Part shown: positions 1 to 64,000 of the stretch, one piece after another | Layout: each line of letters starts with the position of its first letter | Numbering within the stretch: the first letter of the stretch is position 1 | Assembly (NCBI RefSeq): GCF_026151205.1 | Contig: NC_087076.1 | Span: 20,512,328-20,576,327, forward strand | Direction of reading: 5' to 3' | Source: Bolinopsis microptera | Taxonomy: Eukaryota > Ctenophora > Tentaculata > Lobata > Bolinopsidae | DNA: 64,000 bases | Translations under genes and position numbers: made by a program | Notes under the pieces: generated by a model | What the model saw: only the letters and a program-made list of their open reading frames with translations | The model's database searches: none | Told to the model about the DNA's origin: nothing

Positions 1-1423
1 GAACTGGATTGAGACAAATTTGGAACAGGCTTTTGGGCAGTAGTTATGCCTGGACTGACTTAAAATTGATCTGTTATGGTAGAGGGGCAATGGGCATGTG
101 AACTAACATGTTCAGTCTCTCAGAAGTGCCAAATAATCCCTTGGTTCATGAAATGAACGAAATGAATAAAAATGAACTTGATCCTAAAATCGTTGTAATC
201 ACTCTAACATCTAAACCCATCCCAACTTGGCAACACTGTCCAACCTTCTCCTTCATATATGATATAATTGCATAATTCTCCTTAGTAACCCGTCCCCGTC
301 GCCATAGTTACAGACGTAAACAGGACATGAGTGGAATATCGTTCATAAAAGGCTATAAGCAAGCATACTAACTAATCCGCTTTACCAAGGTGTGTCATAT
401 AATGTACATACAATTATTTACACGCAATATTTGGCGCTTAAATCTGCCCCGTACATTCAACAACTATATTCCGGGCGAATAAGGTGTCCACTTCATAGTT
501 AAATATTGTGATCATTTAGTCGCGTTGTTTATCGTGAGTTGGTACTTGATGAATGTATATAATAAGGGCGGGCCAAACATCAGTTGGTATACGTTGGCCT
601 CAATAGCTCCGCCGTGTTTTACATTTTACTGTAGCTTTGCAGATGGCATATAACTGTATTTACTATGGTTCGACGAGATTCCGTCGTCAAAATGTATGTT
701 TTTGCATATTTGTACAGTGGAACAATCAGGTTTATCAACTATCAACGTCTTTATCAACGCATTATTATTCTACTCAGTTTAACCCTCTTTCTATTTCAGC
801 TGAATTCTGTTCAACGAGTACAGTAGACACAAGAAAACCTCAAGAAAGCTTCTAGACTACTCCGCTTACTGTCACAACACTATGTAAGTTCATAATTTTA
901 CGAATTTAAGAATTATAACACATTTCTTTCTTATTTAAATATCTGAACCTTTTTCTATTGAAATCTTCTATATTAATCAATTGTATTATATTTATATAAT
1001 ATACAGTGCAGTATACACTATACATTACACAAATATGTTAACTCAAGGTAGTAATCAAGTTTTAATTTATGGACCGAACTGAAAATGTATCAAAGGTAAA
1101 CAAAGGATCCATACCCCTGTTGCCAGAAATAGACTTTAATAACACTGTAAAAAACGTACTGTGCAGAATTTGGGCTCAACGTATTTGAGCATACAAGATT
1201 TAATATATTATTTGAACTTAATCTAAAATCCTCAATCTAAATAGTTTCTCCAAAATGTCTTATTTAATTAATTACCATTAAGTAAGTATACATTCAATTT
1301 GAACATATGATTTATAATAATAATAATAATCTATAATATATCCAAACAAATGTGTAATTCACCGGTTGACTCATGATTAGGTCTCCGCTATTTTGCGATA
1401 AACGAAAATTGAGACGAGGTTAC
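1..1423. other. Intergenic DNA, no supported gene
   Basis: AT-rich sequence with only short open frames lacking recognisable domains or coherent splice sites. It lies downstream of the RecQ-like gene. I see no element with clear ends here. Confidence 0.5.
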
Positions 1424-3193
1424 TTAAAATATATCGTTAGTTATAACTAGTATGTCCCTCTTCACCCTGTCACTCAGTCCTGGCACGATTCCTTCAATAT
1501 CTTCCAAATTAAAAATATGTCCGCATTCATTTGTGAGAAGTTTAATGACTCCTTCCGTGAGTTTACAGTCCAGAAAGGGTCTGTTGTCACTATAGGACGT
1601 CAGCTGGCATGCTAACGCTTTTGCAAAGAACTCCCTATCTTCTTTCGTCACTGTGCGTCTAGGTTCTGGAAATATTATGACTGATATTGCTGATTCTTCA
1701 CCACTCGCAGGAGCACAAAGTTAAATTGTTGTTGTTGTTATCATTACTTTTCGATAAAAGCAAAAAAGCACAGTTTAGGCATGAACGTTACAAATATTAC
1801 ATGTGATTTAAAACATTCGGTACTAAGTACTCAGTACTCACGCATGTCTACATCCGACCTCCTCTGCTTGTTATTCCGTTCCCGGAGTCTTTGAATGAGT
1901 GGGTCTTGGGAAGGTCTGCAAACATCGCAGCAAGTATCGTTATAAACGTTGTCATGCAGCTTGAGTACCCCTGATGACATTTATGTCATCGCATTGAAAT
2001 GGCTAAAATTTGTGATTTCAAATGCCGTTGGAGAACTTAAAGTATTTGCCAACTAATAAAGGATATTGAATTACTTTTTCAATTGTAGGACTACGTGGAG
2101 CTGTTTTACCTTTAAAGGTACCAGAAAGTATTATCCTACGGCAAGTTCCATTCTGGTCGCGGTACATAAGACACTCTCCGTCCATATCCCTGGTCTTGTT
2201 GTGCGTAAATACAATACATATCGCCTTTAGATTTGCACTTCTCCCAGCCCGACCTGAGATTAAAAAGCAACGTTTAAGACAATTAAGCTCGTTAAACCTT
2301 TAATAGAGGTATATGTGCAGAGCGCTCTATAAAATTATTACAAATAACTTAATTGTTTCACATTACCCACCAATCATCTGGATGAAATCCTCTGCCGTAC
2401 GAGCCATTTTCGAATGGATGACGTATTGGATCCCTAAAGAATATACATTTTTATCAAATTTACTATTAACCGTGTTTAACACAGAGAATCCATTTGTTTG
2501 AAATAGACTGTTTAAAAGGTGTTTAAAATAGTCTTCGATATACTTGGTGCCAAACATAGTACATACCTGCTGCATCAAATCCCATAGATAAGGCACTTGT
2601 AGCTATGACGAATTTGATACGCCAATTGATATTCATTAGATCAGCCGCTATTTCTTCCTGTTTACTGTCTGGTATCTGGGAGTGAAATACTTCAACAAGA
2701 CTAATTTTCCTCGGATCCTTTTTGAGTGCCTGAAATTAAGAAAATGTCACTGGTAATTGGTAAATAATGAGTTCCGTACACAGTTAACTTTAGTTAAGTC
2801 GGTAGATGGTTTAAATGCTGATAACCCGGCACAAAAAGAAATTTTTAAACAACAGTTTAACAAGTTTAAGTATGAACAAGTTAAATGGTTATGTCAGTCT
2901 TCAATATTTTATATCCCATATAAGCTAAACATGTGGCCATAAAATGAATTATTTAAGTATGTGCACAATCAATCATATTAATTGTATATATGCTGGCAAA
3001 TAACCATTTTTACCTGCATGAATTCTAAATATCTATATCCGCAGTCAACCAACGAGTTTTCGAAGATTATCACCCTGGGACACTCTTCTGCTTCATTCTC
3101 AAGTAAGGACACCAGTGGTACTATGTCTAGCTTTCCCGGGATATTAATTAAAGAAATCCTGCTATTAACAGGATTTTGCGAGATTCTCATCAA
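1424..3193 (-). CDS. RecQ-family DNA helicase, C-terminal half (6 exons, 5' end not found)
   Basis: Reading on the minus strand, six exons join with canonical GT-AG sites and matching phases: 3193-3014, 2729-2567, 2433-2371, 2253-2110, 1970-1842 and 1689-1424 (stop). Visible helicase parts are a strand of the second RecA lobe (PRVIIFENSLVDCGYRYLEF), VEVFHSQIPDSKQEEI, motif V (FVIATSALSMGFD), motif VI (MIGRAGR) and the RecQ zinc-binding segment (CRRIIL, then CCDVC). ATP-dependent 3'-5' unwinding is the established role of the family. The Walker A and DExH motifs of lobe 1 are not found upstream to 3.7 kb, where a Merlin transposon lies, so the N-terminal half is further away or lost. After the zinc segment the protein ends with a ~100-residue tail I do not recognise. 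The acceptor of the last exon is uncertain: AG at 1690/1691 or a second AG nearby gives the same phase. No stop or frameshift interrupts the six exons. Confidence 0.85.
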
Positions 3194-4012
3194 CTGATGC
3201 AACATTACAGAAAGTGTCACATATGCTCTAGTTCTTTCTAAATGTTAAGCAGAGAAATCTGGCTATATAATATATTTATCAAATAAATGTGTAATAACAA
3301 CAGATGTATACAATTACTGCAATTCTAAAAAATTTAAGTTTACATTAATGTGCTGATACGATACACTCCAAAATATTCCTAATTTTGTGTTGTTATCATA
3401 ATCCCATTCCGCAGGGCACAACACCACAACTTCAGAAGATGCAAGGAGCGTGTTCTTAACTATCCAAAACGAAGGTTGGTGAACAATAGAAAAATTGATA
3501 TTTTGTTGGTTGGCGTTATCATGGTGAGAAACCAGGGGTATTACGAGATATTATAACGTCCCGAAGGTCATTTTAATTGTAATATTTATCCAATCTAGTA
3601 CAATAATGTAGACCAAGGAATACCGATAGGGCAGCTAAGTAATTAAGTTTTCAAACTGGGGCGTTTTGAACATTATAGTACCTAACCACAAATGTTTAAA
3701 ACTTCCGAGAATGGGCAGTATCGAGATAGCCCGACCACTGTCCGCGGACAGTTGTCCGCAGACTGTATAATAACAGTATCCCCTGAATCAAGCAAACAGG
3801 TGTTTGTGAATAGTTCAAAATAGATTCAAATGTGGTCTCTCGGATATAATTAGTTACTAATAATATTGATTGCTCAATGAAATAAATGATTACGATTAAA
3901 ATGTGGTATATAAGTCGTTCGTTTTGGTGAAGTATTATCAGTTGCCATCATCAACAACAACAACTATTCCAATTCCTGACATGGTACTCTTCTGTCTAAT
4001 GGACGACATTAA

Positions 4013-4252
4013 TGGACCCACCGCCTCCCTCGAGACTTCCTATTCCAGAAAAACCTCCTAAAGAGCTCCATGTCCTGTTCTGGGTGTAATGCATCTATGT
4101 CCCTGGTTCCCTCCTCGTCCTCGAAGTCTCCAGATGGCCTGATATGGCGCTGCTCCCCCTGCAAGAAGTACAAGAATATCAGAACAGACAGCATCCTCTC
4201 TGGACAGAAGCTCGCTTTCAAGACCTTCATACAACTGCTGTTCGCAGAGTAG
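4013..4252 (+). pseudogene. Merlin (IS1016-like) transposase N-terminal zinc-ribbon fragment
   Basis: The frame encodes about 79 residues with the arrangement LLKSS, then CSGC, then DGLIWRCSPC, then NIRTDSILSGQKL and a TAG stop. C-x2-C, DGxxWRCxxC and IRxxSxxxxxKL are the hallmarks of the zinc ribbon and following helix in Merlin/IS1016 transposases. The DDE catalytic core is absent, so the copy cannot make its own transposase. It sits inside the TIR-bounded element, which agrees with the family call. A stop lies directly upstream of 4013. Confidence 0.7.
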
Positions 4253-4440
4253 GGCTGAGTTCATCCGTTTCGTTTTCTCTGAGACCATAGTTGTAGTTGT
4301 TCAAGAAGGAGTTGATTATAGAAATGATTGATGCAGTCTGATAATAGTTATTCTTTATATATTGCATGATGTGAACTGATCTCGTAAGGTTGCTTAATCG
4401 TTTAATAAGCCTTGACACCACCGCTGATTGAAATTCGCGT

Positions 4441-4565
4441 GCGATGATGTGAACCCTGCTTGACTCAGGGGATGATGTGAACCCTGCTTGATTCAGGGGA
4501 TGATGTGAACCCTGCTCGATTCAATGATTCAGGGGATGATGTGAACCCTGCTTGATTCAGGGGAT
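4441..4565. repeat. Tandem repeat, unit about 29 bp, four copies
   Basis: Four copies of a unit starting ATGATGTGAACCCTGCTTGA and ending in TTCAGGGG. The third copy has a short internal duplication of ATTCA. The array lies just inside the right terminal repeat of the Merlin element. Confidence 0.85.
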
Positions 4566-4673
4566 ACTGTTATTATACAGTAATATGATCTGGTAGACAG
4601 GTGTCTGCGGACAACTGACCGCGGACAGTTGTCCGCGGACAGTGGTCGGGCTATCTCGATACTGCCCGAGAAT

Positions 4674-6838
4674 GTTGGGTTAATACAGTGGGTGCTTAAT
4701 ATGTTTACGGCATGTCTAAATAAGAGAGTTTGAATGCATGTCACGTGATATAGTTAACAGTCAGTGTAATTACGAGTCAGGGAATGTGTCTAGCTATACA
4801 GGGCCCTTTGGTGTATTTGTAATAAATTTTTTAGTGACGTGACACCTCTTAGTAATAAGTAGTGACGATTAACGGGACAAATTATGGTTAATTTTCTAAA
4901 AAACTAGCAAATATGTCACCTTTAGATAATAAAAAGGACCCACGCTCAAACATTTTTCGAGGTACGTTAAGCGCGCGCACCGCAGTTCCTTTTAATATGA
5001 TTATGACGTATCGTCTCGGTTTAACAATCATAACGTGATCACGTACTGTACGTGACGTATAATCTTACTTATTTAGTGAACAAAGAGTGTGAGAGAGTGT
5101 GAAAGTAAAAGTACTATACTATACTGCGAAACGGACAAATTGGTTTAGTCAATAAACTGGGATGAACCGCTTTTGGTGTTACGCCTTACGGTCAGATAAA
5201 TAAACTACTGTATTCTGGTCCCAATAGTTTACTGTGACTTTTGAGTTGAAGATTAGGCGTACATCATAATGTCCCTAGTGTTTTGTTTAGCTCACCAAGG
5301 TTTAAGGACTATTTGAAAGTGAGGGATTTTACTAAGAAGAAGCAAACATCGACCAATAGCTCTTATTAATGCTATTTGTTTGTTTAAAAGGCGAAATGTG
5401 GGATTCTATTCGCTTTAAATCCGGTTCCATAATGATACTTGACTTAGTTCGGCTTTGATGTCCGAGCAAAGCTATTATAAGTTAAACCTTAGTTTGTTAA
5501 AGTTGGCGGTTTTTCAAGAATCTCCGCCATACTGTCCATATCTCAGTTCTCGATAGGCGTAGAATCGTATCATACTGATAACTGATGTTGTGAGCAAAAA
5601 CAACATAACCCCTGGCCCTCCCGCCTTGAGCCTTCCTGCTCGATATTATAATATTATATAAATTAGTGCTATCCCCAGATGGGTTTAAAGCTAATGGTGC
5701 TACTAATAGTTTTGCCTTTGGTATTTGAGACGGTTTTTGAGAAAATCTCTCTAAACAGGCATATTTACATGTTAGTGTGTTACTGAAATCTGTAATCTTT
5801 TCGGCAAATGCCAGCTACTGTAATAAACCAGAATTATAGCATATATTCTAAGATGACACTTATACGCAGCTCTGAACATCATACATTCTATTCAACTGTA
5901 ATTATAGTGTTTAGAATTTGTATAATGTACTGGCACGTCTGCCAGCTTTATTCTGACACAATAGATATAAATCACTCTACACGACACCGGAACTTCGATA
6001 TGTTCCTAAGTTATAAGTTACGTGAATTTTCAAGTGCATACGGTAAAGTGATCTTTCCTTCAGTTACGCAATTAAATAACTATTCGAAAACTGAAAGACT
6101 AGTTGTTCCCCTTGAAGATGTATGTACAGTAAAGCTTTGAACCCCGGCCCAAATTAATATCGCCTCAATCGAAAGTTGCTGGTAACAACTTATAAGTCAG
6201 TCTGATATTTCAGTCTCGGTGTAATTTTGTGTCGCCAAGCAAGGATAAATATACAGGGGGGAGGGGGGCAAAAGTCCTAATAGCTCAGTCACTGAGTGCC
6301 CAATCGAAATAATTCAATCGCATTACATTTGTCCTGAAAAAAATGAGAATTCTGGTTTCTCATATGACCGAGATATAATACTATAATATCTTCGCCACAG
6401 TATGCCATCTGCAAAGCAACAACCCTCTAAAATAAGACACGACGTTGGTATAAGACCCAACTTATGCCCACTGACCAGAGCTGGTCCAGATTCCAGAACT
6501 CAGAAGTCGATGGTAACCCTCTTGTTATGAGAGGGGGGGGGGCAACGTAGAATTCTACTCTACTTTATTCTACTTTATTCTACTTTATTCTACGTTCCCC
6601 CCCCCCCCCCCTATGAGAATATTCTCTAGCTGCTGTACGCTGCTTAGGATTTGTTTTTTTTTCAGGGGCAGGCTTGTCACATAGGTCCAGGGCTTCCGGA
6701 CTTTTGGGCATGGTGCAGGTTGTGGTACACACTCAACTAGGTGGTCTGAGAGTCGGAAAACCTCCAAAAAGAGATGTCATCAGAATGTAAGCCACTACCT
6801 GACTAACCTGTGAATAGAGTTTTCTAGACTCAATAATC
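4674..6838. other. Intergenic DNA without a supported gene
   Basis: AT-rich sequence. The longest open frame (5808-6140, +) has no domain, no splice context and an unusual composition, so I do not call it. The only clear structure is the G/C hairpin at 6526-6619. Confidence 0.5.
6526..6619. repeat. Hairpin: poly-G/poly-C arms around TCTACTTTAT repeats
   Basis: The left arm ATGAGAGGGG... with CAACGTAGAAT pairs with ATTCTACGTT followed by a run of C and TATGAG. The loop holds about four copies of a decamer TCTACTTTAT. No flanking duplication is evident. Confidence 0.75.
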
Positions 6839-8039
6839 ATGGCAGGTAGTATGTTCGGTGCGTTGCTGAGATACCGATTTAGTGAGTAGTAGGATGGTCA
6901 TCAAATCAGAAAAGGCAGACCTGAGTTGATAGCACGGTACTTGTAACGGTTTCCTCATTCTGCTCTCAGACTGACTAATGTCTCCACTTTTTTATCTCCT
7001 GTTAAGATTATCATTTCTCCGCTGTTAGGATTGTTCAATTATGCTTTTTATTTTGGACACACCATTGAGCCAGATTGTCGCAGCGTATGTCAGAGAAGTT
7101 CTGAGTATAAATATTATATAGGCTTATTCTGTCACAAACAATGAATTATTAATCTCATTTGCCCTATCCCCAAGTTCTGATAAGTCTACAAAGAAGATCA
7201 GTAAAAAATAACTGGGATATCATTACAGTTATTAAAGTTCCGATCGATGCTATTAGCCCAAATGAATGGGTTTTTATATAGATTCTAAACGAACACTTAT
7301 TCTTTCAGGAGGGGATCTGCAATAAACAAAGACGATATATTTTTGGCCAGAAATTTGCGGAGTTCCTTCGTCTTGATATCGGTCTTGGCTGCAGTTGTAT
7401 CTCTCGAAATCAGGTATTCACTATTAAAAGCTATCCTGCCTGGCTTAAATCATGGTTGTTAAAATTAAAAGCCTTTTTGCATGGTCATCTTTAATTAAAA
7501 ATAAATCAGCTTTGTTAATAATTTACTGTCGTCTCCTTGGTATTTCCACGGGAGACTTTGGGACCGGAAACTGATCCGGCCCCCAAAGAGGGGTCAGATC
7601 ACGTCACCAATTAGTGACGTATAATTAGTGATGTGATCCATGGATTGAATTTAATTGACATAGAAATGGGCTAGATCTGGGGTAGAGTTCACATGTCAAT
7701 TCTATAAATCATAGCTGTACATTAAGAAGTCAACATGATCTGACTTCTCGACTCGTAGATCACATAAAGGACGGGAGCTCTTGCTAAAGGGGGGGGGGGG
7801 GTTCAATCCATGGATCACATCACTAATTATACGCCACAAGCTTCAAGCTTGCATGTTAAATACTTGATGACGTATATGGTGGATCATATGACATATCACT
7901 CCGGCCCCAAAGTCTGGCAGTCATGATAGAAGTTGGACATTTTCTCTCATTTTCACACGTAGAATCTTATTTTCTTTCCCTCAGTGACGGTTTGAGGAGA
8001 CACTGCATCTCACTGCTCGGTGGAGACACGGGGATATGA
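6839..8039 (+). CDS. Candidate small single-pass membrane protein (3 exons, 68 aa)
   Basis: Three short exons join in phase: 6839-6885 (ATG, donor GTAGTA), 7309-7413 (acceptor TTCTTTCAG, donor GTATTC) and 7985-8039 (acceptor CTTTCCCTCAG, stop TGA). The predicted protein begins MAGSMFGALLRYRF, has a basic/acidic stretch (INKDDIFLARNLR), one hydrophobic segment (SSFVLISVLAAVVSL) and ends LLGGDTGI. I do not recognise the family. Support is the three-way phase agreement, good polypyrimidine tracts and a sensible membrane-protein layout; a chance arrangement cannot be excluded for exons this short. Intron 2 carries a MITE-like inverted repeat. The size and single helix would fit an organelle or ER membrane subunit, but that is only inference. 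Confidence 0.4.
7554..7914. mobile_element. MITE-like element with nested inverted repeats
   Basis: Outer arms GACTTTGGGACCGG (7554) and CCGGCCCCAAAGTC (to 7914) are inverted copies. Inside them a second pair, near 7618-7651 and 7801-7832, shares TAATTAGTGATGTGATCCAT inverted. The core includes a poly-G run near 7788-7801. No coding capacity. It lies in intron 2 of the candidate small membrane protein. Confidence 0.5.
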
Positions 8040-8399
8040 AGCTGTTAATCCCTCTTAAAGTCCACTGCACGTTGTCACAGAGCCTCAGTCCGATCAGAGC
8101 AAGCAGCAAAGATCAAAGGAGACTTTTCCTCCAATGTCAAACAGATAAATTTCGACAGAAAACTTCTAGCAGACCTCGGATGATTTAGGAAAGTAAACAT
8201 ACTTGCAATCTGTAAGACAAGTGACTCTACAGGAACTAGCAAGAGGCAGAGAAAGTGAAGAAGATTCGACGACCGAAGCCTCGCAGATAAAATAATAGCC
8301 GATGAATTTGATACGACATCATAAAATACTGGAGTCCACAAAGGAGCATGTCCTACTTTTCAGCCGCTCCTCAATCGACAGATCCTCTTGATGGCTTGC

Positions 8400-9060
8400 A
8401 GACATCACGTCCTTGAGGCGGATCTTGTAAGAGGATCTGCCTCTAAGCAACTGTTCGGTGACACAACATCACTTGAAGTAACCCTTTTTAAGATCATGAA
8501 GACCTCCTGGGAAGATCTCAATCTGCAGAACATTGTCCTTCCTGATATCCCTACTTGCAACAGGAACGGAAGATCTTCTATCCTTCATTACTCAAATCCG
8601 TCAACTCAACAACCAGCCCAGGAGAATAAAAGGAATTACTAGAGCTAAACTTATCCATGGAGAAAGCATAGAGATGAAGAAAGGATGCGTTTTCCAGATA
8701 CAAAGACCTGGAGCTGACCACCATGTCAGATGGATGGCTAAGTCCATATACATTATGAAAATGATTCTACTTCACTAGATACCACTTCACTGGACGAAGA
8801 AGAGAGACGTGCAGAAGATGGCTCACGTTGTTGTCTTCGTTTACTTAAGAGCTTGGTTCAACGCTCCTTTCCTTGAATCTGCAGCCTCCGCCGACACCCG
8901 TTTGTTACACTTACAGAGTCTTCAGAAGTACAAGAGTGTGGACAGAGTATTAGCCATCATCACGACAGTCCTCAAGACATACCTTTAGAGCGAAGAACTC
9001 TCCTTGCAACAAGAATAGGCCAACAAACTCTTGAAGCAATTCAAGTTGGAACTTGAAAAC
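8400..9060 (+). pseudogene. Decayed BEL/Pao-like retrotransposon pol fragment
   Basis: Across two frames I read KTSWEDLNL, then LPDIPT, then EDLLSFITQIRQLN, QPRRI and LIHG. This order resembles the segment between reverse transcriptase and RNase H of BEL/Pao polyproteins (W-D-x-x-LP, a helix ending in L, then IPR and LHGFxDAS). The catalytic residues are lost, and stops and frameshifts are frequent. No LTRs were found. The call rests on weak motif resemblance only. Confidence 0.35.
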
Positions 9061-9440
9061 TTGTGTTCGGTTGTTAATGTTATTGAGCTTTATGAACGTC
9101 AAAGAAGCCTAATTGATGAAAAATTATTCTGATATGTTTTGGTTTTATGACCAGGGGTTATGACAAATATATAATAAGGATGTTGGTCTAGTTTCTCGTA
9201 CGGGTTTTCAACATACGCTTTAGTCCTACACTCTAGTTTGGGGTTGGATTTTAAATAGTCACTTGAAGTACGTGTTAAAGTATCCTACGTGTTGGTCGAG
9301 TGTTGAGTGATTAAACATCTTGATCGCATGTTTATTGTTTACTGTTTAGTGTAGACCTTGTTCGGTAGAAACTCAGTACGGTGTTCCGCGGTAAATTTCA
9401 TTCTTTATTATACGAAAATGCATGACCTGCATGAGGTATG
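9061..9440. other. Intergenic DNA, nothing recognised
   Basis: No open frame, repeat or element end stands out between the pol remnant and the first TTACCTGGGGACCCC motif. Confidence 0.5.
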
Positions 9441-9705
9441 TTACCTGGGGACCCCAAGCTATAATGTTCCGCCGAATAGAGATTCGGCGAAATGACAGAC
9501 TAAGCGCCGCCCAGTAAGAGGTATGATAATACTGGGTTTCGAAATCTTTTAAATATCTATTCGATTGAGTCTTATTACCTGGGGACCCCGTTTTAAATTC
9601 TCATAAACGTATCAATTGAATATATTTACTAAAACTCAAGTCTCATATTAAAGTATTAATATGACAACTGTGTTTAAGAACACAAAGCCCGGGGTCCCCG
9701 GGTAA
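9441..9705. repeat. Inverted-repeat pair TTACCTGGGGACCCC / GGGGTCCCCGGGTAA
   Basis: TTACCTGGGGACCCC occurs at 9441 and 9575, and inverted forms occur at 9691-9705 and 10351-10365. The 9441-9705 pair could be the ends of a ~265-bp MITE, but four copies in mixed orientation make the true boundaries unclear. The last inverted copy directly abuts the GPCR exon minisatellite. Confidence 0.5.
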
Positions 9706-9885
9706 ATTTAAAGCTAGGAATCATTATATTTATAAGTGAATTGTGTATTTGGTACTGGCCATAGCACTCCCGTCAATCTATTTGTCATGTCAATAGTTTA
9801 CTGTTTACGAATGAGTCCATCATGTACTGTTCTCTTTGATGTATGTAATCAAATTATTAGATTATTAAAGTTAACATTTTGTGAA

Positions 9886-12800
9886 ATGTCAATCACTTTA
9901 TCATTTATTATATTTACCTCAACCTGTAGACCTCTGGCTTTTAACACAATTGATATACCATATATAGTATATGGTGGAATTACATCGGTCGCGTTTTTGT
10001 GTGGAATGCTAGGCGAGTTGTTATGTGATCATATTCATTAATTAATAATAGTTATATAATCATGAAACCTTTGATCCGTCAAAGTTCGGAATTGCAATTG
10101 ACCAAAGAACATTAGGAGAACCTTCATGAAGTATCACGCTACTGCACCTAGAACTTACATTTCTCTTGTTGCCACTGTCACGTACTTCTTCAAAAACGTA
10201 TGAACGGTCTTCAGATATGAGATTATTACATTACAAAACATATATTTTGCGCGCTCAGCATTCCACGCGCAAAAACGCGCCCGTTTAGAGAGACTTGCGC
10301 GTATTAGAGGGTTCAGTCTCACCAGGCTATGTTAATGAACATAATAGCCTGGGGTCCTCAGGTAACCCCCAACTCCCTTCCTTGGTCCTACTTATCATTT
10401 CAGAGTGGCGATGAACTGCATGGTGCTGTGTAGAATGAAAAGTAGGACGACCCCCAACTCCCCAACCTTGATCCTACTTATCATTTCAGAGTGGCGATGA
10501 ACTGCATGGTGCTGTGTAGAATGAAAAGTAGGACGACCCCCAACTCCCCAACCTTGATCCTACTTATCATTTCAGAGTGGCGATGAACTGCATGGTGCTG
10601 TGTAGAATGAAAAGTAGGAAGACCCCCAACTCCCCAACCTTGATCCTACTTATCATTTCAGAGTGGCGATGAACTGCATGGTGCTGTGTAGAATGAAAAG
10701 TAGGACGACCCCCAACTCCCTTCCTTGGTCCTACTTATCATTTCAGAGTGGCGATGAACTGCATGGTGCTGTGTAGAATGAAAAGTAGGACGACCCCCAA
10801 CTCCCCAACCTTGATCCTACTTATCATTTCAGAGTGGCGATGAACTGCATGGTGCTGTGTAGAATGAAAAGTAGGACGACCCCCAACTCCCCAACCTTGA
10901 TCCTACTTATCATTTCAGAGTGGCGATGAACTGCATGGTGCTGTGTAGAATGAAAAGTAGGACGACCCCCAACTCCCCAACCTTGATCCTACTGATGCAG
11001 TTAGCAGTACTGGACCTACTTTACACCATATTACCCTCCCTCTTCCTCGCTTATCTTCACTACGATAAGACTAATCTGGGGGACATGCTGCACTCAGAGA
11101 AAGACATTCTGTTTCTCTTATCAGGTAGAACAGAATTAAGTTAAATCGAATCTTGAATTAACGTATGTTGAGACTCTGTACAGACTTTATAGCGGATAAT
11201 AGTAAAATATCGCAACTCTTCAAAATGAAACAATGGTATAATGCAGTAAATTACAGTACAAGTACAATAAACGAATGGAAACTGATGAGGCGTAATTGCA
11301 GTTCGTTCACAGCAACGTAAGGGTTATGCACTAATATGTTTTTACACAACATTCCTGTGCAGATGTGGTCTAGGAATGGCTGAATGCTAAGAATTAAGGA
11401 TGATGATTAATCACTATACACTCGACTGTCACGTGACTTTTTCAACTCGTTCTCTAGCTGGTCCTGAACGACTATTCGAAACCCTAACCCTCTAATCTGA
11501 TCCCAACCCTAACCCTAACCCAATCCTTAATAAAAGCATATGCTGAAACCCTATCCCTAACAAGAAATTGGACTAACTTCCTTATACGGTCAAATCACGT
11601 GATCGAGACAGTTTTTCGCCAATATCTCGTCAGGAGAGCATTTTAACCCTATGTCATGGTATGGGGGGTGATTCGGAATCAGCGTCCGAAAATACATCAA
11701 TTGAAGTTGGTTTCAACTGCAAACTGTCATGTCGGGGGCCCTTTTAGAACAATCTCGAAGATCGACTGTAGAGTGATTTAGCACGCTCGAAGAATTAAAG
11801 TGGGTTTAAGATGGACATGTGTGAAGTTTGCAGGTCCCCTGAATCCTGTACAACTGTGGAAATTTGTAACTTTCTCAATCGAAAAGCTTTTCTTTACCTC
11901 GCCAATTAAACCACAAAGATGCGATGATATAATTATAATGTGGCCCATTTTTGTAAGCGACTAGCTCCAAATTATAAACATTTGACTTTAAATTTCGGCA
12001 CAAGGCTCAAAGCGTTCTTATTTTATGTTGTAAATAGTAGACAAGAGGTAGTGGCGTGCCACGCCCACTGTATTCAACAAAATTTTCCGAAAATTTCAGG
12101 GAATTTTGGCCCATGGCCATATTTGTAGGGGGTGCGCGATAAAATTAAAAATAAACTTGCTCGGATCTTCAAAATTTTTGTATCATTGTTTTCTAAATAG
12201 AAGTGTAGAGACTGTGAGAATTTTCACAATACAAAATTTTTCATACCTTTTTGGAATGATCAGTGAGTTTCGCCTAGGGGTAGGTAGTGCGCCATCGACA
12301 GTGAGCCGCGCGTGCCGACTGTAGGATGGTTTTTTAGCGCTAATTTCAGCCAGCACAATTTTCTTCAAACAAATAGATATTGAGTATTCTTCCCGACCTC
12401 CAATTGCAACAAAAATTGGTAAGCTTACTAATAGACTTACAAGGAAAGTGTCCGAAAAATTTAAAGCATATCCAACCATCAAACATTATGTTACAGCTAA
12501 AAGCAGCGTATTTTGCCCCATTTTGATCACTATATCAACTCCGACATCCACCAAATTTTTCGGACAGTTGTGAAAGCCCTATTGGAAGGTCGTCGCCAAT
12601 TTCCAGAATGATCTCATTTAAGGAACTGGAGATATATCCGAATAATACGACAAAAATGGTCAAATTACGCGACTTTTACATGCTCCAAAAGCCGCGCACC
12701 ATCAAATATGGCACCTAGGCGAAACTCACTGATCTTTCCAAAAAGGTATAACAAATTTGGTATTGTGAAAATTCTCACAGTCTCTAGAAAACAGTGGTAC

Positions 12801-14419
12801 AAAAATTAAAGGGTGATACTCGTAAAATATCTGTTCCATATATTGGAACCGTCGACGAGTCCAACTCGGCGCGCGTCTTGGTAGGTTGTAAACCTACAAT
12901 ACAAAAATTTTTAAAATCCGAGCAAGTTTATTTTTATCGTGCACCCCCTACTAGGGGTTGCTTTAACCAAAGCCCTCTCGCTTGCAGTAGCGCGCGACCG
13001 CCGAAGTGAAACAAGCGCGTCACGCAGTACGCGTAGACACATGGCTATGTGAATACTAGGGCCCATATTTGATGGTGCGCGGCTTTTGGAGCAAAAGTAA
13101 GTGTGAAGTGCAAGTGTAAAAGTCGCGTAATTTGACGAAATTTGTTGATTTTTGTCGTATTATTTTGTCATATGATCGGTTCCCTGAATGAAATCATTTT
13201 GAAAATTTGTGAAGACCTTTCAATAGGGCTTTCATAACTGTCCGAAAAATTTGGTGGATATCAGAGTTGATAATTGATATAGTGTTGTAGCGCCATGCGT
13301 TACTGTGCCGCGCCGCGCACTCAACTATGCTTCTCGCAACGACATCGTCAATTAATAATTATTTGTAATATCTGAAATGTTTGTGCAATTCCGACACGAA
13401 TTACATAAGACTAAGAGTAAGTTATCCAAGCCAAGGGTTGCGTAACTTCTTGGTCTTCCAGTACATAAATACTATCACACGAAAACCGACCAATTACAAA
13501 TCAATGTCCCCGTTCTCTGGCTAGATCGGCGAGATGCGCTACTGTGCCGCGCCGAGCTGCCATGAATTGACATCGTCAATTAACCGCTGGTTTAAGTCAA
13601 GGCCAAACTATAAACCCTAAACGTTTGTAATTTATAAACCACACCAGGCCTGATGTGGTTCACGAAGCAGTTTGGGACGTATTCCCTGATGACGGTGTTT
13701 GGAGTGGAGAAGGTGATGATTGCCTATTTCCGTGACAAAGTCCACTACTCCAAACAGACTGCGTACATTACGAGTGTTCTGGTGTGGTGTCTGGTCGCTG
13801 TTATTGTGGCACTTCCCATTGGTGAGCTTTGACCAGGATTTGTATTGCAAATTTATTCCGATTCGAGAATCACGTAATTATTGTCTTCAGCTTCGCTGAT
13901 ATCATGTTTCCATGACGGTGAGTATATTCGTCTTTGATCTTGTAATATCTTCTTTATTCAGTGGCTGGATGTAATTACCAAGGAAGTGAGTCAGGGCTGA
14001 TAGAGTTCTCAGGAGACTGGTATCTCCTCAACATTCCAGTATCCTACTTCGAGTGGACCTACACCATCCTCCCCATCCTTTACTATCTCCTAGCCTGGGC
14101 TACCACCATCAAAATCCTCATCAAGTTCACCCACCAACTAACGGAAAGACAGGAAAATGTTTTGGTTGCCGTACCACTACGAAGAGAAACACGAATACAG
14201 CAGAATCACAATCCTCGGGCACTGTTGTACTTGATTAACTTTATCGTGACGTTCACACCTTGGATTGTTCTAGTGGGGTTCAGGATGATAGACTTGTTCG
14301 AGTGGAAGCATGCAGTTTTGGCAAGGACAGCGCCAGAGAGCTTGACTTTTACGGCGGGAATACTTTTGTTGACTTTGAATGCTATTTTTAATCCTATCAT
14401 ATATTTCATTGGGCGATAA
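9886..14419 (+). CDS. Class A (rhodopsin-like) G protein-coupled receptor, 4 coding exons
   Basis: Exons that join in phase are about 9886-10019 (start uncertain; an in-frame ATG also occurs at 9736), 10919-11124, 13648-13821 and 13962-14419. TM1 has GMLGELVAMN where GxxGNxxV is usual; the junction itself creates it. Intracellular loop 1 is CRMKSRTTPNSP. TM2 shows LAVLD (LAxxD), TM4 has the conserved W (VLVWCLVA) and a P, TM6 has FTPW instead of CWxP, and TM7 has NAIFNPIIY (NPxxY). Oddities: the DRY box reads EKV, the position of the TM3 disulfide cysteine is F although loop 2 has a cysteine (AGCNY), and the protein stops four residues after NPxxY, leaving no helix 8 or tail. The ligand is unknown. 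Exon 2 is preceded by a tandem array of copies of its own acceptor. All seven helices are accounted for without a stop, so I treat it as a gene, but a lineage-specific or decaying receptor is possible. Confidence 0.8.
10366..10990. repeat. 86-bp minisatellite made of a GPCR exon's acceptor and 5' end (7 copies)
   Basis: The unit contains CTACTTATCATTTCAG followed by AGTGGCGATGAACTGCATGG, i.e. the 3' splice site and first codons of GPCR exon 2. GTGGCGATG starts at 10405, 10491, 10577, 10663, 10748, 10834 and 10920. Spacing is 86 bp except one 85-bp step. The units before the first and fifth copies carry CTTCCTTGGTCC where the others read CCAACCTTGATCC, suggesting block duplication. Only the last copy runs on into the rest of the exon. 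Since 86 is not a multiple of three, use of an upstream acceptor runs into a stop in the next copy. Confidence 0.95.
11399..11670 (+). repeat. Dispersed ~270-bp repeat with TAACCC-like hexamers, copy 1
   Basis: The same ~270-bp sequence occurs at 41632-41910 in the same orientation. Shared landmarks are GGATGATGATTAATCACT, CTGTCACGTGAC, a cluster of CCCTAACC hexamers, TATACGGTCA, TCACGTGATCGAGACAG and TTTTTCGCCAATATCTCGT. It lies in the GPCR intron 2. No terminal repeats were identified. Confidence 0.85.
12115..13285. repeat. Interlaced long inverted repeats in the GPCR intron
   Basis: Arm A (about 12115-12275) returns inverted at about 12705-12960, sharing GTGAGTTTCGCCTAGG, the AATTTTCACAATAC stretch and GGGGGTGC. 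Arm B (about 12530-12715) returns inverted at about 13065-13285, sharing TTTGATGGTGCGCGGCTTTT and TGTCCGAAAAATTTGGTGGA. The arms cross (A B A' B'), as two overlapping insertions or one rearranged element would give. Part of arm A' (ACTCGGCGCGCGTC...GGTAGGTTGTAAAC) recurs near 33957-34020. Confidence 0.75.
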
Positions 14420-14578
14420 AATTAATTACGATGGTAATACATTAATACCTCGTTATAGCGCGGACCACGTTGTCAAATTAAATGGGACAGATATCTGGGA
14501 TAGAGTTCACAACTCAGTAGTCTGTACAGTGTACATAGTAGCTATAGATTAAGAAGTGTAAACAAGATTTATTTGTTA

Positions 14579-14771
14579 CAGTGGAGTTCCCACCTACGAG
14601 TGAAAACTGAGAGGTGGCGCGCCTGATGATAAGGTATGATAATGTCAGCCTTGCGGCGCGGCTGACATTAGCTTTCATTACGTTTGAATTATCGCATATA
14701 CTCTGCATACACCGCGCCACCTTTCAGGCGCGCCACCTCTCAGTTTTCACTTGTAGGTGGGAACTCCACTG
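14579..14771. mobile_element. TA-flanked MITE with ~50-bp terminal inverted repeats
   Basis: Ends are CAGTGGAGTTCCCACCTACG and its inverted copy, flanked by TA on each side (14577-14578 and 14772-14773). TA duplication and a CAGT start fit the Tc1/mariner superfamily. The centre forms a second hairpin (AATGTCAGCC / GGCTGACATT). It has no transposase. It lies just downstream of the GPCR stop codon. Confidence 0.8.
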
Positions 14772-16743
14772 TAATGACTACTACTGCTGCAGTGGACACA
14801 GCTGACTCGACACAGCATCTTGTTCTGTTCATTACGATGATTTCAGGAAGCATCTATTACTATACTGGTATACTCTATTGCATAGTTTCCTTCAAAGAAT
14901 TAATATTTTTTGTATTGTTCATTTTAATAATTTAACCTAAACAGTAGACAATGAAATTAGGGTAATCTTTGATGAAAAATTTTGTTATAATATTATGATG
15001 ATTTGGTCCCTATATGTCACTTTTATTAATCTATGTTGTTTTGTTTTCAATAATTTTCTTAACATTGCAAATGGCAACCCGATACTATTAGCTTATATTA
15101 TTAGGCCGGCCGGTTTAATCATAAAGTGTCTTAATGAATTTATATATCTGGTATTTCCAATTGTGAAGTTCTACTGCGCTTCTCTTGAAAACGATATGGA
15201 CACGTTCATTTGAGTTTGAGGATATTGGTAAACAAAAATTATAGCGTTTTCGACGATAGTGGCTTAATTTTGACATCTATTAACCTAGCACGTTCAGAAG
15301 TTCTGAACATTAGCCACGTAACCCATACTCCCATATGCACTGCTCAGAAAGAAAATCTATTGTTGTTAGGCACTATAATGGTTCAAATGTCACATTTTGT
15401 GTGACTTAGTTAACTGCAGTTGTCTAATTATCATTCCTTGGTCTGAAATATTTATATAGTAGATTAGGTCAATCTAACAATTATGATACAACATTGGTTA
15501 AAGGGCACGGATCGAACGGTTACAAGGCAATATTTGGGTAACTTTGTCACACTCAGAATACCATACCTCTATTCTACTATGAGATGTCCTCATAAACCTT
15601 TTAACTCATTATTTGATGGTTGATCTACCAATCATAGCCCTTTAAAATATGTTGTTTCGAATAGTTAGCTAAAAAGGAACTTGGTTATTGGGAAATGAGG
15701 TAAATTCCGTCACAATATTTGGAATTTTAAATTTTGGGCGAATTATTTATATCTGATTTTGGTTTGAAAGGCGGGAAAACTTTGATGACAATGTAGTTGA
15801 TGCAAGTTAAGATCAGTGTTTACATTGTCACAAAAAATGATACGAAATCGTAAATAGTTTACAAATAATGATTATAGAATGAAATAGTCTCTTATAATAA
15901 CTCTTATAATAACTGATGATCATGTGACAAAGTAAACATGTTTTGGCTTTTGCCCCTATTTCGAAGATCTATATATTCTATGACTCTATTAGTGTGCGCT
16001 TTAGGGTTTCTTGGACAAGACTAAGGGGGACTAAGAGAAACGAGCACGTTATGAAACTGATTTAAACTATTGTAGCATATTTAACAGTAAAGAAAATGGG
16101 AGCTAGCTGTTGAACTTCTTTGAAGTGACAAAACTCTCTCAAAATAATACGAGGCTGTGCTGATTAGAGCTGCTTGATTCAGCTTAAATAAACACGTCCA
16201 ATTATCGCGCTTATCTTAGTAATCATTCCTCCGACATCAATCTCGGGCATCCGGTATTAACCTCGGGCTTTCCGGTACTAACCTCGGGCGTTCCAGTCTC
16301 AACAATAATCATATTTTCATGCATACAATATCATTATCTTCGCGTCTGCAGCTTATCAATCAATTTCAAATCATCGAACAACTAGCTCCTAAATTCCGTT
16401 ATCTAGAACTGGGCTTTGGCCGTAATCATTCATAAATCATTTGTCAATTATTCGGTATCGTACTGTGTCATGCTGTTCAAAGAATGATTCCGCTTATTTG
16501 ATCAAAGTTTGAATCACTTGAGTTCTCTCAAAGAATTTAACACTATTTCAAGATTTGAGATTAAAGGGGATTTATTATTGTATTGTCCTAGATTCAAATT
16601 CTTGTCCCAAAATCAGGAGATGGAATCAGGTACTGTAAAGAAATCAGTCTGGAATCAGTTGGCACAGCTGTGAATTCTACAAAAACTAAAATTATTAAGA
16701 AACTAAAATTAAAATTCAAAATACACATGCGAACTGGATCTCT

Positions 16744-17362
16744 ACAATAGCATTCAACATTCTTTCAGACAAAAATCGGTAGAATATTGTCCAGAACATC
16801 AGAGCTCAAGTTTAACAATTTTAGGTTAAATTTGTCAAAATCACTAAAAATGTGACAAAATTGACTTTTCCTGCCCCAACAATTTCAAGATAGTGTGTAA
16901 AAATTAGCATAGGCTGCTTTATTACCTATATAAATCAATCCAAACTACGAAAAAGATCTGTTAATCTGATGACGATTACCTAACTCTAATAGTAACTGAT
17001 GTGACAAAGTAAACATGTCTTGCCCCTATTTTGAAGATCTATAACTCTATTAGAATTCAGCATTCTTTCAGAAACGATTGGTAGAATATTGTCTAGAACA
17101 TCAGGGCTCAAGTTTAACAATTTTAGATTAATTTGTCAAAGACGCTGAAAATGTGACAAAATTAACTTTCCCTGCCCCAAAAATATCAAGATAGTGTGTT
17201 AAAATTGGCATAGGATGCTTTATTGCCTATATTAATCGATCCAAACAACGAAAAAGATCTGTTAATCTGATGACGATTACCTAACTCTTAAAATAACTGA
17301 TGTGACAAAGTAAACATGTCTTGCCCCTATTTTGAAGAGCTATACTTCTATTAGAATACTAT
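16744..17362. repeat. Tandem duplication, unit about 306 bp, two copies
   Basis: The first unit (from about 16750) and the second (from about 17056) share CATTCTTTCAGA, AGAATATTGTC, CAAGATAGTGTGT, AAAAGATCTGTTAATCTGAT and GATGTGACAAAGTAAACATG. They differ by scattered substitutions. Non-coding. Confidence 0.85.
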
Positions 17363-17592
17363 GTAACTTTATCATCAATGAACTAGTTATTTTTCCAGCA
17401 AGGAGCTGACAGAGCTATAATAATTTTTTTGTGACGAAATTACCCTATTTTTGACCATGTTGCGGTAGTTTAATTGTGACACTGTTAACACTTAACATAT
17501 TGCCACCCGACAATGATTTATGTGACTGGTGCGTGGTACTAGCAGTGTTGTTTGATCCATAGTATGTAATATAAGGGGTTTAAGCTGGTATA

Positions 17593-17877
17593 GTAGTTCA
17601 AGGGGGCTATATTTATGAGTCGCATTTGAACTTGATTTCTCTTGGAGAATTTCTCTTTAGACTCTTAACTTTTATTTCTCTGTTTTTGTTTTAATGTTAT
17701 TTTAAATTTCTTTCCGTCGTTAATTTTTACACATGTTTAACAATTTTATTACAGAACTGAAGAAGACGTTGTTACGTGGAATGATTATTTCAATTCAATA
17801 AAGTTTCTAGCCTAAAGTTTGCTGCTTCAATTTGTTCGCAAGTTAAGAGTCTAAAGAGAAATTCTCCAAGAGAAATC
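17593..17877. mobile_element. 285-bp insertion with a 13-bp target duplication
   Basis: TTAAGCTGGTATA occurs on both sides (17580-17592 and 17878-17890). The insert ends in an inverted copy (17840-17877) of an internal sequence at about 17632-17671 (GATTTCTCTTGGAGAATTTC). Its middle has CTGAAGAAGACG followed by AATTCAATAAAGTTTC, reminiscent of 3' ends of Penelope-like or LINE elements. The long TSD fits retrotransposition better than a cut-and-paste mechanism. Family unknown. Confidence 0.6.
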
Positions 17878-18474
17878 TTAAGCTGGTATATCATTATTTG
17901 TTTAATTTCACACATGTTCAGATATCATCAAGATTATGTGACAAAGTAAACTTGTTTGTGCCTTCTGTGTTTTAATTCCTTACGACTATATGATATAATA
18001 ACAATTCCTAGCACTTCCAGGCCATCAAATAAACCTACACTACTCAGCATTGATTATCAGGGTGCCCTAAACATTCTTCACATGTTTTCTTAAATGTGTG
18101 ACAGAGTAAACCTGAGTGCACCATCTAACGAAAAAAAGTCGTCAAATATGTAGGTAATGGTCATATGTACCCATCCAATCAACTGGACACTCAAAAATTT
18201 GGTCAAAAACGGCAGCAAGGGGTCCATATTTACTCCGTCACATGTTTATAGTGTGACAATGTAACCATTTCCGTGCCGGCTGTATTTAAGCGATATCTTA
18301 TCACCTGATTAAGATATGGTTAAGTGACAAAGTTAGCCTAGAGGATGAAACGATTATCCTAACCATCAACGGTTTGTGTAATTTCATAGTGTGACAAAGT
18401 CAACTACACTGTGCCTTTTAATAGGGTCACTTATATTTACCAATATCCTCAAACTCAAATGAACGTGTCCATAT

Positions 18475-19570
18475 ACACAATATATGAAACTAGGGAAATC
18501 TGAATGAGATAATATCAACTATAAGAAATACACCAGAACATAATAAACACATTTATCTAAGATTTAACTAAAACGTTTGTTCCTCTTGTTGATCATTATT
18601 GGCTCCCATAAAATTAAAAGCCGCCTCAAGAATAATTTAAACATTTAATTTTTATTCTGAGAAATTGAAACCATAATTGAGATCATCAGCTTTTTGGGGT
18701 TCTTGTAGAAAATGGTTCCAAGTACATAGCTACTTTCATGGTTTGGTGTCCGATCTAAATTGTGATGCCACAAAAATGAACAAATTCGTTCATCCTATAT
18801 ATCGAATTCTTAGATTAGACAAAATACCATAATTGAAATGGAATGCTTTAATTGGATTAGCAAACAAACAGATGAACTTGGGATTAAAATTCAAGAGCAG
18901 CTTCAAACTTAAAGAAAATCTAAAATTTAAAAGTGATAGCTTTGAATATCAAATAGTAATCAGGCAATAATTTTGAAAAATGACTCATTCAACGCTCTTA
19001 AAAATATATATAATAGTTCTAGATACCGGTGGGGAAGTGAACCATATTTACTTTGGTACGTGACAGTGAATCTGGGTCCTGATTGGACAATGCTGAGAAC
19101 TAGTTGGGTTACCTCACCACCAACATCCAGATCTGAAGGTCCGGCCAAATCGTCTTTTGTGTGCGATTTTAAAAGATTGATCGCAATTAATTAATATTCA
19201 CAAATAACAAGCAGATAACAAATCTTTCAACTCATAAAACTTAAATTTCAAAGTGTCTACATAGCTAACGTAGCATGTTCTACAGTCCACGCCCATGTTG
19301 CACATCAAGGGCTTATTCGTGGATTAAAAAGTACGTTTCTTAACAATTTTACGATACCGTAGAAACTGAATCTCAATGTTCATGACATTATTACTGATCG
19401 TAAAATGAGTATTTCTTAACGATGAAATTTTAGTTATTTGAGAATTGGGCAACTCTCTGCAGTTTTTTATTGAACTCCATGATGTGATGGTTTTCACTGT
19501 GTCACGTGACTAAATATTAAACGGTTTTTATTACGTTACAGTCACGTGACACGACAGATCCGATAAGCTT
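18475..19570. other. Intergenic DNA, nothing recognised
   Basis: AT-rich, with short open frames on both strands but no domain or splice structure. It separates the repeat block from the 3' end of the SUMO-motif gene. Confidence 0.5.
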
Positions 19571-19576
19571 TTTATT
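19571..19576 (-). promoter_or_regulatory. Poly(A) signal overlapping the stop codon
   Basis: On the minus strand the last codon TTC is followed by TAATAAA, so the TAA stop (19577-19575) shares bases with a canonical AATAAA. This supports the end of the preceding coding exon. Confidence 0.5.
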
Positions 19577-22500
19577 AGAACCATAACTTGGAGAGTTGTG
19601 TCTGATTTATATCTCTAGACTTGAAATGAGGAATTGTTGAGGGTCGATCCCAAAGATTTGTATCCTCATCACCTGAGATTAAAATATAGTAACTACGTAG
19701 GTTTATCTTATAAACAATAAAAACATGAGCAGTAATGCAAAACTACCACATACACATATGTTGAGGATTAAAGATTTCAAGCTAAATTTGTTTATGTATA
19801 TTGTATGTGCTCCCTCTATGTCCAACGTACGAACCTCTTTGGAGAGAGTGATTTGCGTTTTTTAGGTGTTGAGAGTCTTCCGATAATGTTTTCAACTTGA
19901 CCCATTCTCCTTATCTTTACTGATATCTGATAAGGCGTCAGACCTGAAATAACCAAATTCATTCAAATAAAGAGTCTGCGAAATCTTGCGAAATATGTAT
20001 ATTATATTATGATGATTATGTTTAAATTTGAAAGGATCTTTACATTTAGGGAAGTTCTTCCTGATTCGATAAAGATTTAACGTCTGAACGATAACACTAT
20101 TTTTTAAACGACTAAATAAAATGAATAAACTGTTCTAAGGACCTCTGTTTGAGTGTTCTGAAGGGACTTGCTGAGGAGAAACCTCTTTGTACTCGATACC
20201 AGGCCGTTTTCCTTTGCATACATTCCCATTCTTCTTCGGATAGTTCTTCTTGACCGTGAGAGGAAGTTCAGGAGAGTTTCCCTGTGGTGCATAACACGCA
20301 TACTTGTTGAACCTGGAAACCACTCCATTGGGTTGCTGCTGTGAGTTCATAAACTTATCAAAACTAGGATCATTGCTGGTCCTAATCTGCTCCATTAAAA
20401 TGCTGTACGCATCAGAGGACCGCATGGTTCTGACGTTTTCCCCGATGGGCTCGATGTTGGGGAGCGGTTCCACAAGGACAGGACGGTGACGTCTGAAGCG
20501 GCCAGGAGCCACCCAGGGCGGAAAGAGAGGAGCTCCCTCTGTCTGGGAGAAGGAGTCTGTGGGTTTCTTGTTGACGATCTGATATCCCTGGAAAGGGACG
20601 GACGGTTCAAAGGGGGAGTATAGGGAGTTGTTAGCCGGGTACTGAGTCTGACATGTCCTCTGCTCGATAGTGGGCGCTACCCGAGTGTTATCCTCGTTGC
20701 TGAGAGTGCGAGGGGATGGTCTGGATACCTTTCTAGCGCTCAAGAGTGGTTCTACCAGCACTGAACTGAGTGGGGAGTTTGTGTAGTCGAGGAAGGGACT
20801 GTAGGGCGGGAACATGTCCGTTTGGATGGCTATATCCACCACGTTGTCTTGTCTCTGCACGATGAAGACTAGGACGGGAGTTGAGACCTCTATAGCAGAA
20901 CAGTGTTTGCTGTGGTTAGGGAACTGGGTCTGGACCGTGCGTTGCTCCACAGGAATCCTCACAATCTCCTGACCTGACTCGTTACGCTCTACTATCGGGA
21001 AGGTGCTCTGCATTGACAGACGTCTACCATCCATCCAGGGAGACAGAGGGTTATTCTCAAAACAGTTCATTCTACTGGAGTCCTTCTGTTGATCTTCAAA
21101 AGGAGCAGAGGAGCTGGGAGGCTCCAGATACTGATCGTATATAGAATGCTGGGGACTCCACGAGTTTGACTGCTCGTCAATAGCCCAGGAGGAGCTCTGA
21201 AATTGTTCGAAACTCTCGTGCTGGCGTCTCCACTGGTTCCACTCAGGGTTTTCCTTGGGAGTGAGGTCGTCAGGTTTGGAACTGAAGAGGACGGTGGGAG
21301 GTTTAAATGTGTCCACAGACTCTGAACTGTCGTGGTAGTTCATCCTAACGTAACTTGGTTTCGGTTTAACAAGGTGTTCGTTCGAACTAAGAGGAGCCTT
21401 GATGAAGTCATTCAGCGAGGTGTTCGCAAACAAAGAATCATTCCGTGGAAAGGGTTCCATGTAGGTGGGTTCCTGTGTCGGGAATACAGTTTGTTCATCA
21501 GCTAGCATCTCATCAAACAACCTCTCTGCAACCGACATGTCTCCTTTTTGACGGGACGCGGAGGTGGGTCGTCTTTCATCTGACTTGTAACCTCCACTCC
21601 CTTTACCACTCTCCTTAAAATCTTCTGAGGTCTCGTCAACTACCCTTATCTTCTCATCGCTTCCTCGACGTGTTTCAGAGAAAGCATCTATGTACAAGGG
21701 AGCTGGTCTGTGCTCGAAGTCTGAGGTGGAAGTAGCAGGTAGGTCAGATTGGAAATGGTTGGCTGTGCTAGTCTTCACAATGTTCGGCTTGATGTTAAAC
21801 CGTTCCAGAGAATTCCGTATCCTTATGGGGCTAATACGACTAAAGTCAGAAGTAGGAGGGACATCCTGTGGGACACTGACACTCTGGCTCGGTTCAATGC
21901 TAGCCACGACCTTCTTCATTAGGGTCGCATTTTCAGATACGTTATTTTCAGATACGTTATCAAAACTTTTATCCGTGTTCACAAGCAAATCAGAATTATC
22001 AGCCTGCATTCCAGGACTTTTTATCAAAGTATCTGCAATATCGGGTTGTAGTGCTGACTCCGAAGAAAACACTCCATCCTTAGAAACTCCTTCATTTCCT
22101 CCTTGTTCTAATTCTTCCACTTTAACGGTGGGAAGTTCAAACTCCTCAGGGGGTTTTGTTTCTCCTACAACAGCAAGTCCTTGATTATATATCTCTTGGT
22201 CACTCATTGGAAACAGTGTGCGTAGGACAGACATTTTGGTAGCTTCTTCATCGGGGCTTTCAGCTTGGGGCTTGTTTTTATTGTTTTCTTCAGCTGATTT
22301 CAAGGATTTTTCAAAAGCTTTGCTTTCCTTGAACCTTTCCAACACGATATTGAACACATTAGCTTGAGGGTCTGGGATGTCCTTGATTGTGGAGGCAAAC
22401 AGTTTGTACATGGTCTCAGTATCATCAAGTGTCTGTATGTTTCCTGCCTCGATAAGTCTGTCTATCTGAGCAGTCAGGCCTCGGTTTTCCTCCGCCTCTT

Positions 22501-24864
22501 CATCTGACTCATCAGCCTTGTTCACAGTCGGTGTGATTTTAGACCAGGCTGATTTAGGAGGGGAGAAAGGTGTGTTCAACTTTGCTGCACTATCGAACTC
22601 TGATTCCTCCATGACGTCGAGAGAGGTTCTCCCTCGGGGATGAGATGCAGACATCCGGGCCCGACCTTGCATTCTCCTGCCGTATACGTACTTCAGCGTC
22701 TTCTTAGCGTTGGTTTGTTGTACCGAGGTTTTTGGTTTGATGTACAGGAGGGTTCCTTCTACGGGCTCCTCTTTTATCACGGAGATATCCTCAAAATCAA
22801 CAGGTTCCTCTTTCACTGCCACTAAAGGTTGCACCTCTATCTGCTTTAACTTTTTGACACGTTTTCTGAATATCTCCACCATCAGCATCTGATCAGGCTC
22901 TAAATGCTCTTGCTTTATTTTTAATGTTTCTGGCTGGACAATAGTTTCAGGTGCTGTGTCAGATGATTCCTTTAAAACGGGTTTATTGACTTTCGGCGAA
23001 TCGGTGGCAGGAATAATTGGAGACGAATTGGTTTCAGCATATGTTTCATCGACAGGCTCTGTTTTAATCGCAAATGGAATGCATGGCTTTTTATGTTTTT
23101 TCGTCTTTTGCTTCCTCGCCTCTTCCTCAATGTGGGATGTCGGATGAACGATGTCCTCGGTCGCTGTATCAGTATTTTCATCAGATCTACTGACTTTAAA
23201 TGGTATATTAAGCGATACAGAAGACAAATTGATTTCAGATGATGTCTCATCGACAGGCTCATGTTTTATGGAAAAAGGAATGCACGGCCTTTTATGTTTC
23301 TTCTTTTTCCGCTTTCTGGATTCTTCTTCGCTGATGGGCGATGGTTCCTCAGTATTTGGAATATTAGGTGTGATATTTTCACTACTTTGTGAAGGAGGAT
23401 GGATTGATGTGGATAGCTCAGCTGGACGCGTCAATGCACCCCTCTGTTGAAAGCAAGGAGCTGATGAGTATTGTTCAGAATCAGTGCTTAATATTGGTTC
23501 AGGGTGATTTCTGACACAGTCAGATTCGGAGCATTCTACAGGCTCTGATTTAATAAGAGCGTTGTGGTGATCACAATCCATCATTTCTCGTTTCACGGCC
23601 AGAAGGGGGTTTGGATTGACTGACATGTCCTCATAATCCATCGGCTCTGGTTTGATCGTCGGAGCCATATAAGGGTTTCTGTTGACTTGATCTTGATTAC
23701 TAAAAGTAGGATAATTAATCTCTTGCTCAAAGCACCGAGGATTGCTTGTTAAATCCTGAGATGTTGAGGTGGATTGCTGCGAAGAACACGAAGACGGAGG
23801 TCGAGAGTAAGAGTCGAGTCTGGCCACCCTTTGAGAAACTGAGTATGGTCGTGATATCCCGTGCGAGGTACCAGACTGAAACTGAGTCATGAATTCTTGG
23901 AGCTTCTCCTCCTGCAGGGTAGCATCGGGACTTGTACTTCTACACTTTTTTCTGGCGGCCCATCTGGCAGCTCGATTACTGTCGGGAGGATACCTTTTTC
24001 TCAGAAACTCCTGGATGTTGTGACTTATCCGGATCTTCGGCACAAGAACCACAAGACTTTGCATTTTCTTTCTCTTGCGTTGGTACATGGGACGATGTTC
24101 TCGCGTTGAACTGGTGCTCTGCTCTCTCATGTGGAACTCATCCATATCCTCACACTGCTCTTGTCTCAAACTTTCAAAATATCTCTTAGCTCGTGCCAGC
24201 AGGCCCGGATCCTTCATGTCTGTCTCCCCATAGTGCGGGTCAAAGTGGGGTGCATCAAACTCTCTAGTATCATTCCCCTCTGCAAAGAACGAGTACAGTC
24301 CATACTGATAGCTGGTTAGATCGACAGTCTTGTTCAAGTTCCTGGCTACTTTAGAAGGATTGAACCTGCCAACAGGTCGAGATGAGTTCTGAGTCTCAGG
24401 GAGAGTGGTTGAGGTAGCAGGGGGGTGAACACGTGAACATTGTTCAGGACTACAAGGTTCAGGCTTTATCACTACCGGAGGAGGAGCATCAACTATCTCT
24501 TCTTTAATGTTTACTCCTGAAAAGAGCAAAATTTCAGTTTCAAATTGAATATCTACAGATATCTGCAATCTCGTACTTAATTCAAAATGAGATAATTGGT
24601 TCGCACGGCCGTGACAACACACTCGACAATAGAATGACACACCATTTATTTTTCTCTCGCGATCAGACGGTATCCTCTAATACGAAATAAACTTCGGAAC
24701 AGGTTTTCCGACGACTTCAGTTCAACTGCAGTATATTATATGACTTCAGTTTAACTGCAGTATATTATCATGATTATAATATGACAGCGAAAGTTTCACT
24801 TACCAAAGTTTTCAGGGCATGTTTCCATCTTCTGAGTCAAATCTTTCACGCCATATTTCCCTTG
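19575..24864 (-). CDS. Large (~1.5k aa) SUMO-acceptor-motif-rich protein of unknown family
   Basis: Four exons: 24864-24804 (contains METCPENF, donor GTAAGT), 24516 to about 20143 or 20200 (acceptor GCTCTTTTCAG), 19943 to 19831 or 19827, and 19672-19575. The big exon runs open upstream to 24640 and on to a TAG at 20135, but a strong acceptor at 24517 and phase matching favour splicing. The C-terminus after splicing reads GLTPYQISVKIRRMGQVENI, then TPKKRKSLSPKR, and probably ends NQTQLSKLWF. The protein is disordered, S/P/E-rich, with basic NLS-like clusters (RKRKKKKHKRP). About ten psi-K-x-E motifs, mostly psi-KxEP, fall in its first half. Two ~35-residue modules (PCIPFSIKHEPVDET and PCIPFAIKTEPVDET) are internal duplicates. 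One ordered-looking block lies near LTAQIDRLIEAGNIQTL. I infer a nuclear SUMO-regulated chromatin or transcription protein. Further 5' exons may exist. Confidence 0.65.
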
Positions 24865-25863
24865 CTGAAGTAGGCATGTCAGTGAATCAGCTAAGTATAT
24901 TATTATTAATTGAATGACATAATTTCCACCGATACGCTAACATTATTCTATACGATATTGTGATCTAATAGGCAAGGTTAACTTTAACCCTTTCCAAAGT
25001 CAAGCCAAATATACAGAATTATCCGTATGTAACCAAGGAGACTTAATCTAACAGGGCACATGCCCGCAGCTTCATATTTATAACTCTGCTTATAATTTAC
25101 ATTATAGTCAGTCACTCCAGTGAACAGTTTACTTGACTAAATGATAAAACAAGTGCATGACAGAGAAATCAGCAACCGGATTTTGCCATGAAGCAGAATT
25201 AATAATTGGAGTAGAATTCTAAGACGCGCAATGCGCGCGTCATTTTTTGATCAACAAAGTTCAAGCCGTGGCCTATCTAGCAAGGAAAAATGTTCTTAAA
25301 ACTAGCAATAGGAGAGAAAATGCGCTTGCACAAGTTAACTTAATAACATTTCTAGGGCCTTCTGGACAGAATACCACGTTGACCGATGACACATTATACC
25401 AATTATACAGAAGTCAGTAACATACACGAACAATCTGCTGAAAAAACCATTATAACAGTAAATGGGATAAATCACTTAAACAAAAGATCATTCAAAGCAG
25501 TCCCGCTGCTACGAGCTACGAAAATAAACAAAATAAATCTGAGACATCAATCGAAATAGATTCTACAAACACAACCTCAAAACGTCATTAAAAATCCATA
25601 AAAAACGAATAAAATTAAGTTAAAACAACAAACAAGGCCCTACTAAACAACAAACTCGAAAATCTAGAAAATTCTAAAGTGTTAACAGCAGAATGAACAG
25701 AGATAAGAATGTACTCGTTTGATTTGACACGTGACACTTCAACAGAGCAACACATAAACCCGCTAAAGTAGAGCCTGAAGGTAAAAAACACCTCTTATTG
25801 ATGGTTAAATTTGTCACGTGTGATCTTTACAAACCAAGATATTTTCCTATTTGCAAACATTTT
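24865..25863. other. Intergenic DNA between WASHC3 and the SUMO-motif gene
   Basis: No supported gene. The acceptor TGCCTACTTCAG just upstream of the 24864-24804 exon shows that more transcript (a 5'UTR exon or spliced leader) is joined there. Confidence 0.5.
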
Positions 25864-26355
25864 TCAATCGCTGTCATAGCTGCTACCATCAGAGTCTGAG
25901 TCCGTATCAGCAGCCACTTCGCCCGAGTTGGGTGGAGCAGGCTGGTCAGGATTATCTAGATATATCGGGTCTAAACCTTCCATTCTCATTTTGGAATGCA
26001 GAGCCGCGGGAGGTATTCCCATGTGCACCATCTTGAAATATTTTGCATACCGTGGATCTTTGCTGACTGGTGTGTATTCTGAAATGGGAGAGATACTGAA
26101 GGTCACTAACTTAAATAAGCGGGAAAATTAAGCAAGTCAGTGATAAAAGGACGTCAAATCCTTTTGATATTTTCCCAGTACAACATAAAGTGCTACGCAC
26201 ATATCTACCATACACGATATAGGGTTAGGGTTATATATACATGGTCCAGTTAGGAACTTCTCAGTCAGATAGCACCAATACTCAATTAGTTACATAGTTA
26301 GTTAAATAGTTACAAGAAACAAGTAGAGCTGAATAAAGTATACCTGGAGCTGGTT

Positions 26356-26402
<47 letters not shown>

Positions 26403-26898
26403 GGCTGCTCATTCTCTTCCTCTATCTTATCAGCAGGTACAACAGGAGCTGACTGTACCGTCTGTTCAACTGGGACTGCTGTGTTGTTATCCTTGCTAAC
26501 AGCTTCCTCTAGCTTGACCCCCTCAAGTTCAGGAATGGAGGCTAGTTTAGCCTCTAATAACAGGAGGGTTGTTTGGATTTGTTGGGTACGGCGGTCTACC
26601 TCTGCTAGTTTACTCTCAGCTTGACACGCGAATCTGTTCAAATGTCCTGTCATCTGGGGGAGTCTCTAGGTTAATATTTAGTGAATTTAGTGAATTTATG
26701 TTTATATTCAGCACAGAATGAAATGGAAAACTTTAGCAATACGACGTATCTATAATACACTGTTTAAAACATGAAACTACAATATCCAACCTGTATAATG
26801 AAATGGTTGATATAAGCAAGTGTTCGTTTGTGCTGTAAAGGTTCTAGAAGCTTCAAGTCCAGACTCTGCCCCACAAGTGGGACTCCATCTGCGTCCAT
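25864..26898 (-). CDS. WASHC3: WASH complex subunit 3 (CCDC53)
   Basis: Three exons join perfectly: 26898-26791, 26653-26344 and 26078-25864, giving 210 residues (human about 194). Exon 1 encodes MDADGVPLVGQSLDLKLLEP and HKRTLAYINHFIIQ, matching the conserved start. Exon 2 has the coiled coil (LNRFACQAESKLAEVDRRTQ...LLLEAKLASIPEL). Exon 3 has the conserved C-terminal block KDPRYAKYFKMVHMGIPPAA, GLDP and an acidic S/D tail. WASHC3 is a structural subunit of the pentameric WASH complex that activates Arp2/3 on endosomes. The variable linker carries a polyalanine run of about 16 residues encoded by an uninterrupted GCT/GCA-type repeat, absent from typical orthologues as I recall them. The gene lies 428 bp downstream of the ATP5PB stop on the same strand. 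Two CACGTG boxes precede the ATG. Confidence 0.95.
26356..26402. repeat. CAG/CTG trinucleotide repeat coding for polyalanine in WASHC3
   Basis: About 15 consecutive CAG units on the plus strand, read as GCT codons (Ala) on the minus strand. The run is nearly pure and therefore likely to vary in length. Confidence 0.95.
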
Positions 26899-26907
26899 TA
26901 CCTTGGC

Positions 26908-26927
26908 CACGTGTTCTGGACCACGTG
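26908..26927. promoter_or_regulatory. Two CACGTG E-boxes directly upstream of WASHC3
   Basis: CACGTG occurs at 26908-26913 and 26922-26927, 10 and 24 bases before the WASHC3 ATG. Such sites bind bHLH-ZIP factors (USF, MITF/TFE, MYC). CACGTG is frequent elsewhere in this window, so function is uncertain. Confidence 0.3.
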
Positions 26928-27325
26928 TTTTGAGGAAACTTCACATTCTACCTAGTACCTATAAGTACCGCTCAAGTTATAGTTTTATCCTTATAAAAGC
27001 CTGATTGTCATGTGATCCGAGCATTACAAGTTTCACGTCAAGTTTCAATTTAGAATTAATGTACTAAATCAAACTCAAAATATGTTCCTTTTCTTATACT
27101 TTGGTGTCTAATTTAATGAATATGCAAACAGTAGCGATATTGACAGTTAGCAGTTGATACTGGGTGATACAGTGAAAATAACAAGTTTTATGAACTCCTC
27201 ATAATTTTAAACAAGACAACAAAACTATCGATAAACCAAGGACTTCGACTAATCACAGTTTTCATAAATTAATATATCATACAAAGTTGGGTGGGATTGT
27301 CCGCTTAAAAACGCTAACGAGAGCA

Positions 27326-30300
27326 TCACTGAGAAGGAGCGAGAAGGGACAGACTAGCGATACACTGGTTGATATTCGCCTCCTCCTGTTCAGCGGAGAT
27401 ACTAGCGATAACCTCCTTCTCCAGCCAAGCCACGATGTGGTTCCTGATGAAGGCCTTCTTGGTGTTCTCTAACTCAACCTGGTAGTCCAAACGCTTCTTT
27501 ACTTCAGTGTGGACGGTCTTTATTCGGCGTCTGTATTCCGCTTCGATCTCTATTTGGACCAGTTCACGTTTGATGTCGAAGATGTCGCCGGCCAGCTGGA
27601 GACTTTCGATAGCAGCCTTTTCTTCGGCAATGGCTTCTTCGTAGGCAGCAATCTGAACCTGTTTACCTGACAAGTTTATCACGTTAGAACTTTAACAGAA
27701 AACACTGCAGATATTCATGGAACTCCGGGTAACAATGTGACTGGCAATAAAATTAGATTAATATAATACAATTATATAATTAATATTTGCAATTTCAAAT
27801 AGATAATGGATTATTGAAGGTGTGCACTGCAAATATCTCTTCTCCACCCCCGATCCCGACCAACTGATTTATCTCGAATGTTTTAACAAAAGATCTTTTC
27901 TTCCTAAAAACATTCCCAGAAAGTTTATTGTCATTATCAGATGACAAGTCGATAATGTAGCGACTTAAAATTTGAGAAAATAGCAGTTTAGATAATTACA
28001 TATTTTGCAGGCATTTTAGCTTTTAAATAAACACTTGTGTTGGCCGTTGGGATCTAATGTTACAAAGTTAAAACACTGAATACAATTGCATCATTATGTT
28101 CAATTATGCTCATGAAGTTATTTATTGTGTAATGTAACATAATGTAAGTTACGATGTTGAACAATCTAACCTGAGAATACCTAATCTCTAAAGGCTTACA
28201 ATTTGGCAATTTGTTCAGCTTGATTGCGGTGTTTTTTGTCTCCGCATTTTCGCACATAAAACAATTTAAGCAGGTGTGGAATAGTGCGTTGCCTCTGATC
28301 AATATCCGGTACAATACATCGTGTCGGCATAATTAACATTATTTTTCATGAAAATATAGTGTTTTATCATAACTGTAATATGGAAAACCAATATTGATCC
28401 TTAGTAGTGATTACTCAAGGCGCCCGAGTGAAAAAGTCGCTTCGGGTTATATATAATATAAATAGGTTATATACGTCTTACACATAACAATCATATTGTA
28501 TTGATTTGAACTTGTTAACTTCAACAACCTTTTCTTGTCACCAGACCGGTTTAAAAGTAAAGAATATAGGAAATATAGAAGAAAATGTCCCGGAAATGAA
28601 GGAGCTGATCAAAATGGACTCGACGAACGTTATTTTATCTAAAATATCAACGTGTTACTTAAAACCACAATTAACATGTTGTTTTACATCTCTATATTAT
28701 ATTGTGTAGAATAGATTTTTAACTACATTAAGGCCAATAAATTTGGTTCACAATAAATTTGGTTACTAAAATGTTGGTTACTATCATTTTAGTCACATTT
28801 TTCGACTTATCGAGACCATTTTCCATTCCATTTAAATCAAATAAATTAGATTTTTCCATTGTTTAGCTAGTTTTTTCTCGATTTCGCACATAAAGTCATA
28901 CTTTAAAGTTTAACGTCAGGCATTTTGATTAAATGATTTGTTGCAATTTGCCAGGAAAAGGAAGTAAGAGAATGTGAAAGCATAAAAGCAGTGGATTACA
29001 CGTGTAATAGTCAAAGTAGTTCAGCAGTAAGAACAGTGATATCATTATATTAATTATAAACAATGTAAGCTCAATAATATTCATGTCATATATGCTCTAC
29101 TGAAATTTTGGTCTGCGTTTAAATTAGTCGCCGAAAAATTTAGTCTCAATAAATTTGGTTTACAACAATTTTAGTCAAAATGTTGACTAAATTTATGGTA
29201 GACTAAATTTGTCGTTCTTAAGGTATTAACCTTTTAGTTAGCTAAGCTGATAAGGAGTTAAATGGTATACTTTTAACGTACACAGGAATACAAAATTGTT
29301 GAACTATTTGTGATTGAAAACCACTCAATAAAATCACACAAGAGCTTTGGCTCGGACAAATACCTTTTCAGGGATATCTCGCAGATCTTGATATTATGCT
29401 ACAATTACCATACTCCCACCCACTTAAACTAGACACTTCTCCTTACCTTCACTCATTGTAGTCTCTATGCTTGCAGTGTATTTGTCGAGTCCATCAATCA
29501 CCATAGGTCCTATCTTCTTGCCTAAACCGTAGGTGCACGTAAACAGAATTGCTCCAGCCAAGACCTGAGTATATGTTTTAAAGTTAGCATTTGAACGTAA
29601 ATTCAAATAAATTCGACATTATAATTTGCATTCAATGAAAAGGTTTAGACCAACCACGTGCTTTAAATCTACAAGGTTTTTCCTCTATACCAAGTTAACT
29701 AAAGTCGTGTTTAACCAAATTTAAACGAATTAAACGAAGCTTAGTTACACACATCCATGCAAGATTTTACAAGCTATTTCTATGTTACTTACGTCGGCAT
29801 CAAGAACAATCATTTCCTTGCTGACAGCTGTAGCGAGGAGGGAGCCTCCAAGTACTGCTGCTCCAGTTTGTCCAGTTGAGAGGGGATTCTTACTTGCTTT
29901 TACCTCAGCAACATCTGAAACAAAAATAAATGTCAAATATCAGAACATTAAACCGTGAAATACATCTCGTGGTATATGTAATAAAGCGATCACAAAACTA
30001 ACCATGTTTATTGTTTAAGGTACCAAGATATCCAAAGTATAATATTCAACTGCTAGATCAATAATTGTTGATCTAGCAGTATCAATTTATCAAATAAAAT
30101 GAAGCAAAAAATGGAAATACATGGCGTATGACTGTTTAAAGGTTTGCAATAATTAAGGCCACAGGGGGGGGTCCGAGGTCAATTTTGAGATTTTGAGATA
30201 TGTTGTAGAGCTCGATCTAAATTTTCAAATGCTTTTGTCCTTACCGAAAACAAAGTTTCCTATTTGAAGATATCGCGCGTTGAATTTTGAGGTTTACCTG

Positions 30301-31133
30301 TAATTCTATTGTAAATGAAAACTTTAAATGCAATTGTGTTCAAAATCTATCTTCTTTTTTAGTTTATGACTTAGAACCTTGTAACTTGGCAACAATGTTC
30401 TTAAAGGTATTTTGAGTTTTTGTTATGTAACGATTTATGATATCTTGCTCCAAAGCTGAGATATGAGGTTAACCATGAGTGAGAATTACAAAATTTACAA
30501 AATTTAAAATGGTTAACCTCATAAAAAGAGTTAGGAGCAAAATTACAACAATCGTTACATAACAAACTTTTAAATTTATGTCAGGAACATAAGTTCCAAA
30601 TTTGAGGTGAAATGGATAAAAGCTCTAGAAGAAGATAGGTTTTTGAGGTGGTAAATAAATTGTTCAGGAGAGTCAAAAGACCATGATTCTGAGAAAATAT
30701 GTTAACCTCAATTTTCCAACAAATAAAGGACATATAATAGTTCTGTTCACATTGGATGGCCAATTGATACCCATTGATAAGTTTAACTTGTGATGAGAGC
30801 AACAAAATGTTAAGAACTGGTTATTTGTGAGGTTAACTGATTAAAAAGGCAATAGTTAACCTCTATTTTACGACAAACTAGTCGCTCTGGGGGGCTAAGG
30901 GTGGTGTGCAAGCGTCAGATAGTACGTGGTCTGCCAACTGGCAAAAAACTTTTTTTCGACCTCGGACCCCCCCCTGTGGCCTTAATACCGATGTGTTAGT
31001 AGAACTAAAGTCTGAGTTAAAAGTTAAAGGGTTAAAAAGTTCAAAAACACATACCTGAAGAAAATCTGTTGGTGATAGAGACCAGAGGGAGCTTGGAGCT
31101 CTGACGAGCAAGCAGGCAAGTTCTACTGAGCAT
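27326..31133 (-). CDS. ATP5PB: Mitochondrial ATP synthase F(O) subunit b (4 exons)
   Basis: Exons 31133-31055, 29914-29793, 29564-29447 and 27666-27326 join in phase to 219 residues. The N-terminus MLSRTCLLARQSSKLPL is an arginine-rich, acid-free mitochondrial presequence. Two hydrophobic segments follow (GGSLLATAVSKEMIVLDADV and LAGAILFTCTYGLGKKIGP), then the long charged helix of the peripheral stalk. The C-terminus KKRLDYQVELENTKK ... HIVAWLEKEVIASIS and NQCIASLSLL lines up well with animal subunit b. The subunit links F1 to the membrane sector as a stator. Intron 1 contains an 825-bp TTAA-flanked transposon. A splice acceptor (GTGCTTTTTAG) lies one base before the ATG, so the start codon is joined to an upstream leader by cis- or trans-splicing. 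Confidence 0.95.
27700..29420. other. ATP5PB intron 3
   Basis: AT-rich intron with repeated AAATTTGGTT / TTTAGTC motifs near 28735-28800 and 29110-29215, which look like fragments of one old element. A plus-strand acceptor-like site near 28543 is discussed among the rejected items. Confidence 0.5.
30157..30981. mobile_element. Non-autonomous DNA transposon, TTAA target site, in ATP5PB intron 1
   Basis: Terminal inverted repeats GGCCACAGGGGGGGGTCCGA and its complement are flanked by TTAA (30153-30156 and 30982-30985). The interior has repeated GGTTAACCTC motifs and no transposase. TTAA duplication is seen in piggyBac and Kolobok superfamilies; the TIR does not let me choose. Confidence 0.8.
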
Positions 31134-31140
31134 CCTAAAA
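31134..31140 (-). promoter_or_regulatory. Splice acceptor immediately upstream of the ATP5PB start codon
   Basis: On the minus strand a pyrimidine-rich stretch (TTGTGCTTTTTAG) ends one base before ATG. The upstream transcript must therefore come from a 5'UTR exon or a trans-spliced leader. Confidence 0.6.
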
Positions 31141-31921
31141 AGCACAAGTTGCATAAAGTGATGTTTAAGTAATACACATTACAAGAGCTGCACCTGTCGT
31201 AAGGTATGCTCAACAGAATACAGTGGCACAATAGATGGATCAATATCATGTCTTATGCTGATGTCAGCTTCATCTACAATATCAAAAATAGATCAGAGGA
31301 CCTACTTTCTTACTACAATAGAGCACATATAATCACACATGCCGTTTTATAATAACCCTCTTGACAAGATGAAGTCTTGTCAAGAGACACAGAAAGCTAT
31401 TCACGTGCAAATATTATTGGAGCAACGCATTTTGATCTGTTCTGTTGTTATTGCATTGAGTGATTTGTGGTATATTTTAATCGGCTTTATCTTATTACAA
31501 ATTTATTAGCCTCCAGTCTCAACCCTGTAACTATAGGCTTTCTAGTCACTTATAAGAATTGAACAACCCTTGGACTGGAGTCTGTGTCTATTAGTACAAA
31601 ATCTGTTACTACAAAATCAAAGGTTGAAGAAGACTGTTACAGATTCTTTGCCAAAATGACAAAGAATAAAATTGATGGCTAGCTACACACCAACAATAAG
31701 CCTGATGACTGAAAGTGAGTATTGAGGAATCTTGGAGTTAGATTCTCAGCCGATTTATTCAATTTTAGTTTTTAAAGGTGACTGATATAACTCAGGAACT
31801 AAATATTCATCGCAAAGACATGTGATGAACACTATTCTCGTCACATTCCTTACATTCTGAACTTCCGTAATTTCTGTGGCAACCAGATTGCTATTGCGCA
31901 GGGAATGTACAGCAAATAATC

Positions 31922-32112
31922 TGAGGTAGCCTAGTGATTAGAGCATCCGCCTTCTGCGCAGAAGGTCCAGGGTTCGAATCCCAGTGTCACCTAGTCTATG
32001 GAATATCTAAGGATTCATTGGATATATGCCATCTCCTTGGTCGACTGATAGGGAACTTGATTGAGGGTTAAATGAGGAGGGGTACCTGTTAAAAGTTAAA
32101 GAAAATTCCTAG
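31922..32112 (+). mobile_element. tRNA-derived SINE, copy 1
   Basis: The head (31922-31992) has an A box around TAGCCTAGTGATTAGAGC and a perfect B box GGTTCGAATCC (31971-31981), the internal promoter of RNA polymerase III. The anticodon arm CTTCTGCGCAGAAG is self-complementary and does not give a normal 7-base loop, so it is not a functional tRNA. The unrelated body (AAGGATTCATTGGAT, TCCTTGGTCG, GGGTTAAATGAGGAGGGGT) is shared with a second copy at 33617. Confidence 0.8.
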
Positions 32113-33616
32113 GATACCCCCTCAGTACATACTGTAAACATAGTACTATTAACTATTAACTTCCTACACGCTTCCTACAAACTCTTAATAAGTAGCCATC
32201 CACTTTAACGCCCATACACAAATCTAGATAATGCATTCATAACATTGAAAAGATAATGCAGTTGGGAGGGCAACTGCGATGATTCCAGGGCAAGTTCACA
32301 TCCTCTGAAGATACTTTTACATGTTTTTGCAATAATGAATTGATTCATATGCCGCAAACAACGACTTCAGGTCTGGAGTTATAAATTATTATTAAATCTA
32401 ATATGGCTAATAAATAGAATGATTATTAACTGGCCCCTTCATTTGGGCAAATAACGTACTCTGTAAAATTATATACACAAATTCATATCTGTGTATATAA
32501 TTAAATGTCTCGAGTTTTTAAAAGCCTTGGATTGCAAGATCTCATTTTCAAGATATTAAAATGTAGACTAAAAGAAGCAATCGTTTTGTGAACCAGAGGC
32601 GGATATTGAGGGCGTCCAGGCATGCGTGGACGCCCTAGAATTATTATCTGGTTAGTGGTTACTGGTGCTTGAAAATAGAAATAGTAATAGTATTTGGAAA
32701 TATCTAATTGCGATATAAATCTTTTTATTCTACTCAAACGTTCGAATGTGAGCGCACGCATGATCTTTGTGAAATCATGTTATAGGGTGTCCAATCCTCG
32801 TTTGGACGACTCTGCCACACAGTTGTAACACACAGTTAATTGCTAACGGCTACAAAGCACATCATTGCATCAACAAACTGTTAATTTATACAACCAGTGT
32901 GTCCAGGACACTGCAATTTGAAATATCTGCTAAGTTTCTGTCTTTGTTTCCTGTCGCCTATTACACATTACATACAGGCCCTGTGTGTAACTGTAATGTG
33001 TAAAACGTGTGGGCTTGTGCTAGTATGTGCATGGTAATTTCTAGCTTCGGTGTAATTATCGTAATCTTGCCTTCTACGTTATAATAATTTAATTAATTAA
33101 TTAACTTTCTGCCGTGGTATGTATGCAGTCATCGGCGAATAGCCATCGGCAGTTGGGGGAGAAGGGCCGCCCCCAAGCCCCCTGAATCCGTCGATTGGAC
33201 ACCCGACACAACGGCCAGCCAGCTCCCGCGAGCCGCCTCTGTTGTGAACAAATTTGATTCTATTCCTAGCCGATTCAAGAATTTGGCCACCGGGTCACTG
33301 GGTCAGTAGGTAAGCTGAAAGGCTATTCACATGACTGTCTCTATTTGTCACAATCTTCATTTATCTTTGCCCCGGAACTTTGACCTGTTGACATTGTGTT
33401 TGTATTATAGTGTAGTATGGTTTTGTTAGGTTTCCACCTTCGATCTTTTTTTTAGGTTGCTCAGCTTGTGATTTTTATATTAACGTTAAATTTTCTATCA
33501 TTTGTAAGAATTACTGTTGTTTCTAGCCATGTACCTTTTGTTGTAGGCTAGAGATGTAATTTCATTACGATGATATTTGACAACAAATTGTACTACTATT
33601 ATACAGTACACTATGA
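32113..33616. other. Intergenic DNA with a short hairpin
   Basis: No supported gene. A perfect hairpin GGGCGTCC...GGACGCCC lies near 32609-32634, and a GC-richer patch of unknown nature spans about 33120-33260. Confidence 0.5.
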
Positions 33617-33880
33617 TGCAAGGTGGACTGGTTTAGTTGAAGCTTCCGCCTTCTATGCAGAAGGTCCAGGGTTCGGATCCCAGTCTTAACATTAGCTAAG
33701 GATCTATTGGATCCATGCGAGATAACACATTTGTGTAATAGCTCTAAGCTCCTAGGTCGCCTCAACCAAATGGTTATATATAAACGTGATTGCGGGTTAT
33801 GAATAAAGAAGGGCTCTACTAAAACATCAATAATCCTTTTAAAATACATTATATTAAATCTGAGAAGTTTTCCCAATTGA
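33617..33880 (+). mobile_element. tRNA-derived SINE, copy 2
   Basis: The head retains CCGCCTTCTATGCAGAAGGT, CCAGG and a B box GGTTCGGATCC (33670-33680). The body matches copy 1 (AAGGATCTATTGGAT, TCCTAGGTCG, GGGTTATGAATAAAGAAGGG). It is more diverged in the A box than copy 1. Confidence 0.75.
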
Positions 33881-35983
33881 ACAATCAAACAAAATGATGA
33901 ATGTAAATCTTCATAAGAAGAAGGGATTCTAATTTATTGATTATAATATTCATTAACGGGTGATACTAGTAAAATATCTGTTCCAACTCGGCGCGCATCC
34001 TGGTAGGTTGTAAACGTACAAAATATTCATTGCAATAAACATATAATATCCATTACTTCAGGAGTGATGACAGAATATAAAAAGAAGGAATACAAATTTT
34101 TAAAGAATACAAGTTTGAATTTTTACGTTTAGGAAAGAAAAATTTTTTAGGAAAGAAAAATTTTTATTTACCACAAAACAATCAATACATAATGTTATAT
34201 TCATAAATAAATTCAAATTTCAATTTCAAACACATATACAGTACGCCGCGCACACAGCCACAATTTTCAATTGTTCAGAAATTCGAAAGTCAGCTGTAGG
34301 CGCCGCGCACAGGATCTATTTAATTGTTATCTTACAATTACATGTCGCATTTCTTAGTTACTAGAGCCAAAATTTCAGAAGCAAAATAATTTAAAACATA
34401 TTTCTGTCGTTCACGCAGTACAGGCCGTGAGCACTGCGATCTAATTAATAGATCGAATAATATTAATGGAGAAATTCCAAAAACCGCGCGCTCGTTATTT
34501 GTGATTAAATTGAGTGCGCACCTCTGTGAATAGCAGTACCGCTCAAGCATGAAGTACTAAGCGGTACGCAGTTCTGCGTGAGGCGTAGACATTTGTAGCA
34601 CACGTTTCATTCAACTAATCAATTATGTGACATGTAATTATATTTATATTAAAGCAAAAAGAATATTAATTTTAGTAATAATTGACGTAAACATATGTGT
34701 TTAAATAACATTTATAATCTAGCGAGTTACCAATAATATAATACTATTTGTTTGTATTATTGATTATATATGTTTACACTAGCCTATATTATGATGGAGA
34801 TATACATTATATAATTGCTCCAATATTCAACACTGCTAAACAACAAATACCTACTCGCCCATCGATGAAGCAGTCGCCAAAACAAAGCTCAAAGTTAATA
34901 TACCTTCGTACTTCGTTTTGGAAACTGTAGAATGCCAGTAAATAATTAATGTTTCAATCGTGTATTCGATGGGCAAGCACTCTCCACTCGAGGCCGAGAC
35001 AAACGGCACCGGCTCCGCCCTGCAACCATGAAGTAATGTAAGCAGTAAGGCGGGTCGGTGGTGTGCGCCGTTTATACGGCCCACAGCACGAGACATTTTG
35101 AGCTCCAAGACTTAAGACTATAAAAGTCCCGAGTTAAACGTAGCGACTTACCATCGTCAGCTGTCAAAAATTTAGAATTTGTATGTTATAAACTCTAATC
35201 TGATATCAGTATAACATGTAATTTAGTTTGTTATTGGCTAAATTTTTAACTCGATTAAGCGATGCAGACGGATGAACTAGGCTCCTCCTCCCTCGAAAAC
35301 ACAATGAGAGGGGATTGTGGAAGGACACGAACACTATTCGTTAACTCGTACCCCGGGTACCCCCTAGAACTATGTCCCATCAGAGAGAGCCCATCATCCG
35401 TCAGATCGAAAACAGTGTTTTAATTTTGATATATACTGTACCAATTACAATAAATGGTAAGTCAAGGCTGACGTTGGTAGCAAAATATAAAGTGACACGT
35501 TACAACAAAATAACCACTACACACTACACACTATACGCTATAACTATTGTACACAGTACACAGTATAACTAAAATATAGAATATAAACAAGGTTACAAGA
35601 GACAAAAGGGTTTACAGAAGAGTTTTACATCGGCTCAGCACCGCCAGGACATTGGCTATACACGTGGGTCAATAAGTTTGATTTGGTATGGTTCGACCGG
35701 GAAAGTGGTCGAAATTAGTGCTCTTAATGAGTCATCACTGTCGTCTGAATATTAGAGCGGGAACTTCCCAAGTTTCGGCCGACAACGCGCGCGCACAGCA
35801 TCGGCGCGCAATGCCATGCGCGCGCGTTTCCATATTGCTGTGTCATTCGGCGGTTGCGCTCAGCGTAACTTGGAAATGAGTTTTATGTTGTTTACCTAAA
35901 TTCAAGCATGGTAATCATAGATAAGCTTGTCAGTCAGTAAGTGCTTAAGTGGGAATAACAGGCAAATAAATATCACTTCTTAA
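33881..35983. other. Intergenic DNA, mostly unassigned repeats
   Basis: A short stretch at 33957-34020 repeats part of the GPCR-intron inverted repeat. The rest holds GCGCGC-rich patches (35765-35830) and short open frames without domains. No gene is supported. Confidence 0.5.
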
Positions 35984-36320
35984 TCAGAATTCAGTGAAAT
36001 TTTTGTCACACCACTCAGTTCCATACCGGTTTTGAGCTCTTAGAAGTGACTGTTTAAGTAAATTCTTGATAGATCTGCATGTGGAGGTGAAATTTAACGG
36101 GCCAACTTTACGGAATTCATTCCACAGCCATGCAGATTTACAAATAAATTGATTAGTTGGAGAGGGTGTAATGAACAGATTATCTTTCCTATTTGATATG
36201 TTGAATAAGTAGTATAACGAAATTGGTACTCGTGACTTAATGATCTTAAAAAGTTCCATTAAACAACGGTATCTGTACAGGTTCTCTGTAACAAGTAATT
36301 CATGTTTTGTGAATAGAGGC
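35984..36320 (-). pseudogene. C-terminal piece of a CR1-like LINE ORF2 (host element, 3' part)
   Basis: Reading down from 36320, the frame KPLFTKHELLVTENLYRYRC ... LMELFKI ... FICKSAWLWNEFRK ends at a stop at 35984. It aligns with the C-terminus of the full LINE at 47437-50790 (KPLFKTHRLLTVHNLYKYTC, LLELFKI, FIYQSSYMWNSCRQ). Its upstream continuation lies at 38746-39795, separated by a 2.4-kb insertion at the KESS/KPLF junction. Confidence 0.8.
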
Positions 36321-38185
36321 TTAATAATAATAATAATTCTATACTGTTACATAATTTAAAAATTATGGCCCCTTATTGTGGGCAGAGTATGTGTCTTTAT
36401 TTAAGTGTCCTGATTTAAAAATCATCTGAGTGACTGCATTGAAATAATTTAAGGAGAGTACCATAAAAACGTTAAAACAAAAGGAGTAACAACTAGAACA
36501 TACTTATATTAATATCAACATTAGAACAAAATACAGTCACCTAATTCTCTTCTCCTACGGTTGAGTATAGAGGAACCATCTTTGGCGTGTATTAGGGACT
36601 TAGACCATTACAAATACCCTGCTGTAAGTTTGCAAGGTAAGTAAGTAAGTAAGTAAGTAAGTAAAGATTATGACATTACATCATCACAAGTGTCTAAAAA
36701 TATCATTGCACTAAATAGAAAAATAATTCAAATAGACATATTCTTCCATCAACATTAATAATTTATTAAATTCAATTTTATTAATTAATAAAATCTAATG
36801 CATTATATATAAATAATTAATTAAAACTTCCCAGTGGAATAAAGATTTATAAAACGTTTCTTCGCCACAAAAGGATGAAACCAAAGATATTCATTATGTG
36901 TCTCCTTATTGCTTAAATAACTGGGTCCTTCAATTTTCCCTAAAACTTCGTTCGAAACATTCCAAAAATAAAAATCATTTACACTGTTATTAGAAATCAT
37001 TTCTTTCTTAAATCCTTCCAACCTAACTTTAAAGCTTAAAACTGTCGAGCAGTTCTTGACATCTGAAGGGAGTTTGTTCCAGTAAGGAATGACTCGCTCC
37101 GGAAGAAAAGAAGACTGGAGATTCTTAACTTTAGTTACACTCTTACTACACCTATTGGTTGAAACTAGATTAAGACCAGATCTGCTCATTCTGAACAAAC
37201 CCGATCCATATTCAGTCAAACCACTAGTTACTTTAAAAGCTTCAATAAGGTCCCCACGTATTCGCCGCTCTGCCAGCGTTGTCAAATTGAGGATATCCAG
37301 TCTACGGCTGTATGGAAGAGTACCCACCTCATCAATAAGACGGGTAAACCGCCTCTGGACGCTCTCCAGCTCCAAAACAGTCCCCCAACTTCCATGAGCC
37401 GCAACTGGATTCCACAATTGGACACAATACTCAAGATGAGGTCTTATCAAAGCTTTATAAATAGCTATCATTACAACCTTTTCTCTAATAACTAAGTTCC
37501 TTACAATCCAGCAGATCATACGATTTGCTTTAGAAATACATGCTTTTATCTGTTCATTCCAAAGCAAGGAGCTATGGGTAATAACCCCCAAATCTTTTTC
37601 CTGTGCAGATACTTCTAGTTCTACTCCATTTACAATATAATTCGAGTTAGGATTATTATTCAGATTAATATGGACTACTTTACACTTGGCAGGATTGAAG
37701 TTTAAGTGCCAAATACTCTCCCAAATTTCGAGTTCTAAAATATCATCAGATACACTTTTATGGTTAGCTGCATTACAAACTAACTTGAGATCATCTGCAA
37801 ATAATTTAATCTTATTTTTAACATTGTCAGGTAAATCGTTTATATAAAGAATAAACAACAAAGGACCTAATACTGACCCCTGGGGAACACCAGATAATAC
37901 GTGTTTCACCTCAGACCATTGACCTTCTACACAAACCCTCATGGTTCTGTCTGTCAGAAAGTCTTTTATAACATCTAAAACTTTTCCCTTGACCCCAAAC
38001 CCCTCCAATTTAGATAGAAGTCTAAAGTGGGGGACTGTATCGAAAGCCTTACTAAAATCAAAATATAAAAGATCAACAGGAGCACCTTCATCTAAAATAT
38101 CAAGAATATTATCAAATGTCTCTAAGAGATTAGATAGACAAGATTTACCCTTCACAAATCCATGCTGATGCTTTGAAAAGGTATG
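36321..38185 (-). mobile_element. 5'-truncated LINE inserted in the host LINE (element Y)
   Basis: It encodes reverse transcriptase from HQHGFVKGKSCL through the LLYFDFSKAFDTVPH, SGVPQGSVLGPLLF and KLFADDLKLV blocks to a stop at 36821, followed by a ~500-bp 3'UTR with a TTAC microsatellite (36638-36664) and an (ATT)n tail at 36321-36335. The endonuclease and N-terminal fingers are missing. The last ~76 bp are identical, but for one base, to the 86-bp insertion at 39655-39740. The 444-codon frame has no internal stop, so the copy is fairly young. Jockey/CR1-group by motif style. Confidence 0.8.
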
Positions 38186-38745
38186 TGGACTAAGTGGGTC
38201 GAGAGTACTCGACTTGGAAGTGGGTGTTGAGAATTCTCAACTAAACTAGAAGATAATGATGTCCAGAAGATGAGGCAGTAGATGGAGTAGTAAAGGAGTA
38301 GTAGAGGCTGAAGGGGGAGTGATGTCATAAGGAGATGTAGGACATGAAGGGGGATGGAGGTGAAGGAGCACTAATAAGTATAAGTATCAATTCTATGATA
38401 GTTCATCGATGGCGATCTGTGCTAAAGATCGGAAGGCAGTGATGCTGCCATCACTACCATCTCTTAAGATAGACCAGCATGGTTGGTCACTAGTGGAGTG
38501 CTCTTGAATGGTTTCTCTGTAGGAACAGCGGTACAGTGGACAAGAGAAGATTCGATGGTAATTGTTGTCCAACATCTGACAATTCGGACACTGAGGGTCG
38601 CAGTTGTTGGCAACCCTTGCCTTGAATGCTGTGAAGGTGATGTCATGGCCATGCAAGAGAGACATTACTTTAGTGTCTGTGCTCCTGCTTGAGTAGCGAG
38701 GAAACAACTTTTTGCTCCTCTCATCGATGTTATCCAGTATCTCAC
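38186..38745 (-). pseudogene. LINE C-terminal zinc-motif fragment plus 3'UTR (element Z)
   Basis: In frame with the host RT, the coding sequence changes at KESSNP to a different C-terminus containing LLHGHDITFTAFKARV, CPNC, and HRIFSCPLY, then a stop at 38393. GH-x-T followed by C-x2-C-x8-H-x4-C is typical of the C-terminus of other LINE clades and is absent from the host family. It is followed by a ~200-bp purine-rich stretch that runs into element Y. It is therefore a piece of a third element. Confidence 0.65.
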
Positions 38746-39795
38746 CCGGATTAGAGGACTCTTTAACATAGAATTCAGATCCTAGACGTTGAGAATTAAT
38801 TGGTCTTGCTCTAGCACATTTCTTGAATCTGTCTACATAAGCTTCATAGTCTCCAAATAGAATCCTGATACACTTCTTTTGAGTAATAAATAGCGGTTTT
38901 AACTGATTATTGGGAATACCTCCCCAGACAGAAATAGCATAACCTAGGTGTGATTCAAAGAGAGAATGATATATTTGCTTATACAGTGATTCTGGTAAGC
39001 ATTTCTTAATACGGTAGGTACGTCCACAAGCACTTCTTAGTTTCTTGTTGAGGGATGATATATGTGGTTTCCAGCTCAATTTATCATCCATGATTACTCC
39101 AAGAAATTTTGTCTGACTTACACGTTTAATTATTTTGTTATTAATGGACAAGTTTTGGCTATCTATATCGGCATCTAATTCGTTATTATTACGTTTAGAG
39201 GGAGAAAAATACATGTAACAACACTTCTTTACATTAATGTGCAGTAGGTTAACTCCCATATACTTGTTTACGGCCTGTAGTACTTCATTAGCTAATTCAT
39301 ATGCTTTATTTCTCGAATCGGCAGCGACAAATATATTAGTATCGTCTGCAAATAAGACAAATTTACCCTTTTTAGTTATATTGCATATGTCATTGATGTA
39401 CAGTAGGAAAAGTAGAGGTCCTAATACACTACCCTGAGGGACCCCGAATTCGACCGGTAATTCATCAGATTTGGTATCCAAAACGTTTACAAATTGTTTC
39501 CTATTAGACAAATAACTAGAGATAAGATTCAGAGCATTTCCTCTTATGCCGTAGTTGTTTAATTTTGTAGTTAGTTTACAGTGGTCTAGAGTGTCAAAGG
39601 CTTTTGAGAGATCGATAAAGACCCCTAGGACATGTTGCTTTTTACTAATTAACGATAATAAATAAAGACACATACTCTGCCCACAATAAGGGGCCATAAT
39701 TTTAAATTATGTAACAGTATAGAATTATTATTATTATTATTAATTAACGCTTCTATATGTTCTACAAAGTAGTTCAGTGCATGGCTGGTGGAGTG
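38746..39795 (-). pseudogene. Host CR1-like LINE, reverse-transcriptase fragment
   Basis: The frame contains KGHSTSHALNYFVEHIEALI, SKKQHVLGVFIDLSKAFDTL, FGVPQGSVLGPLLFLLYIND, FVLFADDTNIF and the YRIKKCLPESLYKQIYHSLF ... ISVWGGIPNN region, close to the complete LINE at 47437-50790. It is cut twice: by an 86-bp insertion between LI and SK of HIEALISKKQH, and by the Z/Y block after KESS. A stop marks the 5' truncation near 39795. Confidence 0.85.
39655..39740 (+). mobile_element. 86-bp severely 5'-truncated LINE insertion with 9-bp target duplication
   Basis: Flanked by TAATTAACG (39646-39654 and 39741-39749). Removing the insert and one TSD restores the host reading frame HIEALISKKQHVLG exactly. 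The insert equals the last ~76 bp of element Y, ends in an (ATT)n tail and lies in the opposite orientation to Y. Confidence 0.9.
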
Positions 39796-41631
39796 TCCTT
39801 TTATTACAGATTAAACATATCATTGTATCACGTTGCGACCCCCACGGTCGTTTCACTATCGTCCTGACGATACAGGGGGAGCCGCGCACTTCGTGCGCGG
39901 CGGGTCATACAACTGACAACGTATGACAAACATATCATATATAACCATAAAAGCCGCGCGTCGGCTGATTGCCTCATTTTGGATATAAAATAATTTTAAT
40001 CGACAGAAGCTGATGAAGATTGAAAAATATCAGCTCAAAAAGCTTAGCTTGCACCATTAAAAAGATCAAAGACTTGAGTGCCAAATTATTTAGTTGATGG
40101 TCATTGGTCATCAGATTATAAATTATAGGTCATATTTCAATTTTCCTTTTAATAATTGATAATATTAATCACGGCGCGACCATTTAGTCATACTAAAATG
40201 TTAAGGCAACAAGCTTTTACAGTTCAATGATTGGTTCAATCATTTTAAAATCAATATTGGAACGAATAATTATTTAAAAGTTGATTAAAAATAATAAATA
40301 TGGAGCATATGCAGCAGTTAGCAACAGCCAGTAGTAGCCAGCAGCAGCTAGCAGCAGTTAGCAGTAGTTTGCAGCAATTATCAGCAGTTTCTTTGTACCT
40401 TAGTCTCACTGTGTTCAAAGCGCGCGTCAGTTGTTCTTATTCCAAATCTCAAACTACATATGCGCGACGCGCATGTTTTTACCAAACAGTAGTACAAAAA
40501 TCGAGCGCTTCATCAATATACGTCAAGTATTTTCTATAATGTTTATAGGATCGTGTCGACTGTGAATATGTCCAAACTACAACTAATGTTACTGGACAGT
40601 GTCTGAAAGAAGTGAAACAAATTTTTAGTGAAACAAATTTAAAATTTTATCCTTTATTTTACAATCATAATATAATAATATTTATAAGCCTCCGTTTTGA
40701 AAGTTTTAAATTTTAATACATTCACATTTCTATTTAAAATTCAATTTTATGTACAAGTTAATAACTGGCCGCCAAAGCCGCGCATTCTTGAAAACAGGAT
40801 TAACTTGATTATAGTTATACGACTATGTAAATTAAAAACTATCCGTGGTTTTTTCTTTTAAATAAATAAATTATAATTTTACCTAAGTCCAAAGCCAGCT
40901 TTGAAAAATTTACTATTAAATCATAATATATCGTCAACTTTAAATATTTACAATGCAACAATTCATTAATCTGTAAACACGCGTACTCCAGCCCCTAAAC
41001 GCATAAATTGTTATGCACTGCTGCGCGCAGTGTTGTGACCCCTCTTCGTCGTATTTTACACATATTTGGACGTTGGCAATTTATTCAATTGATAATTTTA
41101 AAGTTTTAACATTTTTTATTTTAAATTCTTTTTTAATATAGTTCTAAAACGATTAAGCTAGCTTTCTGTGAAAATTTAATGTACTTTCGTAAAATAATTT
41201 TGATGTGGCAGCGATTTGAAAAAGAAATTAGTTAAAAATGATACAAAAAAATTGGACATTTTTTGATATTAAAACATGTATAACTTTGGCTGTGTTGACA
41301 GTAGAAAAATAATTTAACCCTTGTCCGAAAGGTTTACAAAAGTTTTACGCGCCGCGCATAATTGCCGCGCAATTTCGCGTGTCAAATCCGTCTAAGAGTG
41401 AACATAATTGATGAAGGAGCACGTTGAGCTTTACACCTCGTGCGTTCACTGTTCGCGCCTTAATTGCGCCCAGTTCACTTGTCACTGTTGCCTCGCGTTA
41501 TTCCATCATCCATATTTCTGCTCTTAGTTGCTTTATAATGTGTCAGCAGTAATCAGCCCTGCTGTATTATATATTGTGCTTGATTGTTGATATCTAATTC
41601 ATTAACTGTTTACGATGGCAGTTTATATGGT
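39796..41631. other. Intergenic DNA, no gene supported
   Basis: AT-rich with GC islands (CCGCGCACTTCGTGCGCGG palindrome near 39881) and a CAG/TAG-rich run at 40310-40390. A ~50-bp segment at 41000-41055 (CACTGCGCGCAGTGTTGTGA region) is inverted at 46235-46285. Confidence 0.5.
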
Positions 41632-41910
41632 GGATGATGATTAATCACTCTACAATCGCCTGTCACGTGACTTCTTCAACCCGTTCTGTAGATGGCCCTA
41701 AACAACTATTCGAAACCCGGAAACCATAACCCTCTAATCAGATCCCAACCCTAACGGCCTAACCCTAACCAAACCCTTTACAAAAGCATATACTGAAACA
41801 CTATAGAGAAATTAGGCTAACTTCCTTATACGGTCATATCACGTGATCGAGACAGTTTTTCGCCAATATCTCGTTAGGGGAGAATTTTAACCTTATGTCA
41901 TGGGGGTAAT
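41632..41910 (+). repeat. Dispersed ~270-bp repeat with TAACCC-like hexamers, copy 2
   Basis: Same-orientation relative of 11399-11670, about 85-90% alike by eye, with small indels around the CCCTAACC cluster. Confidence 0.85.
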
Positions 41911-42587
41911 AGGTAAGTGCTTAGTAACCTCTTTGCTTTTATTCGAGCCTTTTATTAAATCGAAGTTACAGTTCACGAGGTTGATCCTTTGGGAGATATT
42001 AAATCCTGTTTTACTATTATTTATAAATTCTAACGTTTAACTTTAATAATAATAAGTAAGTTTGGACGCGACTAGAAACGAGTTTAATCGACTAAGTTTT
42101 TGATTTTGTGTACCTTTTTATCATACAACTTTTTAATTTCAGCAAATTTTAGTTAAAGAGTAAATCAAAGTTAGCAATCATTGAACTCAATAGTTAAAAA
42201 GGTGACTGTAAAAATAGAACTAAGATTTCGATACTTTTAAATGAACTTCTAGTTCTAATGATATAATTTTAAATTATTAGATGTTTAAATTTTCCTGATA
42301 GCTGGATCATAGTCATGTAGAAATTAGGTTAAACATTGTCATGCAGAAATTAGGTTAGAATAATTTTGTCCATAGAAAACACAGTCACGCCTTACATTAT
42401 TACAAGCTTTAAAGGGCTCGTGAGTCGTGTTAGTGTTACTATTACTTTTGAGCTTGAAAGCAGACAAAACTTTGCTTATTTGTTTGTTTATTATTTTGTT
42501 TGTTATTAGAGAAAGAAGACAATATTACCTCTCGATTATTTCAGGAGAAGCTAAAAGCGCTGAAAGACCAAAAAGCAGCTTCCGCAG

Positions 42588-45500
42588 GAGCTGTTGAATC
42601 AGCACGCTGAAGAAGTACAGAGACTGGTGAACAAGCTGATAAACTCAGACAGCAGCAAAAACTTCAAGTGAGCTTCGTGACGTCATTGACATTACCGTCG
42701 TTGTGACGTCATTTTCGATGTTGATCCGTGATCGAATGAATTTATTTGTATTCTAGAGATTCTATTTTAGCATTTGACAAGTAACAACTTTGGCTCTGTT
42801 TACTGTGCTGTAATGCACTGAACGACCGGGATTCCCGGCGCCGGGGGAGGTGTTTATTCCCGGCCCCGGCCAATTTTGAGTTTTTGGCCGGGATCGGAAT
42901 TATAGATTAAAAAGTCACATAAGAACATAAAAACTACTGTCTTATTTGACCCCCAATTCATACTTACATTTACAACTTATCTTATATTGGTAAGGGATCA
43001 ATTAGCCGAAGTTGAAATGGAAAGTGCCAGTTTTAATTTAAAGTCTGAAGCACTGAGCGTGAAAAGTGATATTAAAATGGACTCTAAAAGTGCCTGTGTC
43101 TTCATACTATAGTGTTCCGCCTTACTTCTATACTACTATAATCGAGCAGGACTTGACAAGCCCACTAAAATAAGTTGTGTAAAAAATACCACCAGTTCAC
43201 GGCCCAACCACATTGTTTATTTGTACACCCAGTGAATTATTCCTTATATGGCGCGAAACATTCCTGGCCTAACGTGTGTGCTGTGTTTCTCCGCACTATC
43301 AGTTGACTACCATTCATGATATGTAGTTGACTGCCTCTGTACTCGCATTTATGTGTTACTTGTTTTTACGTGTTTGATTTAAATTGCTCGTGATTAGACA
43401 CACGTTCGGTGAAAGGGGAGGGGATAGTTTTCACTTTTCAGACAAGGGAAGGGGCAAGGAAACGTGTGATTACTTGATTATTGATTTTTCACGTTTTAAG
43501 TTAATCTCGACACGTGTTCAGTAATTATGTGTTTTATAAATACCCTTATACTGTTTACACTTTTTAAATCCCTTTAAAGCCAACAATATAATCCACGAAA
43601 CAGACTCCTGGCACTAATTTCAGGATCTAAAATAGGCCCGGGCTTTTTTAAAAGTTACTGACATGACGTTGGTCCTCACTTTTTGGAGTCTACTCCCTCA
43701 TTTCCAGGTTAGTGCACTATTAGTGGGGAGGAGGTGTATTAACTTTATCAGTCACGTAACCTCATGACACTCCCCATCACGGGTAACTTGTAATGGTAAC
43801 GTTGTCATGGTAACAGAAATGTGTTTTCAGGCTGAACAGGAAGCTGTACAACAACCGGTCTGACAAGTTACAAGTGGTGGACCTACATCATCTAGGTGTA
43901 CAGGTTCGTTCATTTACTGATTGATAGCTTTTTTAATGAACTTATTTGTTTAGATTTATGACGTGTTTCTCAATTGACAATTTTATACCCTCGAGATAAT
44001 ACAAAATTCTATGAAGGATACATTTTTAATGTTCAATTACATAAATGACAAACTTAAGTTGACTAAATCGCTGCCTGTATTTGGATTATTAAAAAAAATC
44101 AATTTGGTGTGACCACAGTACCATAAGTCGCACTGAGCATAAAACCTGTGAGCAAATCACCATACTTAAAGAGTGTGTGCCAGCTCATGTCCGTCTTCAT
44201 AACCTCTTCCCTCCACTGTCCCCATCTTGACTGCATCTCAAGAGAGCCGCATTGAACTTCCCTTTCATGCTCGAGGTTTCTTTTAACTCTCTGAAGGACC
44301 TCAGCTTGTTGTTCCCGGGCGTTCATCTTCTTCCACGGTTTCTTCCATTCTCCAAAACCAATACTTGCTCTGCTGTACGGCTGGACCATTCCTCTCACCG
44401 CTTCACAGACTAAGTCCCTCTCAGCACAATCTAGTTCCTTGTCTGGTCTCCAAACTCTCCCTGACCTGACTTGCGGTTGAATCGCCCTTATCATGTCATC
44501 AAAAAACTGCTGGTAGGACTGATGGACAATAATTAAAACTAAAAGGAGAGAGTGACGTGCCACACCCTCTGAAATCAATGAAATTTGGCGAAACTTTCAG
44601 AAATACTAAGTTTGACTCGCATGTGAAGGTCGCTAAACTGAATGTAATATTTCAGGTACAAATTCTACTAGTACGATTCGATGCAGTGGAAGAGGTTGAA
44701 GTTGACGTTTAAGCAGTCACCCTGCCGAACAAGAAATCAGTCAGGCAAAGAGGCTAGGTTGACTAGAAACTCAATCACTATATCCGTGAAACTTGCTGGA
44801 AGCTATGTGAGTTATTTTACCTCCTTATTTCAAATGACCTCCAAACCAATTACATTGAACTTTGAAGAGGTGAAGAAACCATTAATATTAACTGAATTAA
44901 ATGCGACTATAAAACCGAAATAGTAATACACTGCTGACTACAAAGAAACATCTTACATGGGGCCAGGCTCATATAAGAGTTCATATGTTAGTGTTCATAG
45001 CCGTTGAAAATATGGCGGAATGACAGGCTGAATGTGGCCCAGTAGAAGAAAAAAACATTATAATTCTTTCCGACCATAATAGAAATACAATTAAACTAGA
45101 ATGAAACAAAGAGTATTAAATTTTTAAATTAGTCGAGTCAACCAAATTTCACAGAGAAGCTGGACATTTATACGACAATTTAAACGCAATGTGTATGCGC
45201 CGTGATCAATGGTCACGGCGCATAACCATTGCGCCGTGACCGTTGATCACGGCGCATAACCCGTAAGATGCTGCGCACATTTTTGATTTTAAAATGGCGG
45301 GAACACATTTCAACTGCCATTGTTATACGATACATTGAAGTGCATAGTGGAGTGTGTGGTCTGATAGTAGACAGAGGATTTATTTGAAACATTCCCGGTG
45401 CCTTCAACTGTTCTTTGCACTGACTATTTGATTGCTTAAACGAATAGGCGAGCCTTCAAAAACATTAGTTTCAATGTTTTCATAGTTTTATGATGCAAAT

Positions 45501-45629
45501 ATGATTTTTCCATTTACTTAACTGATAATACCCCCAATATCTTTTCAGGTGTGGAGGTCGGACCGAAACTGTAATCAGACACTAAACATTAACGAGGACC
45601 AATTATTTTACTCCTTTAATGATGAATAA
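42588..45629 (+). CDS. Unrecognised gene, last three coding exons (5' end unknown)
   Basis: Exons about 42588-42667 (start could be 42579), 43831-43903 and 45549-45629 join in phase through canonical sites (donors GTGAGC and GTTCGT; acceptors TTTTCAG). The product reads ELLNQHAEEVQRLVNKLINS, DSSKNFKLNRKLYNNR, SDKLQVVDLHHLGVQ, VWRSDRNCNQTLNINEDQ, FYSFNDE and stop: a charged, partly coiled-coil C-terminus I cannot name. Just upstream an acceptor at 42543 opens EKLKALKDQKAA in a frame shifted by one relative to the exon, so either there is a frameshift or the acceptor is not used. The last intron holds LINE debris (44099-44578). The stop TAA overlaps an AATAAA signal. It could be an active gene or a partly decayed copy. 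Confidence 0.45.
44099..44578 (-). pseudogene. Retroelement-derived fragment (LINE ORF2 C-terminal region)
   Basis: The 159-codon frame has a central MNAREQQAEVLQRVKRNLEH and then SLEMQSRWGQWREEVMKTDM, SWHTLFKYGD and SATYGTVVTPN. The pattern of charged helix, QxxWxxWE, (I/M)SWxxLW and LRATYDxLPxPxNL is common in a widespread invertebrate and fish retroelement protein. It is truncated where the cysteine cluster would follow. It lies within the last intron of the plus-strand gene. Confidence 0.4.
45193..45258. repeat. Paired hairpins GCGCCGTGA...TCACGGCGC
   Basis: GCGCCGTGATCAATGGTCACGGCGC is followed by a similar GCGCCGTGACC...GATCACGGCGC after ATAACCATT. Both are near-perfect stem-loops. They lie in the last intron of the unrecognised plus-strand gene. 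Confidence 0.75.
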
Positions 45630-45630
45630 A
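45625..45630 (+). promoter_or_regulatory. Poly(A) signal overlapping a stop codon
   Basis: GATGAATAAAGATC: the TAA stop at 45627-45629 is part of a canonical AATAAA at 45625-45630. Confidence 0.45.
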
Positions 45631-47330
45631 GATCGCTGATTGCTTTTACTAATATATAGTGTTAAAATGAAAGAGAAAAACGCACTCATTTATTTATAGT
45701 TTTATGTCTTAACAATGTTATTCGAAAGCTAATTTTAAAAGCTGGCTCTGAATCCTTGCTAAATGATTTGGGAAGGTGTAAGGACTAGATATGCCTTTAG
45801 ACATCATTTTCAGTGGGTTTTATGAAGTTTATGATTAGGGTATATTTTGTGACTGAAATAAGCGCAAGACCTTCGACGTTTCTATTCCTACTGTTTTTTT
45901 AATTTAGCAAATATACAAAAAAAAATTATACTGTCGTAAAGATAAAATGTTTAGTTATCGGATAGATACTTTAAAATTAAGTATTAAAATAACCGAGCTA
46001 AGATATTCAATGTTAAACTCAAAAATGTTCACGCGTTTATGAAGAAATATCTAATTCTGCACGTAGTTTTTTGGTCACAACTATGGCAAATTTTTACCAA
46101 TTTTGTTCATAATTTCTAAATGTTATCTAGTAGACAAATTACTTTCGGACTAAATCCTTATTGTTTATTCAAATCTAAAAGAAACAACATTTATTTGAAT
46201 TCAAAATTGTTCAATCTGAATACGAGCTAATTAGGACGAAGGGAGGTCACAACACTGCGCGCAGGAGTGTTATGCGGCGCGGCTCAAGCCGCGCACGCAC
46301 GTATTATTTTATACTGTTTGCTTTCTAATAAATATCGTGCCAATGTGTACGTCTAAATTGTAAACGTTCATGTTTTGTGTAAAGTGAATCCAATTGGGAC
46401 TAGTGACAAGGATAAGGACCCAAGTGCCTGTACGGCTTTTTCGGGCCCCTGTGGACCACTACTCTTGAAATCACTCTACAACATTGAACATCTATATCTA
46501 CTACGTCATTTGGCAATTATTGTCATTAATCTAACTTTCTAATTAATTGCCGAGGGGGAAGAGTAAACGCTTCACATTAAAATTCAATATACAAAATTCA
46601 AAACCATCAATACGGTATTAAATATTATGGACAAGTCTATAGATCTATTTCGTAGTCATATATTCACATGATTTGCTTTATATTATATTATCTTAATACT
46701 GTAATGAAGTACAGTAGGATTTGTGTTTCGAGAAAGAAAGGTTGCGGTCAAATTATTAACAAAAGTAAACAAAAGTCCATCAGGGACTCCGTGGAGTCGA
46801 AAAAGGTATACGGCTGCTGTCTGGTGCTGCTAGGCATTTATTGATCAAGATGTTTTATTGTATTGATTTATAATGATTCTATTGTTCGTGACTAATCAAG
46901 TTCTAAGTGGAGGTATAAAGTGCTGCTCAAGATACTTCGTCATCTCATGTCCAGTATAATGATTAAGATAGTATACAATGCAGTTTTAGTAGTTGACCCA
47001 TACAGTTAAGTCCGTCATAACTCACAATCGTTAAGTCGTCGGTCAATTGTCAAAGTCGTTGTGTGTTTATTCGTTGAGATAGCAGTAAGATAAGATGTTA
47101 CGCGCGCGCGCGTTTAATCCCGTCAACGTGAAATGTGACAATGAAAACGCCATAGAATTATTATTTTCGCGCGTTACGTAGAGTTTACCAGTGTGTAATA
47201 CTAGTTAACACTGGGTGTACACTGAGTGTAAGTGTAAGTTTCATATACAAGCCGTTGAATATTTCCAATTTTGAGTGTATTGTGAGCATGTTTTACAGTG
47301 CGATTGCTCGGTACTAGTGTGTTTGTGTAT
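45631..47330. other. Intergenic DNA, no gene supported
   Basis: AT-rich with a CGCGCG run near 47100 and a palindromic GCCGCGCA-rich patch near 46260-46305. Nothing coding is recognisable. Confidence 0.5.
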
Positions 47331-47436
47331 ATATATATATCATTTGTGGAGTATGGTGTAAGTAATGTTTTTGGTTGGAGTGCAGTGGTTATATGTATGA
47401 GAAAAGATATATGGTCATTTTAGTAACTCACATAAA

Positions 47437-50400
47437 TCAGAACTTGAGCTCATTTGTGGCAAAATTAAGCTCACACCAATCAAGTGTATCATGCTTGAAT
47501 TGCAATTCTCGTAAGGCAATTTTCAATATATTCTTAAACCCGTTTGATGGAGTATTAAAACTTATCTTACTTGATGTTTGTCGACAGCTGTTCCACATGT
47601 AGGATGATTGGTAGATGAATTGTGAGGATGGTTGTGATGTAATGAAATAATCCTCTCGTCGTGGTGACCTGTTAAATGATGAGTACAGTGATAATGGTTC
47701 CTCTAACTTATTAATTTTGAATAGTTCTAAGAGACAAGTGTACTTGTACAGATTGTGGACCGTCAACAACCTGTGGGTTTTAAACAAGGGCTTGGAGTGT
47801 TCTTTTTGGTAAAAGTCCACCCCCAGTCTTTGCTTATCAACAGGTCGTGTTCGGGCACACGTTTTAAACTTCTCTAGGTAAGCTTCTCTATCCCCAAACA
47901 GAATTCTTATACACTTTTTCTGTGTTTTAAAGATAGGTTCAAGTCGGTTATTGCTAATACCACCCCACACAGATATTCCAAATCCTAAATGTGATTCAAA
48001 TAGAGTATGATATAAATCCTTATAATACTGCTTTGGGACAATGTGTCGTATTCTGCACAGCTTTCCTACTTCGCATTTAAGTTTTGAGTTAAGTGACTGC
48101 GTATGTGATTTCCAGTTAAGTTGGTCGTCAATAATAACGCCTAGAAATTTAGCTTCTTGAACTCTTTTAATAACTACATTATTTAAAGTTAGTATGTTCT
48201 CGTCATTTTCTACTTCCTCTTTGGCCCGTGAGGGTTTAAAATGAATAAAACAACATTTCTTAATGTTAATATGTAATAAGTTTAGTTTCATATACTTGTA
48301 CACAAATGATAGAACTTCATTTCCTTTTTCGTATAGTCTTTTGACACATGTGTCTTCTATAAATATGTTAGTGTCGTCGGCAAATAGTATAAACTTTCCT
48401 ATAATTGATGAGTTACGGATGTCATTAATATAAATAATAAAAAGTAAGGGACCAAGACAGCTCCCCTGCGGCACTCCATAGACTACTGGAAGTTTCTCGG
48501 ATTCTTCACCTAATACCGAGACATACTGGTATCTGTTCGACAGGTAACTTGCTATAAGGTTATTTGCATTTCCACGGATTCCATAATTTTCTAACTTATG
48601 CAGTAACTTTTCATGTGATATTGTATCAAAGGCTTTACTAAGATCAATAAATATTCCAAGAACGTGTTGTTTTTTCTTGAGGCAAGATTCTACGTGGTTC
48701 ACTGAGTAATTTAGGGCATAACTGGTCGAGTGATTTTTACGGAATCCGTACTGGTTTTCATATAAGGAGTTCTGTGAATGAAAGAAGCTGTATAATCTAT
48801 TGAATATAATCTTTTCAAATATTTTACCAAACACAGCTAGCGTTGATACAGGTCTATAGTTTTCAAGGAGTTCCTGGTTATCTTTCTTGTAAATGGGACT
48901 AATCCTTCCAACTTTAAGGTCATCTGGAAATATGCCATCTTTCATACATTCGTTATACAGTACAGTGAGTAAAGGAGTAACTATTTTAGAGGACTGCTTA
49001 ATTACATGAATCGGTATGTCACTTGCCTTGCCATTTTTAAGTTCAGATATGATTTTGCTAACCTCGTCTGTTGTGCAGTCATGCATGTAAATGCTGGAAG
49101 TGTTTGAAAGCGGTAGATAATCATAGAAACTAGGTATACTGTTTATGTTAATTTGTCCAAGATCATTGTAAGCGGTATTTAGGTCAGAGGCTAATGATAC
49201 AAAATATTTATTGAATTCGTTTGCTATGATCCTTCTATTTGTTATCTTAACGTTGTCTATGGTGAACAGCGGCTTTATTTCACGCCGCCGTTTACCTCTT
49301 ATACGATTTATTAGTTCCCAGGTCTTTTTACTATCACCGCTATTTTCAGCAAATTTACCAGAGAAGTATTCTGTTTTCACAGTTTGACGTGTTTTCTTTA
49401 GGACTTTTCTGTATTCTTTGTAGATAAGGTAGCGACTACGTTTTAGTGAGCATTCAGGGCACTGGCAAATGCCGCCCTTGTTATCAGTTTCCCCGAGTTT
49501 ACATTTTCTATTTCTTATCTCAACCCAATTTTCGTACAGTTTATGCTGATTATTAATTGAGCAAATGAGACCGGGAGTTATCCAAGGGTTAACCTGAACA
49601 GTTCTCTTAGAGGTTTTCGGGGTCTCTAATTTAAACGATTTTTCGACGCAGTTTTTGTAAGTGTCATGGAATTCAGTAAAGTTATGGATTGTTTTAGTTT
49701 TAAGCTCATCTTCAAGATCCACTAGGAAGCCGTTAACATTTGATTGACAGAAGTCGTAATATTGTTTAAAAGAAGTTTTTTCAGAGTTGACTTCAACATT
49801 CCAGTTAAATGTGTTAAAAATAGGTGAGTGATGAGTTATTCGTTCTTTTAGGGTGCCTGAAGTAATCACATTCTCAATATCGTTAGTAATAATGTTATCT
49901 ATGCAGGATGCTTTACAGCCTGGTTTTTCGTGGGTAACAATAGATATTAACGGACAAAATCCTTTACTGAATAATATTTCTTCATATTTTTGAACATTTT
50001 TGTTATCTTTATCATGAAGATCGATATTAAAGTCTCCAGCTAGATAACTAAACTTCGGCATGTGATCAAGAAGGTTAGAAAGTTCAACTAGAGCTTGGGA
50101 AATACAGCCACTTGGTGGACGATACAAAACACCTACATTAACAGGTTGATCTTCGTTACTTAATGATAAGACAAGTATTTCTAGATGTTCTGTGACTTGT
50201 GATATATTCTCAATTACAGTAGCATTTAATTTATCGTCAACATAAAGGGCTACTCCAGTGCCCTTTTGTTTGTTAGGTGCTGTGTCCTGATAGTAACTAT
50301 TATAACCGTCAAGCTGAAATAGATTGCTTAATTCTTTTCCAGTGTTGGTTTCAGCTAGGGCTATTACGGAGAATTTTGTTTTGTACCTACAGGTTTCAAT

Positions 50401-50790
50401 GGCAAGGTTGTCAAAATTTGATTTATTTCCATCAATATTTTGAAAGAGAATAGATGATTGTTTCTTTACTTGGTTGCAGAGAATATTTGTAAGGTCAGAT
50501 GCAGTGTATGAGTTACAATCATTTAAAGTATTTGAGATTTTGGTTGTGTATTCGTCTAGGTTGTTGTCGTCGTCGTCATTGTCAGTGAGTAGTTTAAATG
50601 GGTTGTATTTAACCTTGTCTAAATGGATACAACGAGTACAGTAAAACTCATTAGATTGGCTATTTGGATTTGATTTGCGATAGCATTTATGGTGCATTAT
50701 GCAGTCACAGTGAAAACATTCAACTATTGTTTGGCCGATGACTATGTTCTTAGAACAGACAGGACATACCTCCTTAATGAGGGGAGTCAT
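47437..50790 (-). CDS. LINE ORF2: PHD-like finger, AP endonuclease, reverse transcriptase
   Basis: 1117 residues with no stop. Residues 9-54 form a C4HC3 PHD-like finger (C9, C12, C25, C28, H33/H34, C36, C51, C54). An acidic linker (DNDDDDNNLDEY) leads to the endonuclease (about 111-345) with LFQNIDGN, LAETNTG, YRPPSGC, LAGDFNIDLHD, SCIDNIITND and THHSPIF. Reverse transcriptase (about 600-870) has ENYRPVSTLAVFGKIFEKII, YGFRKNHSTSYALN, IFIDLSKAFDTISH, YGVPQGSCLGPLLF and FILFADDTNIF with both catalytic aspartates. The C-terminal domain ends ELNFATNELKF. It nicks target DNA and copies the element's RNA onto it (target-primed reverse transcription). All catalytic motifs look intact, so this may be a recently active master copy. 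Confidence 0.93.
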   Translation of the reverse strand: MTPLIKEVCPVCSKNIVIGQTIVECFHCDCIMHHKCYRKSNPNSQSNEFYCTRCIHLDKVKYNPFKLLTDNDDDDNNLDEYTTKISNTLNDCNSYTASDLTNILCNQVKKQSSILFQNIDGNKSNFDNLAIETCRYKTKFSVIALAETNTGKELSNLFQLDGYNSYYQDTAPNKQKGTGVALYVDDKLNATVIENISQVTEHLEILVLSLSNEDQPVNVGVLYRPPSGCISQALVELSNLLDHMPKFSYLAGDFNIDLHDKDNKNVQKYEEILFSKGFCPLISIVTHEKPGCKASCIDNIITNDIENVITSGTLKERITHHSPIFNTFNWNVEVNSEKTSFKQYYDFCQSNVNGFLVDLEDELKTKTIHNFTEFHDTYKNCVEKSFKLETPKTSKRTVQVNPWITPGLICSINNQHKLYENWVEIRNRKCKLGETDNKGGICQCPECSLKRSRYLIYKEYRKVLKKTRQTVKTEYFSGKFAENSGDSKKTWELINRIRGKRRREIKPLFTIDNVKITNRRIIANEFNKYFVSLASDLNTAYNDLGQININSIPSFYDYLPLSNTSSIYMHDCTTDEVSKIISELKNGKASDIPIHVIKQSSKIVTPLLTVLYNECMKDGIFPDDLKVGRISPIYKKDNQELLENYRPVSTLAVFGKIFEKIIFNRLYSFFHSQNSLYENQYGFRKNHSTSYALNYSVNHVESCLKKKQHVLGIFIDLSKAFDTISHEKLLHKLENYGIRGNANNLIASYLSNRYQYVSVLGEESEKLPVVYGVPQGSCLGPLLFIIYINDIRNSSIIGKFILFADDTNIFIEDTCVKRLYEKGNEVLSFVYKYMKLNLLHINIKKCCFIHFKPSRAKEEVENDENILTLNNVVIKRVQEAKFLGVIIDDQLNWKSHTQSLNSKLKCEVGKLCRIRHIVPKQYYKDLYHTLFESHLGFGISVWGGISNNRLEPIFKTQKKCIRILFGDREAYLEKFKTCARTRPVDKQRLGVDFYQKEHSKPLFKTHRLLTVHNLYKYTCLLELFKINKLEEPLSLYSSFNRSPRREDYFITSQPSSQFIYQSSYMWNSCRQTSSKISFNTPSNGFKNILKIALRELQFKHDTLDWCELNFATNELKF

Positions 50791-51692
50791 GGTTGGTAAC
50801 CATCCACGTGACCCTGACTAGCAGCAGCAGGAACAACAGGACCAGTTTCTCTTCCAGCAGTCGCATCCCTGTAGGATCTATCGTCTACCCTTGTGGACCT
50901 CCTCTTCCTTTTGTCGATACCACCGTTAATCCTGAGAAGAACAGTGTTACGAATAAATTGACCTAACTTTGCTAGTCCCCTCCAGTTGAGGTGAAGGAAG
51001 TCCGGTTTTTGGTATTTGTTGAGGTCGCGAGAGAGAGAGCGGTTAAGGAGACCATCCCTATCACAGAACTCATCAAATCCATCCACATAACTGACACCAA
51101 AATTGGACGGGAGCAGCCTACATCGAATCAAACTGTTAAAGTATATAAGCTTTCTATTTAAATCAGCACGTTTAGAAGGAATTGTTGGACAAACATATAC
51201 ATGCACACCCGGATTAATAGATTGAATCTGGGCAATTTTTGAAACTAGATGGTTGTAGATTATATCAATATCGTTTTGGCTTTTTACATCTGTTTGTTTC
51301 AGGTCATTAACCCCACACAATATAACACAGTTTCTATAGCCACAGGACACATAAGGATCAATGCTATCGACAGTTGGGGCAAAGAATCGTTTTCCAGGAA
51401 GCCATTTGCCGAATGACTTGGCAGGATCAGAACCGAATTTCAGTCCGCCGGTGTTCGAGTCCCCAATGATACATGTAGCGTTTCTATTCAGGGAACTGAC
51501 TGATCTCAATGTTATACTGTAGCGCAGCCCAGTTATCTCGCCTGCATCGATACGATGGTGGAACAGTGCTTGGCTACGACGAGTCATTACATATAATGAT
51601 CCTGGGCCACATAGTTGCTTGTGCTCATCAATACCTGTACTAGCATCAGAGAAAGAAATGGTGTTTAAGTACAAATCAACAGTGTAGGCCAT
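50787..51692 (-). CDS. LINE ORF1: AlkB-like C-terminal half fused to SGNH esterase
   Basis: 301 residues. Residues about 72-270 form an SGNH hydrolase: block I GDSN (S79), GVND (127-130), and D231-x-x-H234 before N236. An esterase domain in ORF1 is established for CR1-group LINEs. Residues 1-65 look like the distal half of an AlkB-type 2OG-Fe(II) dioxygenase fold: TISFSD, GPGSLYVM, HHRI, then RYSITLR (57-63), which fits the RxNxTxR signature that binds 2-oxoglutarate. The HxD pair that would complete the iron site is missing and a stop lies just upstream in frame, so either this copy is 5'-truncated or the domain is a relic. The basic C-terminus (RKRRSTR) may bind RNA. The stop overlaps the ORF2 start. 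Confidence 0.75.
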   Translation of the reverse strand: MAYTVDLYLNTISFSDASTGIDEHKQLCGPGSLYVMTRRSQALFHHRIDAGEITGLRYSITLRSVSSLNRNATCIIGDSNTGGLKFGSDPAKSFGKWLPGKRFFAPTVDSIDPYVSCGYRNCVILCGVNDLKQTDVKSQNDIDIIYNHLVSKIAQIQSINPGVHVYVCPTIPSKRADLNRKLIYFNSLIRCRLLPSNFGVSYVDGFDEFCDRDGLLNRSLSRDLNKYQKPDFLHLNWRGLAKLGQFIRNTVLLRINGGIDKRKRRSTRVDDRSYRDATAGRETGPVVPAAASQGHVDGYQP

Positions 51693-51700
51693 GTATGAGC

Positions 51701-52936
51701 AGCATCACGCTGTGTGCCTCGATACAGCGTAGTTTGATATATCTAATAGTTCAGAAATAATTCAATCGATATGATTACAAAATGAGTATGACGTACGCGT
51801 AGAAATGTCAATACGAAATGTACTCTCATATAGAATATTATCATATAATAGAATATTATCACTTGCACTCTGACTCTTGTTACCATTGTTTCGTTGATTT
51901 CATGAGGCTTAACAACACTACACGATGTTATCAGATTAGTTTGAATTAGTATCATACAGTTCAGTACTATGGCTCACATTATACTTCTATGTAGTTTCAT
52001 CACTCATTTTTCTCTTAACATTGTGTATATCTAATTAACCCTCTATCACGGTCATCCCAAGATTCTACACAGATGTGTAATGTTGCAATGACGCAATTAA
52101 ATCCTTAGCTCACTCCATTACAGACAAGATGATACTTGAGCTTCTGTAACTGGACAATGTTTTGTCTTAGAGTATTTGTAGGATTTTGAAGCAAAGTCTC
52201 GCGTGGGCTCGCTAGTGCTTCCCGGAGCTACACTGAAATCTGAAAACGTTATTTATAAAAACCACTTCTATGAAATGGCAATATTGAATACGAATATTTG
52301 AATATTTTAACCATTGATACAAAAGCCATAATCTTTCGCCAGCTCTCCCATATCCACCTTGAAGCTGCACTTTATATCCTCTAACTACACAATATAAACT
52401 TACCCATATTATAGTGTAGACTTTTTGTCACAGCAAGACTGCAACCCATAGTAACAACTATAAACAGAACCCCTAATGTCTGCAAACAATTTTCTTCTGG
52501 TCCTAATATGAGCCTTGTCTCTAAAAACTCAACTGACTAGCGTTTCGGTGTGTGCTAAAGCTTACTGGCACTCACTATCCTTGCCCCGTTAGTTACCTGT
52601 TCTTTCAAAATAAAACTAGTAGTCAAGGACAAAAAGTCATACATCAAATGGGCATTATATTTTTATAAAATAAATAATAATAAAATTTGGTAGCTTAAAC
52701 ACAAACTCTAAGCCCAGTGGATAAACCACAAAACTTATGCTCTATTGTGTGAAACAAAGATACTAGATCAAGATAACTATCCAGGAGTGTATGCATAGGA
52801 CATAAAAAGTTTTGGAAAGAAGATGATATGCTTATGAAGCGAGCTAACAGTCTAATTGCTAATAAGTTCAAAAAGATCATGACATTAGGTTGCATCCTAA
52901 ACAGTTTAAGCAAATAACATAAAGTTATATTGTCAA
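51701..52936. other. Intergenic DNA and LINE 3' flank
   Basis: No intact gene. The part near 52.6-52.9 kb is probably the 3'UTR of the truncated LINE ending at 52937. Confidence 0.45.
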
Positions 52937-53082
52937 TTAATCGCTCAAGCCATAACTTTTCTTAAACAGGTGAGTTTTTAATAATGTTTTGAACAGATCA
53001 ACATCAGAACAAGTCTTAATTTCAATTGGTAGTTGGTTCCAGATTTTCGGAGCAACTATTAATTGTTTTACATCTTTTTATT
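52937..53082 (-). pseudogene. 3' end of a truncated LINE ORF2
   Basis: Reads VKQLIVAPKIWNQLPIEIK, then SDVDLFKTLLKTHLFKKSYG and stop. PxxWNxLPxxIK followed by FKxxLKxHLF is the standard C-terminus of CR1/L2/jockey-type LINE polymerases. It is severely 5'-truncated. Confidence 0.8.
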
Positions 53083-53197
53083 CTGTAATATTTTCAACAC
53101 TACTATATAACAAATAATTTGAGGACCCCGAACTCAATTTTGATTCTCTACTGACTCTGCTGATCTGCACTGTTTCACTTTGTAAAAGAAGTGCGCA

Positions 53198-53900
53198 ATG
53201 ATCGGAGAAGGTGGTTTTGATGATGAGGGTAACAGGTCCTCAATCTCGTTACAGGATGATACGCCAAAGAATGACAGGAATGTTAGCGAAGATATGTTAT
53301 CCCCGCAACGTTTCACACCTACCCTGAACTCATCCACATCCTCTGAAAGTACTCAACAGCGACAAGGTAACATTCTTCAATACCAGTTTGCCTACATCAA
53401 AGACGGCACTTGTAACACCTGTAATGATGTTCAAGCTAATGACACTGCTCTTACCTGCTTTTTGTGTAAATCGTCATTTCATGCTGTTTGTCGAGATGCT
53501 GATAAAGATAGGATCAATAATGCTGTAATCTGTCCTCGCACTTTCTTCAAAGCATACTCCGACAGAAACGCAACCAAGGGTGTTAACAGTTCCAGATTTG
53601 GGACTTTTACGTTTGTGTGTAATGTCTGCAAGACACACTCTGAACAGAACTCCGCAGTCAGTGCCGAAAGTAAAGTCGACCTGATTGACAGGCGAGTAGA
53701 TAATCTGACCCAATCTATGGAGGACATGAAGGGTTTACTTATGAAAGTTGTGAATATGAAAACATCTCCGGACAAAACTGAAATTTCTTCTCCTCCATCT
53801 CCAGCACCAGTTGCCCCTTCATATCGCTCTGTATTAATCATGTCCAGCAAAACACCAGAAAATCAAGCAAAAGATCACCAAGAAGAAGTTGACAAAATCA
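53198..53900 (+). CDS. PHD-finger LINE ORF1-like protein, cut by an assembly gap
   Basis: The frame starts MIGEGGFDDEG and has a S/T-rich lead, then a C4HC3 PHD-like finger (CNTC, CFLC, HAVC, CNVC; about residues 71-145), a short coiled coil (VDLIDRRVDNLTQSMEDMKG) and a proline-rich linker (SSPPSPAPVAPSYRSV) before running into Ns at residue ~234. PHD followed by coiled coil is the known layout of ORF1 in several CR1-group LINEs. The orientation is opposite to the LINE piece at 52937-53082. The remainder of the ORF is lost in the gap and does not continue on the other side. Confidence 0.6.
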
Positions 53901-54000
53901 NNNNNNNNNNNNNNNNNNNNNNNNNNNNNNNNNNNNNNNNNNNNNNNNNNNNNNNNNNNNNNNNNNNNNNNNNNNNNNNNNNNNNNNNNNNNNNNNNNNN
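53901..54000. other. Assembly gap (100 N)
   Basis: Exactly 100 Ns, a conventional placeholder for a gap of unknown size. It falls right at the outer end of a large palindrome, a common place for assembly breaks. Confidence 0.99.
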
Positions 54001-54001
54001 T

Positions 54002-57000
54002 CGGTTACAGGCTTCAGCAATTGTTCACTAACCAATTAGACCTGAAATGAAAGAAATTGTATAATGGGAACCAGGTTACGATAAAAATGATCATCAAAAT
54101 TACTTTTTTTAAGAAGGATACCTCACTATTCAAACATCATAGCAACAAACTTCACATATCAATTGTCGTTTGATGTTGTATTTAGTAAACCACCGGCTCT
54201 GCTTGTGCACAACACAAGGGTATTTATTTTTAAATGCACTATCCAAGGATGCTTTATTACATACCTTAGGCATTTAATCGTTGCAGTTGTTTCTATATGT
54301 GGCAGTCCTGAGCGTCAATCTTTTTCGTCTTTTGTCTGCTCATTTCTCATTTCAAATCGATGAGGCAGGACTAGAATTTAGCAATGTTCTGTGTGCTGTA
54401 CCTAACTATAGTGTGCGTGGCATTTATTATCTTGGTCTCCGTAAATGTGGAAACCATTGAATATGTCTACCAATGCTCCTCAGTCGACCACAAAGCATTT
54501 AAAATAGCGTTTAGTGTTTTGACCAGCTGTGTATTTAGATGAAGCAAGGTCAGGAACCCAGCATGGTGGAGGATAATGACAGTTATCGTGCAAAAAGATC
54601 TGTCACTTTACTTTTGTAGCTTTCAATTCTATCAGAATCGTAGTTTGTAAATTCACATACCTTTGATGAAGTAAATGTTAGACAGTGTTTTTATGAATAT
54701 ATCCCCGTGAAAAACTTACTTAACAACAGTAAGATAATAAACTTCTGAGAAATTCAATCATGAAGGGTCTTATTTCATCAAAAAAGCTGAAGTTTGAAGG
54801 CCATTGAAAACAACGCTGATATAAATGAAAGCCAAATATATATGTAATCTTCAGCTCAACTGTCCATCATGTCTGTTAGATTATGATAGTTGCAGTTCAA
54901 CTACAGTAAAAGCAGATAAAATTAAAACAATTATGCCCTTAAACTGTATGTCTTGAAAGAGCAGTTTCTTCTGGGCTTCTGGTTGTTAGAAGGCATCTCA
55001 GTTACCAGTACTTGTGATTCCGCGGTTATAGCTTGAACCATGTTTTGTGCATGCAACACTTAGATGAACCGTTGATTAGAAACATTGAAGAGATTTCAAA
55101 GCAATCTCTTGCAGTACTACCGTCTTCGTTCTTTAGACCAAAGTAGTTGAAAAGAATTATGTGGTGCCACAGGACTCTGCAGTAAATATCCACCATAAAG
55201 ATCTTCACAATCCAGTCAACACCAGTGATCCCGGGAATTAGCTCTCTTTTGGTTTTTTCTTCCTTTCCACTTGGTCACTGAGCTGAAGTTACTCTCATCA
55301 CCACATGTCAGTTCAATCAGTAAAACTAAAATATTCTTGGAGAATGGAACTAACTGACAAAATTAAAATATCCAACCTCTAGCATTGTAGGTATGCTGAG
55401 GGAATTGGGCAGGGTATTTATCTTCGTCAAACAGTATATTCCAATCTCTTGCATCACTAGAGATGTCCTTCTTCATCATCATCATCTCCTTACCAAGCTT
55501 CTAGTACTGGGTAAGTTTAGACCTGAGCTTAAACCACAGCTCCCACAGTCCTCCTTGGGTGACGGGTGTGTTACTACTCTCTCTGTTGTCTGCCAATTGA
55601 ATCGGAAAGGTCGAGGTGATTTCATGTTAGTCTTTAAATCTCTATTGACAAAATGTGTAATACTCTAATCGTGAAATATCGTCAACTCACTACTAAAGCC
55701 CTTTGCATTGGATCAACTCCAACAAAATAACTTCAGGTCAGCCTACAAAATGTTCGAGTATTCACAAAGTGAGTGAAAATGTCTCGTATAGCGCTCGATT
55801 TTTCCTAACGATATTTTTTAACTTTCGGTAATGACGACCAAACGCATTGCGCGGCTTTTTATTTTTAAAATAATTATTTTTATCTAACAAAATTGCTAAT
55901 TATTATCCCGTATACATTTTACTATTTTAAAATATGATATGAATAAATATTATAGGTTATAATTGTATAATTTTAAATTACTTTGTAAAATAACAAAATT
56001 TGAACAATTATGTATTTAAAATTTATAAAAAATTTTAAATACGGTAAATTGTTTATTGATTTTCAAGAACTGTTTCATTCATTTGAAATTTAATTTATAA
56101 TATACTGGAATCGGACAATTTTGGGGTTTTGCAATTTTTTGTTAGCAAAGATTTATATTAAAAATAAAAAGCCGCGCAATGCGTTTGGTCGTCATTATCG
56201 AAAGTTAAAAAATGTCGTTAGGAAAAATCGAGCGCTATACGAGACATTTTCATCCCACTTTGTGATACTCAGAACATTTTGTAGGCTGACCCTGAAGTTA
56301 TTTTGTTGGAGTTGATCCAATGCAAAGGGCTTTAGTAGTGAGTTGACGATATTTCACGATTAGAGTATTACACATTTTGTCAACAGAGATTTAAAGACTA
56401 ACATGAAATCACCTCGACCTTTCCGATTCAATTGGCAGACAACAGAGAGAGTAGTAACACACCCGTCACCCAAGGAGGACTGTGGGAGCTGTGGTTTAAG
56501 TTCAGGTCTAAACTTACCCAGTACTAGAAGCTTGGTAAGGAGATGATGATGATGAAGAAGGACATCTCTAGTGATGCAAGAGATTGGAATATACTGTTTG
56601 ACGAAGATAAATACCCTGCCCAATTCCCTCAGCATACCTACAATGCTAGAGGTTGGATATTTTAATTTTGTCAGTTAGTTCCATTCTCCAAGAATATTTT
56701 AGTTTTACTGATTGAACTGACATGTGGTGATGAGAGTAACTTCAGCTCAGTGACCAAGTGGAAAGGAAGAAAAAACCAAAAGAGAGCTAATTCCCGGGAT
56801 CACTGGTGTTGACTGGATTGTGAAGATCTTTATGGTGGATATTTACTGCAGAGTCCTGTGGCACCACATAATTCTTTTCAACTACTTTGGTCTAAAGAAC
56901 GAAGACGGTAGTACTGCAAGAGATTGCTTTGAAATCTCTTCAATGTTTCTAATCAACGGTTCATCTAAGTGTTGCATGCACAAAACATGGTTCAAGCTAT

Positions 57001-58026
57001 AACCGCGGAATCACAAGTACTGGTAACTGAGATGCCTTCTAACAACCAGAAGCCCAGAAGAAACTGCTCTTTCAAGACATACAGTTTAAGGGCATAATTG
57101 TTTTAATTTTATCTGCTTTTACTGTAGTTGAACTGCAACTATCATAATCTAACAGACATGATGGACAGTTGAGCTGAAGATTACATATATATTTGGCTTT
57201 CATTTATATCAGCGTTGTTTTCAATGGCCTTCAAACTTCAGCTTTTTTGATGAAATAAGACCCTTCATGATTGAATTTCTCAGAAGTTTATTATCTTACT
57301 GTTGTTAAGTAAGTTTTTCACGGGGATATATTCATAAAAACACTGTCTAACATTTACTTCATCAAAGGTATGTGAATTTACAAACTACGATTCTGATAGA
57401 ATTGAAAGCTACAAAAGTAAAGTGACAGATCTTTTTGCACGATAACTGTCATTATCCTCCACCATGCTGGGTTCCTGACCTTGCTTCATCTAAATACACA
57501 GCTGGTCAAAACACTAAACGCTATTTTAAATGCTTTGTGGTCGACTGAGGAGCATTGGTAGACATATTCAATGGTTTCCACATTTACGGAGACCAAGATA
57601 ATAAATGCCACGCACACTATAGTTAGGTACAGCACACAGAACATTGCTAAATTCTAGTCCTGCCTCATCGATTTGAAATGAGAAATGAGCAGACAAAAGA
57701 CGAAAAAGATTGACGCTCAGGACTGCCACATATAGAAACAACTGCAACGATTAAATGCCTAAGGTATGTAATAAAGCATCCTTGGATAGTGCATTTAAAA
57801 ATAAATACCCTTGTGTTGTGCACAAGCAGAGCCGGTGGTTTACTAAATACAACATCAAACGACAATTGATATGTGAAGTTTGTTGCTATGATGTTTGAAT
57901 AGTGAGGTATCCTTCTTAAAAAAAGTAATTTTGATGATCATTTTTATCGTAACCTGGTTCCCATTATACAATTTCTTTCATTTCAGGTCTAATTGGTTAG
58001 TGAACAATTGCTGAAGCCTGTAACCG
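54002..58026. repeat. Large palindrome: ~1.87-kb inverted arms around a ~290-bp loop
   Basis: The arms at 54002-55868 and 56160-58026 are inverted copies centred on 56014. Match begins at the N gap and ends where the left arm reads GGCTTTTTATTTTTAAAA; beyond this the AT-rich loop is not palindromic. Arms are nearly identical but not perfect: substitutions or short indels occur at 55556-region counterparts, around 55732, 55752-55770 and 55829, more often towards the loop. Open frames within the arms (such as KIFMVDIYCRVLWHHIILF on the strand reading away from the loop) match nothing I recognise. Confidence 0.95.
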
Positions 58027-58526
58027 GAGATTTGTGCGTTAAACATATTACATCAGACTACACAGACTTTTATGAGCAAACTGAGAATCGCCAGGACACA
58101 GAAGCGAAGGGCCCCTTCTATTCGGTTTTTGGCAAAAAGCTTGAGTGTTGATTGTTGAACATTGGCCTAGATAAACTATGAACTTTTTGAAACACAGGGC
58201 GTTTGTTATTTTTCTGATGTGAGTTGGCAACATATGATCAATCGTTGGTCTGTTTTATAGTTACTTTAATGTGTACATTTTCAATTCTGTTAAGTCTTTT
58301 AAGTATAAGGTTGCTTTCTTTTGTTTTACCTTCATGTCATCTTTCGACTTCTCGCAGCTGCAGTCTTCCTATTTGCCCTCATCCTTCGCTCTCCTGGCCC
58401 TTTTCTATAGAGTTCATCTCTTTACCCGACTTGTCACTGACTTCCTATTTTCTATTTAAAGCTCTCACACGTACGGCCTCTATGTGTGCAATATATCTCT
58501 TTATCCAACTTCTCATCGTCTTCCTA

Positions 58527-58860
<334 letters not shown>

Positions 58861-60700
58861 TATATCTCCCTCCTTCTCTCCTCCTATCCCTCCCTCACGC
58901 TCTCTCCTCCTCTCTTTCCATCTCCCTGTCCCCCAGCCCCCTCTCTCCCCTCTCCCTCAGCTCTTTCTCCTCTCTCCCCTTTCTATCTCCCTCTCTCTGC
59001 CTCTCTATCCCTCTCTTTCCCACTCTCTATCCCTCCTCTCCCTCTATATCCCTCTCTCTCTCAGTCCCCAGTCCTCCTCCTCTTCAGTCCTCCTACTCCT
59101 CCTCCTCAGTCCTCGTATGTACGATACATTCTCAGTCCTTCGCCTCAGTCCTCTCCCTCATCCTCCTCCCCAGTCTTCCTCAGTCCTCCTCCTTATTTTC
59201 ATCCTTCTTCTCTTCCTCCTCCCCAGTCCTCCTCCTCCTCTTCAGTCCTCCTCCTCCTCCTCAGTCCTCCTCCTCCTCAGTCCTCCTCCTCCTTAGTCCT
59301 CCTTCTCCTCAATCATCCTCTTCCTCAGTCATCATCCTCCTCAGTCGTCGTATGTCATTATCCAGCTCGTCAGTCCTCATACTCCTCCACCTCCTTTGTC
59401 CTCCTCCACTTCAGTCCTCCTCCTCTTCCTTTCCCTCAGTCCTCCTCCCTACTCTTCCTCAGTCCTCCTCCTTATCTTCATCCTCCTCCTCCTCCTCCTC
59501 CCCAGTTCTCCTCCACATCCTCCTCTTCCTCCTCTTCCTCTTCAGTACTCCTTCTCATCCTCAGTCTTCCTCAGTCCTCCTACTTATCTTCATCCTTCTC
59601 CTCTTTCTTTCCCCCAGTTCTCCTGTTCCTCCTCTTTCTTTTCCTCCTCCTCAGTCCTCCTCCACAGTTCTCCTACTCTTCTTCAGTCCTCCTCATCAGT
59701 CCTCGTATGTACGATACCTTCTCAAACCTTCTCCTTCTCCTCCTCAGTCCTCCTCAGTTATCTTCATCAGTCCTCCTCCTCATATTCATCATCATCTTGA
59801 TCCTCCTCCTCATCATCCTCATTCCTCATCATCTTCATCAGTCCTCCTCGTTTTCCACCTCTTACTCCTCTTCCTCCTTCTCTTCAGTCGTCTTCCCCAG
59901 TCCTCATCCTCCTCCTCTCCCTGCTCAGACCTCCTCCTCCTCCTCCTCCTCATTTCTCAGTTCCTCAGTTCTCGTATGTACGATATCTTCTCTGTCCTTC
60001 TCAGTCCTTCTTCTCCTCTTCAGTCCTCATACTCTTCCTCCACAGTCCACGATACCTTCTCAGTTCTCCTTCTCCTTCTCTTCCGCCTCCTCTGTCCTCC
60101 TCCTCATTCCTCCTCCTCAGTCCTCCTCCTCCTCAGTCCTAGTATACAACTTACGATACCTTCTCTGTCCTTCTCCTCCTCTTCAGTCCTCATACTCCTC
60201 CTCTTCAGTCCTCGTATGTACAATACATTCTCAGTCCTCCTTATCCTCCTTTTCTTCCTACTCAATCCTCCTCCTCCCCAGTCTTTCTCAGGCCTCCTCC
60301 TTATCTTCATCCTCCTCCTCTTCCTCCTCCCCAGTTCTCCTCCTCTTTCTCTTCCTCCTCCTCAGTCTTCCTCCCCAGTCCTCCTCCTCTTTCTCAGTCC
60401 TCGTATGTACGATACCTTTTCAGACCTTTTCCTCGTCCTCCTCCTCCTTCTCAGTTTTCCTCGTCCTCCGTGTCTTTCTCCTCGTCCTCCTCTTTTTCAG
60501 TCCCTCTCAGTCCTCCTCAGTCCTCCTCTTCCTCAGTCCTCGTATGTACGATACCTTCTACGACCTTTTCCTCGTCCTCCTCATCAGTCCTCCTCCTCAG
60601 TTTTCCTCGTCCTCTGTGTCCTCCTCCTCCTCCTCCTCTTACTCAGTCCCTCTCAGTCCTCCTCCTCAGTCCTCGTGTGTATGATACCTTCTCAGTTCTT
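58861..60700. repeat. Pyrimidine-rich minisatellite (CAGTCCTCCTCCT) with a regular interruption
   Basis: Irregular copies of CAGTCCTCCTCCTC for 1.6 kb. The phrase CTCGTATGTACGATACcTTCTCAGT recurs about eight times (near 59107, 59702, 59971, 60213, 60400, 60537, 60673), marking a loose higher-order period of roughly 130-270 bp. No gene is credible despite long open frames. Confidence 0.93.
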
Positions 60701-61022
60701 GTATTACATTTAAATTTGTTTGACATCGTATACGTTTAAAAGACTGGACCTTATAAGTTTAAATAGGTCCTATAGTGCAGTAATTAGAAGATATTGCTTG
60801 GTTAAATTGTTGTTTTCTTGATATACCGAACGATATTTTTCATAAATATAGTGATTTTCATCCCTTTTATGTTATTAAAAAATATGTAGACTATTCTTTG
60901 TACCTAACTGAGGATTAAAAGTATGAGAAAGGACCATTGTCATTAACCGTGCTACTCATATCAGCAGATAGCCTGTTACAAATTATGGAGACAATTTATA
61001 TCAAAATCAAAATTTTTGTCCA

Positions 61023-64000
<2,978 letters not shown>

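Follow-up and report, generated by a model that had tools for sequence, protein, structure and literature searches.

The open reading frame at positions 50787–51692 (minus strand) of the 64,000-nucleotide stretch of DNA analysed here, referred to as the window, is the remnant of ORF1 in a 5′-truncated LINE copy, from a lineage whose complete ORF1 runs from a putative PHD-type finger through a linker and an AlkB-type dioxygenase to an SGNH esterase, and whose AlkB domain would probably demethylate the element's own RNA or DNA. Comparison of the sequences makes evident the order of the domains, the conservation of their catalytic residues, the purifying selection that acts on AlkB, the overlap of ORF1 with ORF2 and the element's spread across many families within a single genome.

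A truncated LINE copy retaining half of an AlkB domain

The ORF comprises 301 codons from an ATG at 51692 and lies on the minus strand, the plus strand being closed there; the initial annotation, which named no strand, had described it as a LINE ORF1 joining an AlkB-like half-domain to an SGNH esterase. That annotation was correct in giving the esterase triad as S79, D231 and H234, and the three strings it quoted, GPGSLYVM, HHRI and RYSITLR, do occur in the translation. The frame derives from a LINE but is not a native ORF1, as its start lies in flanking DNA: DNA identity to full copies begins at 51658, so residues 1–11 are flanking sequence and the AlkB domain is halved. Most simply, the halved domain reflects ordinary LINE 5′ truncation, and two other loci, L047 and L055, are comparable truncated copies fused to foreign frames. 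The distal AlkB part occupies residues 12–63 (51504–51658, minus strand) and contains the second Fe-ligand histidine, H46, and the RxxxxxR arginines R57 and R63, without the HxD motif, as established by a family profile, residue numbering and a check of the corresponding columns in relatives. Judged by its residues, the AlkB half of this copy cannot be active because the HxD motif is lost. The esterase and ORF2 frames are still open.

Taken alone, the window ORF gave no Pfam match to AlkB at E values up to 10 and no PDB match up to E 10, and a single-sequence structure prediction (pLDDT 33.6) gave the fold no support. A profile of 12 family AlkB domains matched residues 15–67 of the window's stop-to-stop frame at profile positions 120–173 of 173 (E 2.9e-19); since that profile includes the 99% identical copy L031, the match shows family membership and not independent homology to AlkB. 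The SGNH esterase domain spans residues 64–256 (50925–51503, minus strand). Here Lipase_GDSL_2 (PF13472) matched with E 9.5e-7, its score of 29.9 bits falling short of the curated 32.9, and a family profile built from a set that includes a 99% identical copy matched with E 8.8e-100.

The whole LINE copy extends over 40611–51658 on the minus strand. BLASTN against the full copy L031 aligned 51658–46268 with 99.67% identity over 5395 bp and the remaining 3′ end, 41015–40611, with 99.75% identity over 405 bp, the two parts being separated by a nested insertion (46267–41017). The ORF1 stop and the ORF2 start overlap in an ATGA at 50787–50790 (minus strand). The same overlap occurs in 19 of the 25 fetched loci examined (it is absent from L034, L035, L039, L040, L052 and L053), an arrangement consistent with termination-reinitiation. 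ORF2 (47437–50790, minus strand; 1117 codons) comprises a zinc-finger-like N-terminal part, an endonuclease-like region and a reverse transcriptase. The reverse transcriptase matched RVT_1 with E 2e-36, Exo_endo_phos scored 21 bits (E 3e-4) against a cut-off of 24.5, and all zinc-finger matches fell below their cut-offs; matches in the PDB included the L1 reverse transcriptase and, at E about 0.001, the L1 endonuclease. No Pfam match to RNase H was found in the window element, which is classed as a LINE, putatively of the CR1/L2 (Jockey) lineage, by the combination of RVT_1 with an APE-type endonuclease, the latter matched below the Pfam cut-off, and no RNase H.

The 3′ tail (40611–40640, minus strand) consists of short direct repeats of TTTGTTTCACT units with no poly(A), and loci L031, L033 and L034 end in the same way. 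Short 3′ repeats without poly(A) are typical of CR1/L2 elements. Between the two ends of the window copy no clear target-site duplication was found, only a weak similarity of TTTCTTTC to TCTTTC. The insertion in the 3′ region, 5251 bp long (window 41017–46267), has imperfect terminal inverted repeats of 33–36 bp and is flanked by an 8-bp duplication of GCATAACA at 46268–46275 and 41009–41016; it resembles a DNA transposon that could encode little protein.

Relatives encode a complete ORF1: putative PHD finger, linker, AlkB and SGNH-like esterase

The window ORF was used as a query against its own genome (264.65 Mb in 232 contigs), and 131 matches were scored of 540 candidates. Aside from the window itself, long relatives start at about query residue 10–16. 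Of the scored matches, 113 start at or before query residue 29, within AlkB, and continue into the esterase, and 60 lie in open frames of 640–799 codons in which the match has no stop and the AlkB residues are present. In the near-identical copy L002, a frame of 714 codons that begins at a TTG contains a Cys/His finger and a linker, followed by the motif HSDNE, the distal half of AlkB and then the esterase. The order in the longer ORF1s is a putative PHD-type finger, a proline-rich linker that appears by eye to be coiled-coil-like, a complete AlkB domain with an upstream HSD[N/D/R]E motif, and the SGNH esterase, giving full ORF1 proteins of about 630–750 residues depending on the family. The upstream HSD motif was flagged in 24 of the 26 fetched loci (L031–L056), the exceptions being L047 and L055, which are truncated downstream of the motif.

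The complete domain is recognised directly by Pfam. PF13532 scored above its cut-off of 31.2 bits in all eight whole ORF1s of relatives (43.0–60.0 bits). Each of 12 AlkB regions, 11 of which have 40–74% identity to the first one, gave a match to it with E no higher than 1 (best 2.7e-17). In the numbering of that first sequence of the alignment, the first Fe-ligand histidine is residue 99 and the distal histidine residue 157. A PDB profile search with the 12 AlkB regions ranked human ALKBH2 best (E 5.6e-8), followed by ALKBH8 and ALKBH3; ALKBH5 and FTO were absent among its 19 matches. The flanking domains gave lower scores. Among the eight whole ORF1s, PHD was above the Pfam cut-off in one, below it in four and unreported at E 0.01 in three, with the Cys/His pattern visible. 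PF13472 was below cut-off in seven relatives (18.1–27.7 bits) and unmatched at E 0.01 in the eighth; a related AlkB–SGNH family of 676 codons exceeds that cut-off (33.6–34 bits). SGNH regions matched SGNH-type hydrolases in the PDB weakly (best E 0.0012), and the esterase domain is classed as SGNH-like by its residues and E values, with the curated score missed.

The AlkB call that the initial annotation had made on the roughly 65 residues preceding the esterase is therefore right, as the PF13532 matches in longer relatives, L002 among them, attest. Both checks that it had proposed, a search for an upstream HxD in longer family members and an AlkB profile search, gave positive results, and longer relatives starting at the same methionine with no dioxygenase core were not seen. 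Its term half-domain is true of the window copy and not of the element, because it had missed the 5′ truncation. Two trivial readings of the locus can be weighed here. The window ORF by itself has no Pfam AlkB match, and it might be argued that 65 residues resemble the end of AlkB by chance; this is refuted, and we give it practically no credence, because the same stretch forms the end of a PF13532 match (60 bits, E 4.8e-16) in L002, a longer copy that is 99% identical. A single fusion event, or an assembly chimera, confined to this locus is just as hard to credit, even though the ORF begins in flanking DNA and the truncated L047 and L055 are likewise fused to foreign frames: the matches that run from AlkB into the esterase are too many, the 131 scored matches occupy every one of contigs C1–C13 and others besides, and related families reach down to 43–47% identity, which refutes a private fusion.

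Constraint on the AlkB domain and relations between families

Conservation was examined in 12 representatives from 16 aligned loci. The four excluded loci were L036, whose frame is broken, L044, which is close to L042, and L047 and L055, in which the cut falls within or beyond AlkB; the HxD motif is still present in L036 and in L044. With the AlkB residues named in the account of PMC544882 (HxD, H, RxxxxxR) as criteria, the Fe ligands H, D and H and both RxxxxxR arginines are invariant in all 12, as are the esterase catalytic serine, the block-III asparagine and the aspartate and histidine of DxxH. Purifying selection evidently acts on AlkB: of nine pairs, five had a measurable dS and gave dN/dS values of Nei–Gojobori type of 0.147, 0.124, 0.155, 0.084 and 0.226, the other four being saturated. 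Values for the esterase were 0.107–0.240 (six of nine pairs measurable), those for the linker were mostly higher (0.09–0.61, six of nine pairs), and those for the short C-terminal tail were erratic, reaching 1.7 at a dS of 0.03.

Trees of the AlkB and SGNH domains agree in their main groups (L051 with L052, L053 and L054; L031 with L034; L040 with L042 and L043; L048 with L050), support not being good on every branch, and from this agreement the joining of the two domains seems to predate the split of the families. The alignments also indicate that families recombine. L042 and L040 have 90–97% identity from the 5′ end through AlkB, then 68–80%, and lower still near the 3′ end, the pattern that would be left if LINE lineages had swapped a 5′ module; the break is sharp and falls at the AlkB/esterase border, at about L042:2760–2800. 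L031 and L034 show 71–80% identity in the linker, AlkB and much of SGNH, and mostly 87–99% elsewhere. The full copies L031–L033 are 99.5–99.7% identical over 7.0–7.2 kb with both ORF1 and ORF2 open, which points to recent activity of the LINE.

Spread through the genome

A PF13532 profile search of the genome returned 587 first-look candidates, and 151 matches were scored; every match listed passes the cut-off, all but one with at least 66.7 bits. None of 150 PF13532 places has any of the 131 matches to the window ORF on its own strand at a distance of 1.5 kb or less, and the 150 are therefore other copies, mostly of other families. A search with part of a relative in the window family (L033:700–1365) had its best 150 of 808 candidates scored, most of them spanning AlkB into the esterase. 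Taken together, the best-scored matches of both searches amount to at least 281 distinct AlkB places. A few of the best PF13532 matches, for example C5:18690430, C2:9636400 and C5:22266892, seem to be single-copy and could represent ALKBH genes of the host.

The position of AlkB relative to reverse transcriptases was examined with the best 150 of 6502 candidates from an RVT_1 search. A listed AlkB lies 1.5–7 kb upstream on the same strand in 54 of these, and 43 of the 54 are at a distance of 3.0–3.5 kb; control counts were 2 on the opposite strand, 2 downstream and 0 after a shift of 100 kb. The other 96 have no listed AlkB upstream, the AlkB lists holding the best matches only. A location of AlkB mainly in LTR elements was considered and is unsupported: of 150 listed places for the integrase domain rve, 2 have one of the 281 AlkB places on their strand no more than 8 kb away.

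An SGNH search scored 150 places, 140 of them over the cut-off. SGNH follows just after AlkB at six of the 150 and precedes it by 1.25–1.8 kb on the same strand at eight, four of the eight being in frames of 2,200–3,321 codons and two having the two matches in different frames. For the other 136, the lists show no AlkB in the vicinity, which is no proof of absence, as they contain the best matches only. The order that is swapped relative to the window family is found at G000:C9:15866686–15868581 (frame of 3226 codons), C3:14441692–14443593 (3321 codons), C12:2468326–2469981 (2459 codons) and five more places. A second type of AlkB-containing ORF1, at L016:2687–3871 (plus strand), has no PHD match, an acidic N-terminal part and a complete HSDSE...H...RISITLR; its PF13532 score of 68.1 bits equals that of several 551-codon frames in the genome search. 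Beyond this genome, 53 stretches in viral contigs and 14 in prokaryote contigs fit the search pattern for relatives, and none was confirmed in either set. It is about as likely as not that AlkB, paired with SGNH in two orders, belongs to the regular equipment of many LINE families in this genome rather than being an oddity; it would then form an element-encoded system for demethylating nucleic acid, maintained by selection in an animal lineage that branched off early.

Relation to known elements

The closest parallels in architecture are CR1/L2 LINEs, with which the present family shares two ORFs, a putative PHD-type finger, an ORF1 esterase with the same catalytic residues, an RVT_1-type ORF2, and short 3′ repeats in place of poly(A). 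The PHD finger and the esterase are described as ORF1 parts of CR1/L2 LINEs in PMC4120745, in agreement with the view of the initial annotation that the esterase triad is known from CR1-type ORF1s; ORF1s of this kind (types III and IV; PMC4120745, PMC3905857) are credited there to a first description by Kapitonov and Jurka in 2003. What sets the present family apart is the complete AlkB domain between linker and esterase. The main text of PMC4120745 does not contain the words dioxygenase or oxygenase, and the esterase ORF1s it describes belong to only two vertebrate subgroups. No report of AlkB in a LINE was found among the papers listed in searches of the openly accessible literature. By sequence, the present ORF1 can be regarded as a CR1/L2-like LINE ORF1 enlarged by an enzyme domain, a strong addition that lends itself to testing.

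Related enzymes have been described in other mobile or RNA-based parasites. Ty3/Gypsy elements of Phalaenopsis, as reported in PMC9289625, also encode an AlkB-type dioxygenase, and the in vitro activity belongs to the orchid protein. That element is an LTR retrotransposon in which AlkB, named ALKBH5-like, forms an additional ORF; in contrast, the present one is a LINE in which AlkB is fused to the esterase in ORF1 and the nearest solved structures are ALKBH2, ALKBH8 and ALKBH3. In the Flexiviridae, plus-strand RNA viruses and thus also RNA-based parasites, AlkB with HxD, H and RxxxxxR is likewise a module of a larger protein that serves replication, the replicase polyprotein, a likeness drawn from the signature and the description in PMC544882. 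Fungal DNA transposons that carry TET/JBP (PMC12730594, as described there) share with the present LINE the encoding of a 2OG/Fe(II) dioxygenase by a mobile element, and differ in element class and dioxygenase family. The present case is thus a second pairing of AlkB with a retroelement, of another class than the orchid's, and together with its spread over many families this suggests that the trait pays off, that is, that AlkB benefits the element. In the prevailing view, it is the host on which the state of LINE RNA depends. The full AlkB–esterase ORF1 suggests that the present LINEs may act on their own nucleic acid by editing its methyl marks or damage, and a LINE with its own conserved demethylase would make it directly testable whether such marks or damage limit retrotransposition, and whether elements counter that limit.

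Proposed function of the AlkB–esterase ORF1

LINE ORF1 proteins are mainly RNA-binding and RNA-packaging proteins. In the proposed mechanism ORF1p would multimerise and package the element RNA together with ORF2p, whose translation would probably begin by reinitiation at the ATGA, and the esterase part would help to bring the particle to membranes, as has been proposed for the ZfL2-1 LINE, the esterase of which is reported to bind phospholipids and may thereby guide RNPs there (PMC3905857). Sitting on the element RNA, the AlkB domain of ORF1p would oxidatively strip N-methyl groups, either of the repair type (m1A/m3C) or m6A; alternatively it could act on cDNA or on target DNA during target-primed reverse transcription. 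Demethylation would keep the template readable or hide it from host marking. ALKBH2 is a DNA repair enzyme, and since it is also the closest solved AlkB, DNA may be the substrate. Viral AlkB has been interpreted as serving RNA repair in the account of PMC544882. As the putative function we rank demethylation of the element's own RNA or DNA first, with the base left unspecified.

An alternative to damage repair is the removal of host-placed m6A or 6mA marks as a form of epitranscriptomic or epigenetic evasion. Erasure of marks has precedents in the retrotransposon AlkB of the orchid Gypsy element, described as demethylating m6A RNA in vitro (PMC9289625), and in the dioxygenases of the TET/JBP-carrying fungal transposons (PMC12730594). 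The nearest solved relatives of the present domain, however, are not ALKBH5 or FTO, and the account in PMC7873242 has m6A helping L1 in human cells and ALKBH5 suppressing L1, so that an m6A eraser would be of no obvious help to a LINE; we regard mark evasion as an unlikely, though still noticeable, alternative. Decidedly less probable is the retention of the AlkB fold solely for nucleic-acid binding or scaffolding, with catalysis irrelevant. Such a role would suit ORF1 proteins as packaging proteins, and other LINEs are not known to need a dioxygenase, but a scaffold does not account for five catalytic residues that are invariant in 12 of 12 relatives at the divergence given above, or for AlkB dN/dS values of 0.08–0.23 in five pairs. 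Demethylation of the element's own nucleic acid is the reading that we prefer.

Other features of the window

Additional LINE-type sequences are found in the window. Two more ORF2-like remnants with RVT_1 matches (36821–38155 and 38393–39697, minus strand) adjoin the LINE, and at 53198–54031 (plus strand) lies the start of a further LINE-type ORF1, whose matches to PHD-like fingers do not reach the cut-off and whose frame is broken by a run of 100 N from 53901. A long inverted repeat, recognised by eye at about 55500–55830 and 56180–56500, is probably a palindromic or foldback element. Between 58224 and 63800, CT/TC-rich simple repeats yield overlapping Ser/Leu-rich open frames that look like repeat artefacts and not genes.
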